Both the position numbers and the translations under genes were made by a program. A stretch of 64,000 nucleotides of DNA, taken from NCBI RefSeq assembly GCF_023516505.1, contig NZ_JAMGBB010000001.1, forward strand, positions 2,279,001 through 2,343,000, written 5' to 3'. The notes beneath the pieces are model-generated. The model was not told where the DNA came from and made no database searches. It saw nothing but the letters and a program-made list of their open reading frames with translations. The stretch comes from Sphingomonas brevis. Its GTDB lineage: Bacteria > Pseudomonadota > Alphaproteobacteria > Sphingomonadales > Sphingomonadaceae. This document shows positions 1-64,000 of the stretch, in pieces; the stretch's first letter is position 1, and each line of letters begins with the position of its first letter.

Positions 1-374
1 ATGTCCACGACGTACTGCTTGGTCGTGATTTCCCGCTTACGGTCGGTCTCGGGCTCGGTGAAAACGACGCGCCGATTGAGCACGTAGAGCGTGGTCGCCG
101 TCCAGCGGTCTTCGCCCAAGTGGCTTAGCTCGCGGCCAACCTTCTTGAGTTCGGACAGGCTCACCTTGTGGCTGTTGCGGAGCGCATTCAGCACTCGAAG
201 ATTGACCAGGTCCTTGAACGAATAGACGTGGCTGAAAGCCGACTTCCCGCCGTCATCATAAGACGGCTTGATGAAGCCATCCCGGCGCCACCGGCGAAGC
301 TGGGACTTCGACAAGCCCGTCAGTCTCTCGACCTGAACTTCGCTGAAGGCGCCAATGACGTTGGATGAACCCAT
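1..374 (-). CDS. MerR-like HTH regulator (partial, 3' end outside window)
   Basis: The frame is open from an ATG at 374 down to base 1, giving about 124 codons; the C-terminus lies outside the window. Residues about 10-75 read as a MerR-type winged helix: a segment GLSKSQLRRWRRDGFIKPSY, then a wing region and a helix VNLRVLNALR, as in MerR/DUF433-type proteins. The function is probably DNA-binding regulation, perhaps an antitoxin-like partner, but effector and target are unknown. It is the first gene of the less G+C-rich left flank. Confidence 0.6.
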   Translation of the reverse strand, partial: MGSSNVIGAFSEVQVERLTGLSKSQLRRWRRDGFIKPSYDDGGKSAFSHVYSFKDLVNLRVLNALRNSHKVSLSELKKVGRELSHLGEDRWTATTLYVLNRRVVFTEPETDRKREITTKQYVVD

Positions 375-436
375 CGTGCGTCGTCCTACCCCCACTCCTT
401 CGCGTTTGACAACTGAGCCCACATTTAGGTCGGCGG

Positions 437-1054
437 TCACCGATATGTCCCGACCTCTCTGGCAGCAGAGATGTAGACGATCATCGTTCGCCGACAGTCC
501 CCAAGGGCGCGATGCGAGTCATCCATTGAGAGGTTCCCATCCCGGGCAATGTCGGCCAGCCGAAAGCTCTTCCGCCAGGGCCAAGCGCGCCTTGAAAGTT
601 GAAGGGCGCAACAGACTTCGTTCGCAAATGGGACTGACGAAGTTGACGCGCATGCTGCACGCAGAAACGCATCATCGAACTCGGCATTGAAGGCCACTAG
701 GGGGAGATCGCCGACAAAGTCGCGAAACTCCGACAAAGCCTCCGCAAGCGCCAATCCGTCCGCCCGCACCATATCGTCCGTGATGCCAGTGATCTCGGTA
801 ATCCTTTTTGGAACCCGCTTGCCCGGCTTCACCAGCGTCTGAAACGTCTCGTGCATGTCGGAGTCTCGGTTCACGCGGATGGCACCGATCTCAATTATTT
901 CGTGGCGTCCTGCGTCGAGGCCGGTGGTCTCCAGGTCGAAGACAATGAAGCGCTTCGGCACCATTGAAACATCGGCGACCGGTGCTGTCTTCTTCGCGGT
1001 TGAGTAAATCCACCAAAGAACGACGAGGACAGCGAGAAGGATTACCCACTCCAT
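437..1054 (-). CDS. Membrane-anchored DEDDh 3'-5' exonuclease (DnaQ-like)
   Basis: This 205-residue protein belongs to the RNase T/DNA polymerase III epsilon superfamily, which hydrolyses nucleotides from 3' ends using two metal ions. Exo I is FIVFDLETTGLD with D40 and E42. Exo II holds D127 within NAEFDDAF. Exo III gives H181 and D186 in DSHRALGDC, so all five DEDDh residues are present. Residues 3-20 form a hydrophobic N-terminal segment, suggesting a membrane anchor that housekeeping DnaQ lacks. No polymerase gene is nearby; a repair or defence role is possible but unproven. Confidence 0.85.
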   Translation of the reverse strand: MEWVILLAVLVVLWWIYSTAKKTAPVADVSMVPKRFIVFDLETTGLDAGRHEIIEIGAIRVNRDSDMHETFQTLVKPGKRVPKRITEITGITDDMVRADGLALAEALSEFRDFVGDLPLVAFNAEFDDAFLRAACASTSSVPFANEVCCALQLSRRAWPWRKSFRLADIARDGNLSMDDSHRALGDCRRTMIVYISAAREVGTYR

Positions 1055-1404
1055 CTCAACCTCCCAATGAGAACTCGAGCCCGCCAGCCATAGCAGACAC
1101 TAGCGATTGGACACAGGCAGGTCGCATTCGCCAGGCGCGCGGAGGCGATGAAAATGGGACCTCGGGGTGGTTTTACATCCCCGACGCGCCGTTGGCGTCC
1201 TACTGGCGGTTGGGCGTGGAAACTGAATTTCCCGACCCAATGAAGCGCAGCTTATGACCGCAATGGGTGGAAAGCGGACATTACTGCTTGATTAGGATGG
1301 CGATCGTTACGGTGGTATAGGGAGTTATCGGGCGACGCCGTCTAATGAGCATCCGCCCGGCTGAGAGACTACTGCGCTCCCGCTTGCTTCGTGGGAGACA
1401 TAAG
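1055..1404. other. Gene-poor interval with one dispersed repeat
   Basis: About 350 bases lie between the divergent exonuclease and the small protein at 1405. Open frames here lack a ribosome binding site and show no recognisable motif. The only clear structure is a copy of the dispersed repeat at 1254-1283. The interval probably holds the promoters of both flanking genes, but none could be assigned with confidence. Confidence 0.5.
1254..1283 (+). repeat. Dispersed repeat, copy 1
   Basis: A copy of a roughly 30-bp element with core CAATGGGTGGAAAGCGGAC, preceded by ATGACCG and ending in ATTA. Related copies are at 3123, 3560, 4008, 4701, 5075, 62454 and 63688. It is intergenic. Confidence 0.8.
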
Positions 1405-1602
1405 ATGTCCACCGAGGATTCCGAATACTTTCGAGCGCGCGCCATCGAGGAGCGCGCACGGGCCGCCGATTGTGACGACCAGAGCATCGCCAACATCCAT
1501 CTCGACCTTGCTGAAAAATATGAAACCCTGGCGACGATGGCTAACGGGCAAACGACCTTTCAGCTCGATTGGGAGGGGCTATCGGACGCTCAACCCGCCT
1601 GA
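1405..1602 (+). CDS. Small hypothetical protein, charged helix
   Basis: This 65-residue protein was started at ATG 1405 because the upstream 20 codons look non-coding. It is rich in Glu, Arg and Ala (for example EYFRARAIEERARAA) and ends with LAEKYETLA, which suggests one amphipathic helical hairpin. Small proteins of this composition are common in sphingomonads, often near stress-signalling genes, but have no established function. It precedes the response regulator and histidine kinase genes by about 130 bases. Confidence 0.6.
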   Translation: MSTEDSEYFRARAIEERARAADCDDQSIANIHLDLAEKYETLATMANGQTTFQLDWEGLSDAQPA

Positions 1603-1729
1603 ATGGCGTACAGCAAGGCACGCCACGCAACGAACGCTACTTCAATCCGTTAGTGCAGTATCACCAGTCACCCAGTTGAGCCTTGGTGCTGGAGAGACTT
1701 GGCACGCTCCCCGCTCACGGAGCGCCGCA

Positions 1730-2083
1730 ATGCATGCACTCATCATTGAAGACGAGTCCCTGATCGCCATGGCGATAGAGGAGGCGCTGCGCGCTTGCGG
1801 CTTCACTTCGTTCGACGTTGCTGTCTCAACTGAGGAGGCGGTTGCGGCGGCCGCACGTAAGTGTCCCGACCCTATTACCGCCGATGTCGAACTAAGACCG
1901 GGTTGCGGAATCACTGCCGTTCAGTCGATTTGTTCGGCACAGCAGATACCTGTCCTCTTCATTACGGGAAGTCCCGGTGAGGTCAGGATAAGGATGCCGG
2001 GACATACTTTGGTCGAGAAGCCATTCGAGGAAGATCATATTATGGAAGCGATCAAGGTGGTCTTGGACAACAGAGATGGTTGA
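1730..2083 (+). CDS. Single-domain response regulator
   Basis: A 117-residue receiver domain with no output domain. The acidic pocket is E7/D8/E9 (IIEDES). The phospho-acceptor is D52 in TADVEL, the switch Thr is T79 in LFITG, and the conserved Lys is K97 in VEKPF. Such stand-alone receivers pass phosphoryl groups within a relay or act by protein contact. The gene overlaps the following HWE/HisKA_2 kinase by 8 bases, so the pair is almost certainly co-translated and cognate. ATG 1730 is chosen because the receiver fold begins immediately after it; upstream codons lack any family match. Confidence 0.85.
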   Translation: MHALIIEDESLIAMAIEEALRACGFTSFDVAVSTEEAVAAAARKCPDPITADVELRPGCGITAVQSICSAQQIPVLFITGSPGEVRIRMPGHTLVEKPFEEDHIMEAIKVVLDNRDG

Positions 2084-3110
2084 GACCACGCCACTCCCGA
2101 ACGAGACAGTGACAAGTCTGGCCATGGCCCTCGTTGAGTCGTCGAAGGCGCCGCTCCTCCTGCTGGATGACGATGTGGTCGTCGTTGGTGCAAGTGCCTC
2201 ATTCTGCAACACCTTCAATCTCGATCCAGCGACCATTGCCAATCGCAGGCTGGCCGATCTCGGCGCGGGCGAATGGGACGTTCCGCAGCTTAACTCTCTC
2301 CTGCGGGCGACTATTGGGGGGGCAGCGGAGATTGACGCCTATGAGATGGACCTTGTCCGCGAAGGCAAGGCGACCTGCCGTCTTATCTTGAGCGCACATA
2401 AGCTTGATTATTTCGACACGGAGAAGGTGCGCGTCGTGCTCGCGGCGACGGACATCACGCCGACACGCCTGGCCGAAAAGCAAAAAGACGACCTGGTTCG
2501 TGAGAAGCAGGTCCTGCTACAGGAGCTCCAGCACCGCGTTGCCAACAGCCTGCAGATCATAGCAAGCGTTTTGATGCAGAGCGCCAAGCGCGTTCAGTCT
2601 GACGAAACACGCCTACATCTTCAGGACGCCCACAGCCGGGTCATGTCGATTGCGATGCTTCAAAAGCAACTGGCGGTTACCCAGCTGAAATCTGTTGAAC
2701 TAAAGACGTACTTCTCGGACTTGTGTCGAAGCATCGCGGCTTCCATGATCGACGATCCAAATCGCATCACGCTAGAGGCAGTCGTTGACAGCACATCTAC
2801 CAACTCCGACGTGTCGGTCAGCATGGGGTTGATCGTCACGGAGTTGGTGATCAACGCGATCAAGCATGCCTTCCTGCATCAGACCACTGGCGGCAAGATC
2901 ATCGTGTCGTTTAATTCAGACGAGGGAGCCTGGCTCCTGTCCGTTACGGATAATGGATCCGGTATGCCAGTCGGCAAGAAGCAGGCAAAGGCGGGTCTTG
3001 GTACAGGGATCGTCGAGGCCCTGGCCAAGCAACTCGATGCGACCGTGGCGGTAATTGACGCAAATCCCGGCACGCGCGTGGAGGTTCGGCGCGGCCAACC
3101 GAGGCAATAA
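2076..3110 (+). CDS. PAS-HisKA_2 sensor histidine kinase
   Basis: The protein has 344 residues. Residues about 20-130 form a PAS-like sensor. Next come a coiled linker and the HisKA_2/HWE-type H box QELQHRVANSLQIIASVL with H153 as the predicted phosphorylated residue. The C-terminal ATPase domain has an N box (ELVINAIKHAF) and a DNGSGM box. There is no transmembrane segment, so it is a cytosolic sensor. Kinases of this class often feed the alphaproteobacterial general stress response, but no phyR, nepR or ecfG gene is in the window. It overlaps the upstream receiver gene by 8 bases. Confidence 0.88.
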   Translation: MVETTPLPNETVTSLAMALVESSKAPLLLLDDDVVVVGASASFCNTFNLDPATIANRRLADLGAGEWDVPQLNSLLRATIGGAAEIDAYEMDLVREGKATCRLILSAHKLDYFDTEKVRVVLAATDITPTRLAEKQKDDLVREKQVLLQELQHRVANSLQIIASVLMQSAKRVQSDETRLHLQDAHSRVMSIAMLQKQLAVTQLKSVELKTYFSDLCRSIAASMIDDPNRITLEAVVDSTSTNSDVSVSMGLIVTELVINAIKHAFLHQTTGGKIIVSFNSDEGAWLLSVTDNGSGMPVGKKQAKAGLGTGIVEALAKQLDATVAVIDANPGTRVEVRRGQPRQ

Positions 3111-3122
3111 TTTAGGGATCGC

Positions 3123-3156
3123 CCAATGTCCGCTTTGGGTCGAAAGCGGACATTGG
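3123..3156. repeat. Dispersed repeat, copy 2: perfect 14-bp inverted repeat
   Basis: CCAATGTCCGCTTT at 3123-3136 and its exact complement AAAGCGGACATTGG at 3143-3156 flank the 6-base loop GGGTCG. This is the most symmetric copy of the element. It lies 12 bases after the kinase stop codon, where a hairpin could protect or terminate the transcript; there is no T tract. Confidence 0.9.
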
Positions 3157-3189
3157 ATACCTCGCGTTGAGAGGCTACTGTCCGGGCTG

Positions 3190-3540
3190 ATGAAAAGAGC
3201 GCCTTACACTCTCCTCTTTCTGTTGGCCCTTGCGAGCGTAGTGACGTGGCAATGGCAGCTATCGCAATCCCGACCGGTTCAGATGCTTGCTATTGCTTTA
3301 ATCTGCGCTGCAACCATCGCGCTGGCATTTCTGTGTTTGAGAACGAACCCGCCACGTAGTGCCATGATCGCTCTCATTACCGGAGGTGTAGGCGTTATCG
3401 CATCAGAACTCTATGTTTTGGCGTCACCGCCATCGCTCGTGAACTACGAGCTACTTACGATGGGCCAGGTCCTAGCCCTGTTATTTGTTCTCATCGCGGA
3501 TTTCGCTGCACGAAGATTGGATCAGGCACAGCCGGAATGA
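3190..3540 (+). CDS. Hypothetical inner-membrane protein
   Basis: A 116-residue protein with four hydrophobic segments at about 5-20, 30-48, 55-75 and 90-108, and a short charged tail ending ARRLDQAQPE. No enzymatic or transporter motif is visible and no family was recognised. ATG 3190 follows the repeat at 3123-3156 and gives a normal basic N-terminus (MKRAPYTLL). It lies downstream of the kinase and may be read from the same transcript. Confidence 0.6.
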   Translation: MKRAPYTLLFLLALASVVTWQWQLSQSRPVQMLAIALICAATIALAFLCLRTNPPRSAMIALITGGVGVIASELYVLASPPSLVNYELLTMGQVLALLFVLIADFAARRLDQAQPE

Positions 3541-3559
3541 GCTGGAAGACATTAACCCA

Positions 3560-3590
3560 ATGACCGGAACGGGTGGAAAGCGGACGCTAG
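3560..3590 (+). repeat. Dispersed repeat, copy 3
   Basis: ATGACCGGAACGGGTGGAAA followed by GCGGACGCTAG; a diverged copy of the element lying between two convergent genes. Confidence 0.75.
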
Positions 3591-3592
3591 GG

Positions 3593-3985
3593 TCAGCGGC
3601 TGAAATACCAGATTGCGACGAACCCACCGGCGACAATCGCGACCTGCAATCCCATCAACAGCCATTGGGAAGCCGAGAAGCCCTTGTCTGCTTTTCGTGC
3701 CCAGAAAGCATCAACATGCTTCCTATGGCTCATCTCCTTGCGCCAAACGCCAACGCCGCGCACCCAAACCAAGGCAACCCAGACAACGCAAGCAACAACC
3801 GAAGCCCAGAGCAGTGCCGTTCCAACGGCATACTTACCGGTGGCGTCCCTTAGCCAGAGCGCCCCCAATAGGAGGAGGGCCGGTGGACCAACCACGCCGC
3901 CTCCACGGAAGCTCTCCAAAGCCCAAACGGAGTATCGGTCAAACCAAGATAGTTTGCTTCGCAGATGCTCTTGCTCAATCAGCAT
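3593..3985 (-). CDS. Hypothetical membrane protein
   Basis: A 130-residue protein with an N-terminal amphipathic stretch, hydrophobic segments at about 30-46, 55-76 and 108-127, and a basic cytoplasmic loop WRKEMSHRKHVDAFWARK. It was not recognised. It converges on the gene at 3190-3540 with a repeat copy between the stop codons. The C-terminus is WYFSR. Confidence 0.6.
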   Translation of the reverse strand: MLIEQEHLRSKLSWFDRYSVWALESFRGGGVVGPPALLLLGALWLRDATGKYAVGTALLWASVVACVVWVALVWVRGVGVWRKEMSHRKHVDAFWARKADKGFSASQWLLMGLQVAIVAGGFVAIWYFSR

Positions 3986-4007
3986 GGGCTAAGTCTGTCA
4001 TTGGTGG

Positions 4008-4041
4008 CTAATGACCGCAACGGGTGGAAAGCTGCCATTAG
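4008..4041 (+). repeat. Dispersed repeat, copy 4
   Basis: Starts CTAATGACCGCAACGGGTGG and ends CTGCCATTAG, so its termini are inverted (CTAATG/CATTAG). It touches the stop codon of the next minus-strand gene. Confidence 0.8.
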
Positions 4042-4373
4042 CGATGCTGTCGGAAGAGCGCCCGCTGCGCCTCATTGACGAACCGCTCGTCCCAATCGAC
4101 CTCGCGACGCGACTGAGGCAGGAACTCGCGCCTGTTATCTGCATCGTAGAACAGCGTTCCATGGATGCCGTTCGCCTCCCGTTTTAGGACTGGCCGTTCC
4201 CATACCTGCGACAAGATGCGCTCGGCCTCGGTAAGCCCCAGACGGTCGGTAAGCTCGTCGGCGATTTCGATGTCGCGGCCATCGGGAAATATTGCGGCGA
4301 ACTCGTCCTCGGTTGCTTGAAACACGCTGAAGGTAGCATTGGCCGCGCCGTCGACGATCTGGATGTTCTTCAT
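4038..4373 (-). CDS. Hypothetical protein, 111 residues
   Basis: Started at ATG 4373 (MKNIQIVDGAANATFSVFQ), since the upstream extension is arginine/proline-rich and overlaps the neighbouring gene. The protein is acidic in the middle (FPDGRDIEIADE) and ends in a basic WDERFVNEAQRALFRQHR. Its size and style match small cytosolic proteins of phage or toxin-system neighbourhoods, but no family was recognised. It lies downstream of the 82-residue gene at 4426-4674 on the same strand. Confidence 0.6.
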   Translation of the reverse strand: MKNIQIVDGAANATFSVFQATEDEFAAIFPDGRDIEIADELTDRLGLTEAERILSQVWERPVLKREANGIHGTLFYDADNRREFLPQSRREVDWDERFVNEAQRALFRQHR

Positions 4374-4425
4374 CGGGGCAGATTGTCGCCCCAGCAAAAC
4401 TTCTGCAATGGGGGGAAGGCGGTTC

Positions 4426-4674
4426 CTAGGGAACTTCGACCTGCTGCTCGGTCCCCGCCGGGTGTTCGGCAAGGGTCAGCGCCCAGTATTGTCCGCTGCG
4501 GGTCATCTCAATTTCAAATGTTGGTCCTTCGCCTCCAGCGTTATGATACCAGCACTGGATGCGCTCGCCCTCTACCGCCAAGAACTCGATGAAGTTCATG
4601 TCGACATAGGAGCCAATGCGTTCGGAAATGGCACCCGCAATGTCGAGCGCACCGATACGGTTTGATCTAATCAT
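4426..4674 (-). CDS. Hypothetical protein, 82 residues
   Basis: ATG 4674 (MIRSNRIGALDIAGAISERI) is preferred; a GTG at 4698 would add eight residues. The sequence looks like a small alpha/beta protein with an aromatic core (ERIQCWYHNAGGEGPTFEIE). No family was recognised. It sits about 50 bases upstream of the 111-residue gene and may form an operon with it. Confidence 0.55.
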   Translation of the reverse strand: MIRSNRIGALDIAGAISERIGSYVDMNFIEFLAVEGERIQCWYHNAGGEGPTFEIEMTRSGQYWALTLAEHPAGTEQQVEVP

Positions 4675-4700
4675 GCGAGGGAAATCCCATGTCCGCACAC

Positions 4701-4731
4701 TGAGGGCAATAGGTGGAAAGCGGGTCGTTAG
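4701..4731 (+). repeat. Dispersed repeat, copy 5 (degenerate)
   Basis: Retains GGCAATAGGTGGAAAGCGGG and a GTTAG end. It overlaps the stop codon of the minus-strand gene that ends at 4728. Confidence 0.65.
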
Positions 4732-5054
4732 GCCTCGGGCGGAGGACCGAGGTTTGTCGGTGTCGAGCGGACAATCATTTCCCAGAACGTAAGGCTTTCG
4801 CCGGTTTCGTCATCAAGCCAGAGGGAACTACCATCGTAGAAAGGGGCCAACATCGTGACCATTGCCTCCAAAGTGTCTTGCACGTTGTCGGCTCCCTGAT
4901 AACCAACCCAGCTACCGTCTTGTCCCAAGACGTTGGTGCGCCACTCTCCGTCGACATAACGCTGCCCCTCAAAGTAGCGCACGCACTCCAATGAGATTGT
5001 TGCACCAGGAAACGGCGTACTGGGTGCCGTGAAGCCTCTCGAATAGCTTTCCAT
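4728..5054 (-). CDS. Hypothetical protein, 108 residues
   Basis: Started at ATG 5054 (MESYSRGFTAPSTPFPGATI). The frame stays open further upstream, but only by translating through a copy of the dispersed repeat, so that extension is rejected. The product is acidic and aromatic (VRYFEGQRYVDGEWRTNV; SSLWLDDETGESLTFWEM), perhaps an immunity-type or small beta-rich protein. No family was recognised. Confidence 0.55.
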   Translation of the reverse strand: MESYSRGFTAPSTPFPGATISLECVRYFEGQRYVDGEWRTNVLGQDGSWVGYQGADNVQDTLEAMVTMLAPFYDGSSLWLDDETGESLTFWEMIVRSTPTNLGPPPEA

Positions 5055-5074
5055 CCCTGCATCGTGACCGTGGA

Positions 5075-5112
5075 AGCTAATGACCGCAATGGGTCGAAAG
5101 CTGCCATTAGCT
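5075..5112 (+). repeat. Dispersed repeat, copy 6
   Basis: Ends are inverted (AGCTAATG at 5075 and CATTAGCT ending at 5112) around the core CGCAATGGGTCGAAAGCTGC. A shorter, decayed half-copy (GAATGGGCAAAAAGCTGACA) follows at about 5123-5147. Confidence 0.8.
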
Positions 5113-5493
5113 CCCAGCCGCAAGAATGGGCAAAAAGCTGACATTGGGCCGTATGGGAAACCTTTGGTCGGATTTGCCCCAAAGGGCGCCCATTCGAATT
5201 TTTCAGACCCCGCCCAATTTTTTGAGTAGCCGCCTGAAACGGCTGTTGATGGCAATAGACACGCATTCAAACGATCGCGGTCCCACCCCGCCGGCGCCCC
5301 CGGTCTTTCCGTAAATGATGATCCTTGACCGGTGATTGACGACGCAAAGCTGGCCCGAGCAACAATTATCGGTCGCTGGCTATTGTGTTGTCTGATTCGA
5401 CGGCCAGGGCCTAAGGCTCGCCCGGTCATTTGTGTGGTGATTTGTATGGCGATTAATCTAAGCGCCAATTTATCATTATATTTCAATGTATAA
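5113..5493. other. Gene-less, AT-richer interval before tRNA-Ser
   Basis: About 380 bases with no convincing gene. It begins with a decayed repeat copy, and a short minus-strand frame near 5210-5300 (ending KKLGGV, stop) could be the tail of a decayed gene. The last 60 bases before the tRNA are AT-rich. The interval is where an integrase gene would be expected if the left flank entered at the tRNA, but none is seen. Confidence 0.45.
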
Positions 5494-5583
<90 letters not shown>

Positions 5584-5697
5584 GGGCACGGCGGTCCGCG
5601 GCCTGTAGCGAACCCTTGAGCCGCGTTCAACTGCTCAGCGGCAACGAATTGGCGCCCCGAACATTGGTTAGGCGAAACCTATAAACAGGCCTTCGCC

Positions 5698-6447
5698 ATG
5701 CCCCACACCAGCTACGCGCCCATATCTATCGCCGATGCCTATGCCGGCAACCGGCTGCTGACCACATTTCCCGATGAGTTGCGCGGCCTGGTCGAGGGCC
5801 AATTGGAGATGGTCGAACTGGATCAGGGCACGACCGTGCTCCGCCGCGGGACGGACGTCGCCTATTCCCTGTTCCCGTTCGGTCCGACCATGATCTCCCT
5901 GGTCGTCGACCTGGACGACGGCCGCTCGGTCGAGGTGGCCTCTGTCGGTCGCGAAGGCGCGGTCGGCGGGATTATCAGCTGCGGCCATGTGCCGGCTTTC
6001 ACTCGTGCGGAAGTGATGGTTGCCGGACCGGCCGCTCGCGTCCGAATGGCGGCGATCGAGGAGGCCAAGGGCAAATCGGCGCACCTCCGCAATCTATACT
6101 GCCGCTATTCCGATTACCTGCTCGCCCAGATCATGCAGACGGTGGCGTGCAACAGCTTCCATGCCATCGAGGCGCGCGCCGCCCGCTGGTTGCTGACTGC
6201 CCATGATCGGGCCGGAAGCAGGCTCGAACTGACCCAGGAATCGTTGGCCGGCCTGCTTGGCGTCCAACGGACGACCGTCAATGCCGTTGCCCGCGAGCTT
6301 CAGGACGAAGGGCTGATTACCACTCGCCGGGGAATCATCGAAGTCCATGATCGCGAAGGCCTGCAGCGCCGGGCTTGCGAATGTTACGACCGGGTCGAGC
6401 GTTTCTTTGGCGATATCGTCGGACCGAAGGGGGCCGGGCCGGCCTAG
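5698..6447 (+). CDS. Crp/Fnr-family transcription regulator
   Basis: A 249-residue protein. Residues about 20-135 form the cyclic-nucleotide-binding-like beta barrel ([32 protein letters not shown]). The C-terminal winged helix contains [20 protein letters not shown] at about 181-200. No cysteine cluster typical of FNR iron-sulfur proteins is present, and the canonical Arg of cAMP pockets is not evident, so the ligand is unknown. Family members with this GREGA-type barrel are common in sphingomonads. It is monocistronic and ends two codons before the convergent pyrC stop. Confidence 0.88.
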
Positions 6448-7466
6448 CCGGAGAACCGCCAGCCGAAGCTGCTGCCCGCCCCGAACGGCACCAGGTCGCC
6501 GATCTGGTCTGGAACCGGGCTGACCGCGCGCTCAAGCGTCACTGATCCTTCATTGACCGGCAGGCCATAGAAGGCGGGGCCGTTAAGGCTGGCGAACGAC
6601 TCGAACCTGTCGAGGGCCTCCTCTTCGTCGAACACCTGGGCATAGGCTTCAAGCGCATATGGCGCGTTGAAAATACCTGCGCAGCCGCAGGCCGACTCCT
6701 TGGCTCCGCGCGCGTGTGGAGCGCTATCGGTACCGAGGAAGAATTTCGGAGATCCGCCGACCGCCGCTCGGCGCACCGCCAGTCGATGCTCCTCCCGTTT
6801 GACCACCGGCAGGCAATAGGCGTGGGGGCGAAGGCCGCCCTGGAAGAGCGCATTGCGGTTGAGCATCAAATGCTGCGGCGTGACCGTCGCAGCCAGATTG
6901 GCCGGAGCGCTGGCGACGAACTCCGCTGCCTGTCGGGTCGTGATATGCTCCAGCACGATCCTGAGCGCCGGGAAATCGCGGACCAGCGGGGTAAGGATGC
7001 GGTCGATGAACACCGCCTCACGATCGAACATGTCGACGTCCGGGTCGGTCACTTCGCCATGGACGCAGAAGACCATGCCGATCCGCTGCATCCGCTCCAG
7101 CGCCGGATAGATGTTGCGGATGTCGGTAACGCCCGAGGCGCTGTTGGTCGTAGCGCCGGCCGGATAGAGTTTGGCCGCGACCCAGACTCCCTCTGCGTGA
7201 CCGCGCTCTAGCTCGTCCGGATCGATGCTGTCGGTCAGATAGCAGGTCATCAGCGGAGTGAAGCCTGGCCCGGCGGCCGCCACGATGCGATCGCGATATG
7301 AGGCTGCGGCTTCGACTGTCGTAATCGGCGGAACCAGATTGGGCATGATAATCGCCCGGCCGAACTGCCGAGCGGTGCAAGGAGCGACCGTCGTCAGCAT
7401 CTCGTCGTCGCGGAGATGGACGTGCCAGTCGTCGGGGCGGCGGATGGTCAGCGATTGCAAAGTCAC
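6444..7466 (-). CDS. pyrC: Dihydroorotase, class II (PyrC)
   Basis: A 340-residue cytosolic enzyme that cyclises carbamoyl-aspartate to dihydroorotate in pyrimidine synthesis. It shows the binuclear zinc set: HVHLRD near residue 15, the carboxylated Lys K99 in [13 protein letters not shown], a His in FCVHGEV, a His in LEHITT and the catalytic Asp in GTDSAPH. Length and motifs match E. coli PyrC. The start is GTG 7466, supported by AAGGAG seven bases upstream. It is divergent from ygfZ. Confidence 0.96.
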
Positions 7467-7488
7467 GAGCGCTCCTTAGCTAAGGCCC

Positions 7489-8229
7489 ATGCCCCAGAAC
7501 AGCCCAACGGCAACGACCCTTGCAGATAGAAGCCTCGTTCGGCTGAGCGGCGACGGCGTGCGTGACTTCCTGCAAGGGCTGGTGACGCAGGATGTGACGG
7601 GCCCGCTGCCTGTCTGGGCCGGGCTGCTGACCGCGCAAGGCAAATGCATGTTCGATTTCCTGATCTGGCCAGATCCGAACGGCGACGGAGACGAGCTGCT
7701 GCTCGATTGCGAAGCAGAGGCGGCGGACGATCTTATCAAGCGGCTGGCGATCTACCGGCTGCGCAAGCCAATCAAGATCGAACGGGATGACAGCCTGGCC
7801 GTGCATTGGTCGTTGGACGGTGCTGAGGGCGCGGACGATCCCAGATTGCACTTACTTGGCCGGCGATGGCTGGGACCCGCCGATGGGCCTGTCGAAGGCT
7901 GGCTCGAGCATCGCCTCCGCCTTGGCGTCTGCGAAGGCCGCGCCGAGCTTGGCGACCTGCTCTGGCTCGAATGCAATGCGGCGGAATTGAACGGTGTCAG
8001 CTTCACCAAGGGCTGCTTCGTCGGCCAGGAGAATACTGCCCGGATGAACTGGCGGCAGAAGGTCAACCGGCGGCTGGTAGTGGTCGCCATGAATCAACCG
8101 GGGGGCGACGGCGGCGACCGCGCGCGCATCGCCTATCCGGAACTGGGCCTGGCCGTGGTCCATGCCCGTGCCGATGCCGTTCCCGACAATGCAATCGTCC
8201 CCGCCTGGCTTGGGCCTGCGCCTAGCTGA
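7489..8229 (+). CDS. ygfZ: YgfZ/GcvT-type folate-binding iron-sulfur assembly factor
   Basis: A 246-residue member of the GcvT-like COG0354 family, which uses folate to support maturation or repair of iron-sulfur enzymes. The diagnostic motif KGCFVGQENTARM, containing the conserved Cys, is near residue 170. The N-terminus (LVRLSGDGVRDFLQGLVTQDV) is also typical. ATG 7489 has TAAGG upstream. It is divergent from pyrC and overlaps the convergent cyclase gene by 8 bases at the 3' end. Downstream acnA is an iron-sulfur client, though it lies on the other strand. Confidence 0.92.
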   Translation: MPQNSPTATTLADRSLVRLSGDGVRDFLQGLVTQDVTGPLPVWAGLLTAQGKCMFDFLIWPDPNGDGDELLLDCEAEAADDLIKRLAIYRLRKPIKIERDDSLAVHWSLDGAEGADDPRLHLLGRRWLGPADGPVEGWLEHRLRLGVCEGRAELGDLLWLECNAAELNGVSFTKGCFVGQENTARMNWRQKVNRRLVVVAMNQPGGDGGDRARIAYPELGLAVVHARADAVPDNAIVPAWLGPAPS

Positions 8230-8896
8230 TCACCGCGAAGGCACGGACCGGAAAGGTGCCCATGCCCTTGATCTTGGGCGGAACGGCCGAAAAGCGAAAA
8301 CCGCTGTCGGGCAACCGGTCGAGACCGGTCAAATGCTCGCCAATGGGGATGCCTGCCCCCAGCAACAGTGAATGGACCGGCCGGGCGCGCACTCGCGTAT
8401 CGTCAATGTTATGGCTGTCGATCCCGACAAAGGCGACTGCCGAGTCAACCAGCCAACGCGCGGCCGCCTCGGTCAAATAGGGGTGGTCGGTAAGATAGGC
8501 ATCCGTCCGCCAATGCCGGTCCCAGCCGGTCGCGACCAGCACCGCCTTGCCGCGCAAGTCGAGTCCGGCGAAGACATCGGCATCGACGGCGAGGCCCTGC
8601 TCGAACGGCCGCCGCACCACAAACCCGTCGAGGTCAGCGAGCGATTCCAGCGGCAGTTCTGAGAGGTCTTCCCCACTTTCGTAGCGGTGGAACGGGCTGT
8701 CGACATAGGTGCCGGTGTTGGCGACCATGTCGATCCGCCCGATCTGGAAGCTGGAGCCATCGTCGAAATTGGCGGCGGACGCCTCGCGGGTCCAAAAGTC
8801 GCACAAATGCGGCCCGGGCAGACCCTTGTAGGTGGTCATGCCCTCCTCGATCACATGGCTGAGGTCGATGAGCCTTTCCGCTGCGCGATCCGCCAA
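8222..8896 (-). CDS. Cyclase-family hydrolase (kynurenine formamidase-like) with altered metal motif
   Basis: A 224-residue PF04199-type protein ([20 protein letters not shown] start region). The start is placed at TTG 8896 because GGAGGAG lies seven bases upstream; an ATG at 9007 would require reading far into the preceding gene. The family motif HxGTHxDxPxH appears as NTGTYVDSPFH, so two of the usual metal-binding His residues are Asn and Tyr, while Asp and the last His remain. This may mark a separate subfamily rather than true formamidase. It overlaps the upstream membrane gene by 46 bases. Confidence 0.8.
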   Translation of the reverse strand: MADRAAERLIDLSHVIEEGMTTYKGLPGPHLCDFWTREASAANFDDGSSFQIGRIDMVANTGTYVDSPFHRYESGEDLSELPLESLADLDGFVVRRPFEQGLAVDADVFAGLDLRGKAVLVATGWDRHWRTDAYLTDHPYLTEAAARWLVDSAVAFVGIDSHNIDDTRVRARPVHSLLLGAGIPIGEHLTGLDRLPDSGFRFSAVPPKIKGMGTFPVRAFAVIS

Positions 8897-9123
8897 AGCG
8901 CTACTCCTCCAATCAGCATCCAGATGACGTTGAGCGCTGCCGAGGGCAAGGCGCCATGCCACCAGCCGTTTAGCGTGAAGCCGGCCGCGCCGACCACGTT
9001 CATCCATTGATAAACCGCTGACCGGCCGGTCAGCTTGCCCATCGACAGGAACAGATAGGCAAGCAGGATCAGCACGGCGCCGATCCAGCCGGCGACCTCG
9101 ATAAAGAGATTGAGCCCGGTCAG
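8851..9123 (-). CDS. CBU_0592-family small membrane protein, probable CTG start
   Basis: A 90-residue integral membrane protein with three hydrophobic segments, containing [20 protein letters not shown] and [14 protein letters not shown], as in the CBU_0592/DUF family of uncharacterised membrane proteins. In this frame no ATG, GTG or TTG occurs that keeps the first helix ([17 protein letters not shown]). A CTG at 9123 overlaps the acnA stop as CTGA and gives the full helix; a GTG at 9075 would cut it. CTG initiation by coupling to acnA is inferred. Confidence 0.65.
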
Positions 9124-11798
9124 CTGGCGAGGTTCCTGAGCACGTACTGGAGGATGCCGCCCGAGCGGTAATATTCCAGCTCGTTATAGGTATCGATCCG
9201 GCAGCGCGCCGTGATCATCAGCGTCGAGCCGTCGGCGCGGGTCACCTGGACCGCCACTTCCTGGCGCGGTTCGATCGAGGCGATGCCGTCGATCGAATAG
9301 GTTTCGCTGCCGTCGAGGCCGTAGGTCGCGGCATTTTCACCCTCGGCGAACTGCAGCGGCAGCACGCCCATGCCGACAAGATTGGAGCGGTGGATACGCT
9401 CGAAGCTCTCCGCCAGAACCGCGCGGACACCAAGCAGGATGGTGCCCTTTGCCGCCCAGTCGCGCGACGAGCCAGTGCCATATTCCTTGCCGGCGATGAC
9501 CACCAACGGTGTGCCGTCGGCCTGGTATTTCATCGCCGCATCGTAAATCGGCATGATCTCGCCGGTCGGGGCATAGCGCGTCATGCCGCCCTCGACATTG
9601 TCGAGCATCTTGTTGCGGATGCGGATGTTGGCGAAGGTCCCGCGCATCATCACCTGGTGGTTGCCGCGGCGGGCGCCGTAGCTGTTGAACTCGGCTCGCG
9701 GCACCTGATGTTCGGTGAGATAGGCGCCGGCCGGGCTGTCGAGCTTGATCGATCCGGCCGGCGAAATGTGATCGGTGGTGATCGAATCGCCGAACACCGA
9801 CAACGCCCGTGCTCCCTGAATGTCGGTCAGCGGCTTCGGCGTCATCGTCATGCCCTGGAAATAGGGCGGGTTCTGAATGTAGGTGGAGCCGGCCGGCCAA
9901 TTGTATGTGTCGCCGCCGGTCACGTCGATCGCGCGCCAGCGCTCATCGCCCCGGAACACGTCGGCATAGCGCGAGCGGAACATGTCCGAATTGACGTGGA
10001 GGTCGATCAGCTGGCGGACCTCGTCGTTCGACGGCCAAATGTCGGCGAGGAACACGTCCTCGCCATTCTTGCCCTGGCCGATCGGCGACTTGGTGATGTC
10101 CTGGGTCACTGTACCAAACAGCGAGTAGGCAACCACCAGCGGCGGCGAGGCGAGATAGTTGGCGCGGCAGTCCGGCGACACTCGCCCTTCGAAATTGCGG
10201 TTACCCGAAAGCACCGAGGCGGCGACCAGGTCATTGTCGTTGATCGCCTTGCTGATCGGCTCGGCCAGCGGGCCCGAGTTGCCGATGCAGGTCGTGCAGC
10301 CATAGCCGACCAGGTTGAAACCGATCGCGTCGAGATCCTCGCTGAGGCCGCTGGCATTGAGATAGTCGGTCACGACCTGGCTGCCCGGCGCGAGGCTCGT
10401 CTTGACCCAAGGCTTGGGATGCAGGCCATGCGCCCGCGCCTTGCGGGCGACGAGGCCGGCGGCGACCAGCACCGACGGGTTGGAGGTGTTGGTGCAGCTG
10501 GTGATCGCAGCGATCATCACGTCGCCATTGCCGACCTGGTAGCTCTCGCCGTCGACCGCCACCCGATTATCGTTGCTCTTCTTGTAGGTTCCCTCGAGCT
10601 CGGCATTGAACAGCTCGTCGACCTCGCTGAGGCGGACCCGGTCCTGCGGGCGCTTGGGGCCGGCGAGCGAGGGCTCGACCGTGTCCATGTCGAGCTCCAG
10701 CGTATCGGTGAACACCGGATCGGGAATCGAGGCGTCGCGCCACATGCCCTGCGCCTTGGCATAGGCACGAACCAGCTCGATCCGGTCGGTGTCGCGGCCG
10801 GTCAGGACCATATAGTCGATGGTCCGCTCGTCGATCGGGAAGAAGCCGCAAGTCGCGCCATATTCGGGCGCCATGTTGGCGATGGTCGCACGGTCGGCGA
10901 GCGACAGCGCGTCGAGGCCCGGCCCGAAGAATTCGACGAAGCGGCCGACCACGCCCTTGGCGCGGAGCATCTGGGTAACGGTCAGCACCAGGTCGGTCGC
11001 GGTAATTCCTTCGCGAAGCTCGCCCGACAGGCGGAAGCCGACCACTTCGGGGATGAGCATGGAGACCGGCTGGCCAAGCATCGCCGCCTCGGCCTCGATC
11101 CCGCCGACGCCCCAGCCGAGCACGCCGAGACCATTGACCATGGTAGTATGGCTGTCGGTCCCTACCAGCGTATCGGGATAGGCGACTTCCTCGCCGGTCT
11201 GGTCGATGCCCGACCAGATCGCTTGGGCGATATGTTCGAGATTGACCTGGTGGCAGATGCCGGTTCCCGGTGGCACGACCTTGAAATTGTCGAACGCCTG
11301 GCTGCCCCATTTGAGAAACTCGTAGCGCTCGGCATTACGCTGATATTCCAGCTCGACATTCTTCGCGAAGGAGCGCGCTGTACCGAATTCGTCGACCATC
11401 ACGCTATGGTCGATGACGAGGTGGACCGGTACCAGCGGATTGATTTTCTGCGGGTCCCCGCCGAGATTCTTCATTGCATCGCGCATCGCCGCCAGGTCGA
11501 CCACCGCCGGAACCCCGGTAAAGTCCTGCATCAGCACGCGTGCCGGACGGTACTGAATCTCGCGGTTGATCCGCCGTTCCTTCTGCCAGTCGACCATGCA
11601 CTGCAGGTCTTCGCGGGTGACGGTAACGCCGTCCTCGAACCTCAATAGGTTCTCGAGCAGCACCTTCATCGAGAAAGGCAGGCGGCTGACGTCGCCAAGC
11701 GCCGCCGCGACCTTGTCGAGCGAATAATAAGCGTAACTCTTGCCGCCGGCCTCCAGCGTGGAGCGGGTCTTCAAGCTATCCTGGCCGGTCGGGATCAT
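9120..11798 (-). CDS. acnA: Aconitate hydratase (AcnA)
   Basis: An 892-residue monomeric aconitase that isomerises citrate and isocitrate in the TCA cycle. The iron-sulfur ligands are visible in [18 protein letters not shown] and [14 protein letters not shown]. The swivel domain has [14 protein letters not shown] near residue 780. The start is ATG 11798 with AAGGA upstream; the longer open frame is rejected. The 3' end overlaps the small membrane gene by four bases, so acnA, that gene and the cyclase appear to be one operon. Confidence 0.97.
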
Positions 11799-11894
11799 GC
11801 GGGGGTCCTTAGCGCGCTGTGTGGGGCCGCTCGGAATCGACGTGCGGCGGTTGGCCGCGCCCCTAGCAAGAACCACCGGTCAAGACAAAGGGTG

Positions 11895-13202
11895 TCAGGG
11901 GAGCGAGGTCAGGCCCATCGCAATCACCGCGGCGGCCATTACCGCTGTCGCCAGCCAGCCCATCAAGCGCAGCGGCCCAGTGATCGTGAATCGACCCATG
12001 ACCGAACGGCGCTGCCCGATCAGCATCATGATCGCCAGCACGGGCACGGAGACGACGCCGTTGATAACCGCCGCCATATAGAGGGCGTCGATTGGATCAA
12101 TCGTGGTGAAATTTAGCAGCGCGCCGACTCCGGTGGCTGCGAAGATTGTCCCATAGAAGGCCTTGGCCCGCCGGGGTTTGCGGTCGAGCCCCACTCGCCA
12201 GCGGAATGCTTCGCCAATAGCATATGCCGCCGAGCCGGCCAGCACCGGCACCGCCAGCAGACCGGTTCCGACTATCCCCAGGGCAAAAACCGTCGAGGCA
12301 TAGGACCCGGCGATTGGCCGCAGTGCCTCCGCAGCGTCGGCTGACGTATCGATGTCAGTGATCCCATGGGCGTGCAGCGTCGCGGCGGCGGTAAGGATGA
12401 TCGTCAGTGCAACCAGATTGGCTCCGCCCATCCCCGCCAACGTATCGAACTCAATCCGCCTCAGCTCTGACGGCCCTTCTCGTGGGGCATGGTTGAGCGG
12501 ATGGCGATCGGGAATGACATGCACTTCCTCGGCCTCCCCCTCCGCTTCCCAGAAGAAAACATAGGGGCTTATGGTCGTCCCGAAGATGGCAACGATCATC
12601 GTCAACGTTGCGGCGGTGAAGGTGACCCGCGGCACCGCCACGCCGCGCAGCGCTTCGCCCCATGGGATGTGGACCAGGAACAGAGTGATGACGTAAGCCA
12701 GTAGCGTCAGGGTCAGCCATTTAAGGTGCCTTACATAGCTAGCGTAACGGGCGAAGACTTCGGTCAGTGCGCAGAATGCTGCGAACAGGATTAGGAACGG
12801 CCATGCCGGCACGCCCGCGACCAACGCAGTGGCGTCGGCCATCGCACCAAGGTCAGCGCCGATGTTGATCGTGTTGGCGATCAGCAGCAGCGTCACAGCC
12901 AAATAGGTCAGCCAGATTGGATAGTGGCGACGAAGGTTTCCTGCGATCCCATGTCCCGTGACCCGCCCGATCCTGCCGCTGATCATCTGCACTGAGGACA
13001 TCAGCGGATAGGTGAACAGCATCGTCCAGCCGAGCGCGTAGCCGAACTGTGCCCCGGCCTGGCTGTAGGTAGCGATCCCGCTCGGATCGTCATCCGATGC
13101 CCCGCTGATTAGCCCGGGGCCGACAATATCGCGCAATTTGGGCTTCCGGCCATGATCAGGGCCAGGTTTGGGGTCGACTTCCATCTGGTCATGCTTGATC
13201 AT
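11895..13202 (-). CDS. NRAMP-related divalent cation transporter with atypical site
   Basis: A 435-residue membrane protein with about eleven helices. TM1 reads GLISGASDDDPSGIATYSQ, where the classic DPGN is DPSG. The TM6 region reads IFGTTISPYVFFWEAEGEAE, where the classic MPH is ISP. The Asn and Met that bind Mn or Fe in canonical NRAMPs are therefore absent, as in NRAMP-related magnesium transporters. It lies directly beside a CorA-type Mg channel gene on the same strand, which fits Mg handling. ATG 13202 has AAGG upstream. Substrate remains inferred. Confidence 0.85.
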   Translation of the reverse strand: MIKHDQMEVDPKPGPDHGRKPKLRDIVGPGLISGASDDDPSGIATYSQAGAQFGYALGWTMLFTYPLMSSVQMISGRIGRVTGHGIAGNLRRHYPIWLTYLAVTLLLIANTINIGADLGAMADATALVAGVPAWPFLILFAAFCALTEVFARYASYVRHLKWLTLTLLAYVITLFLVHIPWGEALRGVAVPRVTFTAATLTMIVAIFGTTISPYVFFWEAEGEAEEVHVIPDRHPLNHAPREGPSELRRIEFDTLAGMGGANLVALTIILTAAATLHAHGITDIDTSADAAEALRPIAGSYASTVFALGIVGTGLLAVPVLAGSAAYAIGEAFRWRVGLDRKPRRAKAFYGTIFAATGVGALLNFTTIDPIDALYMAAVINGVVSVPVLAIMMLIGQRRSVMGRFTITGPLRLMGWLATAVMAAAVIAMGLTSLP

Positions 13203-13237
13203 TGAGCCGCCTTACGAGCCATTCTTGCCTTGCTCGC

Positions 13238-14221
13238 CTAGAGCCAGCCCCTCCGGCGAGCGATCCAATAGGGAAGGATGGCGCTGGCCAGCATCAAAGC
13301 GAGGGACCATGGATAGCCGGCGATCCACGCAAGCTCCGGCATGTGGATGAAGTTCATGCCGTAAATGCCGGCAATGAGGGTCGGCGGCATCAGCACTACC
13401 GCCACCACCGAGAAGATCTTCATGACGAAATTTTGCTCAAGCGTGATCATGCCGAGCGATGCGTCGAGCAGGAAGTTCAGATTTTCGGCCAGGAAGTCGC
13501 TGTGGTCATCGAGCGCCCGAGCATCGTCGCTCAGACTACGGAGATGGCGAGCATGCAGCTTTTCGTTGCGCATCCTCTCGGTGGCGCCAAGGAAGCTGAG
13601 CATCCGGCTGGTGCTGACCGAAGAGACCCGCGCGCGGGACAATAAGCGCTGGACCTCGCCGATGCGCAGCATCAGAGCCTCGTAGCGAAGCTCGGAGTTA
13701 CGGCGTTCTCGCCGCGTCCGCTGCTCAAAAATATGGTTCGAAATGGCGTCCAGCTCTCGCCCTGCGTTTTCCAGTTCATCGGCCTGGCGATCGATGATCG
13801 CGTCAAGCAACCTGATCAGGACGGTGACCGGATCGCCGGTAAGCTGTTCGTCGGCCTGGGCGTGCTGGACGAACGCAACGAACGGCCTTGGTTCGACATA
13901 GCGGACGGTGACCAGATGCTCTTCTGTCAGGATGAAGGTGATCGGGTCCGTCGAAGGATTTCCGCGATCGATCCCGTAGAGCACCGCCATGGTCATGACG
14001 GCGGCGCCATTGCGCTCGTAGAGCCGGCTCGACGGCTCGATCTCCTGCATCTCCTCGCGCGTCGGGATGTTGGTCCCGATGACCTTTTCTGCCAGCCTTT
14101 CTTCCTCGTTCGTGGGATTGAGAAGATCGAGCCAAACGGCGCTTTCAAGGCAAAGCGCCGCATCATCGGCGTCGACCGGGGATGAGGGACAACCGGGTCC
14201 GAACAGGCGCAGCATGGCCAT
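13238..14221 (-). CDS. corA: CorA-type magnesium/divalent cation channel
   Basis: A 327-residue protein with a large cytosolic alpha/beta domain, a long helix (about residues 140-260), and two C-terminal membrane helices. The first ends in YGMNF, the family's selectivity motif. It should form a pentameric Mg2+ channel in the inner membrane. ATG 14221 is used; ATG 14215 is equally possible and no strong ribosome binding site decides. It is divergent from the UPF0314 gene and upstream of the NRAMP-related gene. Confidence 0.9.
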   Translation of the reverse strand: MAMLRLFGPGCPSSPVDADDAALCLESAVWLDLLNPTNEEERLAEKVIGTNIPTREEMQEIEPSSRLYERNGAAVMTMAVLYGIDRGNPSTDPITFILTEEHLVTVRYVEPRPFVAFVQHAQADEQLTGDPVTVLIRLLDAIIDRQADELENAGRELDAISNHIFEQRTRRERRNSELRYEALMLRIGEVQRLLSRARVSSVSTSRMLSFLGATERMRNEKLHARHLRSLSDDARALDDHSDFLAENLNFLLDASLGMITLEQNFVMKIFSVVAVVLMPPTLIAGIYGMNFIHMPELAWIAGYPWSLALMLASAILPYWIARRRGWL

Positions 14222-14278
14222 TTGGTGCGGCAGCAAAGAGCCCTTGGCAAGCGGTCCGTTGCTGCCTACCCCCTCCTG

Positions 14279-14842
14279 ATGCCGGCCAGCCTGCCGCGGC
14301 CGAAGCCGCTTGCCTCCATCTTCATCGTGCTGGCGCTGACCGTCGCCATTCTCTGGGCAATGAATCGGCCGCCCATCTGCACCTGCGGGACGATTGCATT
14401 GTGGGGACGCGTAGGCCCGACCCAAAGCCAGATGCTGGCCGACTGGTATAGCCCGAGCCATATTGCGCACGGCCTGCTGTTTTACGCAGCATTCCGCTGG
14501 CTGCGGCCCAAATCGAGCATCGAGCTGCGCTTCCTTGTCTCGCTGGTCATCGAGGCATCGTGGGAAATCGTCGAAAACACGCCGATGGTGATCGACCGCT
14601 ATCGCGAAGCAACCATCGCACTTGGATATTCCGGCGATTCCATCCTCAACTCGGCGAGCGACGTCGCGATGATGGCGCTTGGCTTCATGGCGGCCTGGCG
14701 ATTGCCTGTGTGGGCCAGCATCTTGTTCCTGCTGATGCTAGAATTGGTTCCGCTGCTCGTCATTCGCGACAATCTGACGCTCAACGTCATCATGCTGGTT
14801 GCGCCCAGCGATGCGATACTCAACTGGCAGGCCGGAGCCTAG
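14279..14842 (+). CDS. UPF0314/DUF2585 membrane protein
   Basis: A 187-residue membrane protein with about four helices. It contains the family-typical WYSPSHIAHGLLFYAAFRWL and SWEIVENTPMVIDRYREATI segments, followed by GYSGDSILNSASDVAMMALG. The family is conserved in Alphaproteobacteria and has no known function. ATG 14279 is chosen because it directly precedes the basic N-terminus and first helix. The stop overlaps the convergent gene by four bases. Confidence 0.9.
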   Translation: MPASLPRPKPLASIFIVLALTVAILWAMNRPPICTCGTIALWGRVGPTQSQMLADWYSPSHIAHGLLFYAAFRWLRPKSSIELRFLVSLVIEASWEIVENTPMVIDRYREATIALGYSGDSILNSASDVAMMALGFMAAWRLPVWASILFLLMLELVPLLVIRDNLTLNVIMLVAPSDAILNWQAGA

Positions 14843-15237
14843 CGGCAGCGGGTGATCTGTGGCGGCACGCCCTGGGTCAGGTTGAACGGGCCGACGACGG
14901 TACCATCCTCCAGCTCGACGTTCAATGTCATGGCCCCCTTGGTCACCACACCCGAATAGGTTGCGGGCTGGGAACGGAAGATTTGGCCCACCCGGACCGG
15001 CCCGGGCGACCCTTCGCGATAGGTGCCTTCAACCGCGAACGAACCGTCCTTCGCCGGAATCACAGCGGTATCGATCGAACCGGACGCGCAGTCGAACATG
15101 ATGTCGGCCAGTCCGGTATTGAATCCGATCGCGGCGTGCTCGCCGCCCCACTTGCCTTCCAGATAGGGAGGCTTCGCCGCTGCCGGGGTCAAGCCGGACG
15201 CGATCAGCGTCATCGCCAATATCAGTCTTAGCCTCAA
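14839..15237 (-). CDS. Hypothetical secreted protein
   Basis: A 132-residue protein with a clear signal peptide (MRLRLILAMTLIASGLTPAAA, cleavage after AAA), so probably periplasmic. The mature part is beta-rich (KWGGEHAAIGFNTGLADIMF; GPVRVGQIFRSQPATYSGVV) and ends TRCR with two cysteines that could pair. It was not recognised. It is translationally coupled (ATGA overlap) to the upstream DUF4142 lipoprotein. Confidence 0.7.
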   Translation of the reverse strand: MRLRLILAMTLIASGLTPAAAKPPYLEGKWGGEHAAIGFNTGLADIMFDCASGSIDTAVIPAKDGSFAVEGTYREGSPGPVRVGQIFRSQPATYSGVVTKGAMTLNVELEDGTVVGPFNLTQGVPPQITRCR

Positions 15238-15767
15238 TGCGACCTCCTCAACGCTTGAAGGTTTGCCCTCATGACGCTTTCCGCATTGGCGGCAACAGGT
15301 CGTAAGGTCGGACTTTCACCCGATTTCGCGAAACCTCCGTGGAGCCGTACGCCCTCTTGCAGGACAATATTCTGCTGGGCGCGATAGACAGTGTCGAAAT
15401 CGCCAGCCGCGGCCAGCGCGTCGTACATCTGCTGATGCTCGGCATTCATCGAAGCAGACGGCAACAAATTCAGGCGGCGGCCAGCAAGCGAAAGTTGCGC
15501 GCTGGTGCCCTGATGGGCGCTCAATGCGCGTTCGGCGAAAGCCCGGTTGGCCGGGTCATGGGCCCGCTCCAGCGCCAGTTCGGCGGACTTCACCTGATAA
15601 AGATCGATCGACGCAGCCATCGCGAAATAGGCGGCTGAGCTTAGGATAACCGGGGCAATGGCTGCCGAAGATACCGATGCCGACTGGACGCCGGCGCTGC
15701 CTCCTCCGCCACAACCGCCAACCAGAGCCAGCACGGAGGCGACCGACAATAATGCAATGCGCCGCAT
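15234..15767 (-). CDS. DUF4142-family lipoprotein
   Basis: A 177-residue protein starting MRRIALLSVASVLALVGGC, where VGGC is a lipobox, so it is predicted to be lipid-anchored. The mature region matches DUF4142 in pattern: YFAMAASIDLYQVKSAELAL, then FAERALSAHQGTSAQL, forming a long four-helix ferritin-like bundle. The function is unknown. ATG 15767 is preferred over one nine codons upstream because it begins the signal peptide. It overlaps the downstream secreted protein gene by four bases. Confidence 0.85.
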   Translation of the reverse strand: MRRIALLSVASVLALVGGCGGGGSAGVQSASVSSAAIAPVILSSAAYFAMAASIDLYQVKSAELALERAHDPANRAFAERALSAHQGTSAQLSLAGRRLNLLPSASMNAEHQQMYDALAAAGDFDTVYRAQQNIVLQEGVRLHGGFAKSGESPTLRPVAANAESVMRANLQALRRSH

Positions 15768-15808
15768 CAGTTTACTCCCGCCGCTCTTGGGCAAAGTGTA
15801 GCAGTTAT

Positions 15809-17203
<1,395 letters not shown>

Positions 17204-17218
17204 CTTGGTCCCTTGTTT

Positions 17219-17303
17219 CGTCATGCCGGACTTGATCCGGCATCTGCTTTTTCTTCGGTCACCTAGCAAGTCAGGCAGACCCCGGGTCAAGCCCGGGGTG
17301 ACG
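17219..17303. repeat. Long imperfect inverted repeat (REP-like)
   Basis: The left arm, 17219-17246, contains GCCGGACTTGATCCGGCATC. The right arm, 17276-17303, contains CCCCGGGTCAAGCCCGGGG. The arms are imperfect complements of each other, and each is itself palindromic. The element lies between sspB and fumC. Elements of this type are widespread intergenic repeats in alphaproteobacteria. Confidence 0.85.
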
Positions 17304-17314
17304 TCTGCGGGACG

Positions 17315-17797
17315 TCACTTCTTACGCGTGAAATCGACGTTGACGACGTTGGAGCCGTCTTCGGCCGGCTCCGCGACCGGGACGTCATTCTCGGCTTCGT
17401 CATGTTGCTCGGGCGAATCGACTGCGCCATTGGCCTGGAACTTGAGGCTGAAATCGACAGCCGGGTCGACGAAATCGGTCACCGCCGCGAACGGCACGAC
17501 CAGGGTCGAGGGCACCCCGCCGAAGCTCAGGCCCACCGAAAACAGCTGGTCTTCGACCTTGAGGTCCCAGAAGCGGTGCTGGATGACGATGGTCATCTCG
17601 TCCGGAAAGCGCTCGGCCAGATGCTTGGGGATGGAAACCCCAGCCATGCGGGTCTTGAAGGTAATGTAGAAATGGTGCCCCCCGGGCAGCCCGCCGGTCT
17701 GCTCGACTTCACGCAGCACCCGGCCGACCACATCGCGCAGGGCTTCCTGGACGATCTCATCGTAGGGGATCAGGGACTCAGGTGCATCATCACTCAT
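17315..17797 (-). CDS. sspB: ClpXP adaptor SspB (alphaproteobacterial type)
   Basis: A 160-residue adaptor that tethers ssrA-tagged substrates to ClpXP. The N-terminal fold (IPYDEIVQEALRDVVGRVLR; GGHHFYITFKTRMAGVSIP; FPDEMTIVIQHRFWDL) binds tags. A flexible acidic linker follows, ending in the ClpX-binding tail VVNVDFTRKK. Domain order and length match the Caulobacter-type SspB. It is upstream of fumC on the same strand, with a repeat between. Confidence 0.93.
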   Translation of the reverse strand: MSDDAPESLIPYDEIVQEALRDVVGRVLREVEQTGGLPGGHHFYITFKTRMAGVSIPKHLAERFPDEMTIVIQHRFWDLKVEDQLFSVGLSFGGVPSTLVVPFAAVTDFVDPAVDFSLKFQANGAVDSPEQHDEAENDVPVAEPAEDGSNVVNVDFTRKK

Positions 17798-17971
17798 TGC
17801 CAGTTCGTGGTAGCGGGCGAGGCCATGGGGTCAAGCGGAGTCCGCCCGCCCGGCCAGGGTGAAGGCGCCGGCGCCGAGAAAATCTCGCGGGCCCGGCGAA
17901 TAGCGGCGGCCCAACAACTGGCGGAATAGATGGATTTGCCGTCCGGGCTCGATTTGGGGGCAGTCGCCCGC

Positions 17972-18706
17972 TCAGGGGCGAAGCCCGGCGGCGTAGCGGC
18001 TGCCGACGGGCAGTTCCTTGCCGGCAATCAATATGCGCCGGTCGCCGTTGGAACCGAGCATCCGGTCGACCCGGCCGCGGTTGATCAGGAACCGCCGATG
18101 GATTCGAACGAACCCGAGCCCGGCCAGGTCCCGTTCGGCCCCGGCCATGGTCATCCTGAACAGGATGGTGCGGGAGCCGACATGAGCTTCGACATAATTG
18201 TCGGCAGCTTCAATCCAGTCGATCGACGGGGCGAGCCCCTTCAGCCCGATTGTCGCCGCGGCCGGCGGGCGGCGGAGCATTGCCTTGCGAGTAAGCACGA
18301 TCAGCAAGATCGTCACGCCGATCGCCGGAAGGCGCCGCATCATCAGCAGGCCCAAATGATCGGTCACATCGCCCAGGCAGAAGTCGACCAGATATTCCAG
18401 CGCGATGGATGCGGCCGCAATGGCGAGGACAAGGCCGGCCAGGAGCGCCGGGCGGCGGACCGTATCCGCGCCGTGGGGCTGCTTCGACCATTCGAACAGC
18501 GCGAACCAGGGGACGACGGCGACCGCCGACCAGGTCAGGCTGCCCGACCAGGGGCCGACGCTCTCGCCTGTCATCAGCGCCTGGTAGCCATGACAGTAGG
18601 CGGCCCCGAGCAGCCAAACCGCAATGCCGGCGGCCAGCAGCGGACCGCGGCGAAGCGGCTCGAAAAAATAGGGGGTGAGATTGAGGCGAGGGGCGCGGCT
18701 GGCCAT
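17972..18706 (-). CDS. Membrane-bound LytTR-domain DNA-binding protein
   Basis: A 244-residue protein with four predicted membrane helices in residues about 25-155, followed by a LytTR DNA-binding domain at about 160-240 (IDWIEAADNYVEAHVG; FVRIHRRFLINRGRVDRML). There is no receiver domain, so it is probably regulated by a membrane partner rather than phosphorylation. ATG 18706 is preferred over a start 12 codons upstream. It is divergent from hinT. Confidence 0.85.
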   Translation of the reverse strand: MASRAPRLNLTPYFFEPLRRGPLLAAGIAVWLLGAAYCHGYQALMTGESVGPWSGSLTWSAVAVVPWFALFEWSKQPHGADTVRRPALLAGLVLAIAAASIALEYLVDFCLGDVTDHLGLLMMRRLPAIGVTILLIVLTRKAMLRRPPAAATIGLKGLAPSIDWIEAADNYVEAHVGSRTILFRMTMAGAERDLAGLGFVRIHRRFLINRGRVDRMLGSNGDRRILIAGKELPVGSRYAAGLRP

Positions 18707-18782
18707 GCCCTCGACTTTATATGGTGCCGCCGATCCGCACAATTGGCTTGACGCCGGCCAGCGCCGCTAGGAAGTCAACGAC

Positions 18783-19160
18783 ATGCCCATCGATGCCAAG
18801 CAGCCCTATGACGAGCAAAACATCTTCGCCCGGATCCTAAGGGGCGAGATTCCGAACAAGACGGTGATGGAGACCGATCACAGTCTCGCCTTTCACGATA
18901 TCAACCCGCTGGCCCCAATCCATGTGCTGGTGATTCCAAAGGGGCCTTACGTCAGCTGGGACGATTTCACCGCCAAGGCCTCGGACACGGAAATTGCCGA
19001 TTTCGTCCGTACCGTCGGCGAGGTGGCGCGAGCCACGGGGGCCGACACGCAGGGCTATCGGCTGCTTTCCAACAGCGGCAAGCGCAGCGGCCAGGAAGTG
19101 CCGCACCTTCACGTGCACGTGTTCGGCGGCGAGCCGCTGGGCCCGATGTTGGCACGTTAA
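18783..19160 (+). CDS. hinT: HIT-family purine nucleoside phosphoramidase (HinT-like)
   Basis: A 125-residue protein whose C-terminal histidine triad HLHVHVFGG carries the nucleophilic His. The N-terminus FARILRGEIPNKTVMETD and HVLVIPKGPYVS are typical of the HinT branch. It hydrolyses adenosine phosphoramidates and acyl-AMP adducts in the cytosol. The next gene, an amino-acid permease, starts 99 bases downstream and may be independent. Confidence 0.93.
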   Translation: MPIDAKQPYDEQNIFARILRGEIPNKTVMETDHSLAFHDINPLAPIHVLVIPKGPYVSWDDFTAKASDTEIADFVRTVGEVARATGADTQGYRLLSNSGKRSGQEVPHLHVHVFGGEPLGPMLAR

Positions 19161-19259
19161 GGCCACAGGTCCGTTCATTCGCTGGCAAGGGGATTGCGCC
19201 CACGCTCCAAGGCGTTAGGGTCCCGCGCAAATCAAGGAACAATCTCAAGGGGAGATCGA

Positions 19260-20849
19260 ATGGCAACTGCAGCACCGAGGGGGATTCTCGGGCGGATGAT
19301 GCTGCGCAAGAGCGTAGCCCAGATTCAAGAGGAAACTCGGACTAGCGAGCTGAAACGATCGCTTGGTCCATGGAATTTGGTCTTCCTGGGCATTGGCTGC
19401 ATCATTGGCGCCGGCATCTTCGTTCGAACGGGCAATGCGGCCGCGTTGCACGCCGGTCCGGCGGTGCTCATCGGCTATGCCATCGCAGGCGTCATTTGCG
19501 CCTTTGCGGGCCTGTGTTACGCGGAACTGGCATCCACCCTACCGGTGTCCGGCTCCGCCTATACCTACAGCTATGCAACCCTCGGCGAGTTCATCGCATG
19601 GATCATGGGAGCGTTGCTGCTGCTCGAATATGGGCTTGCCGCCTCGGTCGTGGCGGTCGGCTGGTCCGGCTATATGGTCAGCCTGTTGGGCGACATTGGG
19701 ATAAACATCCCGGTGGCCCTGACCGGTCCAACCGGGCACCACTTGCAAAAGGACGGCGTCGACGTGCTCGTCAACGGCGCGCCCGTCGCCTTCATATTTA
19801 ACTTGCCCGCTTTCCTCGTCTGCGCCGCGCTTGCCCTTTTGCTGGTGATCGGCGTTTCGGAATCGGCCAAATTCAATAACGTCATCGTGGCCATTAAGGT
19901 GACCGTGCTGATCGCCTTCATCCTGGTGGGCGGGTTCATCATTCTGCAGAATCTGCCGGCCTACACGCCGAATTGGGAACCGTTCATCCCGCCGCCGACC
20001 GGCGTGGACGGCGAGTTTGGCTGGAGCGGCATCATCCGCTCGGCGTCGATTGTGTTCTTCGCCTACATCGGCTTCGAGGCGGTCTCGACTGCCGGACAGG
20101 AAGCCAAAAACCCGGGCAAGGACATGCCGTTCGGCATCATCGGGTCGCTGGTGGCCTGCACGGTCATTTACATCCTGGTGTCGATCGTCCTGACCCTTGT
20201 AGTCAACTACAAGTCGCTGAACGTTCCCGATCCGGTGGCCGTCGCGGTCGATGCTTTCGGTCCGCAATGGGGCTGGTTCGCCAAGACCATCAAGGTCGGC
20301 GCGATCATCGGCCTGACTTCGGTTATCCTGGTGCTGATGTATGGCCAGACCCGTATCTTCTACACCATGGCCCGCGATGGCCTGCTGCCGAAGGTCTTTT
20401 CGACCGTACACCCCAAATTCCGTACGCCATGGATCAACACCCTGCTGGTCGGACTGATCGTGGCCTTTGCCGCGGGCTTTTTCGACATCAACAGCCTGGG
20501 CGACATGACCTCGGTCGGCACGCTCGCGGCTTTCGCGGTCGTCTGCCTCTCGGTCATCTGGTTGCGACGGACGCACCCTGAGATTCCGCGCGGCTATCGC
20601 GTGCCGCTCTACCCGGTCGTGCCGGCACTCGGAATCTTGTCCTGTCTCTGGCTGATCACCAGTGTCCCCGATTATGTGCTGCTCATTTTTGGCGGTTACA
20701 CCGGCGTCATGATCGTGCTGTACTTCGTCTACGGCATGCACAATTCGAAGCTGGCCAGGGGCGAAGGGGCGGTCGCGGCTGTCGACGCGCCATATTACCC
20801 AGAGGATGCCCCTCGGGATGAAAGCGGCAAGCCGGTTATCCGGCCCTAG
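19260..20849 (+). CDS. APC-family cationic amino-acid permease
   Basis: A 529-residue, roughly twelve-helix transporter. TM1 contains IGCIIGAGIFVRTG, the APC unwound substrate-binding helix, and FAYIGFEAVSTAGQEAKNPG marks TM6. It resembles bacterial CAT-type permeases that import amino acids with protons. The start is ATG 19260 with AAGGGGAG upstream; the in-frame extension lacks a binding site. A strong terminator follows the stop. Confidence 0.92.
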   Translation: MATAAPRGILGRMMLRKSVAQIQEETRTSELKRSLGPWNLVFLGIGCIIGAGIFVRTGNAAALHAGPAVLIGYAIAGVICAFAGLCYAELASTLPVSGSAYTYSYATLGEFIAWIMGALLLLEYGLAASVVAVGWSGYMVSLLGDIGINIPVALTGPTGHHLQKDGVDVLVNGAPVAFIFNLPAFLVCAALALLLVIGVSESAKFNNVIVAIKVTVLIAFILVGGFIILQNLPAYTPNWEPFIPPPTGVDGEFGWSGIIRSASIVFFAYIGFEAVSTAGQEAKNPGKDMPFGIIGSLVACTVIYILVSIVLTLVVNYKSLNVPDPVAVAVDAFGPQWGWFAKTIKVGAIIGLTSVILVLMYGQTRIFYTMARDGLLPKVFSTVHPKFRTPWINTLLVGLIVAFAAGFFDINSLGDMTSVGTLAAFAVVCLSVIWLRRTHPEIPRGYRVPLYPVVPALGILSCLWLITSVPDYVLLIFGGYTGVMIVLYFVYGMHNSKLARGEGAVAAVDAPYYPEDAPRDESGKPVIRP

Positions 20850-20873
20850 TCCGCGCATTATGGAAAAAAACGA

Positions 20874-20903
20874 GGGCGGGTCCGGCGACGGGCCCGCCCT
20901 TTT
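20874..20903 (+). terminator. Rho-independent terminator after the permease
   Basis: GGGCGGGTCC at 20874-20883 and GGGCCCGCCC at 20890-20899 form a ten-pair stem with one G-U type mismatch and a six-base loop, followed by TTTT. On the minus strand the A run at 20864-20870 would give a T tract too, so it may act in both directions for the convergent kinase gene. Confidence 0.85.
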
Positions 20904-20942
20904 CATTGGCAACCAGATCGAGCTCAAGAGCCCGCTTGGCGA

Positions 20943-21938
20943 TTAGGCCAGCACGCCCTCGGTCAGCGCCTTCAGGTCCTGCTCCGGCCGCGCTCCATAA
21001 TGCTGGATCACCTCGGCGGCGGCGATTGCACCGAGACGGAGAGACGCCTTCAGTCCGAGACTCCGCGCCTCTCCGGCAAGGAAGCCGGCCGCGAACAGGT
21101 CGCCGGCACCGGTGGTGTCGACCAGCCGTGCGATCGGCTCCGCCGGAACGTCGGCCCGCTCACCGCCACGAATCGCGGTCGCGCCATCCTCCGATCGGGT
21201 AACGACCAAGGTCTGGACGTAGGCCGACAGCGCCGGAATCGCCTCCTCGATGTCATTGACCATGGCCATTGAAGTTGCCTCGGCCTCATTGGCGAAGAGG
21301 ATGTCGACCTTGCCGTCACGCAGCAGCTGCCAGAAGCTGTCGCGGTGGCGATCGACGCAGAAGGTGTCGCTAAGGGTGAAGGCGACCTTGCGGCCGGCGG
21401 CATGGGCCGCCTCGATCGCCGCTTCCATCGCCGCGCGCGGCTCGGCCGGATCCCACAAATAACCTTCAAGGTAGACGATGCCGCTGTCCGCTACGGCCGC
21501 CAGGTCGACCGACTCTCTCGCGAGCAACTGAGCCGCGCCAAGGAAGGTGTTCATCGTCCGCTGGGCGTCGGGAGTGACCAGGATCAGCGAGCGCGCGGTC
21601 GCCCCAACGTCGCCGCGCGGTTCGACCAGGAAGCCGATTCCCTGTGCTTCGATGTCGTGACGGTAGATTTCGCCCAGCTGGTCGTTGGCGACCTGGCCGA
21701 TGAAGGCGGCTTGCAAACCTAGTGCGGCCAGGCCGGCGGCGGTGTTGCCGGCGGAACCGCCGCTAATCTCCCGCCCAGGTCCCATCGCGTCATAGAGTCG
21801 AACGGCCTCGGCTTCGTCGATCAGGCGCATCGATCCCTTGTGCAGCCCCTGGTGGGAGAGGAAGCCGTCGGTGGTGTCGGCGATGACATCGACGATTGCG
21901 TTGCCGATGCACAGCACGTCGAAACGAGGCTTGGTCAT
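20943..21938 (-). CDS. PfkB-family sugar/nucleoside kinase (adenosine kinase-like)
   Basis: A 331-residue ribokinase-fold enzyme. FDVLCIGNAIVDVIADT begins the fold, GGSAGNTAAGLAALG is the substrate-site glycine motif, and DTTGAGDLFAAGFLAG is the catalytic and anion-hole motif with Asp as base. Similar proteins phosphorylate adenosine in purine salvage in Rhizobiales and Sphingomonadales; other sugar substrates are possible. It converges on the permease with a terminator between. Confidence 0.88.
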   Translation of the reverse strand: MTKPRFDVLCIGNAIVDVIADTTDGFLSHQGLHKGSMRLIDEAEAVRLYDAMGPGREISGGSAGNTAAGLAALGLQAAFIGQVANDQLGEIYRHDIEAQGIGFLVEPRGDVGATARSLILVTPDAQRTMNTFLGAAQLLARESVDLAAVADSGIVYLEGYLWDPAEPRAAMEAAIEAAHAAGRKVAFTLSDTFCVDRHRDSFWQLLRDGKVDILFANEAEATSMAMVNDIEEAIPALSAYVQTLVVTRSEDGATAIRGGERADVPAEPIARLVDTTGAGDLFAAGFLAGEARSLGLKASLRLGAIAAAEVIQHYGARPEQDLKALTEGVLA

Positions 21939-22004
21939 GAAATTTTTGTCCTGCGGGGAAGGGTTGCGGCGCGCCTAGCCGTTTCGCCCGTGTCGAACAA
22001 CCGT

Positions 22005-22072
22005 CGCCATTCCCGCGCAAGCGGGGACCTAGCAAAACGAGATTCTGGGTCCCCGCTTTCGCGGGAATGGCG
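22005..22072. repeat. 25-bp inverted repeat (REP-like)
   Basis: Arms at 22005-22029 and 22048-22072 match at 24 of 25 positions and share the motif CGCCATTCCCGCG followed by GCGGGGACC. An 18-base spacer separates them. It lies in the divergent gap between the kinase and a lipoprotein gene, and looks like a dispersed palindrome family common in sphingomonads and relatives. Confidence 0.88.
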
Positions 22073-22092
22073 AACTGTGCTTAGAGTGACCG

Positions 22093-22449
22093 ATGCGTCG
22101 CCTAATCCTTTGTACCTTACTGCTCGCCGCCGCCTGCGCCCCGCGGCCCGAAACCGCTTCAACGCCCGCGATTCCGCACGCGCCCGCCACGTCCGGCCAG
22201 GTCGAACATCGCAGCATCAACGGCATGACCGCTCATGAGCTGATCCAGGTCTATGGCCGCCCGCGGCTGCAAGTCGTCGAGGGAGATGGGACCAAGCTGC
22301 AGTTCGCCGGGCCCAATTGCCTGCTCGACATCTATCTTTACCCGCCATCGGGCGGTGGAACGCCGCGCGCGACGCTGATCGAGGCGCGCAATGCCCAGGG
22401 TAATGACGTCAACGCGCAAAGCTGCGCTGCATCCATCCAGGATCGTTAG
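22093..22449 (+). CDS. Small lipoprotein, unknown function
   Basis: A 118-residue protein with N-terminus MRRLILCTLLLAAACA, where LAAC is the lipobox. The mature domain (GMTAHELIQVYGRPRLQVVE; LQFAGPNCLLDIYLYP) resembles the SmpA/BamE-like two-layer fold in pattern, including a typical Gly-Arg-Pro turn, but this is only a suggestion. The last codons and stop lie inside the left arm of a 21-bp inverted repeat shared with queG. Confidence 0.75.
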   Translation: MRRLILCTLLLAAACAPRPETASTPAIPHAPATSGQVEHRSINGMTAHELIQVYGRPRLQVVEGDGTKLQFAGPNCLLDIYLYPPSGGGTPRATLIEARNAQGNDVNAQSCAASIQDR

Positions 22450-22526
22450 GACCCGAACCCAGCACCAGCAGGGCCATGCCCGAAGGGTGGGACCATCACG
22501 ACCGCGCTGGTGCTGGGTTCGGGTCC
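22449..22526. repeat. Perfect 21-bp inverted repeat across two convergent stops
   Basis: The arms occupy 22449-22469 and 22506-22526 and begin GGACCCGAACCCAGCACCAG. The left arm starts at the last base of the lipoprotein TAG stop. The right arm encodes the last residues of QueG (DPNPAPA). The 36-base loop contains the QueG stop. There is no T tract. It may form a bidirectional terminator or protective hairpin. Confidence 0.85.
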
Positions 22527-23554
22527 TTGAGCCGCTCGATCGCCCATTTGGCGGCGTCGGCAACGACAGGGTCCTGACTTTCCAGGTGACGCAGGACTGC
22601 GGGTCGAAGGGAGGAATCGCCGCTATTTCCGACGGCGATCAGGCAATTGCGGATCATCCGGTTGACGCCGATCCGCTTGATCGGCGACCCGGAGAAGAGC
22701 TGGCGGAACGTGCTGTCGTCGAGGGCCAGCAGGTCGGCCAGCGCCGGCGCGGCCAGTTCGGGACGCGGCGCAAACGCCTGGTTGGCCTGGGCCTCGCTGG
22801 CGAACCGGTTCCAAGGGCAGACCGCCAGGCAGTCGTCGCAGCCGTAGATCCGGTTACCGATCGCCTCGCGATATTCGTGCGGGATAGGTCCGGCATGCTC
22901 GATCGTCAGATATGAAATGCATTTGCGCGCGTCGACCAGGTTGGGAGCGACGATTGCCCCGGTCGGGCAGGCGTCGATGCAGCGCGTGCAGCTTCCGCAA
23001 TGCGGCTCCGCCGGCGCGTCGGGCTCAAGCTCAAGCGTCGTGTAGATGACACCGAGGAATAGCCAGCTGCCATGCTCCCGATTGAGCAGGTTGCTGTGCT
23101 TGCCCTGCCAGCCGATCCCCGCCGCCGCCGACAGCGGCTTTTCCATCACCGGGGCGGTGTCGACGAAGACCTTGAGCTGGCAGCCGCATTCGTCAGCGAG
23201 CCAGCGGCCCATCGCCTTCAGCGCCTTCTTGACCACCTTGTGATAGTCGGCGCCCTGCGCATAGACCGAAATCCGGCCGCGATCCCTGGCCTCGGCCAGC
23301 GCAAGCGGGTCGGTCGCCGGCGCATAGCTCATCGCCAGCGCTATCACTGACCTTGCTTCCGGCCACAGGCCCTGCGGGCTGGCACGCTGTTCGGCCCGCT
23401 CTTCGATCCAGCTCATTTCGCCATGATGGCCGGCGGCGATCCACTCCTTCAGCCGCTCGCCCGCTTGCGGAACGGCATTGGCACTCGCGATCCCCCAGGC
23501 GCAAAAGCCCAGCTCTGCCGCTTTATCGAAAATCCGTGCCTTGAGGCTTGCCAT
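22496..23554 (-). CDS. queG: Epoxyqueuosine reductase (QueG)
   Basis: A 352-residue cobalamin-dependent iron-sulfur enzyme that reduces epoxyqueuosine to queuosine in tRNA. Both [4Fe-4S] motifs are present: CGSCTRCIDACPTGAI and CDDCLAVCPWN. The reductase domain includes YHKVVKKALKAMGRWL and GWQGKHSNLLNREHGSWLFL. The C-terminal helical repeat (MIRNCLIAVGNSGDSSLRPA) is the usual tRNA-binding tail. The start is ATG 23554 (MASLKARIFDKAAELGF). Confidence 0.95.
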   Translation of the reverse strand: MASLKARIFDKAAELGFCAWGIASANAVPQAGERLKEWIAAGHHGEMSWIEERAEQRASPQGLWPEARSVIALAMSYAPATDPLALAEARDRGRISVYAQGADYHKVVKKALKAMGRWLADECGCQLKVFVDTAPVMEKPLSAAAGIGWQGKHSNLLNREHGSWLFLGVIYTTLELEPDAPAEPHCGSCTRCIDACPTGAIVAPNLVDARKCISYLTIEHAGPIPHEYREAIGNRIYGCDDCLAVCPWNRFASEAQANQAFAPRPELAAPALADLLALDDSTFRQLFSGSPIKRIGVNRMIRNCLIAVGNSGDSSLRPAVLRHLESQDPVVADAAKWAIERLKDPNPAPARS

Positions 23555-23583
23555 GGCGCGGCCACCCTTTACCCATTGAGGGC

Positions 23584-24531
23584 ATGGGGGAAAGACCAAT
23601 CGCCGCGCGGGCAACCGACCTCGTCAAGGACTTTGACGGCAAGCGAGCGGTCGACGGAGTGAGCCTGACCGTCCCCGAAAGCAGTATTACCGGCATCCTG
23701 GGCCCCAACGGCGCGGGCAAGACGACCTGCCTCAGGATAATGCTTGGAATCATCGATCCGAGCTCCGGTACCCGCTCGCTGCTCGGCCATGACAGGCCGA
23801 TCGAGATCGCGCATGAAATCGGCTATCTGCCGGAGGAACGCGGGCTCTACCCGGCGATGCCGACGGTGGAAGCGCTGGCCTTCATGGGCGCGCTCAGGGG
23901 GTTGCCGCTGAAAGAGGGCCGGAGCCGGGCGTTGAAGCTGCTTGAGCAAAGCGGTCATGCCGATTGGGCGAAGCGGCCGATTCGAACGCTGAGCAAGGGC
24001 ATGGCGCAAACGGTCCAGCTGCTCGGCACCATCATTCACGAGCCTAGGCTGATCGTGCTCGACGAGCCATTTGCCGGACTGGATGCGATCAACCAGCAAA
24101 AGCTGGAGCAGCTGATCCGCGACCAGGCCGCGGCGGGCGTGACGGTAATCTTTTCGACCCATGTCATCGCTCATGCTGAACGCCTGTGCGAGCGCATCGC
24201 GATCATCGCCGAGGGCAAGGCCGTGTTCGAGGGAGATGTCGACGAGGCGCGCGGCCGCCTTCGGCCGATTGTCCATCTACGCACCCGGGCCAAGGATGGC
24301 CCGTGGCGCGACGCGCTTCCGCGATCGGCCAGCCTGGTGGGCGGCGAGTGGCGGTTCGAGCTTCCTGCGAGCGGTCCCGAGCCGCTGCTCAAGGCCTTGA
24401 TCGAGGGGAGCGCGGGTATTGAGACATTGAGCATTGAGCGCGCCGGTCTGCACGACGCCTTCATTGCCATCGCCGGTGAAGCGGCGGCGCGCCAAATGGG
24501 TCACGTCCCGGTTTCGGAGGAAGCTGCGTGA
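23584..24531 (+). CDS. ABC exporter ATP-binding subunit (NatA-like)
   Basis: A 315-residue ATPase. Walker A is GPNGAGKTT, the signature is LSKGMAQ, Walker B is LIVLDEPFAGLD and the switch His is in STHVIAHAE. A C-terminal extension of about 90 residues resembles that of NatA-type subunits. It is coupled by a GTGA overlap to the permease gene, so the two form one exporter. Substrate is not determinable; Na+ export is known for the NatAB family. Confidence 0.92.
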   Translation: MGERPIAARATDLVKDFDGKRAVDGVSLTVPESSITGILGPNGAGKTTCLRIMLGIIDPSSGTRSLLGHDRPIEIAHEIGYLPEERGLYPAMPTVEALAFMGALRGLPLKEGRSRALKLLEQSGHADWAKRPIRTLSKGMAQTVQLLGTIIHEPRLIVLDEPFAGLDAINQQKLEQLIRDQAAAGVTVIFSTHVIAHAERLCERIAIIAEGKAVFEGDVDEARGRLRPIVHLRTRAKDGPWRDALPRSASLVGGEWRFELPASGPEPLLKALIEGSAGIETLSIERAGLHDAFIAIAGEAAARQMGHVPVSEEAA

Positions 24532-25742
24532 AGCTTCCCGAAACGATCCGCGCAGCCTTCGTCATCGCCCGGCGCGACTTCGCGGCGACGGTCCTCAGCA
24601 AGACGTTCCTCTTCTTCCTCATCGGCCCGCTGTTCCCGCTGGCGATCGGCTTCGGCTTTGTCGGGATCGGAGCGCAGGTGGACCGCAATTCCAAACTGCC
24701 CCCAGTCGCGGTCATCGGGTCGCAACAGGATTTCGAGCGCCTTGCCGCCGCCCGAGAGCGGCTTGCGCCCTTGAGCGATATGGCGCCCGTCGAGCTTCGT
24801 CATGTTGCTCCCGAGCCGAACGTGGCAGCGCAGCGAATGAAATTGCTCGCGGACAATGGTGAGCCGGTCATCGCGGTGCTCGATGGAGGCCTTATCTTCC
24901 CGCACCTGACCGGCGCGGTGACAAGCAGCGGGCGGACGACGCGACAGGTCCGCATGTACGTCGAGGAGGCGCGACGAATGTCTACCGAGCGGCCGGCCCT
25001 GGGCTCGCCGCTGCTCCTGACGCCGACCACCAGCACGTCGGGACTGAAGGCATTCACCCGCAATCTGACGGCCCGCTTCGGCCAGATCCTGCTGTTCGTG
25101 CTGACGATCATGTTGGCCGGCATGGTACTGAGCCAGTTGATCGAGGAAAAATCGAGCAAGGTGATCGAGGTGCTGGCGGCGGCCGTCCCGGTCAATGCGA
25201 TATTCCTGGGCAAGCTGTTTGCCATGCTGGCCACGTCCCTGGTCGGCATCGCCTTTTGGTCGGTTACGGCGGCAAGCCTGATCGACCTGGTCAACGAAGG
25301 CGGCCTGGCCGCCCTTGCTACCCCCGCGGTTGGCTGGCCCGCTTTCCTCGGCCTTGCACTCCTCTATTTCTCGATGAGCTACTTGCTGATCGGGGCGACC
25401 CTCCTGGGAATCGGCGCCCAGGCTTCGACCGCGCGCGAAGTGCAGATTCTTTCGATGCCGGTGACGATGGGGCAATTGCTGCTGTTCGGGTTTGCAGCTG
25501 CCGGCGTGGGCGCACCGATGGGCGGACCCGCAATCGCTGCCGCAATTTTCCCGCTGTCGTCGCCCTTTGCGATGATCGCGCGCGCGGCCGAACTGCCGGC
25601 CCTATGGCCTCATTTGGTCGCCGTAGCCTGGCAGGCGCTCTGGGTCGCGCTGATCCTTAAGTTTGCTGCCGCCATATTCCGCCGCAGCGTGCTCAAGTCC
25701 GGCAAGAGCAGCCGCCGATGGTGGCAGCGCAAGCCCGCCTAG
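24528..25742 (+). CDS. ABC-2 type permease (NatB-like)
   Basis: A 404-residue inner-membrane protein with one N-terminal helix (TFLFFLIGPLFPLAIGFGFV), a periplasmic domain of about 130 residues, then five to six helices from about residue 185. It contains the ABC-2 signature region SQLIEEKSSKVIEVLAAAVP. The start is GTG 24528, preceded by GGAGGAAG and overlapping the ATPase stop. It converges on the PEP-mutase gene with four-base overlap. Confidence 0.9.
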   Translation: MKLPETIRAAFVIARRDFAATVLSKTFLFFLIGPLFPLAIGFGFVGIGAQVDRNSKLPPVAVIGSQQDFERLAAARERLAPLSDMAPVELRHVAPEPNVAAQRMKLLADNGEPVIAVLDGGLIFPHLTGAVTSSGRTTRQVRMYVEEARRMSTERPALGSPLLLTPTTSTSGLKAFTRNLTARFGQILLFVLTIMLAGMVLSQLIEEKSSKVIEVLAAAVPVNAIFLGKLFAMLATSLVGIAFWSVTAASLIDLVNEGGLAALATPAVGWPAFLGLALLYFSMSYLLIGATLLGIGAQASTAREVQILSMPVTMGQLLLFGFAAAGVGAPMGGPAIAAAIFPLSSPFAMIARAAELPALWPHLVAVAWQALWVALILKFAAAIFRRSVLKSGKSSRRWWQRKPA

Positions 25743-26485
25743 GCCAGCGCCTGCCCGGCGGCCTCCTCCAGCTGGCTCATCAGCGACATGTAGGGGAACG
25801 GGCCATGGCTGATCCGCGCTACGCCGTTGGCCGCCACCTCGGCGTTTGACGGGCAACCGGGATAGGTCATGAAGTTCACCGGCACTGGCGATTGGTCGCA
25901 TAGCCGCCGCAGATAATCGAGGTTGCCGAGCATCGGCACGAAATAGCCGCTCGCCCCGGCCTCGGCATAAGCATGGGCCCGATCGACTGCCTCACTCAGC
26001 ATCGCCTCGTCATGCGTTTCCTGCTTCGCCTGGAGGAACAGATCGGTGCGAACGTTGATGAAGAAATCGGGGCCGACCGCGGCACGGGCGGCCGCAATCC
26101 GTTCGGCCTGCACGTCGATCGGATGAAGCCCTTCGCCGCCGACGATCTGATCCTCGAAATTGCAGCCGACCGCGCCGGTGTCGGCCAGGCGCACGATATT
26201 GCGCGCGCCTTCGTGCGGATCATCCGAATAGGCCCCTTCGAAATCGACCGTGACCGGCAGGTCGACTGAACCGACGATGCGCTTTGCATTCCCCAGCGCA
26301 AATTCCAGCGGCACCTGCTGACCGTCGCCAAAGCCATTTGCCATGGCGACCGACGCGCTACCGGTGGCAATTGCCGAAGCGCCTGCCTTCGCTACGGCCT
26401 GGGCGCTGCCGGCATCCCATACATTGAACAGGATGAGCGGATTGCCGGGCACATGAAGCTCGGCAAATCGGGCGAAGTTCGACAT
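25739..26485 (-). CDS. PEP mutase/isocitrate lyase superfamily protein, copy A
   Basis: A 248-residue TIM-barrel protein. DFEGAYSDDP and NFEDQIVGGEGLHPI are the usual acidic, Mg-binding regions of the family. FINVRTDLFL lies at a later strand. Relatives cleave or rearrange C-C or C-P bonds in small 2-oxo or phosphonate acids, but here the reaction is unknown. ATG 26485 has AAGGAGAAC upstream. It lies immediately downstream of a paralogue (26574-27317) in the same orientation. Confidence 0.85.
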   Translation of the reverse strand: MSNFARFAELHVPGNPLILFNVWDAGSAQAVAKAGASAIATGSASVAMANGFGDGQQVPLEFALGNAKRIVGSVDLPVTVDFEGAYSDDPHEGARNIVRLADTGAVGCNFEDQIVGGEGLHPIDVQAERIAAARAAVGPDFFINVRTDLFLQAKQETHDEAMLSEAVDRAHAYAEAGASGYFVPMLGNLDYLRRLCDQSPVPVNFMTYPGCPSNAEVAANGVARISHGPFPYMSLMSQLEEAAGQALA

Positions 26486-26573
26486 GACGATGTTCTCCTT
26501 TAGTTCTCGTCATGCCGTCCGCAATCGAACTGGGCAACCCAAATCTTGCGGTCAACAAATTTGGGCGGCGATC

Positions 26574-27317
26574 CTAATTGATGGCCGCGCTCGCCATCTG
26601 GGTAAGCTGGGCCATAAGGGCGCGATGCGGGAAGGGCCCATGGCTGATGCGGGCGACGCCGGCCGCGGCCCATTCGGCCTTGGGCGGAGCGCCAGGGAAA
26701 GCAATCACATTGAGCGGCAGAGGCACTTCGCGGACGATCCGCTCAATCTGCCCTGAATCGGCCAGCCGCGGCACAAAGAAGCCGCTCGCCCCGGCATCCG
26801 CGAACGCCTTGCCGCGCTCGATCACCTGGTCGACCAGGGAATCATCGCGTTGATCGTTCTTGATGAACAGGTCGGTCCGGGCATTGATGAAAAAGTCGCT
26901 GCCGACGGCGGCGCGAATCGCGGCAATGCGCCGGACTTGTTCGTCGATCGGGTGGATACCGTCCCCGCCGACGATTTGATCCTCGAAATTGCAGCCGACA
27001 GCGCCGGAGCGCTTGAGGTCCGCAACATTGCGTCCGCCTTCTTCCGGGTCGGTCGAATAGGCGCCTTCGAAGTCGACGGTCAGCGGCAGCGGGTCGACCG
27101 CCTCGACGATCCGTGCCGCGTTGGCGAAGACATAGTCCAGGGGAACTTGGTGGGCGTCGCCAAAGCCGCTGGCGTCGCCGACCGGATGGCTACCGGTGGC
27201 GAGTGCCCTGGCGCCCGCCGTGACCACCGCCAAGGCACTGCCGACATCCCAGATATTATAGAGAATGACCGGGTTCCCCGGGACGTGGAGCGCGGCGAAG
27301 GTTTCAAACTTGCTCAT
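26574..27317 (-). CDS. PEP mutase/isocitrate lyase superfamily protein, copy B
   Basis: A 247-residue paralogue of the adjacent gene: both begin with the same F..FA.LHVPGNP pattern, share VDFEGAYS and NFEDQIVGG, and end with ARISHGPFP. The copies have diverged substantially, so this is an old tandem duplication and the two may differ in substrate or form a heteromer. ATG 27317 has GGAGAAAG upstream. A VOC-family gene lies immediately upstream. Confidence 0.85.
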   Translation of the reverse strand: MSKFETFAALHVPGNPVILYNIWDVGSALAVVTAGARALATGSHPVGDASGFGDAHQVPLDYVFANAARIVEAVDPLPLTVDFEGAYSTDPEEGGRNVADLKRSGAVGCNFEDQIVGGDGIHPIDEQVRRIAAIRAAVGSDFFINARTDLFIKNDQRDDSLVDQVIERGKAFADAGASGFFVPRLADSGQIERIVREVPLPLNVIAFPGAPPKAEWAAAGVARISHGPFPHRALMAQLTQMASAAIN

Positions 27318-27336
27318 AGCGGTCGATCTTTCTCCA

Positions 27337-27711
27337 TCATTCCGGGGCGGGGCCGAGCTGCTGCCACAGCTCGATCTTCACATCGTTGAGGTCGACGATC
27401 CAGGCGAAGCGCCCGTAATCCTCGTCCTGGCGGCCAAGGATTTCGACACCCTTGGATTCAAGCTCGGCAATGAATCCGTCGAGGTCGTCAACCCGAAGGT
27501 TGATCATGAATTCCCTTTTGCTTGGTTCGAAATAGTCCGTCTCCGGCTTGAACGCCGAAAGCAGGGAAAAGCCTTCCGGGTCGTCGTTCTTGAACGGGAA
27601 CATGGCGCCCCAATCTCCGCCGATGCCAAGGATTTCCTTGTACCAGGCACTCGTCGCTTCCTGATCGGCGATCTTGAGAAAAACACCGCCCAAGCCGGTA
27701 ATTCGCGCCAT
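27337..27711 (-). CDS. VOC-family (glyoxalase/dioxygenase fold) protein
   Basis: A 124-residue protein with paired beta-alpha-beta-beta-beta modules: ITGLGGVFLKIADQEATSAW then INLRVDDLDGFIAELESKG. VOC proteins bind a divalent metal and act on small aldehydes, drugs or aromatic diols. Here the usual metal His near the N-terminus is replaced (GGVFLK), though a Glu in VKIELWQQ remains, so activity is uncertain. ATG 27711 has AAAGGGGGG upstream. It is probably transcribed with the PEP-mutase pair. Confidence 0.8.
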   Translation of the reverse strand: MARITGLGGVFLKIADQEATSAWYKEILGIGGDWGAMFPFKNDDPEGFSLLSAFKPETDYFEPSKREFMINLRVDDLDGFIAELESKGVEILGRQDEDYGRFAWIVDLNDVKIELWQQLGPAPE

Positions 27712-27769
27712 CGAGCCCCCCTTTCTTGATCGTCATGCTCTCCTGCACCTGTACAGGCCGCGATTTCCG

Positions 27770-28573
27770 CTAGTGCACGAACCTTGCCACCACGTCGCGA
27801 TAGCTTCGTGACACCTTCACCTGGGCACCGCTGTCGAGCACCAGGAAACATTCGCCATTGGTGTGCGGCTTTACCTGCCGGACAAGGTCGAGATTGACGA
27901 TCGTCGAGCGGTGCACCCGCTGGAAGCGGCGCGGGTCGAGCCGCTTTTCCAGATCCTTCATCGTCTCGCGCAGGATCAGAGTATTGTCGCCGGTCTGGAT
28001 GCACATATAGTCGCCGGCGGCATCGATCCGCTCGATCGTGTCGACATCGACCCGGAAAATCTGCCCCTGGTCGCGGATGTTGATCATCTTTTCGAACCGT
28101 GAGGAAGCGGGACCTTCGGGCATCGCGTCGGCCAGTTCCTCGGCTGCCTCCGGCGCATGTTCGGCCAATGCCTCCTTGAGGCGCTCGGCTTCTTCGGCGC
28201 CGCGCTTCTCGGCAAGCCGCTGCCGGACCCGGTCCAGCGTTGCCGCCAGCCGATCTTCCTCGACCGGCTTCATCAGATAGTCGACTGCCTGGGCCTCGAA
28301 GGCGCGCAGGGCATGTTCGTTATAGGCGGTGACCATCACGAACAGCGGCGGTTCGACCTCCATCATCCCGGAAATCACCGAAAATCCGTCGAACCCGGGC
28401 ATCTGGATGTCGAGGAAGACCAGGTCGGGCTTGTGGGTCTTGATCGCCCGGATCGCTTCTCGCCCGTTGGCGGCGGTGGCGACGATTTCAACATCGTCAT
28501 GAGCTTCCAGGCGCAGGCGCAGTCCCTGCGTCGCCAGAGGCTCATCGTCAACGAGGATGGTACGAATGGTCAT
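27770..28573 (-). CDS. LytTR-type response regulator
   Basis: A 267-residue protein. The receiver domain (1-120) has the phospho-acceptor in LVFLDIQMPG, a switch Thr in MVTAYNE and Lys in LMKPV. A charged coiled linker (about 125-165) follows. A LytTR DNA-binding domain at about 170-265 has VDTIERIDAAGDYMCIQT and RFQRVHRSTIVNLDLVRQV. The gene is coupled by a four-base overlap to its kinase upstream. Confidence 0.94.
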   Translation of the reverse strand: MTIRTILVDDEPLATQGLRLRLEAHDDVEIVATAANGREAIRAIKTHKPDLVFLDIQMPGFDGFSVISGMMEVEPPLFVMVTAYNEHALRAFEAQAVDYLMKPVEEDRLAATLDRVRQRLAEKRGAEEAERLKEALAEHAPEAAEELADAMPEGPASSRFEKMINIRDQGQIFRVDVDTIERIDAAGDYMCIQTGDNTLILRETMKDLEKRLDPRRFQRVHRSTIVNLDLVRQVKPHTNGECFLVLDSGAQVKVSRSYRDVVARFVH

Positions 28574-29775
28574 GAATGATCCTTCTGGTCGGTTTCGAGC
28601 GGAATTTCGATGATAACGCTGAACCCCCCATGTTCGTTCGTTCGCGTGGAATAACCATGTGCCGCGCCATAAGCCTGCGCCAGCCGGTCCTGGATATTCG
28701 CCAGGCCGACGCCGGTTCCCTCGGCGTCGATCGGAGCGCCTCCCGGCCCCGGCCCGCTATCGGCCACCTCGATCCTGACCGCGCGCCCTTCGCGCCGCGC
28801 ATTGATCCAGATATCGGCGCCATGCTCGGACGAGGTCACGGCATATTTGATCGCATTTTCGATCAGCGGCTGCAGCAGCAATGACGGCAGCCTCGCCCCG
28901 ATCGTATCGCCATCGATCTTGAAATGCGGCCGCAACCGATCCTCGAACCGCATCTTTTCGATCTCGAGGTAGAGCTTCAACGTCTCCACCTCTTGTACCA
29001 GCGTCACCTTGGCGGTCGGCTCATTGACCAGCGTGTAGCGGAGGAATGAGGACAGGCGCGACAGCATCGCATTGGCGCGCTCGGTCTGTTTCAGCAGCAC
29101 CAGCGTCGAAATGCTGTTCAGCGTGTTGAACAGGAAATGCGGATTTAACTGGTAGCGGAGCATTGCCAGCTGGGCGGTCGAAGCCTGGCTCTCAAGCTGG
29201 GCGCGCTGATCGATTTCCTCTTCCAGCAGCAGATAATAGTTGATCCCATAATAAAGCGCCGACCAGGCGGCGAGGATCGAGAAATCGAGAATGATCGCGC
29301 CGAGATATTCGACCCCGGCCGGCTTGGCGTCGGGCCGGAGGAAGGTGGCATAGCTCCAGGTTTCGATGAACGAGAAGGCGGCCGACGCGAGGATCACCGT
29401 GGCCAGGCTGATGATCACCGTCCAGATCGCCCGCATGACGATCAGCCGGCGGTAAAGCGATGCCATCAGCAGGGTCAGCGAATAACCGGTCGCAGTCAGC
29501 AGCAGCGTGTGGACGACGAACATCGCGCCCATCGAATTGGCGAGGCCGGACAGCGAACGGAGAATGAAATAGCCGCTCCAGCCGATCGACTGGAGCACCC
29601 AGAAGGCGCGATTCTTGTCGTCGAAAAACGGCCGGTCGAGACCGACCCCGGCCAAAAATGGCCGAGCGGGCCCCTTGCCCCGGGGACGGACGATATGATC
29701 TTGCGCGGCGGCCTCGGCCAGCGCTCTTACACTGTCGCCGGCCATCTCCGCCTGGTTCGTCGCAACGCGATCCAT
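28570..29775 (-). CDS. LytS/YpdA-like membrane sensor histidine kinase
   Basis: A 401-residue protein. Residues about 50-195 contain four membrane helices. The His_kinase (PF06580) segment reads LRYQLNPHFLFNTLNSISTL with the phospho-accepting His. The ATPase domain has LLLQPLIENAIKYAV and GTGVGLANIQDRLAQ. It pairs with the downstream LytTR regulator (ATGA overlap). ATG 29775 is used; no strong binding site decides it. The promoter must lie in the 131-base divergent gap that contains a perfect palindrome. Confidence 0.92.
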   Translation of the reverse strand: MDRVATNQAEMAGDSVRALAEAAAQDHIVRPRGKGPARPFLAGVGLDRPFFDDKNRAFWVLQSIGWSGYFILRSLSGLANSMGAMFVVHTLLLTATGYSLTLLMASLYRRLIVMRAIWTVIISLATVILASAAFSFIETWSYATFLRPDAKPAGVEYLGAIILDFSILAAWSALYYGINYYLLLEEEIDQRAQLESQASTAQLAMLRYQLNPHFLFNTLNSISTLVLLKQTERANAMLSRLSSFLRYTLVNEPTAKVTLVQEVETLKLYLEIEKMRFEDRLRPHFKIDGDTIGARLPSLLLQPLIENAIKYAVTSSEHGADIWINARREGRAVRIEVADSGPGPGGAPIDAEGTGVGLANIQDRLAQAYGAAHGYSTRTNEHGGFSVIIEIPLETDQKDHS

Positions 29776-29861
29776 AAGGGCGATATAGGCCGGAGGTTCG
29801 CAACCGCCTAGGCTTGGCGTCGGCAACCCGACCGGTCTAGAGAGCAGATGAGCCAAGGGAC

Positions 29862-29886
29862 CCCATCAAAGTACTACTTTGATGGG
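29862..29886. promoter_or_regulatory. Perfect palindrome, candidate operator
   Basis: CCCATCAAAGTA at 29862-29873 and TACTTTGATGGG at 29875-29886 are exact complements around one central C. It lies 20 bases before the HD-domain gene and 86 bases before the kinase start, in their divergent gap. A regulator dimer site is the natural reading. Confidence 0.65.
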
Positions 29887-29906
29887 ACCCGACTAGGAGA
29901 GGCACG

Positions 29907-30497
29907 ATGAACGAGCAAGCGCAGCGCGCCGGCTTCCGGTCGATGGACGAGGGCACGCAAGAGGATTGGGCGATCATCGGGTCGCATTTCTTTCCGTTCG
30001 CCCAGGCGCTTCCCGATCGCGTGCTGGCGCATCTGAGGCTGCTCGACGGCGACTATGGCGGCTTTCCGATCGACCGGCTGCAGCACAGCTTGCAGACCGC
30101 GACCCGGGCGCATCGCGGCGGGGAGAGCGAGCCTTATGTGGTCATGGCGCTTCTCCACGACATCGGCGACACGCTTGGGTCCTACAATCATCCGGAAATC
30201 GCCGCCGCGATCCTGAAGCCGTTCGTCGACGAAAAGCTGCACTGGATCGCCGAACATCATGGCGTGTTTCAGGGATATTATTTCTTCCACTACCTTGGAA
30301 TGAACCGCGACATGCGCGAGGCGTTTCGTGGTCATGAGCATTTCGAGGACACGGCCCGCTTCTGCGAGCTGTACGACCAAAGCGCGTTCGATCCCGCATA
30401 TGACAGCGCTCCGCTCGAATTTTTCGAGCCGATGGTGCGGCGGGTATTCGAGCGTCCGCTCAACACAATTTACCGGTCCGTCGGCGAAACCGCCTGA
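29907..30497 (+). CDS. HD-domain protein (predicted metal phosphohydrolase)
   Basis: A 196-residue protein with the HD pattern: His in LQHSLQTATRAHRGG, HD in MALLHDIGD and further His residues in IAEHHGVFQGYYF. The family hydrolyses phosphate esters of nucleotides or related molecules with two metals. Substrate is unknown; similar proteins are annotated as phosphohydrolases in sphingomonads. AGGAGAGG lies just upstream of ATG 29907, and a perfect palindrome precedes that. Confidence 0.82.
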   Translation: MNEQAQRAGFRSMDEGTQEDWAIIGSHFFPFAQALPDRVLAHLRLLDGDYGGFPIDRLQHSLQTATRAHRGGESEPYVVMALLHDIGDTLGSYNHPEIAAAILKPFVDEKLHWIAEHHGVFQGYYFFHYLGMNRDMREAFRGHEHFEDTARFCELYDQSAFDPAYDSAPLEFFEPMVRRVFERPLNTIYRSVGETA

Positions 30498-30519
30498 GTC
30501 CATTTTCCGGAGAATCTGA

Positions 30520-32427
30520 GTGTTTCGTGCGCTGACTGCCGCTGCCGCGGCCCTGCTGCTTGCTTCCTGCCAGGCCCATGAAGCCGCTCCCTCCGCCGGG
30601 GCGGCGGAGGTGGCGCCGGTGCTGGACACCCCCGACGCGGTCGACATCCACAGCTATGCCAGGCCGCTCGAGGCCCGGGTGACTCATTTGGCGCTCGACC
30701 TGGCGGTTGATTTTGACAGCAAGCGGGTTGGCGGCACCGCAACCCTCGACATCCAGGCAAAGCCGGACGCCAAGGAAATCATCCTCGATGACAAGGGCCT
30801 GGAAATCGAAAGCGTCGCCGATGGCGCCGGCAAGCCGCTGGCCTGGAAGGTCGGCGCGAACGATCCCAACCTCGGCGCTCCGCTATCGATCGCGATCGGC
30901 CCGGACACGAAGCAGATTGTGGTCCATTACAAGTCGGCGGCCAATGCCGATGCGCTGCAGTGGCTGACGCCGGAGCAAACCGCCGGCAAGAAACATCCGT
31001 TCCTGTTCAGCCAGGGCGAATCGATCCTCAACCGCAGCTGGATTCCGACCCAGGATTCGCCGGGCATCCGCCAGAGCTGGGAAGCGAAGGTCAGCGTCGA
31101 CAAGCCGCTGACTGTGGTGATGTCCGCGCCACGCGCCGCTGACCCGACCGAATCCGGCAATGCGCGAACCTTCAGCTTCAGGATGGACCATCCGGTCGCG
31201 CCCTATCTGATCGCCATCGGCGCCGGCGACCTCGTGTTCCGCGACCTTGGCAGGCGCACGGGGGTGTGGACCGAGCCGGCGATGCTCGACCGAGCCGCCG
31301 CCGAACTCGGCGACACGGAGAAGATGGTCGATGCCGCCGAGAAGCTTTACGGACCTTACCAATGGGGCCGCTATGACATGCTGGTCCTGCCGCCCAGCTT
31401 TCCGTTCGGCGGCATGGAAAACCCGACACTGACCTTCCTCACGCCGACTTTCATCGCCGGCGACAAGAGCCTCACCAGCCTGATCGCCCACGAACTGGCG
31501 CACAGCTGGTCCGGCAACCTCGCCACCAACGCCACCTGGGCCGACTTCTGGCTCAACGAGGGGATGACCACCTATGCCGAGCGGCGGATCGTCGAAGCCG
31601 TCTACGGGCCGAAGGTCGCCGCGCAGCAGGTGTCGCTCGGGCTCGATGCGATGAACAAGGCGGTCGCCGAGAACGGCGGCCCGACCGGACCCGACACGCG
31701 CCTGCACATCGACCTCAAAGGGCGCCACCCCGACGACGGCCTGACCGACATCGCCTATGAAAAGGGCGCAGCCTTCCTCCGCACCATCGAGGTCGCGGTC
31801 GGGCGCGATCGGTTCGACGAGTGGCTCAAGGGCTGGTTCGAGCGCCACAAGTTCCAGCCGGTGACGTCGAGCATGTTCCTGGCGGACATCCGCGAGCATT
31901 TGATCAAGGGCGACCAGGCGCTGGAGGCCAGACTGCAGCTCGACAAATGGGTGGGCGATCCCGGTGTACCCGGCAATATCGCGCCCGCCGATCCGAAAGC
32001 CTTCGCCGAGGTCGACGCCGCGGTGACGGCGTTCAAGGCGGGTAATCAGCCTGCCGCGGACGCCTGGGCCCGCTGGACCACCGACGAGCGGCTGCGGTTC
32101 CTCAACCGGATCGACAAGAAGCAATCGGCGGATCGAATGTCCGCGCTCGACCAGGCGTTCAACCTGTCGCGCTCCGGAAACAGCGAAATCCGTTTCGCCT
32201 TCCTCGACCTGGCGGTCAAAAACCGGTTCGATCCTGCCGTTCCAGCGCTGGAAGACTTTCTGACCGTGCAAGGGCGGCGCAAATTTGTGAAGCCGCTGAT
32301 CGTGGGCCTGGCCGAGGATGAGCAGTGGGGAAGGCCGATCGCGGCGCGGATCTACGCCAAGACCCGGGCTTCCTACCATCCGGTGACGACCCGCGACCTC
32401 GATAAATTGCAGCTCGGCAAGCAGTAA
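30520..32427 (+). CDS. M1-family zinc aminopeptidase, lipoprotein
   Basis: A 635-residue protein starting at GTG 30520 with lipobox LLLASC, so it is probably anchored in an envelope membrane. The N-terminal beta domain (about 40-230) precedes the catalytic domain. GGMENPTLTFL is the family GxMEN substrate motif, HELAHSW binds zinc, and the second Glu is in DFWLNEGMTTYAE. A C-terminal helical domain follows. It should trim N-terminal residues from peptides outside the cytosol. Confidence 0.94.
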   Translation: MFRALTAAAAALLLASCQAHEAAPSAGAAEVAPVLDTPDAVDIHSYARPLEARVTHLALDLAVDFDSKRVGGTATLDIQAKPDAKEIILDDKGLEIESVADGAGKPLAWKVGANDPNLGAPLSIAIGPDTKQIVVHYKSAANADALQWLTPEQTAGKKHPFLFSQGESILNRSWIPTQDSPGIRQSWEAKVSVDKPLTVVMSAPRAADPTESGNARTFSFRMDHPVAPYLIAIGAGDLVFRDLGRRTGVWTEPAMLDRAAAELGDTEKMVDAAEKLYGPYQWGRYDMLVLPPSFPFGGMENPTLTFLTPTFIAGDKSLTSLIAHELAHSWSGNLATNATWADFWLNEGMTTYAERRIVEAVYGPKVAAQQVSLGLDAMNKAVAENGGPTGPDTRLHIDLKGRHPDDGLTDIAYEKGAAFLRTIEVAVGRDRFDEWLKGWFERHKFQPVTSSMFLADIREHLIKGDQALEARLQLDKWVGDPGVPGNIAPADPKAFAEVDAAVTAFKAGNQPAADAWARWTTDERLRFLNRIDKKQSADRMSALDQAFNLSRSGNSEIRFAFLDLAVKNRFDPAVPALEDFLTVQGRRKFVKPLIVGLAEDEQWGRPIAARIYAKTRASYHPVTTRDLDKLQLGKQ

Positions 32428-32565
32428 CGCGCCCGTTCATCCAAATATTTCTGCCACTCGCCTCTGTATCGCGCCACTAATCGCGGGGCAGAGATAGTCG
32501 ACGCAACCTTACTGGTGCGCGCGCAGGATGTGGACGACTTTGACTTCCTTTGTGGGAGGTCGCAC

Positions 32566-33597
32566 ATGGCGATTGGCTTTTGCAGAATTGCGCTGACCTG
32601 TTCGGCGGGCATTCTTGGCATCAACTCGGTGCCAGCCTTGGCCGGACCGACGGTGGATTGTACTAATGCCCTAGCTGTTGGCGTTTTGGAGTGCGGTTCC
32701 TTTTCCCATACAACCGGGGAAGATTCCACGGCGCTTGGCTATGCGGCTTATGCTCTCAATTTCGCTTCCACCGCAGTGGGCTCCAAGGCGGATGCAATTA
32801 GAAGTTCGACGGCGGTGGGCGCATACAGCCATGCCTATAACTCCGGCGTGGCAATTGGTTTACGCGCCAACGTCAATCCAATGGAAACGAAGGGCGGCGG
32901 ATACGCTGGCGTTGCAATCGGGCTTTTTGCCAACGTCTCTGCCGACGATTCTATTGCGATCGGCAGAAATGCGGATGCCTATGCGCAAGGTAGCGTGGCA
33001 TTGGGTGCAGATTCGATCGCCGATCAGGCGAACACCGTTTCCGTCGGTTCTGTTGGCGGTGAGCGCAGGATCGTCAACGTCGCGGCCGGCACCGCGGATA
33101 CCGATGCCGTGAACATGTCCCAACTCAAGACCGCCACCCAGGCGATGGCGGCACAGGGATCGCAAATTGCGTCGAATACCGCCCAGCTTGCAGCCAACAA
33201 GAGCGCGATTGCTACCCAGGACAGGCAAATTTCAACGCTGCAGACGGTCACCGGCGACCATGAAAGCCGGATCAGCGCCCTCGAACAGCTTGGATCCAGT
33301 TTCGACCTGCTTGGCGGGCGTCTCGACAGCATCGAGCTTCGCAACCTGCAGCAGGACAAGGGTATTCGCCGTGCCAACGAAGGCGTGGCGATGGCGATGG
33401 CAATGGACACCCCGGTCCTGCTGCCAGGCGAGCGGATCGCGGTGACAGGAGGCCTTGGCTATTGGAACGATCGCGTTGCCGGTGCGGCGGCGATGGGTTT
33501 TCGCGTCACCGATCATGCATCCATGTCGGTCGGGGTCGGCATCGCGCCGAAAAGCGGCAAGGCCGGTGGGAAAGTGGGATTTCGAATGGGCTGGTGA
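32566..33597 (+). CDS. YadA-like trimeric autotransporter adhesin (short)
   Basis: A 343-residue protein with signal peptide (MAIGFCRIALTCSAGILG, cleavage near ALA). Residues about 45-165 hold degenerate YadA-head repeats such as STAVG, GVAIG, SIAIG and SVALG spaced by about 14-16 residues. The neck is VNVAAGTADTDAVNMSQLK, followed by a heptad stalk (about 195-265). The C-terminal membrane anchor contains ANEGVAMAMAMDTPVL and ends VGFRMGW. GGGAGGT precedes ATG 32566. It is much shorter than pathogen adhesins. Confidence 0.9.
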   Translation: MAIGFCRIALTCSAGILGINSVPALAGPTVDCTNALAVGVLECGSFSHTTGEDSTALGYAAYALNFASTAVGSKADAIRSSTAVGAYSHAYNSGVAIGLRANVNPMETKGGGYAGVAIGLFANVSADDSIAIGRNADAYAQGSVALGADSIADQANTVSVGSVGGERRIVNVAAGTADTDAVNMSQLKTATQAMAAQGSQIASNTAQLAANKSAIATQDRQISTLQTVTGDHESRISALEQLGSSFDLLGGRLDSIELRNLQQDKGIRRANEGVAMAMAMDTPVLLPGERIAVTGGLGYWNDRVAGAAAMGFRVTDHASMSVGVGIAPKSGKAGGKVGFRMGW

Positions 33598-33660
33598 CCC
33601 GCGTTGAAGGAGCGGCCGTCCTGGGAAGCGGCCTCTCTTCCCGCCGGTAACAACTCGGGA

Positions 33661-34089
33661 TCATGCGCCGGTGTGGCGCCGTGCCAGCAGCCACCAGACA
33701 AGGCCGCATACGGCGCCGGGAATCCCGCCGGACAGGCAGATGAACAGGGCCTCGGTCCCCTGCTCCCTTCCGATCATCACGTAACCGGGTATCAGGCCGA
33801 CGGCGAAGCCGGCGACGATATAGCCAAGCGCAAACTCCCGCTTCAGCGCTGCCAGGCCACAAAATATGGGAATGCCGAATGCCGTCGCGCAAAAGGCGGC
33901 AACACAGGTGACCATGAACCAGAGCCCGAACAACTGGTTGGCGCGAAACGCACCTTCACGAATGATCCAGAAGCTGCCGACGGCGGTGGCGGCCAACCCG
34001 GATGCAAGCACGGCAATGATGAATGCCCCGATATAGCGCGCCATACTGCCCTCGGCCGTGCCCATGTTCATCGCGAAATTCGCCTCCAT
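33661..34089 (-). CDS. Hypothetical membrane protein
   Basis: A 142-residue protein with four predicted membrane helices (about 20-42, 52-75, 85-103 and 112-136). ATG 34089 is taken; ATG 34044 (MARYIGAF) is a good alternative that starts nearer the first helix. No family was recognised. It is convergent with the adhesin gene and divergent from the GGDEF-EAL gene. Confidence 0.6.
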   Translation of the reverse strand: MEANFAMNMGTAEGSMARYIGAFIIAVLASGLAATAVGSFWIIREGAFRANQLFGLWFMVTCVAAFCATAFGIPIFCGLAALKREFALGYIVAGFAVGLIPGYVMIGREQGTEALFICLSGGIPGAVCGLVWWLLARRHTGA

Positions 34090-34289
34090 GCGAGGCCATT
34101 ACGCTTCCCCTCGTCCGCACTACAGTTGGGTTGCGACGAACGCCGTCTGTGCGGGCCGAATGGCCACGAATATCCTTGCACAAATGGTCGGAAATCGCCG
34201 GCTGATCGCGACCAAATAATGGGCTTCTTTAACCGCGAAGTAACCCAATTTGGCCTATCCCTTGGCCCCCAAGCCACGCGGATGACCGG

Positions 34290-36626
34290 ATGTACGAGGC
34301 ACCAGACCGTTACAAGCGTATGATTTCAGCGCGCCTCCCGGACGGCGAATCGCTGGGCGTTACCTCGCGCGAAACCGACGGCGGCAGCAGCCCGCTGCGC
34401 GATGCACAGCTGATCGCCCGCGGCCAGTTCGCTCCCTTCTTCGCCGCCGCCAACAGTATCGCCGCGGTCCTGATGGCGATGCTGCTCTACGGTCATGTGC
34501 CCGCCTCCTACCTTGGCGGCTGGGTCGTCGCGGTCGGCAGCGTCAACCTCATCACCATGCAATTCGCCCGCACCCAGGCCGTCACCCATGTCGGCCGATC
34601 GGGGCGCAAATTGCCCAGGCTGGCAATGGTCGGCGATATTGTGATGCGCGCCCTGCTGTGGCTGTCGCTGCCGGTATTGTCCTTCTCGATGCTTGGTGCG
34701 CAAAGCCAGATGGTTGCCGCGACCCTGATCGCCGGGCTTGGCATTGCCGCGCTGGGCCTGGTCGTCGTCCCGACCTGCGTCACCGCCTGGATGGCGATTT
34801 TCACCGCCGGCCTCAGCTATTCGCTGCTGGTCGGCCGGCACAGCATTCCGCTCGACAATATGATGGCGATCCTGTTCACGCTTGGCGTCGCCACGGTCGG
34901 CGTGTTGACCGTGGCCCGCTGGGCATTCGGCCAGTTGAAGACCAATGCCGATTTCGGATCCCAGTCGGAAAGCGCCAGCCTGTTGCTGCAGGAATATGAG
35001 CAGCGCGGCGTCGGCTGGCTGTGGCAGGTCGATGGCGAAAATCGCATCACCTATATTTCCTCGCGAATGACTGCCTTGCTCGGCCGCCCGGCCAGCGCGC
35101 TGCTCGGCCATTCCATGCCATCCTTGCTTGGCGGCCATGCCGAGCTCGGCCGGGTGCTGCTGGAGAAGCAGCCGTTCAGCAATCTGGAGATGGAGCTGCA
35201 GACCGCGCGCGGCCCGCGCTGGATTTCGATCGCTGGCGACCCGATCGTGGATACCGCCGGACGTTTCGAGGGGTTCCGCGGAGTGGGCAGCGACATCACC
35301 GAGATCCGCCACACCCAGGAACGGCTGACCCACCTGGCCAATATGGACGTGCTGTCGGGCCTCCCCAATCGCGGGCGGGTTCGCCAGCTTCTCGGCGAGG
35401 CGCTGCGGATGGCGACAGCCGGCAATGTGCCTTGCGCGATCATGTTCCTCGACCTCGACGGGTTCAAGCCGGTCAACGACACCTTCGGGCATCCGAAGGG
35501 CGATGCTGTGTTGCAGGCCGTCGCCAAGCGGCTGTGCGACCAGGTCGGCCCCGACGGCCATGTTGGCCGGATGGGCGGCGACGAATTCGCCATCGTCATC
35601 ACCGATGCCCAGTCGCGCAAGAAGATCGAGCAGATGGCCGACGGCATCATCGGTGCGATCAAAGAACCATATATGATCGACCAGACCGAGATCCGCATCG
35701 GCGTTTCGATCGGCTGCGCCTTCGGCCCGATCGATGGCGCCACCGTCGACGATTTGATCCTGAAGGCCGACCTTGCGCTGTACGAGGCCAAGGGCGCCGG
35801 ACGCGGCATCGCCAAATATTTCTCGTCGGAGCTGCAAACCGAACAGGATGACCGGGTGCGGCTGGAGAACGACTTGCGCGGCGCCATTGCCGCCAAGCAA
35901 TTCCACCTGGTCTACCAGCCGCTGGTCAATGCCAAGACCCAGAAGCTGGTCGGCTTCGAAGCGCTGATCCGCTGGAACCATCCGCAGCGCGGCTTCGTCC
36001 CGCCCAACGTGTTCATCCCGGTCGCGGAAGAGAGCGGCCTGATGCCGGTGATCGGCGAATGGGTCATCGAAGAAGCGGTCCGCTCCGCGGCAACCTGGCC
36101 CGAGCCGATTACGGTCGCGCTCAACGTCAGCCCCAAGCAGATAATCCTTCCGTCGCTGCCCAACGTCGTCAGCCAGGCCCTTGGCCGCTACAAGTTGCCG
36201 GCCAACCGGCTGGAGCTCGAAGTCACCGAAGGCGTGTTCCTGGGCGGCGAGAGTGCAACCCTGGACGTGCTTAAGCGCCTGCGTGCGCTCGGCGTCGGCA
36301 TCGCGCTCGACGATTTCGGAACGGGCTATTCTTCGATCGGTTATTTGAACAAAGCCGTATTCCACAAGCTCAAGATCGACGGCAGCTTTGTCCGCGAAGC
36401 CGGGTCCCGCCAGGAGAATGTCGCGATCATCCAGTCGATCGTCCAGCTGGCCAAGAGCTTCCGCATGTCGGTCACCGCCGAGGGCGTCGAGACCGCCGAG
36501 GACTTCGAGCGGATGCGCGACCTCGGCTGCGACACCATCCAGGGCTATTTGTTCGGCCGGCCCCTTTCCTATGAGCGTGCCAACCAGATGGTGCTCGGCC
36601 TCGGCGCCAAGCGCATGGCCGGCTGA
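34290..36626 (+). CDS. Membrane PAS-GGDEF-EAL cyclic-di-GMP enzyme
   Basis: A 778-residue protein. Four to five membrane helices occupy about 45-205. A PAS domain lies at about 235-350 (GVGWLWQVDGENRITYISSR). The GGDEF domain (about 355-515) has an intact GRMGGDEFAIV and FLDLDGFKPVND. The EAL domain (about 530-770) has FEALIRWNHP, DDFGTGYSSIGYL, KIDGSF and TAEGVET. Both catalytic sets look complete, so either synthesis or hydrolysis of cyclic-di-GMP could dominate. A weak terminator follows. Confidence 0.94.
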   Translation: MYEAPDRYKRMISARLPDGESLGVTSRETDGGSSPLRDAQLIARGQFAPFFAAANSIAAVLMAMLLYGHVPASYLGGWVVAVGSVNLITMQFARTQAVTHVGRSGRKLPRLAMVGDIVMRALLWLSLPVLSFSMLGAQSQMVAATLIAGLGIAALGLVVVPTCVTAWMAIFTAGLSYSLLVGRHSIPLDNMMAILFTLGVATVGVLTVARWAFGQLKTNADFGSQSESASLLLQEYEQRGVGWLWQVDGENRITYISSRMTALLGRPASALLGHSMPSLLGGHAELGRVLLEKQPFSNLEMELQTARGPRWISIAGDPIVDTAGRFEGFRGVGSDITEIRHTQERLTHLANMDVLSGLPNRGRVRQLLGEALRMATAGNVPCAIMFLDLDGFKPVNDTFGHPKGDAVLQAVAKRLCDQVGPDGHVGRMGGDEFAIVITDAQSRKKIEQMADGIIGAIKEPYMIDQTEIRIGVSIGCAFGPIDGATVDDLILKADLALYEAKGAGRGIAKYFSSELQTEQDDRVRLENDLRGAIAAKQFHLVYQPLVNAKTQKLVGFEALIRWNHPQRGFVPPNVFIPVAEESGLMPVIGEWVIEEAVRSAATWPEPITVALNVSPKQIILPSLPNVVSQALGRYKLPANRLELEVTEGVFLGGESATLDVLKRLRALGVGIALDDFGTGYSSIGYLNKAVFHKLKIDGSFVREAGSRQENVAIIQSIVQLAKSFRMSVTAEGVETAEDFERMRDLGCDTIQGYLFGRPLSYERANQMVLGLGAKRMAG

Positions 36627-36632
36627 TCCACC

Positions 36633-36654
36633 GCCGGCCATAAGGCCAGCTTTT
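36633..36654 (+). terminator. Weak intrinsic terminator
   Basis: GCCGGCC-ATAA-GGCCAGC forms a seven-pair stem with one mismatch and is followed by TTTT, seven bases after the GGDEF-EAL stop codon. Confidence 0.5.
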
Positions 36655-36775
36655 CTACCAACAGCCAAATTTTGGCGACGGCGGGTGCCGCCGAAGGTTC
36701 CCCATTCGTTCTCTTTCTGGCAATGAAGGCTGGCGCTTGTGGGCATATCCACCCGGCGCTTTCCAGGGGAACTTC

Positions 36776-38698
36776 TTGAGCCGCCACCTGCCAGCTCGCC
36801 TTGCCGCCCTGTCGATCGCCGCCAGCGCCTTCGCGACCCCGGCCATCGCTCAGCGAACCGGCGAGAATGCGGTGACGTCCGCCGACGATGCCTTCGGCAC
36901 CAGCGTCGGCAACGAATCCATCGGGCTCTACAGCACCGAAGAGGTGCGCGGCTTCAGTCCCGCGGCGGCGGGCAACATCCGCATCGACGGACTTTATTTG
37001 GGCGGGATTGTCATCGGCAATCAGCGGATCCAGTCGGGGTCGGACGTTCGCGTCGGCCTGTCCGCGCAGGGCTATGCCTTTCCGGCGCCGACCGGCATCG
37101 TCGAGCTGTCGCTGCGGCCGGCAGGTGATGAGCCGGCCCTGTCCGGCGTCCTGTACGGCGGACAAAGCCAGATCGGCTTCGATCTCGATGGGCAAATGCC
37201 GGTCAGCGACACGCTAAGCTTCGCCGGCGGCATTGCCTTCAACAGTTTAAGGGATTTTCCCGGCGGCGATGTCGGCAATTATTTCGATTTCGGAATTGCG
37301 CCGGCCTGGCGCCCTCGCGAAGGGACCGAAGTCCGGGCTTATTACGGCATCCAGATCGCGCCCAAGGATGTCAGCACGCCATTCACTTTCGTCGACGGGA
37401 CCGAGCTTCCGCCGCACCTTCCCAATCATCTGCATGGCCAGAAATGGGCGGCATGGAAGAACCACTTCCGCACCATGGGGCTGTTCGGCCACTCGACCTT
37501 CGGCGATTGGCGGCTTAGCGGCGGCCTGTTCCACCACATCATCGACAGCAAGCGCAGCTTCAATACGTTGTTCGTCAACACGCAGGCGGACGGCACCGCC
37601 GACTTCCTGGTAAATATCCATCCGCCCCGAACCACCGAGTCCAACGCCGGGGAAGTACGGCTGTCGCGATCCTTCGAAGAGGGGCCGCGGCGCCACGTCA
37701 TTCACCTCAATGTCCGAGGCGGCACCCGGCGAGGAGACTTCGGCGGCGAAGCCGTGGTCGACCTTGGCGAAATCAACATAAGCGAAGGTCCCCCGGAATT
37801 TCCGGAACCCGACGTGACATTTGGCGAAGAGACGATCGACAAGGCGCGCCAGCTGGGCGTGGGGTTGGCCTATCACGGCCGTTGGCAGGATGTCGGCGAA
37901 TTCAGCATCGGGATCCAAAAGGTCAAATACCGCAAGTCCATCGACGCGCCGGAAGAGGAGCCGATCGTAACCCGCGCCCAGCCATGGCTGTGGAACGCGA
38001 CGCTGGCGATCAACCTGGCCAAGGGCCTGGTCGCTTACGCCGGCTATACCAAGGGCCTCGAAGATAGCGGCATCGCTCCCGAAATCGCGGTCAACCGAAG
38101 CGAGGCGCCGCCGGCGCTACTGACCAATCAGCGCGACTTCGGCATCCGTTATGCCTTTGGCCCGATGCGGCTGGTCCTTGGCGCATTCGATGTTCGGAAG
38201 CCCTATTTCAACCTGGATCCGGGCCTGGTTTACAAGCAGCTTGGAACTGTCCGGCATCGCGGCATCGAAATCTCGCTGGCCGGTGAACCGATCAAGGGGC
38301 TGAACGTCGTCGCCGGAGCCATATTGATGAAGCCGCGAGTGTCAGGCGAAGCTGTCGAGCTTGGGCTGATCGGCGACAAGCCGGTCGGAATCGCGGAACG
38401 CACCGCCAGCCTGTACCTCGACTATCGAATGCCTTGGGAGGAGCGGTTGTCGCTCAATCTCGGCATCCAGCATCTCAGCATGCGAGAAGGCAACACCGAA
38501 AATACGCTGACCATTCCCGGCCGGACGCAGGTCAATGTCGGCGGCCGTTATCGCTTTGAGCTCGCCAAGCTGCCGGCGACCTTGCGGCTGCAGGTCAACA
38601 ACCTGCTCAACGACTATGCGTGGAATGTGACCGGCAGCGGAGCATTGCGGCGTACCTTTCCGCGCCGCGCCAACGCCACCTTGTCGATCGACTTCTAG
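36776..38698 (+). CDS. TonB-dependent outer-membrane receptor
   Basis: A 640-residue protein. The start is TTG 36776, which has AGGGGAA five bases upstream and begins the signal peptide LSRHLPARLAALSIAASAFA. A plug-like domain (about 30-150) includes YSTEEVRGFSPAAAGNIRID, then a beta barrel up to a terminal aromatic residue (ATLSIDF). The last third (YKQLGTVRHRGIEISLAG; RLQVNNLLNDYAWNV) is typical of siderophore-type receptors. No transport partner is adjacent, so the ligand is unknown. It converges on the hybrid kinase with a four-base overlap. Confidence 0.88.
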   Translation: MSRHLPARLAALSIAASAFATPAIAQRTGENAVTSADDAFGTSVGNESIGLYSTEEVRGFSPAAAGNIRIDGLYLGGIVIGNQRIQSGSDVRVGLSAQGYAFPAPTGIVELSLRPAGDEPALSGVLYGGQSQIGFDLDGQMPVSDTLSFAGGIAFNSLRDFPGGDVGNYFDFGIAPAWRPREGTEVRAYYGIQIAPKDVSTPFTFVDGTELPPHLPNHLHGQKWAAWKNHFRTMGLFGHSTFGDWRLSGGLFHHIIDSKRSFNTLFVNTQADGTADFLVNIHPPRTTESNAGEVRLSRSFEEGPRRHVIHLNVRGGTRRGDFGGEAVVDLGEINISEGPPEFPEPDVTFGEETIDKARQLGVGLAYHGRWQDVGEFSIGIQKVKYRKSIDAPEEEPIVTRAQPWLWNATLAINLAKGLVAYAGYTKGLEDSGIAPEIAVNRSEAPPALLTNQRDFGIRYAFGPMRLVLGAFDVRKPYFNLDPGLVYKQLGTVRHRGIEISLAGEPIKGLNVVAGAILMKPRVSGEAVELGLIGDKPVGIAERTASLYLDYRMPWEERLSLNLGIQHLSMREGNTENTLTIPGRTQVNVGGRYRFELAKLPATLRLQVNNLLNDYAWNVTGSGALRRTFPRRANATLSIDF

Positions 38699-40728
38699 GC
38701 CGGCTCCAGCGCCGCCCGGACTGCTTCTTCCAGCGCTGCCGCACGGAATGGCTTGAACAGGACATTGGCATTCGGTGCCGCTTTGCGGATTTCATCGGTC
38801 TCGCTGTAGCCGGACACGAACAGGATTGCCTGGTCGGGGTTGGTGGCGATGATGTGAGCCGCGACTTCCGCGCCCGACAGGCCAGGCATGACATAGTCGA
38901 TGATTACCAGATCGGGCCGGCTTGAGCCGAACCGCTCGATCCCGTCGACGCCGTCTGCGGCCTCGATCACGTCATGGCCATATTCCTCGAGGCTTGCGGT
39001 AATGAAGTGGCGCACCTCTTCGTCGTCATCGATCACCAGCACCGTCGCCTGACCCCGGCCGCGCCGGAGTTCGTCGCCGGTCCGGCCGCCGCTGGCCGGG
39101 ACCTCGGCGTCGCGGTCGGCCCGGCGGAAGAACAGCCGGACCGTCGTCCCGATGCCGGGCGTGCTATCGATCTTGACCGCGCCGCCCGACTGACGCGCCA
39201 TGCCATAGACCATCGACAGCCCGAGGCCAGTGCCCTTGCCAACTTCCTTGGTCGTGAAAAATGGCTCGAACGCCCGAGCAAGGGTGTCCGCGTCCATCCC
39301 GCTGCCGGTGTCGGCGATCGACAATTCAACATAGGTGCCAGGTTCGAGCTCGGCATCGTCGCCGATCCGCAGCTTGCGCGTGCTTAAGGTCAGTGTCCCT
39401 CCGTCCGGCATTGCGTCGCGGGCGTTGATCGCCAGGTTAAGCACGGCGACTTCCAGCTGGGTCGGGTCGGCCAGCACCGGCGTCAAATGCGGATCGAGGT
39501 CGAACACTTTCTCGATACCCGGCCCCAGCACATTGCGGAGCAAGGGCCGCATTTCCTCGATCAGCGGAGCGACATAGGTCGGCTTGACCTCCAGCCGCTG
39601 CACGCGACTGAACGCGAGCAGCTGGGCGGTCAGTCGGGCGCCGCGCTCGGCCGCCGCCAGCGCATTGGTGGCATAGCGATTGAGCCGCTCGTCCGTTACC
39701 TGCTTGGCGATCAGGTCGAGCCCGCCGACGACGACAGTGAGCAGATTGTTGAAGTCGTGAGCGATGCCTCCAGTCAGCTGCCCCAGCGCCTCCATCTTTT
39801 GCGCCTGGCGGAGCTGGTCCTGCGCCTCGACCAGCTCGGCGGTGCGGTCCGCGACCTGCCGCTGCAGCTCTGTCTCGGCCGCCTTGGCCTCGCTAATGTC
39901 GCTGGCCGCGCCGATGAAGCCGGACAGCTCGCCGTCGGGGCCGAACCGCGGCTGTGAAACCGAGCGGAGCCAACGCCATTCGCCGTCATGCCGCCTGTAG
40001 CGCGCTTCCAGGGTAAATGGCTTGCCGCTGGCTTCCCCGGCAACGCTTTCCGCTACCAGACGAGCCTGATCGTCGGGATGGATCCGCTCGCGCCAATCCA
40101 GGACCCTGGCCTCCTCGCGCGACATGCCGGCAAACTCAGCATAAGCGTCATTGACGAAATCGCGGGTCCGATCGAGGTGGGTAACCCACATCATCGCCGG
40201 AGCGGAATTCGCAATCCGCCGAAAACGTGCTTCGCTTTCCTTAAGAGCTCGCTCGGCGGCACGTTGCTCGGTGATGTCCTGCACCAGGATGATCATGCCG
40301 ATGACATTTCCCTCGGCGTCGCGCTGCGGGACATAATCGGCCTGGACCGCAAGCAGTCCGCGTGTCGGATGGTGGAAGTCGGCCGCGAAGAACTGGCGTT
40401 CGCCCGCCAGCGCCGCGTCGAACAAAGGTTTTCGCGCCCGGTAATCCTCCTCGCCCAGCATGTCCGACATCCGGCGGCCGAGAATGTCCTTGCGCGGCCG
40501 CTCGAACCAGTCGGCCAGCGCCCGATTGACGAAACTGTAGCGCTCGTCTCGGCCGATGAACGCGATCATGATCGGCAATGCGTCGGCGACGGCGAGAATT
40601 TGGGCGAAATCAATGGTTGTCGCGAAATCGGGCATGGCGCCACGGCCAGCGGTTTCAGCCGCCGCCAAGTCTCGCGCTACTTCCGCGATGCCGCCCGCAG
40701 GCGAATCAGCTTTCCCCCGGCCCGCCAT
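38695..40728 (-). CDS. Hybrid histidine kinase (PAS-PAS-HisKA-HATPase-REC)
   Basis: A 677-residue soluble protein. Two PAS domains (about 40-160 and 165-285; second ends [14 protein letters not shown]) lead to a coiled segment and the H box [15 protein letters not shown]. The ATPase domain has [20 protein letters not shown] and [15 protein letters not shown]-terminal receiver has Asp in [10 protein letters not shown] and Lys in LFKPF. No DNA-binding output is attached. ATG 40728 is taken; ATG 40635 is an alternative. Confidence 0.93.
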
Positions 40729-40795
40729 GGCGCCAAGCTGACTCGATTCTCCTGCGAAGTCATCTCTTCTGTGGATAAGTCTGCCTTAACCTGGA

Positions 40796-41323
40796 TTAAT
40801 CGAAATGCAGCCGACGATAGCTGCCGCGGAAATAGAGCAAGGGGTCCAATCCTGGCTCGAAGGTCGCCTTCTTAACCTCGCCGACCAGGATGAAATGGTC
40901 GCCACCATCATGGATTGCGTGGCGCGCGCATTCGAAGACCGACAGCGAGTCGAGCAGTACCGGGACCCCATGCTCGCCCATGCTCCAGGCGGTGCAGCCG
41001 AACCGGTCCTCAACTCGGGTTGAGAAGGTGATCGAGGCCGGCTGCTGCTCGGTCTGCAGTACATTGACCGCGAAGTTTCGGGCCTTGCTCAGCGGCTCGG
41101 CGCTGGCCGCCATCTTGGCGACACAGACCAGGAGGAGCGGCGGGTCGAGGCTGAGCGAGGTAAAGCTATTGGCGGTAAGACCGATCGGAACCCCTGCCGA
41201 ATCCAGGCAGGTAACCACCGTAACGCCGGTCGCGAAACAGCCGAGCGCGTCACGCAGGGTACGCGGATCCGAACCGGTTCGATACTCTCTGGTGACGGGG
41301 GCGTCGGTCATCATCGCCGCCAT
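40796..41323 (-). CDS. Flavin reductase-family (FMN-binding) protein
   Basis: A 175-residue protein of the HpaC-like family. ALGCFATGVTVVTCLD and GLTANSFTSLSLDPPLLLVC are the FMN-binding signatures. Members supply reduced flavin to two-component monooxygenases, often for aromatic hydroxylation. No oxygenase partner is adjacent, but the neighbours are aromatic amino-acid genes. A start one or four codons later (MMTD) is possible. Confidence 0.88.
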   Translation of the reverse strand: MAAMMTDAPVTREYRTGSDPRTLRDALGCFATGVTVVTCLDSAGVPIGLTANSFTSLSLDPPLLLVCVAKMAASAEPLSKARNFAVNVLQTEQQPASITFSTRVEDRFGCTAWSMGEHGVPVLLDSLSVFECARHAIHDGGDHFILVGEVKKATFEPGLDPLLYFRGSYRRLHFD

Positions 41324-41391
41324 AGCGGCCCCCGCCTGCCAATGTCACGCCGCCAAAGCCCTGTCCCAACGGGAGAGGGTTGGGAGAGGGG

Positions 41392-42171
41392 CTATCGGGA
41401 CAGTCGCTTCAACCCGTCGAGATGGAGCGCTTCCAGCGCATGGGCCGCGCAGTCCAGCGAATCCGACACGAAATAGAGTGGTTGGAAGGCGTCGCTGCGG
41501 TAGGCGGCATTGGCAGCATCGTGCAGCGTGAAGCGGGGGCGCGGCACGTCAGCCTCGATGGCGAAATGCGCCTCGCCGAAGCTCGACGCCAGGCCGGCGC
41601 CGAGGATCTTCACCTCGCCGCGCTCGCGGGCAAGACCAAACTCGACGGTGTGCCAGTAGAGCCGCGAAATCGTTTCACCCTGTCCGCTTGCGACTGCCTC
41701 CACGCCAAGGCGCCCCATTGCCTCCATCAGCCGCGCGACCGGCTCATGCGCCAGCAGCGGCACATGACCGAAAATGTCATGGAAGCAATCGGGTTCCTCG
41801 AGATAGTCGAGATTGTCGGCCGAGCGGATGAAATTGCCGATCGGGAAGCGCCGCTCCGCCAGCATGGCGAAAAAGGCATCGTCCGGAACCAGCCCCGGAA
41901 CAGAAACGCAGCGCCAGCCCGTCAGCGTCTCCAACCGTTCATTGAGGCGCCCCAACTCGGGAATGCCCGGCCGGTCGAGGCTCAGCTTGGGAATGCCTTC
42001 GAGAAACGGCGTGACGATCCGCGACCCGAGGTAGGGCAGTTGCCGCGCGAACAGCGTGTCCCACACGCCGTGCTCTTCGGCGGTGAAATGATGCCAGTCC
42101 TGCGCAGCGAGATAGTCCTGCCAGCGCGCAGGCTGGGGTTTCTCAATCTCGGCGAAATCGGGCTGGAACAT
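41392..42171 (-). CDS. phhA: Phenylalanine 4-hydroxylase (PhhA)
   Basis: A 259-residue non-haem iron, tetrahydropterin-dependent enzyme converting phenylalanine to tyrosine. Iron ligands are the two His of DCFHDIFGHVP and the Glu of LYWHTVEFGL. Length fits the bacterial catalytic-domain-only form. ATG 42171 is supported by AGGAGT six bases upstream. It lies downstream of phhB and an MFS gene and is preceded by a leader peptide and terminator that look like a tyrosine-responsive attenuator. Confidence 0.97.
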   Translation of the reverse strand: MFQPDFAEIEKPQPARWQDYLAAQDWHHFTAEEHGVWDTLFARQLPYLGSRIVTPFLEGIPKLSLDRPGIPELGRLNERLETLTGWRCVSVPGLVPDDAFFAMLAERRFPIGNFIRSADNLDYLEEPDCFHDIFGHVPLLAHEPVARLMEAMGRLGVEAVASGQGETISRLYWHTVEFGLARERGEVKILGAGLASSFGEAHFAIEADVPRPRFTLHDAANAAYRSDAFQPLYFVSDSLDCAAHALEALHLDGLKRLSR

Positions 42172-42199
42172 TCGAAGACTCCTGGGTCGTGAAGGCAAC

Positions 42200-42232
42200 A
42201 AAAAAACCCCGCCGAAGCGAGGCTTGGCGGGG
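42200..42232 (-). terminator. Leader terminator (attenuator) before phhA
   Basis: Read on the minus strand, CCCCGCC (42232-42226) pairs with GGCGGGG (42213-42207). The stem extends through AAGC/GCTT to a CTC loop, then a run of seven T (42206-42200). It stands 28 bases upstream of the phhA start, so it would stop transcription before the gene. Confidence 0.85.
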
Positions 42233-42267
42233 CGGTGGTTCCGGGCTGGGCGCGTCCCGCCTCAGCC
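42200..42267 (-). promoter_or_regulatory. Predicted antiterminator/terminator switch
   Basis: GGCTGAGGCGGG (42267-42256) can pair with CCCGCCAAGCC (42231-42221) through GGCT/AGCC and GGCGGG/CCCGCC, with small bulges between. This uses the terminator's left arm and so excludes the terminator. The leader stop codon (42264-42262) lies inside the antiterminator arm, so a ribosome reaching it would block antitermination. This is an inference from base pairing. Confidence 0.7.
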
Positions 42268-42351
42268 GGTCTCCACCGCGTCAAGATAATAGAGGGCCGC
42301 GGCCTGACACACGGTCGGCGCAACAAGGAAAAGGACGGCGGTTGCGGTCAT
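42262..42351 (-). CDS. Leader peptide with adjacent Tyr codons
   Basis: A 29-codon frame starting MTATAVLFLV and ending ALYYLDAVETG. The start ATG (42351-42349) overlaps the MFS stop as TGATG, with AAGG upstream. The two Tyr codons TAT TAT are at 42291-42286, 18 bases before the antiterminator arm. That is the geometry expected if a ribosome stalled for charged tRNA-Tyr frees the arm. The peptide itself probably has no other function. Confidence 0.75.
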   Translation of the reverse strand: MTATAVLFLVAPTVCQAAALYYLDAVETG

Positions 42352-43670
42352 CAGGGACGCCTTATCGCATCATCACCCTGAACGGAAGATGGCCGGTTAC
42401 GATCCCGTCGCGGCGCGGTTTCGTCCATCGTCAGGAACAGCGGCAGCACCGCTAGGGCGACCACCGCGATCATGACGCCCGGCACACTCGGCCAGCCGGT
42501 GGTTTCCAGCAGTCGCTGCGCGACATAGGGCGTCAGCCCACCGAAGAGTGCAGTCGCGAAAGTCGCGCCAAGCGCCAGCCCGCTGAGCCGTCCCTCGCCC
42601 CCGAACTGCTCGGCGGTGGCGACCGCGCCGACCGCGCTGATTCCGCCCGCAACCATAGCCAGGACGACGGCGCCGAGCAGCACTCCGGCCTGGCTGGCGC
42701 CCGCCATCAGCGAGAACATCGTCGCCGGCAGGATGGCGCTGGCAAGGCACAGGGCGGCGAGCACCGGCTTGCGGCCATGGCGGTCCGACAGCAGGCCCAC
42801 GAGCGGCGTCACGGCGATCACCATCACCGCCGCCAGGGTCGACAGCCACAACGAATCCGCTTCGGCCATCGCGCCTGCCGTGGTCAGGAACGCCGGTACA
42901 TAGGTAATGCCGACATAATAGGTGATCGAACCCAGCGAGGAGATAGCAAAAGCCCGCAAGATGCCGCCTCGGTGCCGGGTCAGGGTGTGACGGATCGGAT
43001 TGTCCGGCACCGTCCCTTCCACTCGCTGCCGCTCGAAGTCGGGAGATTCGGCCATTGCATGGCGGGCGATCCAAACGCTTCCTGCCAGCAATGCGCCGAA
43101 CAGGAAGGGTATCCGCCAGCCCCAGCTGTCGAGGTCGGGCCCGCTCAACAGGCTGACGGTGACAGCCGAAATGCCGACCGCGAGCAGGGCGCCGACTTCA
43201 CTGGCCGCCGCGGCGAAGGAAGTGACGAGTCCGCGCCGCTCGTCCCTTGCTCCTTCCAGCAGATAGGCAACGACTCCCGTATATTCGCCGCCGACCGCGA
43301 AGCCCATCACGCAGCGCAGCAGTATCAGCGCCCATCCGGCCGCGGGGCCGATTGCCGCGCGCGTGGGCAGCAAGGCGATCGCCAGCATCGCTGCGGTCAT
43401 CAATGCGACCGACAACAGCAAGGTTTGACGCCGGCCGAACCGGTCGCCGATATGGCCGAAGAACAGGGCCCCGAGGGGACGCATCAGATAGGCGATGGCG
43501 AAACCGGCCAGGGTAATGAGCAGCGAATCATGGCCGCCGCCGAAGAACACGCGGGAAAGGACCGTCGCGAAGTAGAGATAGAGGGTAAAATCATACCATT
43601 CGACGATGGTAGAGAAGGCAGCGATCGCCTTCGACCCGCGCGATACCTCCACCGCGGCAGGATCAGCCAC
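42351..43670 (-). CDS. MFS transporter, metabolite:H+ symporter (MHS) type
   Basis: A 439-residue, twelve-helix transporter. It has EWYDFTLYLYFATVLSRVFF at TM1, GHIGDRFGRRQTLL between TM2 and TM3, and FAVGGEYTGVVAYLLEGA near TM4-5, typical of the ProP/KgtP-like MHS branch. It starts at GTG 43670, overlapping the phhB stop by 8 bases. Its place between phhB and phhA suggests aromatic or keto-acid import. Confidence 0.9.
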   Translation of the reverse strand: MADPAAVEVSRGSKAIAAFSTIVEWYDFTLYLYFATVLSRVFFGGGHDSLLITLAGFAIAYLMRPLGALFFGHIGDRFGRRQTLLLSVALMTAAMLAIALLPTRAAIGPAAGWALILLRCVMGFAVGGEYTGVVAYLLEGARDERRGLVTSFAAAASEVGALLAVGISAVTVSLLSGPDLDSWGWRIPFLFGALLAGSVWIARHAMAESPDFERQRVEGTVPDNPIRHTLTRHRGGILRAFAISSLGSITYYVGITYVPAFLTTAGAMAEADSLWLSTLAAVMVIAVTPLVGLLSDRHGRKPVLAALCLASAILPATMFSLMAGASQAGVLLGAVVLAMVAGGISAVGAVATAEQFGGEGRLSGLALGATFATALFGGLTPYVAQRLLETTGWPSVPGVMIAVVALAVLPLFLTMDETAPRRDRNRPSSVQGDDAIRRP

Positions 43671-43917
43671 CGGCCAGCCCGTTGATGGCCTTCGCCAGAT
43701 CGATGTCGCGGTCGGTCACGCCGCCCGTGTCATGAGTCGTCAGGCGAAAGTCGACCCGGTTCCAGACGTTGGTGAATTCCGGGTGATGATCGACCTTCTC
43801 GGCGTACATCGCGACGCGGGCAATCAGGCCGAATGCCTCCGAAAAATCCTTGAAGCGAAAGCTCCGCTCCAGGGCCTTGCCGTCATCGCTCAGTGTCCAG
43901 CCTTGGGGAATATCCAT
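43663..43917 (-). CDS. phhB: Pterin-4a-carbinolamine dehydratase (PhhB)
   Basis: An 84-residue protein that dehydrates 4a-hydroxy-tetrahydropterin, regenerating the cofactor used by PhhA. The signature VDHHPEFTNVWNRVDFRLTT contains the catalytic His pair. ATG 43917 (MDIPQGWTLSDDG) is preferred because AAGGGG lies five bases upstream; GTG 43923 is the alternative. It is the first gene of phhB-MFS-phhA and divergent from hpd. Confidence 0.95.
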   Translation of the reverse strand: MDIPQGWTLSDDGKALERSFRFKDFSEAFGLIARVAMYAEKVDHHPEFTNVWNRVDFRLTTHDTGGVTDRDIDLAKAINGLAGG

Positions 43918-44080
43918 CGGCACCCCTTATCACCGCCATCCAATTATTTCCTGTCCTACAGACGATACGGGAGCTAGGGGAGCGCCGACATGACTTGCTT
44001 GCCGCTCAAGCCGTCGCAAGGGCCCGTTTCACGGGCGTGACTCGTGCGCGCACGCGTTGCTAGTGTGAACTTTGTGACGT

Positions 44081-44093
44081 TTCGCGGCGCGAA
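44081..44093. promoter_or_regulatory. Short palindrome before hpd
   Basis: TTCGCG-G-CGCGAA is a 13-base palindrome ending 16 bases before the hpd start, in the 192-base divergent phhB-hpd gap. It could be a regulator site; it is short enough to occur by chance in G+C-rich DNA. Confidence 0.35.
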
Positions 44094-44109
44094 GACTGGA
44101 GAAAATATC

Positions 44110-45201
44110 ATGGCCACCGCCACTTCCGTCGAGCTCGGCCCGCTGGGACTGGAGAACCCGATGGGCACTGACGGCTTCGAGTTCGTCGAATATGCCGCAC
44201 CGGATCCCGAGCTTCTGCGCTCGCTGTTCGCCAAGATGGGCTTTCCGGCCGTCGCCCGGCACAAGCGCAAGAATGTGACGCTGCACCGGCAGGGCGACAT
44301 TAATTTCATCATCAACGCGGAAGCCAATAGTTTTGCCGAGCAGTTCGCGGTCGATCATGGCCCCTGCGCCTGCGCGATGGCGTTCCGGGTCAAGGACGCC
44401 AGGGCCGCCCATGCCCGCGCGCTCAGCCTCGGCGCGACCGACGTCAAAAGCGACGTCGCCGAGGGCGAGCTGGACATACCGTGCATCGAGGGGATCGGCG
44501 GGTCGCGGCTCTACTTCGTCGACCGTTACGGCCGCACCGGCACCATCTACGACGTCGACTTCGACTATTTACCCGACGCGGCCCAGCAGGAAGCGAGCCA
44601 TGCTTCCCACCTCACCTATCTCGATCACCTGACCCACAATGTGAATCGCGGCCGGATGAACCATTGGGCCGAATTTTACGAGCGGCTCTTCAACTTCCGC
44701 GAGATCCGCTATTTCGACATTGAAGGAAAGGTCACCGGCCTGTTCTCCAAGGCGATGACCAGCCCCTGCGGAAAGATCCGCATTCCCCTGAACGAGAGCC
44801 AGGACGACAAGAGTCAGATCGAGGAGTTTTTGCGCGAATATAAGGGCGAAGGCATCCAGCATATCGCGCTTGGGTCGGACGACATCTACCAGACGGTCGA
44901 CATCCTTCGATCGCGCGGAATTCCGTTCCAGGACACGCCAGACACTTATTATGAGCTGGTCGACGAGCGGGTGAAGGACCATGGCGAACCCACTGCCGAG
45001 CTGGAAAAGCGCCGCATCCTGGTCGACGGAGCCCCGACCGAGGGCCAGGGCCTGCTGCTTCAGATCTTCACTCAGAATGTGATCGGACCGATCTTCTTCG
45101 AGATCATCCAGCGCAAGGGCAACGAGGGTTTCGGCGAGGGCAATTTCAAGGCGCTGTTCGAGAGCATCGAGCTCGACCAGATCCGCCGCGGGGTGGTTTG
45201 A
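44110..45201 (+). CDS. hpd: 4-hydroxyphenylpyruvate dioxygenase
   Basis: A 363-residue non-haem iron enzyme converting 4-hydroxyphenylpyruvate to homogentisate in tyrosine breakdown. Two VOC-type domains are present. The metal ligands are His in YLDHLTHNV, His in IQHIALGSDD and Glu in GPIFFEIIQR, and GFGEGNFKALFESIE is the typical C-terminal lid. ATG 44110 has GGAGA upstream. Later genes of homogentisate breakdown (hmgA, fah) are not in this window. Confidence 0.97.
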   Translation: MATATSVELGPLGLENPMGTDGFEFVEYAAPDPELLRSLFAKMGFPAVARHKRKNVTLHRQGDINFIINAEANSFAEQFAVDHGPCACAMAFRVKDARAAHARALSLGATDVKSDVAEGELDIPCIEGIGGSRLYFVDRYGRTGTIYDVDFDYLPDAAQQEASHASHLTYLDHLTHNVNRGRMNHWAEFYERLFNFREIRYFDIEGKVTGLFSKAMTSPCGKIRIPLNESQDDKSQIEEFLREYKGEGIQHIALGSDDIYQTVDILRSRGIPFQDTPDTYYELVDERVKDHGEPTAELEKRRILVDGAPTEGQGLLLQIFTQNVIGPIFFEIIQRKGNEGFGEGNFKALFESIELDQIRRGVV

Positions 45202-45289
45202 GCGTCGCCGAGGCCAAGCCAAGCGGAGCAAAGCGAGTGCGGCTTGAGCGAGAGACGACGCGACGCGGACCGACTGCGAGACCAGCCGA

Positions 45290-45736
45290 ATGAGCGAGAC
45301 TGGCGCCGACGCGCTGGCCGAGCGCGTGGCCTTCGCCATGCTGGCGGCTGAAGGCACCGGCAAGGCCTGGGGCATCCAGATCGAGGAAGCGCGCGAAGGC
45401 TATTCGCGCATTCGCATGAAGCTTACCGCCGACATGCTGAACGGCCACGGCAAGGCGCATGGCGGGATGGTCTATGCGCTGGCCGACACGGCCTTCGCCT
45501 ATGCCTGCAACAGCCGCAACGTCAGGACCGTGGGCGCGCAGGCGACGATGGTGTTCCTTGACGGAGCGGAGCTGGGCGAGGTGCTGGTGGCGGAAGCGCA
45601 GGAGGCGGCTCTTGTCGTCCGGTCCGGCGTCTACAATGTCAGCGTGCGGACCGACGCCGGCAGGCCGGTGGCCGAGTTTCAGGGATTTTCGAGAAGCATC
45701 GGCGGTCCCTATATCGAGACCGGAGACAGTGAGTGA
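45290..45736 (+). CDS. paaI: PaaI-type hotdog thioesterase
   Basis: A 148-residue hotdog protein. HGKAHGGMVYALADTAFAYA is the family catalytic helix, and the protein length fits PaaI, the thioesterase that clears dead-end ring-CoA thioesters in phenylacetate catabolism. It is coupled by a GTGA overlap to the thiolase gene. The 88-base gap after hpd is made of short GCGAG-like repeats and has no clear promoter. Confidence 0.9.
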   Translation: MSETGADALAERVAFAMLAAEGTGKAWGIQIEEAREGYSRIRMKLTADMLNGHGKAHGGMVYALADTAFAYACNSRNVRTVGAQATMVFLDGAELGEVLVAEAQEAALVVRSGVYNVSVRTDAGRPVAEFQGFSRSIGGPYIETGDSE

Positions 45737-46935
45737 CCGAAGCCTTTATTTGCGACGCCGTCCGCACGCCGATCGGCCGCTATGGCGGAGCGCTGAGCGG
45801 GGTCCGCCCCGACGATCTTGCCGCGATTCCGCTGAGGGCGCTGAAGGAGCGCAACCATGGCGTCGACTGGTCGGCGCTCGACGATATTATCCTTGGCTGC
45901 GCCAACCAGGCCGGCGAGGATAACCGCAATGTCGCGCGCATGGCGGCGCTTCTGGCGGGGCTTGGAACGAGCGCTCCGGGCACGACCGTCAACCGGCTGT
46001 GCGGATCCGGGCTCGATGCGGTGGCGATGGCGGCGCGGGCGATCAAGGCGGGTGAGGCAGAGCTGATCGTCGCCGGCGGCGTCGAAAGCATGACCCGCGC
46101 GCCATTCGTCATGCCCAAGGCCGAAAGCTCGTTCAGCCGCGCCAATGCGGTCTACGACACGACGATTGGCTGGCGGTTCGTCAACAAGGCGCTGAAGGCC
46201 GAGTATGGCATCGATTCGATGCCTGAGACCGCCGAGAATGTCGCCGAGGAGTTTCAGGTCAGCCGGGAGGACCAGGACAGGTTCGCGGCGGAAAGCCAGC
46301 GCCGGGCCGCCGCCGCCCAGGCCAATGGCCGGCTCGCCGCGGAGATCGTGCCGGTGACCATTCCGCAGCGCAAGGGCGATGCGATCGTCGTCGATCGCGA
46401 CGAGCATCCGCGAGAAACCAGCGTCGAGGCGCTTGCCAAACTAAGGCCGATCGTCCGCGAGGACGGGTCGATCACCGCCGGCAACGCCAGCGGGGTCAAC
46501 GATGGCGCGGCGGCGCTGATCGTCGCGTCGAAGGCGGCGGTCGAGAAATATGGCCTCACTCCGCGCGCCAGAGTGCTTGGCGGGGCGGTTGCGGGAGTTC
46601 CTCCGCGGATCATGGGTATCGGCCCGGCGCCGGCCACGAACAGGCTGCTCGACCGGTTGAGCCTGCAGGTCGGCGACCTCGACGTGATCGAACTTAATGA
46701 GGCGTTCGCGGCGCAGGGACTGGCGGTGATGCGCCAGCTCGGCCTCCCCGACGATGCCGCCCATGTGAACCCCAATGGCGGGGCGATTGCGCTCGGCCAT
46801 CCGCTCGGCATGTCGGGCGCGCGACTGGCGATGACCGCGACGGAGGAGTTGCAGCGCGCCGGTGGCCGCTATGCACTGGCCACCATGTGCATCGGCGTCG
46901 GCCAGGGCATTGCGCTGGCACTGGAACGGGTGTGA
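45733..46935 (+). CDS. paaJ: 3-oxoadipyl-CoA-type thiolase (PaaJ/PcaF)
   Basis: A 400-residue thiolase. The nucleophilic Cys is in VNRLCGSGLDAV, the His in AIALGHPLGMSGARL and the second Cys in TMCIGVGQG. The GVNDGAAALIVAS region and overall length fit PcaF/PaaJ, which cleave 3-oxoadipyl-CoA to succinyl-CoA and acetyl-CoA. GTG start 45733 overlaps the paaI stop. Its neighbours PaaI and PaaD favour the phenylacetate role. Confidence 0.92.
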   Translation: MTEAFICDAVRTPIGRYGGALSGVRPDDLAAIPLRALKERNHGVDWSALDDIILGCANQAGEDNRNVARMAALLAGLGTSAPGTTVNRLCGSGLDAVAMAARAIKAGEAELIVAGGVESMTRAPFVMPKAESSFSRANAVYDTTIGWRFVNKALKAEYGIDSMPETAENVAEEFQVSREDQDRFAAESQRRAAAAQANGRLAAEIVPVTIPQRKGDAIVVDRDEHPRETSVEALAKLRPIVREDGSITAGNASGVNDGAAALIVASKAAVEKYGLTPRARVLGGAVAGVPPRIMGIGPAPATNRLLDRLSLQVGDLDVIELNEAFAAQGLAVMRQLGLPDDAAHVNPNGGAIALGHPLGMSGARLAMTATEELQRAGGRYALATMCIGVGQGIALALERV

Positions 46936-47369
46936 GCGAGGCGGGCATTCGCGCCGTCCTGGAGGCGGTGATGGATCCGGAAATCCCGGTCGTGTCGATC
47001 ATGGACCTTGGCATCGTTCGCGCGATCGAGACGGACAAGGTCACTATCACGCCAACCTATTCCGGCTGTCCAGCGACTGATTTCATCGAACGCAACATTC
47101 GCGAAGCGCTTGACGCCAACGGCTATGGCGACGTCGCCATCGAGACGGTCCTGTCACCGCCATGGTCGACCGACTGGATCAGCGAGGAGGGCAAGGAAAA
47201 GCTGCGCGACTATGGCATCGCCCCGCCCGAGCTGGCCAAGGTCGCGACCTGCCCACGGTGCGGCTCAACCGATACCGAGGAAGTCAGCCGCTTCGGCTCG
47301 ACCCCATGCAAGGCGCAGTGGCGCTGCAAGGACTGCCTGGAGCCGTTCGACCGGTTCAAGTGCCATTAG
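46932..47369 (+). CDS. paaD: PaaD, phenylacetyl-CoA epoxidase maturation subunit
   Basis: A 145-residue protein with an N-terminal DUF59/MIP18 domain (AVLEAVMDPEIPVVSIMDLG; ITPTYSGCPATDFIERNI) and a C-terminal zinc ribbon with CPRCGS and CKDCLEPFDRFKC. PaaD supports iron-sulfur assembly for the PaaABCE epoxidase. GTG 46932 overlaps the thiolase stop by four bases. The epoxidase genes are not in the window, so PaaD is separated from its partners. Confidence 0.93.
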   Translation: MSEAGIRAVLEAVMDPEIPVVSIMDLGIVRAIETDKVTITPTYSGCPATDFIERNIREALDANGYGDVAIETVLSPPWSTDWISEEGKEKLRDYGIAPPELAKVATCPRCGSTDTEEVSRFGSTPCKAQWRCKDCLEPFDRFKCH

Positions 47370-47382
47370 GCTGACTGCAGGC

Positions 47383-48297
47383 CTATCCGCACTGGCCGCG
47401 GTGCAGCAGCTTATGGTCGGCCAGCACCAGTGCGACCATCGCTTCGACCACCGGCGCGCCGCGGATCCCGACGCATGGATCGTGCCGGCCGCCGATGCCG
47501 ATGCTTGAGGTCGGCTTGAAGGCCACGCGGATCGTGATCGCCCTGCCGGTCGAAATGCCGCCGTCGATGCCGCTGGCCTGCTTGGCCTCCATGCTCTCGC
47601 TCCCGCGGGCCCGGCCGGCGGCAAATCCCTCGCCAATCTCGACTCCCTTGACGGCGTTGATGCCCATGCATGCCGCGGCCAGTCCGGCATCCAGCTTGGC
47701 GTAAATCGGCGCGCCCCAGCCGGCGGGAACACCAACTGCCACGCATTCGATGATCGCGCCGAGGCTGTCTCCAGCGGTCCGGGCGTCGTCGAGCAGCTCT
47801 TCCCAGCGGCTTTCGTCCGGCTCGCCGCCGATTTCGACCACGCTCGCGGCGATATTCACTTCCGGGATTACCAGCCGGGCGACGGCGCCGCCGGCAACGC
47901 GCATGGCGGTCTCGCGCGCCGAAGCCCGCCCGCCGCCGCGCGGATCGCGGAAGCCATATTTGGCGTCATAGGCGAAGTCGGCATGTCCCGGACGATGGGG
48001 CGCGTCCTTCGGATAGTCCGCCGACCGCGCATCGACATTGTCGATGGTCATGGCGATCGGCGTCCCGGTCGTCTTGCCTTCGAAAACGCCCGACATGATA
48101 CGAACCCGGTCGGGCTCCTGTCGTGGCGAAACATTGTTCGACGTTCCAGGACGGCGCAGGTCGAGGAATTGCTGCACCCAAGGCTCGTCGAGGTCGAGTC
48201 CGGGCGGGCAACCATCGACCACGCAGCCGATCGCCGGTCCATGGCTTTCGCCCCAGGTCGTCAGCCGGAACAAATGGCCGAAGCTATTGACGCTCAT
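47383..48297 (-). CDS. aroC: Chorismate synthase, unusually short (AroC)
   Basis: A 304-residue enzyme of the shikimate pathway that converts EPSP to chorismate with reduced [43 protein letters not shown] and the C-terminal [20 protein letters not shown] are intact. Typical bacterial AroC is about 350-390 residues. The shortening is internal: the loop before GGISTG and the segment between [10 protein letters not shown] and GRHDP are much reduced. It overlaps aroA by four bases. Confidence 0.93.
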
Positions 48298-49583
48298 CCG
48301 ATGTCCGCTCCCAGCGATTGCATCACTTCAACGAAGCCTGGAAAGCTGGTGCCGATCATTTCGGCCTCGTCAACCTCGACAGGCTGCTCGGCGGCAGAAC
48401 CAAGCGTCAAGAATGCCATGGCGATGCGATGGTCGCCTTGTGTCGCGATACTTGCACCGCCGCGAACCTTTCCCCCACCGAAAATTCGCAGGGCATCCCC
48501 GTCGGCAACCGCGCTCACGCCGCAAGCCGCAAGCCCGGCCACGATCGCTCCGAACCGGTCGCTTTCCTTCAAACGCAGCTCGCCGAGCCCTTCGATGATG
48601 CTTTCTCCATCTGCGAAGGCACAAGCGACAGCCAACGCAGGAATCTCGTCGATCATCGCCGGGACCTGCTGGACGCTGACATGGCAGGGAGCCAAAGGCG
48701 CGGCCCTGACCTGGACATCGGCGACGATTTCGCCCGATTGGATGCGCTCGCCGGACAGCTCGACGCCAGCACCCATCCGTTCCAAGACTTCATAGAGACC
48801 GGTTCTCAGCGGATTGACCAGCATTCCGCGGACCATGATGGTGGAGCCGGAAACGATTGCCGCGGCGACCAGCGGGAAGGCGGCCGATGACGGATCGGCG
48901 CCGATGTGGAGATGGCAAGCCGCAAGCGTCCGCTGCGCACCGAGCGAGGTGACCCAGCCGTTCGGACCATCGTCGACCGACGCCTGGCAGCCGAACTGGT
49001 GAAGCATGATTTCAGTATGGTCGCGGGACGGAACCGGCTCGATCACCGTGACTGGCGCGCTGGTACCAAGGCCGGCCAGCAGGATTGCCGATTTGACCTG
49101 GGCCGAGGCCGGCACGTTGCGATGCTCGATGCCGCCCAGCAGCGCGCCTTCAACTGTAATTGGCAGGTGATCACCGCCCTGGATCCCGGCTCCCATCCTG
49201 GCCAACGGCAAGGTCACTCGCTGCATCGGTCGGGCCGCGAGAGATGCGTCACCGCTTAGCATGGCGTGGACACCGGGCATGCCCGCCACGGCACCCATAA
49301 GAAGCCGTGCGGTGGTGCCGCTATTGCCGCAGTCGATCGCCACGGGCCCTTCCCAAGGACGCCCGCGAACAAGCCAATCCTTGCCGTCCCGCCGCACCTC
49401 GGCTCCGAGGCTCTCTATCGCCCTCGCCGTCGCCGCCACGTCGTCGCTTTCAAGCAAGCCGGAAATCCGAGTCTCGCCCTCGGCCATGGCGCCAAGGATC
49501 AGCGCACGATGCGAGCAGCTCTTGTCGCCGGGGACTTCAGCTTCGCCCTGTAGCGGCCCCGCGGGCCTGGCGCTCAGCTTCAC
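48294..49583 (-). CDS. aroA: EPSP synthase (AroA)
   Basis: A 429-residue enzyme joining shikimate-3-phosphate and [37 protein letters not shown] and [12 protein letters not shown] cover the two substrate sites. The usual GNAGTAxR Ala is Ser here (GNSGTTAR). The start is GTG 49583, overlapping the upstream DAHP synthase stop as GTGA; a longer frame is arginine-rich and rejected. Order is DAHP synthase, aroA, aroC, all coupled. Confidence 0.96.
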
Positions 49584-50767
49584 GCCAGCAGCGCCGCGAC
49601 GTGGGCGGCGAGGTCGATCGCCTGGGCGCGGTTGAGCCGCGGGTCGCAGGCGGTCAGCCAGTTCTTCTCCAACTCGTCGATCGACGCCGGGCCGCGGCCG
49701 CCAATACATTCGGTGACATCGAGCGCACTCATTTCGAGATGCACGCCGCCGGGATGCACGCCTTGGTCGCGGGCGATGGCGAAGAAAGCATCAACTTCCG
49801 CCAATATGTCAGGCAGGCGGCGGACCTTCCGCTTGCCGGTCATGCTGGTGTTGCCGTGCATCGGATCGATCGTCCAAACCACCGGCCGGCCCCTAGTGGC
49901 CTCCAGCAGCGGCGGCAGTACGTCGCCGATGCGCTTGGCACCGAAACGGCCGATCAGGACGAGCTTGCCTGGACGGCCAAGCGGATCGAGCCGGTCCATC
50001 AACTCGGCCAATTCACCGGGAGCAAGCGTCGGCCCGCACTTCACCCCGACGACATTCTCAATCCCGCGAAGATATTCGACATGGGCACTGTCAAGCTGGC
50101 GGGTGCGATCGCCGAGCCACAGCATATGACCCGACGTCGCCCACCACCGCCCGGCGGAATCGCGGCGGGTTAGCGGCTCCTCGTAGGGCAGCAGCAAGGC
50201 TTCGTGGCTGGTGAATATCGGCGCGCCCGGTCCCCGCGCCGCGGCAAGGCTGGCGGCGGTACCGACCGATTGCATATGGGCGCGGATCATCCGCAGCGGT
50301 TCGGGCTGACGGGCCTCGGCGTCGAAGTCGATGCCATTGACGATGTCGCCCCGATACGCTGGCAGAGTCACGCCGTCATGGGTTTCGTCCTGCACGCTTC
50401 TAGGCTTGGCGAACTGGCCGGCGATCCGGGCAATCTCAACCAGCGGTCCCGCCATATTGGGCCCTATTCGGTCAGTCATGGCGTCGAACAGGCTGACGAT
50501 GCCCGCAACCTGTTCCGCTACCGGATCGTCGAAGCTCTCGGCACAATCGCCTCCCTGAAGGAGGAAGCCGCGGCCTCCGGCCAAATCGGCCATTAGATCG
50601 CGCAACCGGGCAGCATCCTCGATCCGGACCACCGGCGCCGAGGCGTCGAGCCTGGCCTCAACGGCCTGCACCGCGCCATCGTCGGCATAGTGCGGCATTT
50701 GCCGCGCCGGATGGCCGCGCCAGCTGGAAGGATACCAGCCGAGATTGGATACTAGCGTCGCGCTCAT
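49580..50767 (-). CDS. DAHP synthase, class II (short)
   Basis: A 395-residue plant-type (class II) 3-deoxy-7-phosphoheptulonate synthase, the first step of the shikimate pathway. FLLQGGDCAESFDD, VKCGPTLAPGEL, WTIDPMHGNTSM and GGVHLEMSALDVTECIGG are the family's metal and PEP regions. Its length is below the usual 440-460 residues, near the compact subgroup. ATG 50767 is preferred over GTG 50779. It leads the aro operon. Confidence 0.94.
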   Translation of the reverse strand: MSATLVSNLGWYPSSWRGHPARQMPHYADDGAVQAVEARLDASAPVVRIEDAARLRDLMADLAGGRGFLLQGGDCAESFDDPVAEQVAGIVSLFDAMTDRIGPNMAGPLVEIARIAGQFAKPRSVQDETHDGVTLPAYRGDIVNGIDFDAEARQPEPLRMIRAHMQSVGTAASLAAARGPGAPIFTSHEALLLPYEEPLTRRDSAGRWWATSGHMLWLGDRTRQLDSAHVEYLRGIENVVGVKCGPTLAPGELAELMDRLDPLGRPGKLVLIGRFGAKRIGDVLPPLLEATRGRPVVWTIDPMHGNTSMTGKRKVRRLPDILAEVDAFFAIARDQGVHPGGVHLEMSALDVTECIGGRGPASIDELEKNWLTACDPRLNRAQAIDLAAHVAALLA

Positions 50768-50930
50768 CGCCCGTGCCACCTAGCGCAAGCGCTGTCGCTT
50801 GCCAAAGCGCTCGCAAATTATTGTGCGCCTGCGAACGAATCCACGCAACTCGTACCCATTCCAATCGTTGGGGGTATGGAACGCGGCGCTCGGCCGTGGG
50901 CCTTCCCCTCACGAACATCGCCGAGGAATA

Positions 50931-53237
50931 GTGCTCGACTTTATTGACCGTCCCATCACCACCGAAGAGTCCATCGAGGCTCCAAGTAGCGCTGTGCCCT
51001 TTGCGCGCATTGCACTGGTCGGAAATGCGCTGCCCCGGAGATGCGGGCTGGCGACCTTCACCAGCCATGTCGCCGATGCGCTGCGGCATCGCTATCCGGC
51101 GATGGCTGTCGACCATTATGCGATGGATGACGGTTCGGGCGTCGAATATTCCGCCGACGTCCACACCATCGCGTTCGACGACAAGGCAGCCTATCGCGCG
51201 GCAGCGGGAGCGATTGAAGCGAGCGGGGCAGAGGCGATCTGGCTGCAGCATGAATATGGCATATTCGGCGGGCCGGCCGGTTCCGACATTTTGGAGCTGA
51301 TCAGCGCAACCAAACTGCCGCTGATCCTGACGCTGCACACCGTGCTCGAAGAGCCAAGCGACGAACAGGAAGCAGTCATGGTCAGGCTTATTGCCCGGGC
51401 GGACCGGACTATCGTCATGGCGGCCAAGGCGGCGACCATATTGCGGCGGCGCTACAGCGTCTCGCCGGATCGGATCGAGGTCATCCCGCATGGCGTGCCC
51501 GACCGGCCGCTGCGCGATCCCGATGATCTCAAGCCGCGCTTCAAATGGCAGGGCCGCAAGGTCCTGATGACGTTCGGCCTGATCGCACCCAGCAAGGGCA
51601 TCCGCCACATGATCGAGGCAATGCCGGAAGTTGTCCGTGAACATCCTGACGTGCTTTACGAGATCGTCGGCGCGACCCACCCCAATCTCGTGCGCAGCGA
51701 AGGTGAATCGCATCGCGCCATGTTGGCCGAGCTGGCCCGCGAGCTGGGTGTCGAGGACCATGTCCGTTTCGTCGACCGGTTCGTCGACGAAGATGAGCTG
51801 CTCGACATGCTTCAGGCAGCCGATGTTTACGTTACGCCATATCTCAACATGGTCCAGGTTACGTCGGGAACTTTGGCCTATGCGGTGGCGGTCGGTAAGC
51901 CGGTCATCTCGACCCCCTATGTCCATGCCACCGAGATTTTGGCCGATGGCCATGGGGTGATCGTGCCGCCGGCCGATCCCAAGGGTCTGGCGGAAGCGAC
52001 CAACCGCTTGCTGTCGGATGATGATTTACGCCGAACGATTTCCCGGGCGGCCTATCGGCGGGGTCGCGAAATGCTGTGGCCGCGGGTCGTCGAGCGATCG
52101 CTGGCCCCATTTCAGGGACGAAGCCGGCCGAGCATTCCGCGACTCTTGCCGCAACCGTCGGCACTTCCGCTGGCTGCTGTGCTGCGGATGACCGACAATG
52201 TCGGCATATTGCAGCACGCGGTCCATTCGGTGCCCAATCGCGACCATGGCTATTGTATCGACGACAACGCACGGGCGCTGATGCTGGCGGTGCGGCGACA
52301 TGACGCCCAGTCGGCCGACCTCGCGTCGATCTACGCCGGATTCATCCAGCATGGCTGGAACTCGGACCTGCGGCGCTTCCGCAACTTCATGGCCTATGAC
52401 CGGCGGTGGCTGGAAAGCTGTGGTTCCGAGGACAGCAATGGGCGGACGCTATGGGCCTTGGCGATGGCCGCAACTCGCGCCGCGTCGACCGGCATCAGGG
52501 ATTGGGCGCTGAAGCTGTTTGAAGAGGCGGCGCCCTTTGCCGACGAACTTTCGGCGCCCCGCGCAAAGATGTTTGCGGCAATGGGCGGGCTGGAGCTGCT
52601 GCGCAAGCGAACCGACCATGATTTGGCGCGCTGGCTGATCGATCAGTCGGCCACCCAGTTGATGCATTTGCACTTCCGCTACGCCCGCGACGGCTGGAAC
52701 TGGTTCGAGCCCGAACTGGCCTATGACAATGCGCGATTGCCGGAACTGTTGATCCGGGCGGGGATGACGCTCGACAAGCCGGCGATGGTTGAGCGCGGCC
52801 TCGAAACCCTTCGCTGGCTCACGCGCCATCAGACCAGTCCGCGCGGCATGTTCCGACCGGTCGGCTGCCATGGATTCTGCCGTCCCTATGCACCGCCATT
52901 GGCGTTCGACCAGCAACCGATCGAGGCGGCGGCGACCGTCGATGCGGCCTGCGCCGCTTATGAAGCGACAGGCGAGGATGAGTGGCGGCAGGTGGCGCAG
53001 GCGGCTTTCGCCTGGTTCTTTGGCGATAATGATGCGGGAATACCCCTGGCCGACCCCCGCGACGGCGGTTGCTTCGACGGGTTGATGGCGACCGGGATCA
53101 ACCGCAACCAGGGGGCGGAATCGATCCTGTCGCTGCATCTTGCCGCACTGACGATGAGAGAGGCCCTTGGAGGACGCAAATGGGCTGGACAGGATGACGG
53201 CAGCACCGCAGATACGGGTTCCTTCGCCGCCGCTTGA
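50931..53237 (+). CDS. GT4 glycosyltransferase fused to an alpha-helical toroid domain
   Basis: A 768-residue protein starting at GTG 50931 with GAGGAA upstream. Residues about 25-390 form a GT-B fold, family GT4: VIPHGVPDRPL, LMTFGLIAPSKGIRHMIEAM and VTSGTLAYAVAVGKPVISTP near the donor site. Residues about 410-750 are helical repeats (NVGILQHAVHSVPNRDHGYC; NGRTLWALAMAATRAASTG; GINRNQGAESILSLHLAAL) resembling (alpha/alpha)6 glycosidase toroids. It is followed six bases later by GH130 and then ManA, suggesting transfer of mannose. Donor and acceptor are unknown. Confidence 0.85.
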   Translation: MLDFIDRPITTEESIEAPSSAVPFARIALVGNALPRRCGLATFTSHVADALRHRYPAMAVDHYAMDDGSGVEYSADVHTIAFDDKAAYRAAAGAIEASGAEAIWLQHEYGIFGGPAGSDILELISATKLPLILTLHTVLEEPSDEQEAVMVRLIARADRTIVMAAKAATILRRRYSVSPDRIEVIPHGVPDRPLRDPDDLKPRFKWQGRKVLMTFGLIAPSKGIRHMIEAMPEVVREHPDVLYEIVGATHPNLVRSEGESHRAMLAELARELGVEDHVRFVDRFVDEDELLDMLQAADVYVTPYLNMVQVTSGTLAYAVAVGKPVISTPYVHATEILADGHGVIVPPADPKGLAEATNRLLSDDDLRRTISRAAYRRGREMLWPRVVERSLAPFQGRSRPSIPRLLPQPSALPLAAVLRMTDNVGILQHAVHSVPNRDHGYCIDDNARALMLAVRRHDAQSADLASIYAGFIQHGWNSDLRRFRNFMAYDRRWLESCGSEDSNGRTLWALAMAATRAASTGIRDWALKLFEEAAPFADELSAPRAKMFAAMGGLELLRKRTDHDLARWLIDQSATQLMHLHFRYARDGWNWFEPELAYDNARLPELLIRAGMTLDKPAMVERGLETLRWLTRHQTSPRGMFRPVGCHGFCRPYAPPLAFDQQPIEAAATVDAACAAYEATGEDEWRQVAQAAFAWFFGDNDAGIPLADPRDGGCFDGLMATGINRNQGAESILSLHLAALTMREALGGRKWAGQDDGSTADTGSFAAA

Positions 53238-53243
53238 GGGTCG

Positions 53244-54521
53244 ATGATCCAGTCCCAACTTCATCCGCTTCGGCTCAAGGCGGATCCTTCGCGGGTCGTC
53301 GTTCGACCCTTTCACCTCGCCTGGCAGGGGGATGCAGACCACGATCGCGCACAGCGGCTCGTCAATGCCATTCTCAAGCTCGACGACCGCGAGCTCGGCC
53401 GCCAGCTGAAGGCGGTGATGCATGATTTCGAGCAGCGCCACTGGCAGACCCGGAAAGTCTTCCTGAAGCGGTTCCAGGAAATCTGCGATATGCTGGCCCT
53501 GCCCCTCGACGGCATTGGCGACAAGCGCCAGCAGATGATCGGCGCCTATTTCTGCCACGAATATAGCTATGCCGCGGCGGCGCTGATGAACCCCAGCATC
53601 GTGCCGCACCCTGACCAGACCGGCCTGGACCGTCATACGACCCGCATCCTGATTTCACTTCGCGCGGTCGGCGAAGGTCACATCAGCTCGATCGCGTTCC
53701 GGGAAGGACTGGTGTCGTCAAAGGGCGGATTGCAGCTGGCGTCCGAGCCTCCATTCGCCACCGCCGCCGACGCGCCGGGTCTCGACACTAAGTGCGACGG
53801 GCCGGTGCGGGTGTTCCGCAACGAGGACACCAATCTATCGGGCATGGTAATCTTCCCGATGACGCCGGCCCAGGCCAACGGGCTGGAGGATCTGCGGCTG
53901 ACCCATTTCACCCATGAGGATGGCACCAGGGAATATTTCGGGACCTATACCGCCTTTTCCGGCCGAGGCATCCGCTCCGAGCTGCTTCGGACCGATAATT
54001 TCCGCGAAATAGACCTTGTCCCGATGACCGGCGATGCGGCGCGCAACAAGGGCATGGCGCTATTCCCCGAGAAGATGGGGGGCCAATATGTGATGCTCGG
54101 CCGCCAGGACGGGCAAAACCTGTTCCTGCTGAGATCCGACGACCTTACCCACTGGGAAGGCGGCGACCTGCTGATGGGACCCAAATATGCCTGGGAGTTC
54201 ATCCAGATCGGCAATTGCGGTGCGCCGATCCTGATCGACGAGGGGTGGCTGGTGCTGACCCATGGCGTCGGCGCCATGCGTCAATATGCGCTTGGCGCGG
54301 TGCTGCTCGACCGTCACGACCCGTCGAAAATCCTCGGCCGTACTCGTTATCCGATCCTGCAAGCCGAGGACGACGACCGCAACGGCTATGTCCCCAATGT
54401 CGTTTACACCTGCGGCGGGATGCGTGTCGGTGACCAGCTGTTCATGCCATATGGAATTTCCGACAGCTCGATCGGTTTCGCCTTCCTGCCGCTCAAGGAA
54501 CTGATCGCGGCGATGGCGTGA
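53244..54521 (+). CDS. GH130-family mannoside phosphorylase-like enzyme
   Basis: A 425-residue protein. A helical N-terminal region of about 90 residues precedes a five-bladed beta-propeller. GLEDLRLTHF contains the expected catalytic Asp. NKGMALFPEKMGGQYVMLGR and THGVGAMRQYALGAVLLD resemble phosphate-using members. GH130 enzymes release mannose-1-phosphate from beta-mannosides; some are hydrolases. ATG 53244 has GAGGG upstream. It lies between the GT4 fusion and manA. Confidence 0.88.
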   Translation: MIQSQLHPLRLKADPSRVVVRPFHLAWQGDADHDRAQRLVNAILKLDDRELGRQLKAVMHDFEQRHWQTRKVFLKRFQEICDMLALPLDGIGDKRQQMIGAYFCHEYSYAAAALMNPSIVPHPDQTGLDRHTTRILISLRAVGEGHISSIAFREGLVSSKGGLQLASEPPFATAADAPGLDTKCDGPVRVFRNEDTNLSGMVIFPMTPAQANGLEDLRLTHFTHEDGTREYFGTYTAFSGRGIRSELLRTDNFREIDLVPMTGDAARNKGMALFPEKMGGQYVMLGRQDGQNLFLLRSDDLTHWEGGDLLMGPKYAWEFIQIGNCGAPILIDEGWLVLTHGVGAMRQYALGAVLLDRHDPSKILGRTRYPILQAEDDDRNGYVPNVVYTCGGMRVGDQLFMPYGISDSSIGFAFLPLKELIAAMA

Positions 54522-55318
54522 TGGAGCAGCTGCCGACCAGGATTGTCGACAAGCCCTGGGGCAGGACAGGCATCGACCCTCGATTCCACGTCGATCCCGC
54601 GCGGCAAGTCGGGGAAATCTGGTTCGAGCCGCCGGCGGACCGGCCGCTCGACGTCATGGTCAAATATCTGTTCACGACCGAGCGGCTGTCGGTCCAGGTC
54701 CATCCGGACGACGCGACCGCGCGCCAGCGCGGCTATCCGCGGGGCAAGGATGAATGTTGGATCGTGCTCGATGCCGATGAGGATGCCGAACTTGGCATCG
54801 GCACGCTGCGCGATGTGCCGGCCGACGAGCTCATCGCGGCGGCGCGCAATGGCTCGATCGTCGACCTGATTGACTGGCGCAGGCCCAAGAAGGGCGACTT
54901 CATCTACAATCCGGCGGGCACTATCCACGCACTGGGGCCCGGACTGACCGTGCTGGAGATCCAGCAGGCGGTCGATCTTACCTACCGGCTTTATGATTAT
55001 GGGCGGCCGCGCGAACTTCATCTTGCGAAGGCGGCAAATGTGGTGAGGGCCAGGCCTCATAGTCATGCGCTCGACACCAGCGTCGGCGCCCAAAGCAGGG
55101 TATTGGTCGGCGGCCCGCATTTCGGCGTGGCGTGGTGCGCGGGAGTGGCGCCGGAACTGCCTTCGCTGATGCACGACGTCCAGCTGCTGCCGATCGATGC
55201 TCCGGTGGGGCAGCTGAAACCCGGCGAATGCGCATTGATTGACAGCGGGGCGGCGAGGAGTTTGACCAGTGAGGGCAAATTCGTGCTGGCCTGGTCAACC
55301 GAGATAGGGGGGAACTGA
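54521..55318 (+). CDS. manA: Mannose-6-phosphate isomerase, class I (ManA-like)
   Basis: A 265-residue cupin-fold metalloenzyme converting mannose-6-phosphate and fructose-6-phosphate. LSVQVHPDD contains the zinc-binding His, KDECWIVLDAD the Glu, and YNPAGTIHALGPGLTVLEIQQ the later ligand and substrate region. It is shorter than E. coli ManA. ATG 54521 overlaps the GH130 stop as TGATG; GTG 54518 is the alternative. It probably supplies or drains mannose-phosphates for the GT4/GH130 pair. Confidence 0.93.
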   Translation: MEQLPTRIVDKPWGRTGIDPRFHVDPARQVGEIWFEPPADRPLDVMVKYLFTTERLSVQVHPDDATARQRGYPRGKDECWIVLDADEDAELGIGTLRDVPADELIAAARNGSIVDLIDWRRPKKGDFIYNPAGTIHALGPGLTVLEIQQAVDLTYRLYDYGRPRELHLAKAANVVRARPHSHALDTSVGAQSRVLVGGPHFGVAWCAGVAPELPSLMHDVQLLPIDAPVGQLKPGECALIDSGAARSLTSEGKFVLAWSTEIGGN

Positions 55319-56493
55319 TGGCCGAAGCCTATATTGTCGAGGCGCTGCGGACCGCAGGTGGCCGGCGCGGCGGGGCTTTACGCGAATGGCACCCGGCCGA
55401 TCTCGGCGCGGCGGTGCTCGACGCGCTGGTGGTGCGGAGCGGCATCGATCCGGCGGCAATCGAGGATGTGATCGTCGGCTGTGTCAGCCAGGTTGGCGAG
55501 CAGAGCTTCCACATCGGACGCAACATGGTGATGGCGTCCGACCTTCCCGACAGCGTTCCGGCGGTCAGCATCGATCGGCAGTGCGGCAGCTCGCAGCAAG
55601 CACTGCATTTCGCCGCCCAGGCGGTGATGAGCGGGACTCAGGACGTTGTGATCGCCGCCGGAGTCGAAAGCATGACCCGCGTGCCGATGGGAACGCCGGT
55701 GATTCTGCCGATGCAGGCCGGGATCGGCATCGGTCCGTGGCCGCAATCGATCAAGGGGCGCTACGGCGTCGACCAGTTCAGCCAGTTCACCGGCGCCGAA
55801 ATGATGGCGCAAATCTACGGATTTGACCGGGAGGAATTGGATCGCTTCGCCCTGTCGAGCCACCAGAAGGCTGCGGCGGCGACCGAAGGTGAAGCGTTCG
55901 AACGCGAGATCGTGATCGTCGAGGGACTCGACAAGGAAGGGAATGCTCGCCGCCACGACCGCGACGAGGGCATCCGCCCCGACGCCAGCCTTGAGGCGCT
56001 GGCCGAGTTGAAGACTGTCGCACCGGACGGGATGATTACCGCCGGCAACGCCAGCCAGGTCTGCGACGGTGCGTCGGGCGTGCTGGTGGTTTCAGCAGCG
56101 GCGCTGAAGCGGCACGGGCTGACGCCGCTGGCAAGGATCGACAATCTGACGGTCACCGCCGGCGATCCGGTGATCATGTTGCAGGAGCCGATCCCGGCCA
56201 CTCGGCGGGCGCTGGAACGGTCCGGCCGCAAGCTCGACGAAATCGATCTTTACGAGGTCAACGAGGCGTTCGCGCCGGTGCCGCTGGCGTGGCTGAACGA
56301 GCTCGATGCCGATCCCGACAGGCTCAACGTCAATGGCGGCGCGATCGCGCTTGGCCATCCGCTGGGCGCGAGCGGAACCAAGCTGATGGCGACCCTCGTC
56401 CATGGGCTTCGAGCACGCGGCAAGAGGTTCGGCCTGCAGACGATGTGCGAGGGTGGCGGGATCGCCAATGTGACGATCGTCGAGGCGCTTTGA
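55318..56493 (+). CDS. Thiolase (acetyl-CoA acyltransferase-like)
   Basis: A 391-residue thiolase with Cys in SIDRQCGSSQQALH, His in AIALGHPLGASGTKL and second Cys in TMCEGGGIAN. The QCGSSQQ active-site region differs from PaaJ-type CGSGLDA, so this is a different subgroup, closer to lipid or acetoacetyl-CoA type thiolases. ATG 55318 overlaps the manA stop as TGATG. Its presence in a sugar operon is odd and not explained by chemistry. Confidence 0.88.
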   Translation: MAEAYIVEALRTAGGRRGGALREWHPADLGAAVLDALVVRSGIDPAAIEDVIVGCVSQVGEQSFHIGRNMVMASDLPDSVPAVSIDRQCGSSQQALHFAAQAVMSGTQDVVIAAGVESMTRVPMGTPVILPMQAGIGIGPWPQSIKGRYGVDQFSQFTGAEMMAQIYGFDREELDRFALSSHQKAAAATEGEAFEREIVIVEGLDKEGNARRHDRDEGIRPDASLEALAELKTVAPDGMITAGNASQVCDGASGVLVVSAAALKRHGLTPLARIDNLTVTAGDPVIMLQEPIPATRRALERSGRKLDEIDLYEVNEAFAPVPLAWLNELDADPDRLNVNGGAIALGHPLGASGTKLMATLVHGLRARGKRFGLQTMCEGGGIANVTIVEAL

Positions 56494-56495
56494 TC

Positions 56496-59400
56496 TCAGT
56501 GGAAGTCGCGCGACTTTGGCAGGATGCGGGCATTGCGCGGATGGCCATGGCGCGGATCGGGCCCATTGCGCGGTCCATCGGCGGGCGACATCGGCGTGCG
56601 CATCGGCTGGTCGCCGGTCAGCTGATTCAATAGCGCACTGCGGTCAAACACGCGGCGGGCGATGAGGTGCATTACTCCTTCCTTGCTGCGCTGGATTTCG
56701 CCTTCGACCTCCATCAGCCGGGCAGCCATCACCTCGCGCCGGTAGCGCTCGAAATCGCGCGCCCATAGCAGCACGTTGGTGATTCCGGTTTCATCTTCCA
56801 GCGTGAGGAAGAGGGCATTGCCCTTGCCCGGCCGCTGCCGGATCAGGACGACGCCAGCTACGCGCTCGATCCGCCCGTTCCGGGCATTGGATGCGCCGGC
56901 GCAACTGAGCACGCCTTCGCTATCGAGGGCCTGGCGCAGGAACTGCATCGGATGGCCCTTCAGTGACAGGCGCGTGACCTGGTAATCGGTCACCACTTCT
57001 TCCGGTAGCGGCATCGCCGGCAGCCCGGCATCCCTTTCCTTGCCCAGTTCGGCTGCCTCGGCATGGGCGAACAGCGGCAGCACGCCCTGCGGCGTGCGCC
57101 GCGCTTCCCATAAAGCGTCGCGCCGCTTGAGATCGATCGACCCAAAGGCATCGGCATCGGCCAGCAAATGTAACGCCCGCGACGGCAGCCCGGCGCGCTG
57201 GGTCAATTGCTCGACCTGGGTGAAGCCCGCGCCCCGTGCGGCAACCAGTTTCTCCGCCCATTCCTTGCGGAAACCGTCGACCTGGCGAAAGCCGAGCCGG
57301 ATCGCATGGCCGCCATCCTCTTGGCCCTCGAGCAGATTGTCATAGTCGCTGGCGTTGATGTCGGGGGGGCGCACTTCGACCCCATGTTCGGTCGCATCGC
57401 GAACCAGCTGGGCGGGCGCGTAGAAACCCATTGGCTGCGAGTTCAAAAGGCCGCAGGTGAACACCGCGGGATGGTGGCACTTCAGCCATGCCGAGACATA
57501 GACCAGCTTGGCGAAGCTTTGGGCGTGGCTTTCGGGAAAGCCGTAGCTGCCGAACCCCTTGATCTGGTTGTAGCAGCGCTTGGCGAAGTCGCGGCCGTAG
57601 CCGCGGCGGACCATCCCCTCGACCATCTTCGATTCATATTGATGGATGGTACCGAGATTGCGGAAGGTGGCCATGGCGCGGCGGAGGCCGTTGGCCTCAT
57701 CGGGGGTAAAGCCGGCGGCGACAATGGCGATCTTCATCGCCTGTTCCTGGAACAGGGGCACGCCGAAGGTGCGGCCGAGCACCTCCTGCAGTTCGTCCGG
57801 CGGATGGGGCGGGCCCGGTGACGGCAGCTCGACCTCTTCCTCTCCGTTACGGCGGCGGAGATAGGGGTGGACCATGTCGCCTTCGATCGGTCCCGGACGA
57901 ACCAGTGCCACCTCGATCACCAGATCGTAGAAGCAACGCGGCTTGAGGCGCGGCAGCATGTTGATCTGCGCCCGGCTTTCGACCTGGAACACCCCGATGC
58001 TGTCGCCCTGGCAGAGCATGTTATAGACCGCCGGATCTTCGGGCGGGACGGTATCAAGCTGCCAGTCACCGAGCCCGCCCAACCGCATCAAATCGAAGCT
58101 CTTGCGGATGCAGGTCAGCATGCCGAGCGCCAGCACATCGACCTTCATCAGCCCCAGCGCATCGATATCGTCCTTGTCCCATTCGATGAAGGTGCGATCC
58201 ACCATCGCCGCATTGTGGATCGGCACGATCTCGTCGAGCCGGCCTTCGGTCAGCACATAGCCGCCGACATGCTGCGACAAATGGCGGGGGAATTGGATCA
58301 GCCGGTCGACGATTGCCTTCAGCCGCGCGATTTCCGGATTGGCGAGCGTCAGCCCGGCCTCGCCGTAGCGATCCTCCTCCAGATCATTTTCGAAGCTGCC
58401 CCAGATAGTGCGGGCGAGCCGGGCGGTGACATCTTCCGAAAGACCGAGCGCCTTGCCGGCTTCGCGAACCGTACTGCGCGAGCGATAATGAATCACCGTC
58501 GCGGCGATCCCCGCCCGCTCGCGACCGTAACGGCGATAGACATATTGCATCACCTCCTCGCGCCGTTCGTGCTCGAAATCGACGTCGATGTCGGGCGGCT
58601 CGCGGCGTTCTTCGGACAGGAAGCGGGTGAACAGGAGGTTGTTCTCGACCGGGTCGATCGGGGTGATGCCGAGCAGGTAGCAGACCAGCGAATTGGCCGC
58701 CGACCCGCGTCCCTGACAGAGGATCGGCGGGTCCTGCTCGCGCGCATATTTCACAATGTCGTGAACGGTGAGGAAGTAATTTGCATATTGGCACTTGCGG
58801 ATCAGGCCGAACTCCTCGTCCAGCACCTTTCGCCATTTGCTCGGCAAGCCGTCGGGAAAACGGCGGTTGGCCTCTTTCACCACCAGATTTTCGAGCCAGC
58901 CCTGCGCGGTCCAGCCATAGGGCACCGGCTCGTGCGGATATTCATAGCGCAGTTCGTCGAGCTTGAAGTGGATGCGGGAAAGAAAGTCGAGGCTTTCCGT
59001 GACCGCTTCAGGACAGTCGCGGAACAACCGGACCATTTCTTGCGGAGATTTCAAATGCCGCTCGGCGTTGGCGGCGAGCAGCCGTCCCGCGGACTGGATC
59101 GTCACGCCTTCGCGAATACAGGTCACGACGTCGTGCAAAGGCCGGTCGCCGGGCGAAGCGTAAAGCGCGTCGTTGGTCGCCAGCAGCGGAATGCCGATCC
59201 GCTCCGCCAGCCGTTTCAGTTTCGCAAGCTGGCGCCGATCGCTGCCCCGATGCGGCATCGCCGCGCCCAGCCACACCGCTTCGGGCCGCGCATCGGCCAG
59301 GCGCCGGAGCAGGAATTCATGGCTTTCATCGGCCATCACGATCAGCAACAGATCTTCGGCATGAGCGAGCAAGTCGGCGAAATGGAGGGTGCAATCGCCC

Positions 59401-59738
59401 TTTTCCGCCCGGCGGTTGCCGAGGGTCAGCAGCCGGGTCAGACGGCCCCATCCATGGCGCGTCGCCGGATAGGCGATGATGTCCGGGGTCGCGTCTGCGA
59501 AGACCAGGCGAGCCCCGACGATCAGCCTGAAGCCGATTTCCTCCGGCGTCATTCGGGCTTGCTCGCAAGTATCGTTGAGTGCGCTCCAGGCGCGAACTAC
59601 TCCGGCGACGCTGTTTCGGTCGGCAATGCCGATGCCTTTCATGTTCAGCTCCAACGCCCGGCCGACCATGTCCGCCGGATGCGAAGCGCCGCGCAGGAAG
59701 GAATAGTTGGTCGCGGCGACGAGCTCGGCGAAACTCAT
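56496..59738 (-). CDS. dnaE2: Error-prone DNA polymerase DnaE2
   Basis: A 1080-residue C-family polymerase. The PHP domain is at 1-70 (AATNYSFLRGASHPADMVGR), the palm has PDIDVDFEHERREEVMQYVY and DKDDIDALGLMKVDVLALGM, and a C-terminal OB domain ends the protein. It acts in SOS mutagenesis with ImuA and ImuB. ATG 59738 overlaps the imuB stop as ATGA. No error-checking exonuclease gene is adjacent. Confidence 0.96.
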   Translation of the reverse strand: MSFAELVAATNYSFLRGASHPADMVGRALELNMKGIGIADRNSVAGVVRAWSALNDTCEQARMTPEEIGFRLIVGARLVFADATPDIIAYPATRHGWGRLTRLLTLGNRRAEKGDCTLHFADLLAHAEDLLLIVMADESHEFLLRRLADARPEAVWLGAAMPHRGSDRRQLAKLKRLAERIGIPLLATNDALYASPGDRPLHDVVTCIREGVTIQSAGRLLAANAERHLKSPQEMVRLFRDCPEAVTESLDFLSRIHFKLDELRYEYPHEPVPYGWTAQGWLENLVVKEANRRFPDGLPSKWRKVLDEEFGLIRKCQYANYFLTVHDIVKYAREQDPPILCQGRGSAANSLVCYLLGITPIDPVENNLLFTRFLSEERREPPDIDVDFEHERREEVMQYVYRRYGRERAGIAATVIHYRSRSTVREAGKALGLSEDVTARLARTIWGSFENDLEEDRYGEAGLTLANPEIARLKAIVDRLIQFPRHLSQHVGGYVLTEGRLDEIVPIHNAAMVDRTFIEWDKDDIDALGLMKVDVLALGMLTCIRKSFDLMRLGGLGDWQLDTVPPEDPAVYNMLCQGDSIGVFQVESRAQINMLPRLKPRCFYDLVIEVALVRPGPIEGDMVHPYLRRRNGEEEVELPSPGPPHPPDELQEVLGRTFGVPLFQEQAMKIAIVAAGFTPDEANGLRRAMATFRNLGTIHQYESKMVEGMVRRGYGRDFAKRCYNQIKGFGSYGFPESHAQSFAKLVYVSAWLKCHHPAVFTCGLLNSQPMGFYAPAQLVRDATEHGVEVRPPDINASDYDNLLEGQEDGGHAIRLGFRQVDGFRKEWAEKLVAARGAGFTQVEQLTQRAGLPSRALHLLADADAFGSIDLKRRDALWEARRTPQGVLPLFAHAEAAELGKERDAGLPAMPLPEEVVTDYQVTRLSLKGHPMQFLRQALDSEGVLSCAGASNARNGRIERVAGVVLIRQRPGKGNALFLTLEDETGITNVLLWARDFERYRREVMAARLMEVEGEIQRSKEGVMHLIARRVFDRSALLNQLTGDQPMRTPMSPADGPRNGPDPRHGHPRNARILPKSRDFH

Positions 59739-61264
59739 GCGAACAGGCCGTGCAGATACCATTGCGGCTGAGGCTTTTCGTCGAACAAGCCATGGCGGAA
59801 GACCCAGAAGCGGCGGCCGCGCGCATCTTCGACCCGGTAATAGTCACGGGTCAGGCCGGCCTTGTCGACTGCGCCGTCCTTGCGCTTCCACCATTCGGAC
59901 GCGATCCGCTCCGGCCCCTCGAATCGCTTGATGAAGTGATCCTTGCGGCGCCAGCGGAAGCGTCGCGGCGGGCCGTCGGGCACTAAAGCCATAACCTCGA
60001 TCGGCTGCGGCGGATCGAACAAGTGAAGCGGGCGCAGCGGCGGTTCGCCGGGCGCCGGCTGGGGCCAGGAAGCACTGGGCTCGCCGATCTCGACCGCCGG
60101 CAAAGCGAGCTGCATCTGCTCGGGAATGTGGGTGTCGCGGGCGACGAACCGCTGGACCCGGCCACGTCCCAGGCGAGTAGCGATCTGGTCGATCAGGGCC
60201 GCGACCTTGGCTTCCTTCGCCGCGCCGCCTTCCAGGCTTAGCTGGGTGAGGGCCAGCGGTTCGGTGGCCGGTACCGCCAGGCGGATGAGATCGAAGCCGA
60301 AACCGGGATCGATCGGGTCATTAAGGCCTTCGATCCGCTCATTCATCAGCCGGATGATCAGTGCCGGATCGCGGTTCGGCTGGCTGGTTTCGACGACAAG
60401 CAGGCGGACCAGCCCGTCGCTGCGAAAGAAGAAGGCCTCGAATCGCCGTCCACCCTCGTGCCTTTGCTCCAACTGCCAACCGATTTCGGCGGCCAGCTCG
60501 CCCAACACGGCAATCGCATATTCGGTGCGCGCCACCGGCTCGGCGAAGCGCCGTTCGGCAAGGATCGGAGCGAGGGGAATGCGCGGCTCGATCGGCCTGG
60601 CGGCCTCCCCAAGCATTTCCCGCAACGCGGTAACCGCCTCGGCTCCAAAGCGGGCAGCGATGGCGCTCATTGGTCGCCTGGCCAATTCGCCGACCGTTTT
60701 GAGCCCGGCGCGAAGCAGGCCTTGCGTCGTGTCCGGTGCCAGCTCCAGCGCCGCCACCGGCAACCGCCGAATCGCCGCCGCCTCATCCTTGGCGGGAACG
60801 GCCTGATATCTTGCCAGGGCATGGGCCGCCCTGGGCGTATCGGCGAACGCCAGCCGTACCGTCATTCGAAGCGTCGCCATGCGGGCCTCGACATCGGTTG
60901 CCAGCCCTTTCTCGCCGCCAAGCAAATGGCTGCAGCCGGTGACATCGAGGATCAGCCCGTAGGGAGGGTCCAGTGCGACCATCGGCGTATAGCGGATGCA
61001 GCCATCGGCCAGCCGTTCGAGCCAGGCGCGATCAGCCGCTTCGTCCTGCTCGACCGCTTCCAGCAGCGGCACCCGCGCCCGCGCATCGGCCAGCGCCATG
61101 CCCTGTTCCAGCCCCAGCGATCGCGCCGCCTGATCGACTGCCGCCAGGCGCAGCGCTCCCTTCACCTTGCGGGCGAAGGCAAGCGGGACTTCAGGCGCTA
61201 AGCCGCAATTCGGCTGACGCCGCAGCCGGTCGGCCGGCAGGAAGGGAAAACACAGCGCCAACAT
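59735..61264 (-). CDS. imuB: ImuB, Y-family-like polymerase adaptor
   Basis: A 509-residue protein with the Y-family polymerase fold but without the usual acidic catalytic triad, as in ImuB. MLALCFPFLPADRLRR starts it, and PLLEAVEQDEAADRAWLERL, GLILDVTGCSHLLGGEKGL and VGELARRPMSAIAARFGAEA follow. ImuB links DnaE2 to the sliding clamp. ATG 61264 is used because upstream codons lie in imuA's shadow. It overlaps imuA by 74 bases. Confidence 0.94.
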   Translation of the reverse strand: MLALCFPFLPADRLRRQPNCGLAPEVPLAFARKVKGALRLAAVDQAARSLGLEQGMALADARARVPLLEAVEQDEAADRAWLERLADGCIRYTPMVALDPPYGLILDVTGCSHLLGGEKGLATDVEARMATLRMTVRLAFADTPRAAHALARYQAVPAKDEAAAIRRLPVAALELAPDTTQGLLRAGLKTVGELARRPMSAIAARFGAEAVTALREMLGEAARPIEPRIPLAPILAERRFAEPVARTEYAIAVLGELAAEIGWQLEQRHEGGRRFEAFFFRSDGLVRLLVVETSQPNRDPALIIRLMNERIEGLNDPIDPGFGFDLIRLAVPATEPLALTQLSLEGGAAKEAKVAALIDQIATRLGRGRVQRFVARDTHIPEQMQLALPAVEIGEPSASWPQPAPGEPPLRPLHLFDPPQPIEVMALVPDGPPRRFRWRRKDHFIKRFEGPERIASEWWKRKDGAVDKAGLTRDYYRVEDARGRRFWVFRHGLFDEKPQPQWYLHGLFA

Positions 61265-61982
61265 GCGCCGGCTCTCGGAAGATGATTTGGTCACGATCCC
61301 ACTCCAGGCGCCAGCGCATGCCCGAAGGCCCGGCGCGACGGCGCAGCAATTCGATTTCGAACATCGGCGGCCCGGGCGCATTGGCCTCCAACGGGCGTGA
61401 CGGCGCCGCACCGACCGACCAGCGCGTGTCGGCCGCACTGGGCAGCGGTTCCGCTTCCAGCCGCAGCATGAACAGGGTCACCCCCGATTGCTCGGTGGCC
61501 AGCGCCAGCCGCCGGCTGACGGTTAGATCGAGCTCGGGGCATTTGCCCCAACATTCAACCACCAACGCCTTAAGGCCGGAACATCGCGCCGCATCGGCCG
61601 CGCTTTTGAGCAGCCCTTTAGTGTCCGGAGCGATTCCCAGCACCAGCGCATCCGGCTCGCCGCCCAATTCGATGAGGCCGGGAGAATGGATAAAGCCGCC
61701 ATGCCGCTCGGCCTTGTCGCTGCGCAGCCAGAAGATCGGCGTTTGGCGGCCTCCGGTCCTGAGTGCGAGCATCGCCGCGAAGCCAGCGGCGCTCGGTCCA
61801 TCCGCGGCCTCGGCTGCAAACAGCTCATGCACTCGGCCCCGCGCCAAACCGCCATCCAGCGCGGCGTCGAGCGCCATATGACCGGTCGCCACCCGCCGGT
61901 CGGCGGACAGCAGCCTGCCTCCGGCAATCAAGGCCAGATTCCGCCTGATCACAGCAAGAGAATCAACCGACTCGCGCATCAT
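61191..61982 (-). CDS. imuA: ImuA, SOS mutagenesis factor
   Basis: A 263-residue RecA-like protein with a degenerate nucleotide-binding region (LDGGLARGRVHELFA). It carries further RecA-like strands (PIFWLRSD; KALVVECWGKCPELDLTVSRRL) and is the first gene of imuA-imuB-dnaE2. ATG 61982 lies two bases from a LexA box. It inhibits or tunes recombination and promotes DnaE2-dependent mutagenesis. Confidence 0.92.
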   Translation of the reverse strand: MMRESVDSLAVIRRNLALIAGGRLLSADRRVATGHMALDAALDGGLARGRVHELFAAEAADGPSAAGFAAMLALRTGGRQTPIFWLRSDKAERHGGFIHSPGLIELGGEPDALVLGIAPDTKGLLKSAADAARCSGLKALVVECWGKCPELDLTVSRRLALATEQSGVTLFMLRLEAEPLPSAADTRWSVGAAPSRPLEANAPGPPMFEIELLRRRAGPSGMRWRLEWDRDQIIFREPAHVGAVFSLPAGRPAAASAELRLSA

Positions 61983-61984
61983 AT

Positions 61985-61999
61985 GTTCCTGATTTGTTC
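61985..61999. promoter_or_regulatory. LexA operator
   Basis: GTTC-CTGATTT-GTTC is an exact match to the alphaproteobacterial LexA box GTTC-N7-GTTC. It sits just upstream of imuA, the known target of SOS repression. Confidence 0.92.
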
Positions 62000-62241
62000 T
62001 CAGGTGCGCTTCGGCCTGCGAAGAGTCAAGCGGATGGATTTGCGAGGATGCGGTAGCCGACGCGCGCGAGACGCCCCGTCATTCGCAAGCCGATCGACCT
62101 CGAGGAACTGATGCCCAGGATTGCCTGACGCTTGAACCGGAAAATGGCGCCTTCAACTCAGACATGGAAGCCGGTCTCCATGTCCCCGATGGCTTTCTCG
62201 ACATGACGTGACCGCCTGCCACCTTTTGCCGACAGTCGAGC

Positions 62242-62391
62242 TTAGTCCCGCCGCTGGTCCTTACGCCTATTTTCCTTCCGCCGGTCACCCTCGGCCGGGA
62301 TATGACGTGCATCGCCGCCCTTCCGCCTGTCGTCACTCCTGCGGTCTTCGCCATTGCGGCGGTCAGGCGCTTCCTTGCCAACTTCAGCCAT
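62242..62391 (-). CDS. Tiny charged protein with DRR repeats
   Basis: A 49-residue protein, MAEVGKEAPDRRNGEDRRSD at the start, with further (D)DRRK and DRRKENRRKDQRRD repeats. It is very basic and acidic, without hydrophobic residues, so it is likely disordered. GGGAGGGGAG just upstream of ATG 62391 supports translation. The gene was too short for usual length cut-offs. Repeated RRxxxDRR patterns occur in many proteobacterial tails, with unknown role. Confidence 0.6.
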   Translation of the reverse strand: MAEVGKEAPDRRNGEDRRSDDRRKGGDARHIPAEGDRRKENRRKDQRRD

Positions 62392-62453
62392 GGGTCTCCC
62401 CTCCCGTTGGACCGAGTATTTGGAGAAAGCGCTGCTGCTATTTAAGTGTCAAG

Positions 62454-62487
62454 CTATAGACCGCTTTCCATCCATTGGGGACATTGG
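62454..62487 (-). repeat. Dispersed repeat, copy 7
   Basis: On the minus strand it contains CCCCAATGGATGGAAAGCGG, matching the core of the left-flank repeat. It lies just after the rhodanese stop, about 57 kb from the first group. Confidence 0.7.
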
Positions 62488-62490
62488 CGT

Positions 62491-62928
62491 TCAATATATG
62501 ACCTCGGCCAATTGGGTGGCATTGGCGCTGCCGAAGCCAGTTTCCAGTTTGAATCCTTCGTCGATCCATCCGGTAATGCCGCCGGCCATGACCTTTACCG
62601 GAAGACCGAGCCGGGCGAGCCTGAGCGCACCTCTGGCTGCGCCATTGCAATGCGGGCCCGCGCAGTAAGTGACGAACAGCGTGCCTTCGGGCCATTCGCG
62701 CATCCTCGATCCGATGATCTTGCCATGCGGCAGGTTGATCGCACCCGGCACATGTCCTGCGGCAAAGAGTGCGGGGCCACGTACGTCCAGCAGCACGAAA
62801 CCAGGTGAGCCCGAGGAAAGCGCGTCATGAACATCCCAGCAATCGGTCTCGAACGTAAACTCTGCCTCGAAGTGGGCCTGCGCGACTTGGGGAGGAGCGG
62901 CGCGTACGGCCGTGACGGAATTGGACAA
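62491..62928 (-). CDS. Rhodanese-domain protein
   Basis: A 145-residue single-domain sulfurtransferase-like protein. PGFVLLDVRGPALFAAGHVP and GAINLPHGKIIG are the rhodanese core, with YCAGPHCNGAARGALRLARL as the active-site loop (Cys present). The start is TTG 62928, five bases after AGGAGAT. It could move sulfur to acceptors or sense cyanide or thiols; no partner is adjacent. Confidence 0.88.
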   Translation of the reverse strand: MSNSVTAVRAAPPQVAQAHFEAEFTFETDCWDVHDALSSGSPGFVLLDVRGPALFAAGHVPGAINLPHGKIIGSRMREWPEGTLFVTYCAGPHCNGAARGALRLARLGLPVKVMAGGITGWIDEGFKLETGFGSANATQLAEVIY

Positions 62929-63051
62929 CGACGATCTCCTTCAAATTGTGTCGCGGGGCCTAATCGCCGGTCGCAGCCAAGGCTAATCAATCTGCCAGCG
63001 GGTCCGATAAGCGATATTTATCCGTGCGCGGCTACAAGCGTCGGCCCTTCG

Positions 63052-63585
63052 CTAAAAGCGCATCGCCATGGTGACTCCACCTCCATGGGCGTCTCCCCAC
63101 GGGAGCCATTGCACCCCTTCATCCTTCGGGCTGGTCAATAGAAAGCCCGCGGCTTCGCCGATTGCGGCGCCCACTATCACATCATGTACGAAATGCTTGT
63201 CGGCCTTGACGCGGGCTACTCCGACGAATGCGGCGACTGCGTGGGCGGGGAGGCCGATTTCCCAGCCGTAACGCTTTTGCAGCGTTGCCGCCGCCGCAAA
63301 GCTTGAAGACGTGTGGCCGGATGGAAAGCTTTTGTCGTCGCTTTCGTCAGGACGCTCTTCGTGGACAATGTGCTTCAGGCTGAAGGTGACGGCATAGGAA
63401 GCGCCAAGCGAGAAGGCAGCCTGTTTAGTGCCCTGCCAGTCGCCCTGAACAGTTGGAAGGCCGAGCGCCGTCAGGACAAGCGCATCGCGGCCGATGTCGC
63501 TGGCAGTTCCCCAGCCCTTGTCGCTTGCTTGGGCGGGAGAGGCCAGGAGCAATGCTGCGCCGATTGAAATAACCAGGCGGGACAT
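63052..63585 (-). CDS. PAP2-family phosphatase
   Basis: A 177-residue protein with signal peptide (MSRLVISIGAALLLASPAQA). The acid-phosphatase motifs are KHIVHEERP, PSGHTSSSFAAA and RVKADKHFVHDVIVG. The single-domain, soluble form suggests a periplasmic phosphatase or lipid-phosphate phosphatase tethered by a helix. Substrate unknown. Confidence 0.9.
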   Translation of the reverse strand: MSRLVISIGAALLLASPAQASDKGWGTASDIGRDALVLTALGLPTVQGDWQGTKQAAFSLGASYAVTFSLKHIVHEERPDESDDKSFPSGHTSSSFAAAATLQKRYGWEIGLPAHAVAAFVGVARVKADKHFVHDVIVGAAIGEAAGFLLTSPKDEGVQWLPWGDAHGGGVTMAMRF

Positions 63586-63687
63586 CTGCTACACATACAC
63601 CATTGCCGAGCAGTTGCGGAGGACCATGTTGCGACGCTTCGGGATGGCATTTCGCCATGCGCAAACGGTCAAATCTCCTTTCACCCG

Positions 63688-63719
63688 ATGACCGCAATGG
63701 GTGACAAGCGGACGCTATT
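63688..63719 (+). repeat. Dispersed repeat, copy 8
   Basis: ATGACCGCAATGGGTGACAA followed by GCGGACGCTATT. Compared with the core, the second G of GTGG is altered to A (GTGACAAGCGG). It is intergenic. Confidence 0.75.
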
Positions 63720-63856
63720 GAACCGCGTCCAGGAGCTCCGGTGAAATCCCAATATCGGGCGTCCGCGATCGATCCTAGGCCGACGGGATTACGGCCAAGC
63801 GAACCATATCTAGCCCGCGGCCAAGTTCGCGATGCATTCCTCCCGAGAGAGAAGCG

Positions 63857-64000
63857 ATGGCTCACGCCCAAAGCCCGAACCGGGAATTCGCCGTAGGACC
63901 GATCGAGCGTGGCAGCGCAACCTTCAGCATCGAGGAGCTGGAGACCGGCTTAAGGACGCTTGGCCGGCGCGATGGCGATCTTAAGGATTTCTGGGATCAG
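63857..64000 (+). CDS. Hypothetical protein (partial, right edge)
   Basis: An open frame of 48 codons from ATG 63857 to the window end, preceded by GAGAGAAG. The visible part (FAVGPIERGSATFSIEELET, then GLRTLGRRDGDLKDFWDQ) has no recognised family. The C-terminus is outside the window. Confidence 0.45.
   Translation, partial: MAHAQSPNREFAVGPIERGSATFSIEELETGLRTLGRRDGDLKDFWDQ

Follow-up and report, generated by a model that had tools for sequence, protein, structure and literature searches.

A putative tyrosine-sensing attenuator ahead of phhA in Sphingomonas

What controls the expression of phhA in Sphingomonas brevis is the question raised by a compact region on the minus strand of the window, the stretch of 64,000 nucleotides that was analysed here. 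The gene itself (41392-42171, minus strand) is the putative target of regulation and encodes a biopterin-dependent aromatic amino acid hydroxylase (Pfam PF00351, E 1.9e-38), whose score of 245 bits against the NCBIfam model for phenylalanine 4-monooxygenase lies slightly below the cut-off of 264.75. Enzymes of the PhhA family form tyrosine from phenylalanine. Judging from comparative sequence evidence, the region preceding phhA would act as a transcription attenuator of the ribosome-mediated type. It would respond to charged tRNA-Tyr and govern the only tyrosine-forming enzyme recognised in this genome, a reading to which we assign a probability of roughly 0.85.

Leader, terminator and promoter-like motif

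The leader open reading frame spans 29 codons (MTATAVLFLVAPTVCQAAALYYLDAVETG; 42351-42262, minus strand), ends in a TGA stop codon at 42264-42262 and carries two adjacent tyrosine codons, TAT TAT, at 42291-42286, which are conserved in homologues. It is followed on the same strand by an intrinsic terminator hairpin, CCCCGCCAAGC CTC GCTTCGGCGGGG (42232-42207; -18.3 kcal/mol), which lies flush with a U-tract of seven T (42206-42200). The sequence-only reading had already placed the leader, the tyrosine codons, the terminator and the U-tract, and all of these coordinates proved to be correct on the minus strand of the window. The U-tract ends 28 nt ahead of the phhA ATG at 42171, and an AGGAG ribosome-binding sequence is present in between. 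The fold of 42360-42196 has a z value of -2.5 relative to shuffled sequences, and none of 200 shuffles was equally stable. With regard to known RNA families, Rfam 15, T-box and known leaders included, gave no match to the element at the gathering score and in the window recovered only a tRNA elsewhere; the best sub-threshold match at the element was asX2, with 26.9 of 70 bits and on the opposite strand. Directly 3' of the U-tract, the window reads GTTGCC (42199-42194, minus strand), and an RT(T)GYC motif is found at this place in 42 of 66 homologous loci. The motif follows no other run of at least five T within the window and is possibly part of a termination or pause site.

Two genes lie upstream of the leader on the same strand, namely one for an MFS transporter (42351-43670; best NCBIfam match a metabolite/H+ symporter, below its cut-off) and, beyond it, phhB (43663-43923; Pfam PF01329), which encodes pterin-4a-carbinolamine dehydratase, the cofactor partner. 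The leader ATG overlaps the stop codon of the MFS gene (TGATG, 42353-42349), and transcripts reading in from this gene could couple its translation with that of the leader. The element had been described as internal to an operon, after phhB and the MFS gene. This description is incomplete, as the leader has a promoter-like motif in front of it and only one of the 20 relatives compared (L031) was found to have the MFS gene upstream, so that the upstream operon is unsupported as a conserved source of transcription. phhB is also found upstream in 17 of these 20 relatives. Since the upstream genes vary between species, the leader, the terminator and phhA appear to form the unit.

The promoter-like motif (42361-42384, minus strand) consists of CGTTCA at 42384-42379, a 12 nt spacer and the -10-like GATAAG at 42366-42361, which ends 9 nt before the leader ATG, and its presence there means that phhA need not rely on the upstream operon. 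In its stricter form, the motif occurs a single time in the 64 kb, at 42384-42361. A looser form (xxTTCA, 10-19 nt and a GATAAG-like box with at least four of six matches) precedes the leader ATG in 40 of the 66 loci, and in 33 of these 40 the distance from the end of the -10-like box to the ATG is 8 or 9 nt. Transcription usually starts 6-7 nt downstream of a -10 box, and a start at this distance from the -10-like box would make the leader nearly leaderless.

Conservation across the genus and beyond

The element is genuine and strongly conserved across the genus of the window. An RNA model built from 36 upstream regions was run on 71 genomes of the genus, with stricter filters that may lose weak matches, and gave 66 matches above 40 bits in 64 of the 71 genomes. 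The phhA gene is present in 69 copies in 65 of the 71 genomes, 64 of which also contain the element, and the element lies directly upstream of phhA, on the same strand, for 66 of these 69 genes. Among the matches listed for the 71 genomes, none above 35 bits lay away from phhA, and the six genomes of the genus devoid of phhA gave no match above 35 bits. Weaker second matches in two genomes (G023 and G018) are terminators without tyrosine codons. The three element-free phhA genes are both copies of G007, whose TyrA spans the whole profile, and a second copy in G010 that lies beside pieces of TyrA.

Outside the genus the element is scarce. When 396 genomes from the order were searched, two more elements came to light upstream of phhA (G402 and G206), and a further one was seen upstream of phhA in G498; a match in G349, also outside the genus, was rejected as a terminator with no phhA downstream. 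The TyrA status of G402 was taken from its genus-mates G201 and G232, both of which lack TyrA. The notion that every TyrA-less lineage carries the element was rejected, given that, among 16 phhA genes that belong to TyrA-less genomes outside the genus, 14 are without it. A separate scan for a terminator preceded by a tyrosine-containing leader detected at least one tyrosine codon in 42 of 45 loci of the genus and at least two in 38; these 45 include some genomes twice, and two loci (L023 and L030) truly have no element, with a third (L033) being missed by the scan. Applied to TyrA-positive relatives, the same scan found the element upstream of none of the 30 phhA genes covered (30 of 47 matches), and among 60 more distant loci it found none with at least two tyrosine codons and two with one.

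The tyrosine codons themselves, whose conservation in relatives had been proposed as a check, are kept in all 66 homologous elements. Within the last 16 codons of the leader, every locus has at least one, 62 have at least two and 38 at least three, amounting to 169 of 1056 codons, whereas the two remaining frames contain on average 0.02 and 0.21 tyrosine codons per 16; the leader frames of two loci (G002 and G057) were assigned by hand, and these locus counts are not independent events because the species are related. Counted from the stop codon, tyrosine occupies codon -8 in 55 of the 66 loci, codon -9 in 53 and codon -10 in 43. Downstream of the leader, a GC hairpin flush with the U-tract is present in 65 of 66 loci according to the script, which assigned a shorter stem to one of them (G069) and passed over the 66th (G085), where the hairpin is visible by eye. 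The distance from the stop codon to the U-tract has a median of 55 nt and a range of 50-61 (65 loci). Beyond the tyrosine run and the codons that form the antiterminator arm described below, the leader peptide is poorly conserved, its best-kept features being the tyrosine codons and the pairing bases, and the candidate leaders range from 18 to more than 30 codons.

Such variation in sequence and length speaks against a different reading of the leader, which we consider very unlikely, namely that it encodes a small protein acting in trans, in the way suggested for peTrpL of Sinorhizobium, with the terminator just ending its transcript and phhA being reached by leaky readthrough. A near-leaderless small open reading frame on a short RNA is indeed the anatomy of rnTrpL/peTrpL of Sinorhizobium meliloti, an alphaproteobacterial attenuator whose RNA begins at the leader ATG, as described in the part of the source covered here (PMC7298713). 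The rnTrpL leader differs in having Trp codons before trpE(G), and the leaderless start at phhA is deduced from the promoter-like motif. The trans-acting peptide and the attenuator are compatible and do not exclude each other.

Another reading would regard the hairpin as an ordinary terminator of the upstream operon, preceded by an open reading frame that arose by chance, with a promoter for phhA in the 28 nt that follow the U-tract. In genomes of this kind, a GC hairpin followed by a U-tract is nothing unusual. Nevertheless, this explanation is exceedingly improbable in view of the tyrosine codons found in 66 of 66 leaders and the covariation reported below; the genes upstream differ by species when the leader, the terminator and phhA stay together, and 28 nt leave little room for a promoter.

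Pairing between leader and terminator

In the attenuator that we favour, the alternative to the terminator would be a helix between two segments of the minus strand: arm 2, GCGGTGG (42279-42273), which lies within the last codons of the leader and covaries with 42238-42232, and arm 3, CCACCGC (42238-42232), which was delimited by pairing tests and is flush with the terminator stem, so that the best 2:3 duplex of the window shares one base with it (42232). Fold and duplex calculations also give an apical extension, in which CCGGCTG (42269-42263), over the stop codon, pairs with 42248-42241 (CAGCCCGG).

The arms of a given locus fit each other better than those of its relatives. In a swap test on 65 loci, the cognate duplexes had a mean energy of -22.4 kcal/mol as compared with -18.7 kcal/mol after swapping, a difference reached in none of 20000 permutations, and the control, an upstream segment of the leader, was not significant (2975/20000). 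A pairing map of 62 loci, from which three with irregular positions were left out (G019, G069 and G079), peaks between leader windows that begin at -18 to -12 relative to the stop codon and windows that begin at -12 to -4 relative to the terminator (z 4.2-5.0). Another spot lies between leader 0/+2 and terminator +6/+4 (z 5.3). These values are only a guide since the map also has cells down to z -4.8. When the register was fitted for each of the 65 loci, which provided 47 distinct arm pairs, the covariation score was 0.375 as against 0.165 in shuffled pairs (0/500). Paired cells amounted to 82.7 percent as against 68.1 percent (0/500), a percentage that leans towards structure, as does the slid control, because the register was picked by best pairing. 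Weaker than these two measures were the number of pairs with two-sided changes (7 of 9, as against 5.3 after shuffling; 15/500) and the number of pair types (17 as against 15.6; 106/500). The two-sided changes of the 2:3 helix include C-G/A-U/G-C, U-A/C-G and G-C/U-A. A global RNAalifold consensus recovered four terminator pairs only, with zero two-sided changes, and was replaced by the swap test, the pairing map and the register-fitted count; its poor result is explained by the register of the 2:3 helix, which differs between loci. Covariation in relatives, which had been suggested as a check on both hairpins, is seen for the 2:3 helix and not among the terminator pairs of the RNAalifold consensus.

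Among the 65 loci, the 2:3 helix runs into the terminator arm in 13, has the flush register of the window in 20, ends just short in 23 and takes other registers in nine. Its best duplex shares at least one paired base with the terminator stem in 45 of 65 loci, at least three in 39 and none in 20, and in these last the helix ends 0-3 nt before the terminator. In Sphingomicrobium relatives and their kin, it can bridge a mismatch and continue across the terminator arm.

In a rival version, the antiterminator is the one that had been drawn from sequence alone, GGCTGAGGC(GGG) at 42267-42256, which would pair with the 5' arm or loop side of the terminator and might form a pseudoknot with 42279-42273. 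A UGAGGC sequence after the stop codon does exist in eight loci (G000, G014, G046, G048, G052, G069, G073 and G086), those with a AAGCCUCGCU-type terminator loop, and the spot with z 5.3 in the pairing map also favours this version. The sequence is confined to these eight, among which the GGCGGG extension belongs to the window alone; five other loci have GCCUCG elsewhere in the terminator yet no UGAGGC, and in many others the position reads CGCGCG. We therefore regard that version of the antiterminator as unlikely, the covarying arm being 42279-42273.

Taken as an attenuator with arms 2 and 3, the element could operate as follows, its start site, stalling, antitermination and direction of control being deduced from the features above. 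Transcription would start just before the leader ATG, as the promoter-like motif suggests. With plentiful charged tRNA-Tyr, the ribosome would reach the stop codon and cover arm 2, and the terminator would form. With charged tRNA-Tyr scarce, the ribosome would stall at the tyrosine codons, so that arm 2 would remain available for pairing with arm 3. The resulting helix, either overlapping the terminator stem or abutting it, would prevent the timely zipping of the stem. RNA polymerase would then read into phhA, and phenylalanine would be converted to tyrosine.

Equilibrium folding does not reproduce such a switch. When the ribosome is placed at the stop codon, the terminator has a mean probability of 0.98 (65 loci), and with the ribosome at the first tyrosine codon its probability falls below 0.5 in only seven of 65 loci, one of which (G069) is an artefact with 0.00 in every state, its stem having been mis-set by the script. 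In the window, the probability is 1.00 with the ribosome at the last tyrosine codon and 0.88 at the first. This result counts against a simple equilibrium switch in most species. The calculation cannot decide on switching, since the proven E. coli trpL attenuator also fails it, with 0.98-0.99, and it was dropped as uninformative, even though E. coli pheL gives 0.0-0.1 at five of its seven Phe codons. Attenuation is a kinetic process.

The resemblance to trpL extends beyond this equilibrium behaviour of the terminator to a short leader with adjacent sensor codons, a stop codon just beyond the antiterminator arm and a similar distance from stop codon to U-tract (62 nt in trpL, as compared with the median of 55 here). 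The sensed amino acid and the regulated gene differ, and the antiterminator of the window abuts the terminator arm instead of covering it. pheL-pheA shares the principle of controlling a terminal aromatic step by attenuation at leader codons and differs in sensing Phe, with seven Phe codons, and in having its switching predicted by equilibrium folding. For the flush and the zero-overlap loci, the helix abutting the terminator would hinder it sterically. A more specific proposal for the 20 of 65 zero-overlap loci, which we offer tentatively and hold to be doubtful, is that the flush helix blocks the terminator stem in the RNA exit channel and not by strand exchange, an arrangement that may have arisen as tyrosine formation came to depend on PhhA alone.

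Tyrosine supply and the role of PhhA

Whether a tyrosine-sensing switch suits phhA depends on the route by which tyrosine is made. TyrA (PF02153) gave no match in the genome of the window, which is 99.99 percent complete, and scored above the cut-off in four of 71 genomes of the genus (G004, G007, G010 and G081), whereas a sample of 149 genomes from the family had it in 127; the control genomes of this search had matches in 14/14 and 13/14. Both TyrA and the element are present in G004. In G010, TyrA is split over two overlapping frames (G010:C1:176464-176924) that adjoin the second, element-free phhA, and is either a decaying gene or the product of a sequencing error. Six genomes of the genus have neither PhhA nor TyrA above the cut-off, three of them being at most 86 percent complete. 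In the family sample, TyrA is also missing from 11 other genera, and PhhA is present in 16 of the 18 TyrA-less genomes listed from these, so that PhhA may often have taken the place of TyrA in this family.

Gene order points in the same direction. In G085, one of the members whose PhhA diverges most, the order is aroA-pheA-aroC-aroB-aroE-leader-phhA, where pheA encodes prephenate dehydratase (a match that spans one TGA). G003, G004 and G075, which also belong to these members, have aroA, prephenate dehydratase and aroC ahead of the leader and phhA and in the same orientation; G007, also among these members, has the same three genes ahead of a leader-free phhA. From this arrangement, which we infer to be ancestral, phhA probably originated in this group as the final step encoded by a cluster for aromatic biosynthesis. 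The window retains the remains of such a cluster near phhA, with genes for a class II DAHP synthase, aroA and aroC at 50479-47383 (minus strand). Its chorismate synthase is short, with 304 aa as compared with 352-359 in L171, L172 and L174, and chorismate synthase is found in 48 of 71 genomes of the genus, so that aromatic biosynthesis appears patchy. Prephenate dehydratase was not found in the genome of the window and is present in 14 of 71 genomes of the genus; phenylalanine is thus probably imported or derived from an unrecognised enzyme. Since TyrA was not found and the divergent members show this gene order, PhhA is probably the tyrosine-forming biosynthetic enzyme here, and the argument of the sequence-only reading to that effect is borne out.

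The same neighbourhood can be read in terms of degradation. The neighbouring gene for HPPD (hppD; 44044-45201, plus strand) is divergent, 61 of the 71 genomes of the genus carry a homogentisate dioxygenase, and PhhA occurs in 44 of 60 TyrA-positive relatives, all of which would suit a real attenuator that serves the catabolism of phenylalanine and tyrosine from an hppD and phhB degradation locus, with tyrosine sensing as a brake on tyrosine over-production. We consider this improbable: readthrough on starvation has the wrong sign for a catabolic gene, phhA stands within an aromatic biosynthesis cluster in the divergent members, and homogentisate dioxygenase was not found in the genome of the window itself, which weakens a purely catabolic role of phhA there.

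The mechanism proposed for phhA, ribosome-mediated attenuation, is a known one, and its target is apparently new. No described phhA attenuator was found in the literature covered, to which subscription journals mostly do not belong. Putative attenuators have been reported before tyrA operons, including hisHb-tyrA of Agrobacterium (Song et al. 2005, PMC1173090); these also concern the tyrosine branch, but their target is TyrA, and phhA does not appear in the part of Table 7 covered here. Comparative genomics has likewise led to the proposal of the leader attenuators uORFC-13-1 (aroF, Phe codons) and uORFC-8-2 (cysS, Cys codons), which, in the sections of that study covered here (PMC8632094), differ from the phhA element in genes and sensor codons. 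With regard to the enzyme, Dyella, Legionella and Echinicola have been described as making tyrosine via phenylalanine hydroxylase, the first two having no identified TyrA and the last both routes, according to the portion of the source covered here (PMC7311316). The route in Dyella and Legionella is biosynthetic, as it would be here, in other lineages, and regulation is not among what that portion describes.

Bacterial phenylalanine hydroxylase is usually classed as catabolic, and a tyrosine-starvation switch before phhA, in a group that mostly lacks TyrA, would be regulatory evidence for a role in tyrosine biosynthesis. The succession of leader, terminator and phhA would also provide a simple sequence signature for biosynthetic PhhA. 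Furthermore, the registers of the 2:3 helix, which among relatives range from full overlap with the terminator to none, would make it directly testable to what extent an attenuator depends on the sharing of a strand.
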